Below are positions 1 to 15,613 of a stretch of 15,613 bases of DNA, piece after piece. Where the stretch lies: NCBI GenBank assembly GCA_001871075.1, contig MNUP01000005.1:1-15613 (forward strand), given 5' to 3'. Position 1 is the stretch's first letter; the number at the start of each line of letters is the position of its first letter. Source of the stretch: Candidatus Desantisbacteria bacterium CG1_02_49_89 (GTDB lineage: Bacteria; Desantisbacteria; UBA1551). The position numbers and the translations under genes are program-made. The notes under the pieces were generated by a model that had not been told where the DNA came from, searched no databases, and saw only the letters and a list, made by a program, of their open reading frames with translations.

Positions 1-1
1 A

Positions 2-841
2 ATTGCTCAATTCAAATATGATGGCGATGGTCGCCGCATACGCTCGACGCACGACGCAGGACTTACGACGGTTAATTACATCTGGGACGGAATGAGTGAA
101 ATCCTGGAGACAGATGGAAGCGGTAATGTTGTAACCGAATACCTGAACGGAGCAGGGGAAATCCTTGGGAAGATAAGGTATCTGCCTTCAGGTATAACCC
201 AGAAGTACTATTATCTGCATGATGGATTAGGAAGTACCACTTACCTGCTTGACAATTACGGCAATATTGTCAATGCATACTACTATGAGCCATTCGGCAA
301 ATGCTGGAATGTAACTCATGACCCAGGGTACAACACAAGATTCACTGGGAAGAAATATGAGGAAGATTTCGGGTTGTATTATTTCTATGCCAGATGGTAT
401 GATGCGGAAGCAGGGAGGTTTGTGGGGAGGGATCCGAAACGTGATTGGCCTAATTATATTTATTGTTTAGATAATCCGATTATATGCGTAGATCCCTATG
501 GAATGGATGTTTACATATATAGAGAAGGAATACATATTGGTTTCGCTGTTGACAATCCTAAGGAAAAAGATAAAATAATATATTATGATTTCTATTCTGG
601 TGCATCAGAAAATGTTTTTAATGTATTTCTTGGAGGTCCTGGAAGAATATTTAGTGGGAATATTGAAAAAAATAGACTTACCTCTGAGAAACAAAATGTT
701 TTTGTAATTAAAACGGAGCCTTGGCAAGACCAAAATATATATTATATGGCTGAAGAGTCAACGAAAAATCCACCACGTTATGGTCTGCTTAGTTATAATT
801 GTACATCCTTTACACCCATTTACTGTACCAGTCTTAATTAG
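2..841 (+). CDS. Rhs/YD-repeat protein, C-terminal part with toxin-like tail (5' end outside window)
   Basis: The frame is open from base 2, so this is the C-terminal 279 residues of a longer gene. The first ATG (base 92) is internal. Visible parts are a YD-type repeat (FKYDGDGRRIR), then the RHS core end (YLHDGLGST, YYYEPFGK, RFTGKKYEEDFGLYYFYARWYD, GRFVGRDP) closing with DNPIICVDPYG. In Rhs proteins the core encapsulates a variable toxic tail that begins just after this DPxG motif. The tail here has about 112 residues, is clearly more AT-rich than the core, and contains GIHIGFAVD near its start and YNCTSF near its end. A His followed far downstream by an NC motif resembles permuted papain-like (LRAT/NlpC-P60-type) domains; that assignment is inferred. 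Only 12 residues follow the Cys, which is short. No immunity gene follows on the same strand. The core is certain, the tail function is not. Confidence 0.9.
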   Translation: MAQFKYDGDGRRIRSTHDAGLTTVNYIWDGMSEILETDGSGNVVTEYLNGAGEILGKIRYLPSGITQKYYYLHDGLGSTTYLLDNYGNIVNAYYYEPFGKCWNVTHDPGYNTRFTGKKYEEDFGLYYFYARWYDAEAGRFVGRDPKRDWPNYIYCLDNPIICVDPYGMDVYIYREGIHIGFAVDNPKEKDKIIYYDFYSGASENVFNVFLGGPGRIFSGNIEKNRLTSEKQNVFVIKTEPWQDQNIYYMAEESTKNPPRYGLLSYNCTSFTPIYCTSLN

Positions 842-844
842 AGT

Positions 845-934
845 TTAGATGATGGTTTCTATGTTTTGTTGTAGTGTCTGGGCGGCGATTTTTTTCATTT
901 CCTGCGCCGAATATTCCTCAGGCGTAAAATCGTT
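845..934 (-). pseudogene. possible 3' remnant of a minus-strand gene
   Basis: Read on the minus strand, the gap between the Rhs gene and the giant gene gives 29 codons ending in TAA, starting just after an in-frame TAG. The peptide (NDFTPEEYSAQEMKKIAAQ followed by TLQQNIETII) has the composition of a real amphipathic C-terminus rather than of random DNA. There is no start or upstream body, because the neighbouring genes occupy both sides. It may be the stump of a displaced gene, for example an old Rhs cassette or mobile-element gene. The family is not recognised. Confidence 0.25.
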
Positions 935-942
935 CTAAACAC

Positions 943-3900
943 ATGATAAAAAAATTGTTTAAATATTTTTGGGTGATAGTTGTAAGCGCGGTTATCAACC
1001 TGGTTGTTTTTCCTGTTATCTGTAAGGCTGACTGGGTTGCATTCCGCGGCACTGCTGACCGTATAGGATACACATTGGAGGGGATTGAACTTCCTTTGAA
1101 CCATGAATGGGACGAAGCCGTATTAATGCCCGGAGTAAGTTATTCTTCACCAGTTGCTGTAAACAGATCAGCGTGTATAGGTTCGCTTAACGGCGATTTC
1201 TACTTTAGCTCGACAGAAACTAAAACAATAAAATTCAGCATACCCACCGAAGGAAGCATATATTCTTCCCCGATATTTTCTGACGGAACTGTGTATATAG
1301 GTTCCGCTGACGGCTGTATCTACAGCATAGATAATAATTCCGGTGAAGTTAAATGGAAATTTAAAACAGGCGGGAATATCAACAGTTCTCCCGTGAAAGA
1401 TGGAACCTTAGTATTTTGTGCTTCAAACGACGGCATTATATATGCCCTTAACGAATTAGATGGGAGTGTAGCGTGGACTTATGATATCGGCGACTATATC
1501 TGGTCAAGTCCTGCGGTACAAAACGGCATCTTGTGCGTGGGGTCATATAATGGAATAATATATGCTATAAACACCGCAGACGGCTCTTTAAAATGGAATT
1601 ATCAGACAGAGGGGCCTATAAGGTCAACACCTGCAATTGGCGAAGAAATAGTTTGTGTTTCTTCTTCTGATGGAAAGATATATGTATTGGGGAAGCCTAC
1701 AGGTGCATTAGTTTATCCTGCCGTTAATTTGAATGAACCTATTTTATCTTCTCCGTCAATTGTTTCCAATTATATATATATCGCAACAAGAAACGGAAAG
1801 ATGTACGCTATAGCCGACGGTATGATAATGTGGCAAGCCCCTATTGAGATAGGAGACCAGGACCATCCTGTTTATTCGTCTCCGGCAGTATGCGGTAGTT
1901 TTGTATTTATCGGTGGAACAGATGGAAAAATATATGCTTTCGACCGGCTTACCGGCGGTTTCCAGGGATCATACGATGTAGGTTCGCCAATCGAGTCTTC
2001 CATTGCCTGCTCGAGTCACCGCCTTTATTTTGGATCTGAAGACGGAAAATTTTGGGTTCTTGTCACTACTGATAATGACCCTCCTGTGTCAAATTTGTCC
2101 ATAGGGTCACCAAAATACGTCTCGCCTGAAAATAATTTGTATGTAACAGGATCGACCCCGTTCGTGCTTGACGCTTCAGACGTGCTCTTAGGCTTAAGCT
2201 CAACCCACTATAGCATAACACACAAGGGCAGTTTTGACTACACATTTACAAACAAATGGCAAGCTTCAGGATATGGGTTGGCTGTTGACAGCATGAACAA
2301 TATCTATATTGCTGATATTGTAGGCCAATGTGTAAGGAAATATTCCAGCGACGGGTCATTGTTAGCAACGCTTAATATATCCCTTACTGGAATGGGAATA
2401 GCAGTTGATGTGAACGGCAATATTTATATAAGTGCCGGTTTTGAAGGGCTTAAAAAATATGACAGCGCAGGCAATTATATTTCGACATTTGGCGCCGCAA
2501 ACCGCGGTCCCTGCTATTTTGTGGCCGTGGACAATGAGGGTTACATATATGCGATATATACAACCAGCGACAGGATGATAACCAAGTTTACAAATGAAGG
2601 CGTTTTTGTTAAGGATTGGGGCGGTCCCGGGCAATTCCTTGGCAATTTTGCAATGGGAATAGCGATTGATAGCAATCACAATGTCTATGTTGTTGACTAC
2701 TCCGGGAATCCATCTACGGATTCAGCCAGCAACCGTATCCAAAAATTCACAAGCGAAGGCGTTTTCCTGCTGAAATGGGGAGGATATGGCACAGAACAAG
2801 GTAAATTCATAGATCCTACCTGTCTGGCAATTGACAAGGAAGACAATGTCTATGTAGTTGATAATGGCAATCATCGCATTCAAATGTTTGACTGTAACGG
2901 TGATTTCCTTGAATCCTGGGGTACCCTGGGCACCGAGGATGGACAGTTTATATTTCCCACAGGTATTGGGATTGATGATCAGGGTTGCGTCTACGTCTCC
3001 GATTATATAAACAATCGAATTCAGAAATTCACTCCTCAATCACAAACAAGAGAAGTATGGAAAACCTGCACTGTTCCCCGTAATATCACTTTGGCGAATG
3101 AGGGGATCAGAAGCGACGGGCAGTATCCTATTAAATACTACAGCATAGACCAGGTAGGTAACGCAGAGATAATGAAGACTCATGTTGTTATAATGGATAA
3201 TGCTCCTCCCAAAACAGCGGTTTTATTCGGAGATCCGAAAGTATTAAAACAGATAGATGGCCAAACCTATGCTTTGATTGCCCCCGTAACAACTATTTCT
3301 TTTAGCCCGTCGGATGGTTTGGAAGGTGCTTCATGCGGAGTTATGAAGACCGAATATAAGCTTGATGATGGCGAATGGATTACATATTCAGGACCGCTTA
3401 CGGTATCATCAGAAGGCACGTATATTTTGTATTATTTTAGCCAGGACTTTCTTGGAAATACCGAACAGATTAATTCTGTTATTCTGAAAGTAAATTACAA
3501 TATACCTGAAATTTCGGTATCAGTAGAACCTTCTATGGTCACTAGCAATCAGGATGTGAAAATTACCGTGACTTCAGATAAACCACTAAATGAAATGCCC
3601 AAGGTAGGAATAAGGCCTAATGGCTGGCTATTATATTACACAAGGTCCCCAGACGTTTATATGACAAAGATTGATGATTTTACATGGGAAGGATATTATA
3701 GGGTCGAACCTCCTCATGCTGTAGAATTTAACGGATCTGCGGTTGTTGAAGTAAGCGCTGAAGATCTATTCGGTTTTGTAAGCAGGGCAAATGCTTCTTT
3801 TGTTGTCGATGTCCCGCCACAATACGATTCTATCTTTTTAAGTAATCTTTATGTCGTTCCAAATCCATTTAAGGCAAACCAGTTGCCTGTATCCGAAGGC

Positions 3901-6705
3901 ATAATTACCCAGTATTTCACGATAAATAAGCCCACTAGCCGTATTAATGCTACTGCTTTTGCTCAATTCGGTGATGCTTCTGGTTCGCCCTTCCCGGGTT
4001 GGCCTTTACAATTTCCGACTCCGGTAGAGGCCGGTGAAAATTATGCACTATGGCAATTATCATCCGCCGATCAGGCTATATTAGATAGTATTTATAGAAT
4101 TAAAATACACGCAGAAGATGAAGTGACTGGATATACGGATGACAAAGCTTGTTTTTTTGTTACTATTCTTAGTGCGGCCATTGATCTTTCCGGGGTACAA
4201 TACATAGTTCCTCAAAATGCGCAGCCAACAATAATTCCTCATAGATATTATGGCACAAATCTTCCTGGCGAAGATATGAATTTAGTAATTAAAACCTCAG
4301 CATATCCATATAGCCCAGTTTCTTCCTGGTATGAAATTGGTCCAAGCGGCGCTGCATTTAGCCCGCCGGCATTGTTAACAATTCCTTATTGCGCAGAGTT
4401 TTTCCCTATAAGAGACCAGCTAAAAGTATGGTGCCATGATAAATCAACAGGCCAGATGACAATTATTCCAAATCAGGAACCGGATCCATATAAACCTGAA
4501 ATAAAGGTGTGGGTAGACCACCTGTCAGATTTTACTGTTTTAGCGCCAAAATCTATTTTACCTGCACTGGTTGCAGGTATAACATATCCTGATAGTGGAG
4601 GTTTTATAGGTGAAAAGATTGAAATTCATGGAACCGCTTCAGCATCCATGATGAATTATTATAGCTTAGAATATAAAGCACCTGCGGATACATCCTGGCA
4701 ATTAATTTATCAAAAGAGCTTCTGCAAGATAGAATCAGGAGTATTGGGTGTATGGGACACAACCGATCTTAATGGGATTTATATTCTTCGTTTTACAGTT
4801 GTGGATATTGGGTTAGATTCCTCTTCAACTGAAATTACGGTTAATATTGATAACATAATGCCCACCACAACCACCTTTACAATCGGCGATCCCAAGTATG
4901 ATTATGGAAACGGAACGCCACTTGTTGTGACTTCCAGCACGCCATTCGTATTCAGCTCTCTTGATATTGGCGCTGTTCAGTCCGGTATAGCCTGGGTTGA
5001 GTGTTCGGTTGACAATGATACGTCTTGGATCGTAATTTCACAGACAGGCGAGGATACAATCACAGGTGCAAAGATGTCCACGTTCTTCATTCCGGATACC
5101 TATCCTGACAACCAGCATACCGTCTATTACAGAAGCGTTGACAATGTTGGCAACCATGAGGATTCAAAATCAGTAACAATAATCCTTGACAATACAAATC
5201 CAGTTGCCGCGCTGATTTATCCTTCAAAACATGATACAGGCATCTGCAAGGTAATAAACAGCAATACAGCCTCAATAATAGGAAATACAACTGATATTCA
5301 CTTTTCTTCTTATAGGATAGAACTGAAGGCGATGAGAGACGGGGATACTCCTACGGACTGGATAACTATAAACGAAGCTGAATTGCAGAAAGAAACTCAA
5401 TCACTCGGAGTTTGGAACACAACCCAGTTCACCAAGAACAGGTGGTATTATATAAGGATTGTTTCAAACGACAAGGTGAATAACACTTTCATAGATACTG
5501 TTTCAGTCTACCTTGGCGATCCTGAAGTTAAACTTGTATTCGGCGGTTATGGTTCTGACCCGGGTAAGTTAAAGTATCCCTACGGAGTTGCATTCTCTCC
5601 CACCCGGGAAGGGCCGGATAATTCAGGTTGCATCTTTGTTACAGATATGGATAATAATAGGGTGCAGAAATTCAGCCTTAACGGTGCATTCCTGAGTTCC
5701 TTTGGTACACAGGGCACAGGAAACGGCCAGTTTAACATTCCCACAGGCATAGCAATAGACCTTGAATCCTCTTGTTTATACGTGTCAGACAGGGATAATG
5801 ATCGCGTACAGGTCTTTGACCTGCAGGGCGGCTTCCTGCGCGCGTTTAACGGAGAAGCGTATAACAAGAAGCTTAACAAACCCGAAGGACTGGCTGTAGG
5901 TTTATTCTATACCTATTCAGGCACCGGTTGCACCACGACAAAGGCAGTATTTGTGGCAGACAGGAACAACGACAGTATTAAAATATTTGATACTTCAGGC
6001 GCATACCTTGCTCAGCTCACGGGTTTGAGCAAGCCTGAGGGAGTATATGTTGACAGCAATGGTTCCATATACGTCACAAAGACTAACGCAGATTCAATAG
6101 TTGTCTTCACTAATTCCCTTACCCCGACCTTAAGCGTTAATGAGTTCAACCACCCGAAAGGGATACTCTCAGACGGCAGATATATCTATGTATCTGACAC
6201 CAACCACAGCAGGATCATCAAGTATAATACATACGGAAAGCAGCTTATGGAGTTTTCAGGACAGGATACGTCTCCCTTTAACAAACCTGTGGGCCTGGCA
6301 ATAGATAATGAGGGGAATATGTTTATTGCGGACAGAGAAAACTCAAGGATAGTGAAGATTAGTGCTCCCACAGTAGACGAAACTATGGCAATGCGGATGT
6401 TCTCCTTACCCAGAGCAGCGATGACCATAAAAGATGCTTATGCCTACCCGATACCGTTCAAGCCCAATTCAGGCCTTGGCCACACAGTTATTAACTTCAA
6501 GCTCTACTCAATCCTAAACGTTATCCTGCGAATCTACAATATTGCAGGGGAGCTTGTGTTTGAGCAGGCAGGCATAACCACAGATCCTTACGTCTGGAGC
6601 GTTGTCAACAACTGGAATGAGCCTGTTGCTTCAGGCGTCTATATCTACTTCCTGACAGATGATACGAGGGAAAAGAAGTTAGGGAAGATAGTGGTAATAC
6701 GATAA
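943..6705 (+). CDS. giant exported multi-domain beta-propeller protein (PQQ + NHL + OmpL47/Ig-like + FlgD/T9SS-like C-terminus)
   Basis: This 1920-residue protein starts with a signal peptide (about 1-29, ending VICKA before DW). Then come: PQQ-like propeller blades (about 32-375; repeats of YSSP, VYIGSADG, IYALN, GSVAW); half of an OmpL47-like domain (378-426); an NHL propeller (427-698; GIAIDSNHNVYVVD, NHRIQMFD); the other half (704-752); a full OmpL47-like domain (753-850); an Ig-like domain (855-956); an internal FlgD-like module (967-1072); a ZU5-like domain (about 1080-1198); Ig/OmpL47-like domains (1205-1523); a second NHL propeller (1527-1807); and a C-terminal FlgD/T9SS-type module (1825-1920; YPIPFKPN, ILRIYNIAGELV, VASGVYIY, GKIVVIR). 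It is probably a secreted or surface-anchored binding or adhesion protein; no catalytic motif was seen. The start is the only ATG after an in-frame TAA at 925 and makes a good signal peptide, but no Shine-Dalgarno is visible. Trp is encoded 31 times, always TGG. Confidence 0.93.
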   Translation: MIKKLFKYFWVIVVSAVINLVVFPVICKADWVAFRGTADRIGYTLEGIELPLNHEWDEAVLMPGVSYSSPVAVNRSACIGSLNGDFYFSSTETKTIKFSIPTEGSIYSSPIFSDGTVYIGSADGCIYSIDNNSGEVKWKFKTGGNINSSPVKDGTLVFCASNDGIIYALNELDGSVAWTYDIGDYIWSSPAVQNGILCVGSYNGIIYAINTADGSLKWNYQTEGPIRSTPAIGEEIVCVSSSDGKIYVLGKPTGALVYPAVNLNEPILSSPSIVSNYIYIATRNGKMYAIADGMIMWQAPIEIGDQDHPVYSSPAVCGSFVFIGGTDGKIYAFDRLTGGFQGSYDVGSPIESSIACSSHRLYFGSEDGKFWVLVTTDNDPPVSNLSIGSPKYVSPENNLYVTGSTPFVLDASDVLLGLSSTHYSITHKGSFDYTFTNKWQASGYGLAVDSMNNIYIADIVGQCVRKYSSDGSLLATLNISLTGMGIAVDVNGNIYISAGFEGLKKYDSAGNYISTFGAANRGPCYFVAVDNEGYIYAIYTTSDRMITKFTNEGVFVKDWGGPGQFLGNFAMGIAIDSNHNVYVVDYSGNPSTDSASNRIQKFTSEGVFLLKWGGYGTEQGKFIDPTCLAIDKEDNVYVVDNGNHRIQMFDCNGDFLESWGTLGTEDGQFIFPTGIGIDDQGCVYVSDYINNRIQKFTPQSQTREVWKTCTVPRNITLANEGIRSDGQYPIKYYSIDQVGNAEIMKTHVVIMDNAPPKTAVLFGDPKVLKQIDGQTYALIAPVTTISFSPSDGLEGASCGVMKTEYKLDDGEWITYSGPLTVSSEGTYILYYFSQDFLGNTEQINSVILKVNYNIPEISVSVEPSMVTSNQDVKITVTSDKPLNEMPKVGIRPNGWLLYYTRSPDVYMTKIDDFTWEGYYRVEPPHAVEFNGSAVVEVSAEDLFGFVSRANASFVVDVPPQYDSIFLSNLYVVPNPFKANQLPVSEGIITQYFTINKPTSRINATAFAQFGDASGSPFPGWPLQFPTPVEAGENYALWQLSSADQAILDSIYRIKIHAEDEVTGYTDDKACFFVTILSAAIDLSGVQYIVPQNAQPTIIPHRYYGTNLPGEDMNLVIKTSAYPYSPVSSWYEIGPSGAAFSPPALLTIPYCAEFFPIRDQLKVWCHDKSTGQMTIIPNQEPDPYKPEIKVWVDHLSDFTVLAPKSILPALVAGITYPDSGGFIGEKIEIHGTASASMMNYYSLEYKAPADTSWQLIYQKSFCKIESGVLGVWDTTDLNGIYILRFTVVDIGLDSSSTEITVNIDNIMPTTTTFTIGDPKYDYGNGTPLVVTSSTPFVFSSLDIGAVQSGIAWVECSVDNDTSWIVISQTGEDTITGAKMSTFFIPDTYPDNQHTVYYRSVDNVGNHEDSKSVTIILDNTNPVAALIYPSKHDTGICKVINSNTASIIGNTTDIHFSSYRIELKAMRDGDTPTDWITINEAELQKETQSLGVWNTTQFTKNRWYYIRIVSNDKVNNTFIDTVSVYLGDPEVKLVFGGYGSDPGKLKYPYGVAFSPTREGPDNSGCIFVTDMDNNRVQKFSLNGAFLSSFGTQGTGNGQFNIPTGIAIDLESSCLYVSDRDNDRVQVFDLQGGFLRAFNGEAYNKKLNKPEGLAVGLFYTYSGTGCTTTKAVFVADRNNDSIKIFDTSGAYLAQLTGLSKPEGVYVDSNGSIYVTKTNADSIVVFTNSLTPTLSVNEFNHPKGILSDGRYIYVSDTNHSRIIKYNTYGKQLMEFSGQDTSPFNKPVGLAIDNEGNMFIADRENSRIVKISAPTVDETMAMRMFSLPRAAMTIKDAYAYPIPFKPNSGLGHTVINFKLYSILNVILRIYNIAGELVFEQAGITTDPYVWSVVNNWNEPVASGVYIYFLTDDTREKKLGKIVVIR

Positions 6706-6739
6706 ATTTGGAGTCAGCCCCGATATAGAAAGTAATTTT

Positions 6740-6777
6740 AACCTCGGGGGTGAAGGATCTTTTACACCCCCGAGGTT
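6740..6777 (+). terminator. perfect 13-bp hairpin after the giant gene, terminator-like
   Basis: AACCTCGGGGGTG (6740-6752) and CACCCCCGAGGTT (6765-6777) are exact reverse complements around a 12-nt loop, 35 bases after the stop of the giant gene. No U-run follows directly, so it is either an imperfect intrinsic terminator or a dispersed hairpin element. It separates the giant gene from the ORF6N gene. Confidence 0.5.
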
Positions 6778-6831
6778 GGATTGGACAAGAAACATTTTTA
6801 AAAACAGGTGATTGAAAGGACGGATAAAAGA

Positions 6832-7347
6832 ATGAAAGCAATTGTTCCGCAGGAAGAAGTTATCGAAAGAAAGATTTTTTTAATACGTGGGCACAGGGTT
6901 ATGCTTGATAAAGATTTAGCAGGGCTTTATCGGGTTACAACGGGTAATTTAAATAAGGCTGTAAGCAGGAATATAGAACGTTTCCCCGAAGGGTTCATGT
7001 TCCATCTAACCAAAAAAGAGTTTAGAAACTTGATATTCCAAAATGGAATATCAAGTTGGGGTGGGACTCGTAAGATGCCCTATGTTTTTACGGAACAGGG
7101 TGTAGCCATGCTTTCAAGCGTGCTAAAAAGCAAAAGGGCGATACAGGTTAACATTGCCATTATACAGGTATTCGTAAAATTGCGGCAAATCCTTTCCACC
7201 CACGTCAAGCTTGCTTATAAACTGAAGGAGCTTGAAAGAAAGATAGAAAAACACGATGAAGAAATAACGACAATTTTTGAGGCGATACGCCGGATGATAG
7301 CCGCGGAAGAAAAACCGAAGGAAAAGATAGGTTTTAAAGTAGACTGA
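6832..7347 (+). CDS. ORF6N-domain DNA-binding protein
   Basis: The product has 171 residues from ATG 6832. The frame also allows a GTG start at 6808, but no ribosome site precedes that, while GAAAGGA (6814-6820) lies 11 bases before the ATG. The ORF6N domain covers most of the protein: IFLIRGHRVMLDKDLAGLYRV, NKAVSRNIERFPEGFMFHLT, SSWGGTRKMPYVFTEQGVAMLSSVL and a final RAIQVNIAIIQVFVKLRQIL. A coiled-coil-like tail (KLKELERKIEKHDEEIT) follows. ORF6N and the related KilA-N domains are phage-derived DNA-binding modules common in accessory bacterial DNA; the target and role are not known here. The coding DNA for NLIFQNGISSW is a perfect inverted repeat (separate entry). The stop is TGA, with TAA two codons later. 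It looks like a single-gene unit between a hairpin and an unrelated membrane-protein gene. Confidence 0.9.
   Translation: MKAIVPQEEVIERKIFLIRGHRVMLDKDLAGLYRVTTGNLNKAVSRNIERFPEGFMFHLTKKEFRNLIFQNGISSWGGTRKMPYVFTEQGVAMLSSVLKSKRAIQVNIAIIQVFVKLRQILSTHVKLAYKLKELERKIEKHDEEITTIFEAIRRMIAAEEKPKEKIGFKVD
7027..7057. repeat. perfect 14-bp inverted repeat inside the ORF6N gene
   Basis: Arms AACTTGATATTCCA (7027-7040) and TGGAATATCAAGTT (7044-7057) are exact reverse complements around AAA. The repeat sits in frame and encodes NLIFQNGISSW, immediately before the conserved GGTRK..FTEQGVAM part of the domain. It shares a 21-bp framework with two palindromes at the DUF1016 gene. Confidence 0.9.
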
Positions 7348-7387
7348 TTTTAAGCGGGATGAGACAATAACCATTCTTGCATTCCTT

Positions 7388-7415
7388 CATTTTTAATTTT
7401 ACATTTTTAATTGAA
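7388..7415. repeat. AT-rich 14-nt direct repeat upstream of the transporter gene
   Basis: CATTTTTAATTTTA (7388-7401) is followed directly by CATTTTTAATTGAA (7402-7415). The 113-base spacer 7348-7460 holds this microsatellite-like block and the ribosome site of the next gene. No convincing promoter was found. Confidence 0.5.
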
Positions 7416-7448
7416 AATTGCAACCGACTTTCAAACCACAATAAAAAA

Positions 7449-7456
7449 CAGGAGGT
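7449..7456 (+). promoter_or_regulatory. Shine-Dalgarno site fixing the transporter start at 7461
   Basis: CAGGAGGT ends 4 bases before ATG 7461. An upstream in-frame ATG at 7377 would add residues translated from AT-rich repeat DNA and has no such site, so 7461 is the start. Confidence 0.8.
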
Positions 7457-7460
7457 TGAA

Positions 7461-7946
7461 ATGGAAGAGAAGGGGTGGTTCGGGTTAACGTGGAGGGCCC
7501 TGCTGATAGGGTCGGCGTGCGTTATTTTCTTAAGCATCGCCGCGCCTTTCGCAGACCTGGTTCTGGTTGGCACGTGGATAGCGGGAGCGCACCTTCCGAT
7601 AGGCGCGCTTTTCGTGTTCCTGGTAATGGTAGTGGGCATAAACCCGCTGTTAAAGGTAATGAAGGTAGGCCTGAGCAAGTCAGAACTCCTGCTTGTTTAC
7701 TGCATGATGCTTGTCGGGGCCGGGATACCCGTGACAGGGTTCACCGAATACCTGATCCCGACAATAGCGTCCCACCAGTATTACGGCACACCTGCGAACA
7801 AATGGATCACCACGTTTTCCGCCAACATACCATCCTGGCTGACGCTCAGCGACAAGGAAGCCATAAGGCAGCTTTACGAGGGGCTTCCTAACGGCGCCTC
7901 CCTGAACTTTATCCAGCTTATGAAGGCTATACCGTGGGGCGTGTGA
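7461..7946 (+). CDS. DUF6785-type OPT-like membrane protein, N-terminal part up to an in-frame TGA
   Basis: This part has 161 residues and begins MEEKGWFGLTWRALLIGS. It contains hydrophobic segments at about 10-35 and 45-65 and the family-like stretches PFADLVLVGTWIAGAHLPIGA, LSKSELLLVYCMMLVGAGIPVTGF and LYEGLPNG. The family (DUF6785/DUF6784, large polytopic proteins related to oligopeptide transporters) is usually about 600-700 residues long. Here the frame is cut by TGA at 7944-7946, directly after IPWGV, and continues in the same frame as VKPLFYW to 9446. Counted through, the gene would have 661 codons before TAA. It was therefore one gene, now split by a nonsense change, a sequencing error or a read-through codon. 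It is GC-richer than the genes upstream. The substrate is unknown; the neighbouring exported hydrolase and lectin suggest uptake of sugars or their breakdown products. Confidence 0.8.
   Translation: MEEKGWFGLTWRALLIGSACVIFLSIAAPFADLVLVGTWIAGAHLPIGALFVFLVMVVGINPLLKVMKVGLSKSELLLVYCMMLVGAGIPVTGFTEYLIPTIASHQYYGTPANKWITTFSANIPSWLTLSDKEAIRQLYEGLPNGASLNFIQLMKAIPWGV
7944..7946 (+). other. in-frame TGA at an expected Trp codon of the transporter gene
   Basis: The context is PWG-V-TGA-V-KPLFYW. Members of this family, as remembered, read PWGxW(L/V)KPL at this point, so one G-to-A change of TGG explains the stop. The same frame is open for 500 codons after it, with no frameshift. Confidence 0.8.
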
Positions 7947-7985
7947 GTCAAGCCGCTCTTCTACTGGACGCTTTTCGCCCTGGGT

Positions 7986-9446
7986 ATGTACCTTACCATG
8001 TTCTGCGTGGGCGTCATACTGAGAAAGCAGTGGGTTGAGAACGAAAAGCTTGTTTTCCCCCTTGTGCAGCTTCCGCTTGAAATGGTCAGCACAGAGGAAG
8101 GGAAACTGCCGGGGTTCATACCCGCTTTCTTCAAGAACAAGATAATGTGGCTGGGTTTTATCATCCCTGCCGCCATACACACCATCAACGGCCTCCACTA
8201 CTACTTCCCGTTCATCCCGCAGATCAACCTTTTTTTCGACATGACAAAATATTTTTCTGCCAAGCCCTGGAACGCGATAAACCCGCTGTGGATCATCATA
8301 CACTTCAGCGTAATAGGGTTTGTTTACCTGCTTCCGGTGGAACTGTCGTTCAGCCTTTTCTTTTTCTACTGGATCTTCCACTTGCAGGCTGTCATAGGCA
8401 ACATGATGGGTTTCCCCCTGCCTTACACTCAGGGTTACACTGCGCCGATCCGCGCGTTCGCGGCTTACCAGATGACAGGAGCCCTCCTTGTCTTTACCAT
8501 TTTCGGGTTCTGGTCTATGAGGGGGCTGCTGAAGGATATGTGGCGCAGGGCGTTCCAGGGCGCGAAGGACGTGGATGATTCCAACGAACCTGTTTCATAC
8601 AGGACAGCGTTCCTGGGCGCGCTTATCGGGCTGCTGGGGTGCTCGATATGGGCGGCTTTTGCCGGGATGAACTTCCTGTTCTTTCTGGTTGCGATAATCC
8701 TGTTCTTCCTCACGTTTATAGGGATGACAAGGCTCGTTTCAGAGGGAGGAATGCTTTTCATCTCGATACCCACGCGTCCCTCCAGTTTTTTCTACGCTTT
8801 TGCGGGAAGCGCGGTTTTCGGGCCTGTGAACCTGACAATGCTTTCACTCGTCGAATACGTGCTGATGTTCGACATACGCTCAAGCCTTATGCCAAGCATC
8901 ATGGACACCTTCAAGATCTCCGACGGCGCGAAGCTGAAGAGAAGGCACCTGACAATAGGGATCGTCGTGGCAGTGCTGCTTTCACTCGTTGTTTCATACT
9001 GGGCGGTGCTTACGTTCCTTTACAAGGCAGGCGGCGTTAACTGCCAGCAGTGGTTCACTGTGGGGCTTCCGAAGTATTACCTCAGCCGCGTGGATGAGCT
9101 CATATACAGGCCGCAGAAGGCAAGCGGCAACTACATCATGTCAATGGGTGTGGGGGCCGCGGTAATGGGTTTCCTTTTCTTCATGAGGCGGTCGTTCCTG
9201 TGGTGGCCGTTCCACCCGATAGGGTACGCAATGGGCTGCACCTGGCCCATGCTTCAGCTGTGGTTCTCTATCATGATCGGCTGGGCGGTGAAGTCCATTA
9301 TAATGAAGCTGGGAGGATTGAAGATCTACAAGAAGCTTCTGCCCGCGTTCCTGGGCCTGGTGCTGGGCGAGTTCACGACCGCCGCTGTATGGGTTATCGT
9401 GGATATGTGCACCGGCATCAAGGGCCACCGCATCTTCTTATTCTAA
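7986..9446 (+). CDS. DUF6785/DUF6784-type OPT-like membrane protein, C-terminal part after the in-frame TGA
   Basis: This part has 486 residues from the first ATG after the TGA; the coding frame really continues from 7947. It opens with MYLTMFCVGVILRKQWVENE and KLVFPLVQLPLEM, the characteristic cytoplasmic segment of the family. About ten further hydrophobic segments follow, with loops rich in aromatic residues (INGLHYYFPFIPQI, QGYTAPIRAFAAYQMTGALL). The mid-domain motif RLVSEGGMLFI and the C-terminal IMIGWAVKSIIMKLGGLKIYKKLLPAFLGLVLGEF resemble the OPT-like C-terminal core. It ends at TAA. No ribosome site precedes ATG 7986, so independent translation looks weak; the fragment is better seen as the rest of the upstream gene. 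Without the N-terminal helices it would probably not transport. Confidence 0.8.
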   Translation: MYLTMFCVGVILRKQWVENEKLVFPLVQLPLEMVSTEEGKLPGFIPAFFKNKIMWLGFIIPAAIHTINGLHYYFPFIPQINLFFDMTKYFSAKPWNAINPLWIIIHFSVIGFVYLLPVELSFSLFFFYWIFHLQAVIGNMMGFPLPYTQGYTAPIRAFAAYQMTGALLVFTIFGFWSMRGLLKDMWRRAFQGAKDVDDSNEPVSYRTAFLGALIGLLGCSIWAAFAGMNFLFFLVAIILFFLTFIGMTRLVSEGGMLFISIPTRPSSFFYAFAGSAVFGPVNLTMLSLVEYVLMFDIRSSLMPSIMDTFKISDGAKLKRRHLTIGIVVAVLLSLVVSYWAVLTFLYKAGGVNCQQWFTVGLPKYYLSRVDELIYRPQKASGNYIMSMGVGAAVMGFLFFMRRSFLWWPFHPIGYAMGCTWPMLQLWFSIMIGWAVKSIIMKLGGLKIYKKLLPAFLGLVLGEFTTAAVWVIVDMCTGIKGHRIFLF

Positions 9447-9453
9447 AATATTA

Positions 9454-9480
9454 ACCACAGAGGCACGGAGACACAGAGAA
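9454..9480. repeat. short dispersed 9-nt repeat block (ACCACAGAG type)
   Basis: ACCACAGAG, GCACGGAGA and CACAGAGAA are three degenerate 9-nt units in a row just after the transporter stop. Very similar blocks are familiar as dispersed intergenic repeats in several environmental bacteria; that recognition is from memory. Confidence 0.55.
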
Positions 9481-9520
9481 ATACATTTTTCCTGAAAATC
9501 TTAAGCTGCATCTTCACATC

Positions 9521-9560
9521 TACCCTCTCCCCTTGCGGGAGAGGGTGGGGGTGAGGGGGA
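9521..9560. repeat. dispersed hairpin repeat (CCCTCTCCC ... GGGAGAGGG, G-rich tail)
   Basis: ACCCTCTCCC (9522-9531) and GGGAGAGGGT (9537-9546) form a perfect 10-bp stem with loop CTTGC, followed by a G-rich tail GGGGTGAGGGGGA. The motif is a widespread REP-like intergenic element. It lies directly against the hydrolase gene and may have replaced its original leader. Confidence 0.7.
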
Positions 9561-9596
9561 CATATAAGGAAATTTTATTTATTTGTTTTAATAATT

Positions 9597-11297
9597 TTGT
9601 TTCTTGCAACGTTTTGCATGCAGAAAAAAACTTGCGCGGACACATACTCGATCTGGGACATTGAAAAGATACGCTCCGCCCCTCTGGACGTTGAGGTTGT
9701 CGAAGAGCAGAAGGCCGGCAGGGTAGTGGTGCGCACGCTTTATTTCACAAGCGATGCCAATGAAACCCGGACCTACCGGGTATTCGGCTACTACGCTTTT
9801 CCGAAAGACGCTGGCAAGAAACTGCCTGCGATCCTTTTTGTTCACGGCGGCGGCGGCACAGCTGACAGGAACACGGTTATCCAGAAGGCAAGCCAGGGTT
9901 ATGCCTGTTTTTCGCTTGACTGGACAGGCAAGGCGCCCGGAAGGGATAAATACACTGACTGGGCAAAGCAGAGCCTGAACCTCCACGACATAAAAAAGAG
10001 CCCCGAGAAGAATTTCATATACGACGCCGCTGTCGCCGTTATGAGGAGCGTAACGTTCCTCTGTTCCCAGGACGAAGTTGACGCGTCGCGCATAGGGCTT
10101 GAGGGCTGGTCCTGGGGCAGCTACCTGATACTGCTTGTGAACGGTATTGATCCGAGGATCAGGACCTGCGTTGCCGGATACGGGTGCGGGGGTTTTAAGT
10201 TCGAGGATTCAAACTGCTCGCGGGGGGTGAACAGCCAGTCCCTTGCCAGGCGGCAGATGTGGTATGATTTTTATGACCCGCTTGCGTACGCGGGCAGAAG
10301 TTTTGGTTCTGTCCTGATGATAAACCCTACAAACGACGCGTTCTTCTGGCTCAACACGGCTGTAATGAATTTTAACGCTGTCAACACCAGGAAAACCCAG
10401 ATATTCGCCGCGAACCTTGACCATGAAATGGACCCGCGCACCGCAAGCTGCGTGGGGAAATGGTTTGACAGGGAGCTGCGCGGCATAGACCTTGAATTTC
10501 CGCAGACACCCGCGGTCAAACTGGAAGCAAAAAATAAAAAATTAATACTGCGGGTCGCCGAAGGTTCGGATCTTCGACAGCCGCAGACCGAAGGTGTTGA
10601 GGCATACTGCACGTACGGCGATCCGGGCAGATGGTCCGGCAGGTACTGGTACTTCGTCGCGATGAAAAAAGAAAAGGACAGCTGGGCAGGAGAACTGCCT
10701 GTCCTTGATATATATGATACTATATCATATATATGCACCTTGTCCGCGCTCAACGGGACCCGTTCCTCTTTCGGCACAGGGGATGTTGTTCCCTCAGGCA
10801 AGGGCATAAAGAAACCCACGGCTCAGTATAAGCCGTTCTCAGAGGATTTTGAGGAAGGGGCAAAGGACTGGCTTGTCGGTAACTACCTGTTCGCGGACGA
10901 GCGCCTGGCAGTCATGGAGGACGATAAGCAAGGGAAGTTCCTGGAGATCCAGGTGCTCAACGCGCAGGGAAAACCCAAGCAGTACGCTGTGCGCACGCAC
11001 AAGTTTGACGGATACCTGCTGGGCAAATTCGGTTATACGGGTTTGAGCTTCAAGGTCAACCACTCCACGATCACCGGCAAGTTCCAGGTTTTGCTTTATG
11101 AAAATGAAAGCCGGAAAAACCAGAGGATCAAGGCCGTTACGATAACAAAGAAGGAAGGCGTTGAATGGGAAGAGGTGAAGGTCCCGTTCTCCGATTTCAA
11201 GGGCCTTAAACTCGGGCAGGTTGACGCGCTTTGGATCACCGGCGCCTCTGGCTCGTCGCTCTCACCGTCTTTCGACGACTTCGCCGTTTACAAATAA
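9597..11297 (+). CDS. exported alpha/beta-hydrolase (esterase-like) with C-terminal carbohydrate-binding-like domain
   Basis: The product has 566 residues from TTG 9597, the only standard start near the front. The frame continues upstream without a stop as IRKFYLFVLII, which completes a signal peptide ending KTCA before DTYS, so translation probably begins near ATA 9564. The catalytic domain (about 55-300) shows an oxyanion loop HGGGG (83-87), the nucleophile elbow G-W-S172-W-G, Asp247 in NPTND and His276 in NLDHEMD, as in dienelactone-hydrolase or acetyl-xylan-esterase-like enzymes. Residues 303-400 look like a linking beta-rich domain. Residues 410-566 (EDFEEGAKDW, GYTGLSFKVN, WEEVKVPFSDF, DALWITGA, FDDFAVYK) resemble a CBM11/CIA30-type beta-sandwich. 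Secretion plus a sugar-binding module suggests deacylation of polysaccharide outside the cytoplasm; the substrate is unknown. The ConA-like gene follows 203 bases later in the same direction. Confidence 0.85.
   Translation: MFLATFCMQKKTCADTYSIWDIEKIRSAPLDVEVVEEQKAGRVVVRTLYFTSDANETRTYRVFGYYAFPKDAGKKLPAILFVHGGGGTADRNTVIQKASQGYACFSLDWTGKAPGRDKYTDWAKQSLNLHDIKKSPEKNFIYDAAVAVMRSVTFLCSQDEVDASRIGLEGWSWGSYLILLVNGIDPRIRTCVAGYGCGGFKFEDSNCSRGVNSQSLARRQMWYDFYDPLAYAGRSFGSVLMINPTNDAFFWLNTAVMNFNAVNTRKTQIFAANLDHEMDPRTASCVGKWFDRELRGIDLEFPQTPAVKLEAKNKKLILRVAEGSDLRQPQTEGVEAYCTYGDPGRWSGRYWYFVAMKKEKDSWAGELPVLDIYDTISYICTLSALNGTRSSFGTGDVVPSGKGIKKPTAQYKPFSEDFEEGAKDWLVGNYLFADERLAVMEDDKQGKFLEIQVLNAQGKPKQYAVRTHKFDGYLLGKFGYTGLSFKVNHSTITGKFQVLLYENESRKNQRIKAVTITKKEGVEWEEVKVPFSDFKGLKLGQVDALWITGASGSSLSPSFDDFAVYK
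10708..10734. repeat. AT-only-like 12-bp perfect palindrome inside the hydrolase gene
   Basis: ATATATATGATA (10708-10719) and TATCATATATAT (10723-10734) are exact reverse complements around CTA. They lie inside a GC-rich coding region and encode DIYDTISYIC. All three Ile codons are ATA. Confidence 0.8.
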
Positions 11298-11305
11298 CAG
11301 ATTTC

Positions 11306-11340
11306 CACGAAAGCACGAAAGTACCACGAAATCACGAAAA
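11306..11340. repeat. CACGAAA-type short tandem repeat after the hydrolase gene
   Basis: The unit CACGAAA occurs four times between 11306 and 11340 with 1-4 base spacers (CACGAAAG, CACGAAAGTAC, CACGAAAT, CACGAAAA). It is intergenic and begins 8 bases after the hydrolase stop. It resembles other dispersed microsatellites at gene ends in this window. Confidence 0.55.
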
Positions 11341-11364
11341 AAGATTAGGTTTCGAAGACAAAAA

Positions 11365-11426
11365 CGTAGGGCAAACCTTTTCGAAGACCCCCGCCCAGCA
11401 AGATTGGCGGGCAAGCTGCCGATCTT
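11365..11426. repeat. dispersed repeat, copy A (GGCGGGCAAGCTGCC family)
   Basis: This block shares TGGCGGGCAAGCTGCC (16 exact bases, 11405-11420), the following ATCTT, and the preceding CCCCGCC and CGTAGGG motifs with copy B at 13021-13079. A CCCGCC/GGCGGG stem lies in the middle. It is non-coding and sits between the hydrolase and the ConA-like gene. Confidence 0.65.
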
Positions 11427-11459
11427 TATGGAGGGAGGTTTGCAGAATTAAAGTAGAAA

Positions 11460-11489
11460 CTGTGTTCACCTGTGTTCACCTGTGGTTAA
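11460..11489. repeat. 10-nt tandem repeat (CTGTGTTCAC) before the ConA-like gene
   Basis: CTGTGTTCAC occurs twice exactly (11460-11469, 11470-11479), then a diverged CTGTGGTTAA. It ends just before the ribosome site GGAGG (11492-11496) of the next gene. Confidence 0.6.
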
Positions 11490-11500
11490 ATGGAGGGTTC

Positions 11501-12121
11501 ATGAAGAAAGCGATATTGTTTTTAATGTTAACGCTTGCTATGGTCTATGGACTATGGTCTATGGACTGCCTCTCTGCCGAGAGGGCTGAAAAGGTGCTGT
11601 TCTCCGATGATTTCACAAAGGACAGCGGCAAGTGGGAAGTGTACGCGGGAGACTGGGAGATCCAGAAAGGCGAGTACGTTGCCACAGAAGTGGGCGAGGG
11701 GATGGCTGTTGCCGGAGACGAGAACTGGAAAAATTACGCTTATGAGGTAAAATTCAGGACGGACGAGCCGGGTACGGATTCCTGGCTTACTTCCTGGGTT
11801 GTTTTCAGGGTCGCGGACCCGGATAACTGGTATTTTGTCCTTCTGCACCACGGCAATAATTTCATTGAAATGGGCAAAAGGTTCAACGGCCAGCACGTTT
11901 CCTGGCTGCAGGGCATAAACGACAAGGAAGTGGCAGACCCGCTTAAATGGCAAAAGATGAGGATCGAGTGCAAAGGAGCGAACATAAAGGTATTTATTGA
12001 CGGTAAGAATTATCTTGATTTTACCGATCCGGAACCCATTGAGAACGGGAAGGTCGGCATAAAGAACACAAACTGCACCTGCAGGATAGACGACGTCAAG
12101 GTTACCGAACTGCCCAAATAA
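11501..12121 (+). CDS. exported ConA-like lectin/glucanase-fold protein
   Basis: The product has 206 residues from ATG 11501, preceded by TGGAGGG. The frame is open further upstream, but that part translates dispersed repeats and is not coding. The signal peptide is MKKAILFLMLTLAMVYGLWS and onwards, probably cleaved near CLSAE. The rest is one beta-sandwich domain of the 3-keto-disaccharide hydrolase/DUF1080-like, LamG-like type: FSDDFTKDSGKWEVYAGDWE, KNYAYEVKFRT, VVFRVADPDNWYFVLLHHG, WQKMRIECKGANIKVFIDG, GKVGIKNTNCTCRIDDVKV. Such domains bind or cleave carbohydrate; no catalytic residues can be assigned here, so a binding role is the safer reading. It follows the exported hydrolase and probably acts on the same substrate. 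Oddly, part of the signal peptide is written in four 7-nt tandem repeats (separate entry). Confidence 0.85.
   Translation: MKKAILFLMLTLAMVYGLWSMDCLSAERAEKVLFSDDFTKDSGKWEVYAGDWEIQKGEYVATEVGEGMAVAGDENWKNYAYEVKFRTDEPGTDSWLTSWVVFRVADPDNWYFVLLHHGNNFIEMGKRFNGQHVSWLQGINDKEVADPLKWQKMRIECKGANIKVFIDGKNYLDFTDPEPIENGKVGIKNTNCTCRIDDVKVTELPK
11539..11566 (+). repeat. four 7-nt tandem units inside the signal-peptide coding region
   Basis: TATGGTC TATGGAC is present twice in succession, giving four heptamers in 28 bases. They encode the AMVYGLWSMDC region of the signal peptide. A change of one unit would shift the reading frame; a change of three units would not. Confidence 0.85.
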
Positions 12122-12129
12122 AACCAAAG

Positions 12130-12161
12130 TAGATAAGTTGATAAGTGGATATGTGGATAAG
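12130..12161. repeat. 8-nt tandem-like repeat (TAGATAAG type) after the ConA-like gene
   Basis: TAGATAAG, TTGATAAG, TGGATATG and TGGATAAG are four degenerate 8-nt units in a row, starting 9 bases after the stop codon. They are intergenic. Confidence 0.55.
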
Positions 12162-12175
12162 TAATTCCTCTGTTT

Positions 12176-12194
12176 CCCCCTTTGAAAAAGGGGG
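12176..12194. repeat. dispersed hairpin CCCCCTTT-GAA-AAAGGGGG
   Basis: This is a perfect 8-bp stem with a 3-base loop. The motif, with the following GATGGGGATT-like tail, is a common intergenic hairpin. It could act as a terminator for the ConA-like gene, although no U-run follows. Confidence 0.6.
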
Positions 12195-12214
12195 ACTGAT
12201 GGGGATTTGGTAGC

Positions 12215-12232
12215 CGCAGGCTTCAGCCTGCG
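12215..12232. repeat. dispersed hairpin CGCAGGCT-TC-AGCCTGCG
   Basis: This is a perfect 8-bp stem with a 2-base loop, 20 bases before the -35 box of the toxin-antitoxin promoter. It is probably another short dispersed element. Confidence 0.6.
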
Positions 12233-12252
12233 TGAATGTTTGTCATTGCAAC

Positions 12253-12281
12253 TTGACAAAAAGTAAGATTTATGATATAAT
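12253..12281 (+). promoter_or_regulatory. full-consensus sigma70 promoter for the toxin-antitoxin pair
   Basis: TTGACA (12253-12258), a 17-base spacer and TATAAT (12276-12281) match the consensus exactly. TGA directly before TATAAT also makes an extended -10. The expected transcript start is near 12288, about 29 bases before the antitoxin ATG. Confidence 0.9.
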
Positions 12282-12309
12282 AGTAAGGAAGTTAAATTAA
12301 TAGTAAGGA
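12279..12309 (+). promoter_or_regulatory. direct repeats, candidate operator for antitoxin autorepression
   Basis: AATAGTAAGGA occurs at 12279-12289 and again at 12299-12309, 20 bases apart (about two helical turns). The first copy overlaps the -10 box and the second contains the AAGGAG ribosome site. AbrB-type antitoxins commonly repress their own promoter; binding here is inferred. Confidence 0.5.
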
Positions 12310-12316
12310 GCAAGAT

Positions 12317-12595
12317 ATGGCTGAAGCAACTATCACTTCAAAAGGTCAGGTAACTATACCGAAATCCGTAAGGGACGCGCTTAATTTAAAATCAAAAGAC
12401 AAAATTGTCTTTGTGCCGCTTGGCGACCACGCGGTAATGCGCCCGCTGAAAGGGAATGTCCTTGACTTAAGGGGCTCTGTGAAACATAAGGGCGGACCCA
12501 TAGATTTCAGGAAACTGCGCGCTGATATGGAAAGCGAGATCGCAAAAGACGCGGTGAATGAAATGGGGAATAAGTATGCGCCTCGTAGACGCTAA
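12317..12595 (+). CDS. vapB: AbrB/MazE-family antitoxin (VapB-like)
   Basis: The product has 92 residues. Residues 4-44 (ATITSKGQVTIPKSVRDALNL, KDKIVFVPLGDHAVMRPL) are a typical SpoVT/AbrB swapped-hairpin DNA-binding domain. Residues 45-92 form a charged tail expected to bind the toxin. AAGGAG (12305-12310) lies 6 bases before the ATG. The PIN-toxin gene begins inside the last 20 bases of this gene, in another frame, which suggests translational coupling. The known role of the family is to neutralise the partner PIN ribonuclease and to repress the shared operon. The consensus promoter and direct repeats upstream fit that. Confidence 0.92.
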   Translation: MAEATITSKGQVTIPKSVRDALNLKSKDKIVFVPLGDHAVMRPLKGNVLDLRGSVKHKGGPIDFRKLRADMESEIAKDAVNEMGNKYAPRRR

Positions 12596-12977
12596 CGTTA
12601 TTTTGCGGCTTATTCTTGAAGACGACAGAAAGAAAGCCGATGATTGCGAGCGCCTGCTGCAAAGAGCCGTTGACGGCAAAGAGAAACTTTTTATTTCCGA
12701 TTTTGTCATTGCCGAGATAGTATGGGTGCTTGAAAGGACTTACAGGCTTGCCAGGAAAGACATAAGGCCCAAGATTGAAGGTATCTGTAATACGCCGAAC
12801 CTTGTTTTCCAGAACAAACATATTCTGCAGGAAGCGATAAGCATATATGAAGAAGCGAACATAGACTTCATTGACGCCTTCCATTCTGCCTGGATAAAAC
12901 ACAATGGTATGGAAGGAGTTTTCTCATACGACGAACATTTTGATAAAGTCCCGGGTATTGGCAGGAAAGAACCGTAA
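12576..12977 (+). CDS. vapC: PIN-domain ribonuclease toxin (VapC-like)
   Basis: The product has 133 residues from ATG 12576, preceded by GGGGA with good spacing. An in-frame ATG at 12558 would add MKWGIS and break the usual PIN start. The acidic metal-binding residues of the PIN fold are visible: Asp5 (LVDANVILR), Glu47 (FVIAEIVWVLE), Asp100 (NIDFIDAFHSA) and Asp119/Asp123 (FSYDEHFDKVPGI). VapC toxins cut RNA, often tRNA or rRNA; the target here is unknown. All key residues are present, so it looks active. It is the second gene of the pair, overlapping the antitoxin. A block of dispersed repeats starts right after its stop. Confidence 0.93.
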   Translation: MRLVDANVILRLILEDDRKKADDCERLLQRAVDGKEKLFISDFVIAEIVWVLERTYRLARKDIRPKIEGICNTPNLVFQNKHILQEAISIYEEANIDFIDAFHSAWIKHNGMEGVFSYDEHFDKVPGIGRKEP

Positions 12978-13020
12978 GTATGAACCCCGTCCCACCTACG
13001 AGGTGGTACAGGCATAATTA

Positions 13021-13079
13021 CGTAGGGGCGGGCTTCGTAGATCCCCGCCAAACCGACTGGCGGGCAAGCTGCCTATCTT
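13021..13079. repeat. dispersed repeat, copy B (GGCGGGCAAGCTGCC family)
   Basis: This is the second copy of the element at 11365-11426, sharing 16 exact bases (13058-13073) and flanking motifs. CCCGCCA and TGGCGGG form a 7-bp stem. A small hairpin CCACCT-ACG-AGGTGG at 12992-13006 lies just upstream. Confidence 0.65.
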
Positions 13080-13103
13080 GGTGGTGGATGCCCGCCCTTG
13101 TAG

Positions 13104-13135
13104 CCTGCCCTTCGAAGCCCGAAGGGCGTAGCAGG
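13104..13135. repeat. dispersed nested hairpin (CCCTTCG ... CGAAGGG)
   Basis: CCCTTCG (13108-13114) pairs with CGAAGGG (13120-13126), and the outer CCTGC and GCAGG extend the stem. It is intergenic and of the same general type as short dispersed hairpins in many environmental genomes. Confidence 0.55.
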
Positions 13136-13161
13136 ACGGTCGGATTTACCCGACTTGATTA

Positions 13162-13196
13162 TGTCATTGCGAGAAACGCAGTGACGAAGCAATCTG
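13162..13196. repeat. dispersed repeat TGTCATTGCGAG ... GACGAAGCAATC
   Basis: The pattern of TGTCATTGCGAG, about 10 variable bases, then GACGAAGCAATCTG is a well-known widespread intergenic repeat of bacteria (recognised from memory). Confidence 0.7.
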
Positions 13197-13204
13197 TTTT
13201 GTAG

Positions 13205-13224
13205 TGGCAGAGCTTGCTCTGCCA
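13205..13224. repeat. hairpin TGGCAGAGC-TT-GCTCTGCCA
   Basis: This is a perfect 9-bp stem with a 2-base loop, intergenic and probably a dispersed element. Confidence 0.65.
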
Positions 13225-13256
13225 TTGTATCGGTCGAGAGCCTGTTTTTATGTAAC

Positions 13257-13318
13257 TCAGACCTTTCCGCTCTGATTTTACATCAGAGCGAGACTTCGCA
13301 AAAGAAGAGCGGGTCTGA
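13257..13318. repeat. nested stem-loop upstream of the DUF1016 gene
   Basis: The outer arms TCAGACC (13257-13263) and GGTCTGA (13312-13318) enclose an inner stem CGCTCTGA (13268-13275) and TCAGAGCG (13283-13290). It could be a structured element or one repeat inserted into another. No gene is seen between 12978 and 13408. Confidence 0.5.
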
Positions 13319-13326
13319 TGGTTTAA

Positions 13327-13353
13327 TTGGATGTCACAATTTGTGACATCCAA
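13327..13353. repeat. perfect 13-bp palindrome upstream of the DUF1016 gene
   Basis: TTGGATGTCACAA (13327-13339) and TTGTGACATCCAA (13341-13353) are exact reverse complements around a single T. It lies 55 bases before the ATG. It is a possible operator or nuclease/ORF6N target and matches the palindrome inside the gene at 13706. Confidence 0.9.
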
Positions 13354-13408
13354 ATAGTATCTTGTTTTACGATGCATTGCGAAATTAAATTGATGAGGAA
13401 AGTAAAAG

Positions 13409-14422
13409 ATGGGAAAAACATTAGACACAGATAAAGGATATAACAAATTTATCAATGAAATAATAGCCGAGATAAAACGCTCCCGTCATAAAGCATATCA
13501 AATAATCAACAAACAGACGGTTGATGTGTATTTATTTATCGGCAGGAATATCTATGAGAAAGTTGAAATTGCTAAATGGGGTGAGGGGACCGTTGAGAGA
13601 TTATCAAATGATTTACAAAAGGCATTTCCTGATATGAAAGGATTTTCAAAAGAAAATTTATGGAGGATGAAGAAGCTTTTTGAGACTTACAAAGATTGTC
13701 CAAAACTGTCACCACTGGTGACAGAATTAAGCTGGTCTCATAATTTGACAATCTTATTTCAAACAAAGAGCATAGAAGAAAGAGAATTTTACCTTAAGAC
13801 TTGTGTCAATGAAAAATGGAGCAGAAGAGAATTAGAGAGACAGATTGATTCATCCCTTTATGAACGTTTTATATTGTCAAAGAAGACAGTCGGTTTGATA
13901 TTAAAGACAGGAGAGATTCAACCTGAATCGCAATTTAAAGATGATTATATGCTTGATTTTCTTGGGTTGAAAAATAAATTTTCAGAAAAAGACTTCAGGG
14001 CAGCAATCATCCAGAATCTAAAACAATTTTTTCTTGAGTTTGGTAAATATTTTTCTTTTGTAGGCGAAGAATATACTTTAACTGTCGGAAATGAAGATTA
14101 CAAAATTGATTTATTGTTCTATCACAGATTTTTGCAATGTTTAGTTGCTGTTGAATTGAAGATAGGCAAATTTAAGCCAGAATATGTTGGCAAAATGCAG
14201 TTTTATCTGACTGCCCTTGACGAAAAAATTAGGCTTAATAATGAAAACCCATCGGTTGGGTTAATCCTCTGCAAATCAAAAGATGAAGAAGTAGTGAGGA
14301 TAGCTATGGGTAAGGCGATGGCACCAGTGAAGGTTGCCACTTATAAAACAAAAATTATAGATAAGAAGTTATTACAGCAGAAATTACATTCTTTGCCTTT
14401 CCCAAAAGAGAATAAGGATTGA
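13409..14422 (+). CDS. DUF1016/YhcG-family PD-(D/E)XK nuclease
   Basis: The product has 337 residues; GAGGA lies 9 bases before the ATG. The N-terminal DUF1016_N domain (about 10-155) contains LFIGRNIYE, WGEGTVERLSNDLQKAFPDMKGFSKENLWRMKKLFETY, LSWSHNLTIL and EEREFYLKTCVNEKWSRRELERQID. The C-terminal nuclease domain (about 175-335) shows LDFLGL, then D234 in YKIDLLFYHR, E249-x-K251 in AVELKIGKF, and the YVGKMQFYLTALDEKIR segment. These match the PD-(D/E)XK core, so it looks active. The family is abundant in accessory and defence-type DNA, sometimes beside restriction-modification genes; its natural role is unsettled. No partner gene is adjacent. It is visibly more AT-rich than the transporter and hydrolase genes, consistent with transfer. 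A 9-bp palindrome lies in its coding sequence and a related one upstream. It ends TGA directly followed by TAA. Confidence 0.92.
   Translation: MGKTLDTDKGYNKFINEIIAEIKRSRHKAYQIINKQTVDVYLFIGRNIYEKVEIAKWGEGTVERLSNDLQKAFPDMKGFSKENLWRMKKLFETYKDCPKLSPLVTELSWSHNLTILFQTKSIEEREFYLKTCVNEKWSRRELERQIDSSLYERFILSKKTVGLILKTGEIQPESQFKDDYMLDFLGLKNKFSEKDFRAAIIQNLKQFFLEFGKYFSFVGEEYTLTVGNEDYKIDLLFYHRFLQCLVAVELKIGKFKPEYVGKMQFYLTALDEKIRLNNENPSVGLILCKSKDEEVVRIAMGKAMAPVKVATYKTKIIDKKLLQQKLHSLPFPKENKD
13706..13724. repeat. perfect 9-bp palindrome inside the DUF1016 gene
   Basis: CTGTCACCA (13706-13714) and TGGTGACAG (13716-13724) are exact reverse complements around one C. It is in frame and encodes LSPLVTE, just before the conserved LSWSH motif. 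The core has the same layout as the upstream palindrome, differing by one pair that changes in both arms. Confidence 0.85.
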
Positions 14423-14492
14423 TAACATACTTAAGACCACGGTTTGTAATACCATTTTTTAACGCCATCCGTCAGATTATAACGCCGCCGTC

Positions 14493-14517
14493 AAAACCGA
14501 AGCGCCGTATCGGTTTT
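14493..14517 (+). terminator. hairpin AAAACCGA ... TCGGTTTT after the DUF1016 gene
   Basis: This is a perfect 8-bp stem with a 9-base loop. The 3' arm ends in TTTT, so it resembles an intrinsic terminator. It lies 70 bases after the DUF1016 stop and before the next gene. Confidence 0.5.
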
Positions 14518-14544
14518 ACAGCTTAAAATAAGGAATAAAAATTA

Positions 14545-15613
14545 ATGAACCATAGAACCAAATTGTTACTTTTCGGTATTGTCATTACCTTTCAACTTTT
14601 AACGTTCAACGTTCAACTTTTGTATGCTCTGGATACCCGGACCACAGCCGCCGTGGTGGATTTGCAAGCAAAGGAAGGAGTATCTCCCGGCGTAGCTTCT
14701 ATGCTTTCCGATTATCTGCGCACCCAGCTTGTGAACACGAATAAATTCGTTATGGTTACCCGCGAGAATATGGAATCTATTCTGAAAGAGCAGCAGTTCC
14801 AGATGACCGGGTGCACGAGCAATGAATGCGTTATAGAAGCAGGGAAACTATTGGGTGTTCGCAAAATATTTTCAGGCTCAATAGGTAAGATCGGCGGCAC
14901 GTTCATAATCAGCCTAGGTCTTGTCGATGTCCAATCCGGCCAGATAGAAAGGGCAGAAACAGAACGTTGCGAACAATGTGAAGAAAATGCCCTACTGGCT
15001 TCAGCAGAAAATATCGCTTACAAAATTACCTCTGTTCCCAAGCCTAAAAAAGAAGAAAAAGGCAAGGGAAAAGGAATAATAAAAGTATCGTCCACGCCTG
15101 CAGGAGCTGATGTTTATGTCAACGGTGAATTAAAGGGGAAATCTCCGGTTACTGCCGAAGGAAGCGAAGGCAGTAATGAAATCGCTCTTTTCAGGCAGGG
15201 TTATATAACCGTGGTTAAAACCGTTGAATTGAAAGCAGGAGAGGAGAAGGAATTAGCAGTGCCTCTTGAACAGCAGCAAGCGTCTTTGTCTATACAAATT
15301 GAACCGTCTGGTGTAAAATTAACCATAGATGGTGAGAATAAAGGCATTATTGAGCAGAAAAATTTGCAATATTCTTTGGTTATCGGGAAACACAACATAT
15401 CTGCAGAAAAGGAAAATTATCTGCCATATCAAAAAGATATTACAGTTGAATATCCAAAGACTGAACTACAAATAACACTTTCTCCCAAACCAGGCAGCCT
15501 TCTTGTCATCACCACTCCGGAAGGAGCTAAAATTTCAGTAGATGGAAACTACAAAGGTAATTCACCCTTGATAATAAAGGAGCTCTCCGCAGAAACTCAC
15601 AAAGTAAAGGCAT
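14545..15613 (+). CDS. exported CsgG-like N-domain plus PEGA-repeat protein (3' end outside window)
   Basis: The frame is open to the window end, with 356 codons visible. AAGGA (14530-14534) lies 10 bases before ATG. The signal peptide is about 1-28 (MNHRTKLLLFGIVITF and onwards, cleaved near LLYA before LD). Residues 32-165 (AAVVDLQAKEGVSPGVASMLSDYL, NKFVMVTRENMESILKEQQFQ, GCTSNECVIEAGKLLGVRKIFSGSI) resemble the CsgG/FlgT/TolB-N-like fold that senses or assembles at the outer membrane. The four Cys (90, 95, 142, 145) include a CxxC. After a Lys-rich linker (167-177) come PEGA domains at about 178-242, 246-312 and 316 onward (VSSTPAGADVYVNGELKGKSP, VITTPEGAKISVDGNYKGNSP). PEGA modules occur in surface and cell-envelope proteins. 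It is probably periplasmic or on the surface, with unknown function. The signal peptide is partly written in heptamer repeats. Confidence 0.88.
   Translation, partial: MNHRTKLLLFGIVITFQLLTFNVQLLYALDTRTTAAVVDLQAKEGVSPGVASMLSDYLRTQLVNTNKFVMVTRENMESILKEQQFQMTGCTSNECVIEAGKLLGVRKIFSGSIGKIGGTFIISLGLVDVQSGQIERAETERCEQCEENALLASAENIAYKITSVPKPKKEEKGKGKGIIKVSSTPAGADVYVNGELKGKSPVTAEGSEGSNEIALFRQGYITVVKTVELKAGEEKELAVPLEQQQASLSIQIEPSGVKLTIDGENKGIIEQKNLQYSLVIGKHNISAEKENYLPYQKDITVEYPKTELQITLSPKPGSLLVITTPEGAKISVDGNYKGNSPLIIKELSAETHKVKA
14590..14617 (+). repeat. four 7-nt tandem units inside the signal-peptide coding region of the PEGA protein
   Basis: TTTCAAC, TTTTAAC, GTTCAAC and GTTCAAC are four heptamers in 28 bases. 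They encode the FQLLTFNVQL stretch of the signal peptide. The size, unit length and position match the block in the ConA-like gene, although the unit sequence differs. Confidence 0.75.

Follow-up and report, generated by a model that had tools for sequence, protein, structure and literature searches.

Why would a gene for an ORF6N-domain protein carry a long, exact DNA palindrome written into its own reading frame? The question is raised by a 15,613-nucleotide stretch (the window) at the start of contig MNUP01000005.1 of Candidatus Desantisbacteria bacterium CG1_02_49_89. ORF6N proteins, like those of the RhuM, Bro-N and YhcG families, are common in bacteria, phages and plasmids, and are mostly without known target or function. 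The comparative analysis described below makes it highly probable that the gene's own dimeric protein recognizes the palindrome as its target in double-stranded DNA, most likely for autoregulation.

The window gene and its palindrome

The ORF6N-domain gene (6832..7347, forward strand) encodes a protein of 171 amino acids; an in-frame GTG at 6808 is a possible alternative to the main ATG start at 6832. The protein matches Pfam PF10543 with an E-value of 2.1e-34 and 118.1 bits (curated cut-off 27.8) over positions 2-86 of the 86-position domain. The original prediction had described two exact 14-base arms around AAA at 7027-7057, in the ORF6N frame, and its coordinates are exact: bases 7027-7040 (AACTTGATATTCCA) are the perfect reverse complement of bases 7044-7057 (TGGAATATCAAGTT), the spacer is AAA, and the arms allow no extension beyond 14 bases. 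This element, AACTTGATATTCCA-AAA-TGGAATATCAAGTT, is the longest perfect short-spaced palindrome of the window and constitutes one inverted repeat, without tandem copies inside the gene. Its frame reads NLIFQNGISS(W), residues 66-75 of the protein; the palindrome is centred 210 nt past the ATG, on the first base of the codon that follows CAA.

The AlphaFold2 model of the protein (pLDDT 82.5) exhibits two helices, at residues 26-33 and 37-46, the latter being the putative recognition helix (codons 6940..6969, forward strand). The palindrome encodes the end of a further helix (61-71) and a low-confidence loop, a segment that, according to the model, is a permissive place in the protein. Alignment column entropies broadly agree with the earlier view of this stretch as variable and of its flanks as conserved. 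A sequence search found no solved structure of an ORF6N relative; the nearest solved folds are the DNA-binding winged-helix/HTH domains of Dachshund/SKI, MerR, RacA and ParA, with weak similarity (Z 4-6.5, Foldseek E of at least 0.1).

An intrinsic terminator or a known structured RNA was ruled out as the identity of the palindrome: no T-run follows on its 3' side (the next bases are GGGGTGGG) and an Rfam search of the window returned no match. A search of the 2.48-Mb assembly with up to 3 mismatches found no second copy except one control-level match. This discards a wider regulon for the window paralogue, and the main target of the protein would therefore be its own gene. Elsewhere in the window, a DUF6785/DUF6784 protein is split over two ORFs (7461-9446; ORFs 7461-7946 and 7986-9446) and is either frameshifted or a pseudogene, while the overlapping AbrB/MazE-type antitoxin and PIN-domain toxin genes at 12317-12977 form an ordinary toxin-antitoxin pair.

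Recurrence of the palindrome in ORF6N genes

The same genome harbors five more full ORF6N genes, two of which possess perfect 15-bp palindromes at the equivalent spot, with different arms (AATTGGAGGTCACAA-n-TTGTGACCTCCAATT and AACTTGAAATCACAA-n-TTGTGATTTCAAGTT). The comparison was extended to a non-redundant set of 213 ORF6N genes, drawn from IMG/VR and from many phyla, pairing being scored at 11 positions (k=2-12) around one centre. At least nine of the 11 positions are paired in 206 of the 213 genes, as compared to 16 of 213 after synonymous codon shuffling. Perfect arms of at least 12 bases occur in 46% of these genes, in 0.16% of the synonymous-codon shuffles and, among 400 other ORFs taken from these loci, in 2.8%. 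Codon usage is thus ruled out as the cause of the palindrome, and the original claim that coding alone does not require it is borne out, as synonymous shuffling destroys it. Changes in one arm are compensated in the other far above the codon-usage expectation, and the homologues do not show the opposite pattern, namely the same residues encoded without a palindrome and with no excess of compensation.

A search for the 17-mer GGTCACAANTTGTGACC in 192 genomes from across the domain found it at 23 sites in 17 of them, the reversed control giving 0. By coordinate comparison with ORF6N matches, 18 of the 23 sites lie inside ORF6N genes; the remaining ones include one in an ORF6N remnant and one located 68 nt upstream of an ORF6N match. 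In IMG/VR phages (L139-L166), this 17-mer is also found between phage genes with no ORF6N nearby, often 15-35 nt past a stop codon and sometimes followed by T-runs, in a terminator-like arrangement. Two palindrome-coding units stand in tandem at the site of the ORF6N genes of L037, L045, L091 and L109. On two Segatella copri plasmids (L549 and L550; 4,140 and 2,955 bp), the annotation lists two genes only, ORF6N and a replication initiator. The control genomes of Caulobacter vibrioides and Lactococcus lactis likewise contain members of the ORF6N family.

Palindrome bases and recognition-helix residues

Covariation was analyzed in an alignment of 161 ORF6N genes, equivalent to an effective number of about 134. 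For the triplet at -6..-4 from the centre, corrected mutual information peaks at helix column 29 (1.03), exceeding the values for the residue that the triplet encodes (0.85) and for column 26 (0.75); for the triplet at -9..-7, helix column 25 (0.52) comes second to the encoded residue (0.88). The pairing between residue 29 and the triplet -6..-4 has almost no exceptions: Gln goes with TCA (61 genes), Glu with TCG (34), Lys with TTC (30) and Arg with TGC (18). Residue 26 is Arg in all 34 Glu29-TCG genes and Asn in 25 of the 35 TTC genes, and Lys25 goes with G at -7 in at least 76 of 79 genes. Gln-A, Glu-C and Lys/Arg-G are well-known amino acid-base preferences, and the pairings observed for residues 29 and 25 match them, on one strand or the other. 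The covarying residues fall in helix 37-46 of the AlphaFold2 model, where columns 25, 26 and 29 correspond to G38, N39 and K42 of the window protein. From Gly25/Asn26/Lys29, the predicted core is ATA-TTC, which is the core observed in the window.

As the sequences of the covariation sets are related, sister pairs and cluster hold-outs were used to address relatedness. Nearest neighbours with identical cores never differ at residue 29 (0% of 38 pairs), whereas those with different cores nearly always do (95% of 42 pairs). When clusters above 60% identity are left out together, the core is correctly predicted in 91% of cases from residues 26 and 29, as compared to 34% from the relative that is closest over the remainder of the domain. 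With residue 29 as the sole predictor, accuracy for the core dinucleotide reaches 94% across held-out clusters, the best of 90 columns, while the median column pair achieves 35% in the same cross-cluster test. A later set of 21 ORF6N genes from 19 plasmid records was fetched after the rule had been read: all 21 possess a palindrome of at least 8/11 at the site, and the core predicted from residue 29 is present on at least one arm in 21 of 21, with 12 core calls made by script and nine by reading printed helices.

Could these correlations arise within the protein, by coupling between helix and loop residues, with the palindrome as a by-product of codon choice? Q29 and V59 do covary at the protein level. 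This explanation is nevertheless scarcely credible, since even the synonymous serine codon follows residue 29 (TCA with Gln29, TCG with Glu29; Fisher p about 1e-26) and the palindrome is lost on synonymous shuffling. Moreover, in an ORF6N subfamily the palindrome is read in another frame, with its centre on the second codon base, and encodes a different peptide (VTNCDH or VANCDH) with the base rule unchanged (Gln-TCA 11, Glu-TCG 4, Arg-TGC 1, and three partial or atypical cases).

The perfect stems of 12-16 bp and the small loops are also those expected of an mRNA hairpin, such as a regulatory RNA or an RNase III site. In near-perfect ORF6N palindromes, however, G.T mismatches, tolerated in RNA, are as common as A.C mismatches, which are not (61 vs 61); therefore, pairing in the sense RNA is not what is selected. 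Nor does RNA pairing require the bases to follow the recognition helix, and with the lack of a T-run and of an Rfam match noted above, a hairpin function is very unlikely. At position 4, three Watson-Crick pairs alternate (A-T 63, C-G 57 and G-C 34), and position 5 likewise alternates.

The sequence statistics thus establish that the palindrome exists, that changes in its arms are compensated and that its bases match the recognition helix. The original prediction had offered a self-recognition site for the protein as one of two options; it now receives strong support, as the compensated bases track the gene's own recognition helix. From this we infer binding and dimerisation, and the palindrome in each ORF6N gene is in all probability recognized by the encoded protein.

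For the outer bases (k10-12), the covarying residues lie about 7-14 positions past the centre in ORF6N (G65/R67), RhuM (E67/R70) and Bro-N (R59/A53); these residues could belong to a wing reading the outer arms. Within one genome, paralogues share the hexamer in 0 of 57 pairs, as compared to 4.8% between genomes (p 0.058), a difference too weak to establish orthogonality.

RhuM, Bro-N and YhcG/DUF1016 genes

Genes of the RhuM (PF13310), Bro-N (PF02498) and YhcG/DUF1016 families also contain an in-gene palindrome, just C-terminal to the helix-turn-helix. Perfect arms of at least 12 bases are found in 29%, 19% and 32% of them, respectively, and in none of the shuffles. The centre falls on the first codon base in ORF6N and YhcG, on the second in Bro-N and on the third in RhuM; as it occupies different codon positions among families, and in the ORF6N subfamily, codon structure is not the cause of the palindrome. 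The window itself provides a YhcG example: the gene at 13409..14422 (forward strand; Pfam PF17761 and PF06250), which encodes a PDDEXK nuclease domain, harbors the palindrome CTGTCACCA-C-TGGTGACAG at 13706..13724, in the codons just past helix 81-94 of its AlphaFold2 model. This position is likewise palindromic throughout the family.

In RhuM, positions 3-5 covary with helix residues 38 and 41, and positions 7-8 with 36 and 40. In Bro-N, the partners are residues 30 and 34 for positions 2-5, 29 for positions 6-7 and 25 for positions 8-9, while in YhcG they are 76 for position 7, 80 for positions 5-6 and 79 for position 8. The general order is the same in ORF6N, RhuM, Bro-N and YhcG, inner bases corresponding to C-terminal helix residues and outer bases to N-terminal ones. 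At 60% identity, cross-cluster prediction exceeds that from the nearest relative in all four families, with modest sample sizes for Bro-N and YhcG: it is weaker in YhcG, and the Bro-N statistics comprise only 34 genes and fail once no more than three clusters remain. Most relatives in the four families thus appear to carry their predicted target in their own coding sequence, and gene, protein and target appear to move and evolve as a unit. KilA-N and pRha are phage and mobile-element DNA-binding domains discussed together with ORF6N and Bro-N; despite this likeness they differ in lacking the feature, with no in-gene palindrome above background in the 10 KilA-N and 6 pRha genes scored.

Several YhcG genes (L260, L257, L246, L272 and L455) often exhibit two or three different palindromes in a row in the loop that follows the HTH, encoding for example ISHTVCAKL, SHTVCAEL and ISQTVSGIS and resembling a small site array. 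In the window's own genome, a 13-bp perfect palindrome, AGAAAATTCGGAATTTCCGAATTTTCT (L001, about 1877; contig C14), is located downstream of neighbouring RhuM and ORF6N genes and resembles the alternate-frame RhuM palindrome of L343 (RKFGNSEFS).

The second option of the original prediction, a DNA element carried inside the gene, finds no support in the form of a mobile insert. Two or three adjoining palindromes in L037, L091, L109 and L260, and the existence of stand-alone copies, are features that a selfish palindromic insert in the reading frame would display. Position and reading phase are, however, fixed in each family, the units measure just 25-33 nt, and their sequences vary from gene to gene, with the variable bases set by the recognition helix of the host protein. 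Among 1,854 other ORFs, only 25 scattered palindromes of comparable length were found, with no common sequence, and a selfish origin is most improbable. The model for such an insert would be the Rickettsia palindromic elements, selfish sequences of 100-150 nt in protein genes (PMC4316617). The two have in common palindromic DNA translated within a protein, and they differ in that the present units are far shorter, family-specific, position-fixed and helix-matched. The window palindrome itself, with its 31 nt and no second genome copy beyond the control level, was ruled out as a Rickettsia palindromic element.

Stand-alone and upstream palindromes

A stand-alone palindrome of ORF6N type, of the Gln29/Lys25 class, is located at 13324..13356 of the window, with a perfect core at 13327-13353 (TTGGATGTCACAATTTGTGACATCCAA); the YhcG start follows about 69 nt downstream. 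No ORF6N relic was detected around it, and judging by its bases it may be a candidate trans site for a Gln29/Lys25 ORF6N paralogue such as that on contig C130. More ORF6N-type palindromes are found in the same genome (L011, about 1509, C111:19388; L009, about 1509, C11:2757): one is about 30-40 nt upstream of a Bro-N gene, and the other is intergenic and may be an ORF6N relic (frame LRSQIVTLEK).

In three ORF6N loci (L163, L034 and L124), the in-gene site is imperfect or decayed and a perfect cognate palindrome lies upstream of the start. Such cognate sites are found 20-130 nt upstream of start codons. The association between a decayed in-gene site and an upstream cognate site reaches borderline significance (Fisher p 0.054), several of the upstream palindromes belong to a non-cognate type, and the upstream sites of L034 partly look like duplicated ORF6N fragments. 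The sequences of these three loci are suggestive only of an operator relocated upstream after decay of the in-gene copy.

Proposed mechanism and purpose of the site

In the proposed mechanism, the ORF6N protein would bind as a winged-helix dimer, placing its two recognition helices in adjacent major grooves about 11 bp apart and reading the bases at distance 4-8 from the palindrome centre. The site would lie about 200 nt into the coding sequence, in the loosely constrained codons that follow the helix-turn-helix, and could therefore follow changes in the recognition helix. The bound protein would most likely repress its own transcription, RNA polymerase being blocked and elongation stopped about 200 nt in. 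Being inside the gene, the operator would also accompany it in horizontal transfer. This arrangement would be shared by RhuM, Bro-N and YhcG genes. For the role of the in-gene site, we lean towards autorepression. Autoregulated winged-helix/HTH repressors of prokaryotes are dimeric, bind palindromic sites with half-sites about one turn apart, and display covariation between site and helix. Their operators are normally located in the promoter; the present sites are about 200-300 nt inside the sequence coding for the DNA-binding domain, and autorepression alone leaves this location unexplained.

Self-recognition might instead serve another purpose, such as homing, allele exchange, replication or keeping out a second copy, with the site as a mark on the gene. 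The PDDEXK nuclease domain of YhcG and its frequent rows of palindromes point in this direction, as do the occurrence of ORF6N on very small plasmids and beside integrases and the fact that the window site stands alone in its genome, which leaves the paralogue without a regulon. On the other hand, a Pfam search found no nuclease domain in the window ORF6N protein, we know of none in RhuM or Bro-N, and the presence of cognate sites 20-130 nt upstream of starts fits operators. A purpose other than autorepression is thus rather unlikely. A broader proposal, which we put forward tentatively, is that of a 'self-addressed' gene class: families of mobile DNA-binding proteins would keep their own site in the codons of the DNA-binding domain, where it would serve self-targeting (homing, copy exclusion, mobilisation) as well as autoregulation. 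Because the site lies inside these codons, recombination or transfer would move specificity and target together. Self-targeting may apply above all to the nuclease-bearing YhcG.

Replication has a known parallel, and the nearest precedent for a DNA-binding protein with sites inside its own coding sequence: in phage lambda, the O gene contains the replication origin, which comprises four 19-bp repeats and an AT-rich region and binds O (PMC4488673). The present genes differ from it in usually having one palindrome directly past the recognition helix, in belonging to four protein families, and in obeying a base-by-residue rule. An origin of the lambda O type was ruled out for the window palindrome, which is a single inverted repeat instead of several direct-repeat iterons with an AT-rich region.

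Significance

The open-access literature searched yielded no description of in-gene targets for ORF6N, RhuM, Bro-N or YhcG. One stretch of DNA would here be under two codes, a peptide and a predicted binding site, that co-evolve. Should the palindrome prove to be the target, one could read the DNA specificity of each such protein from its own gene. This would provide a natural recognition code drawn from hundreds of protein-DNA pairs and a direct test of the function of these widespread proteins.
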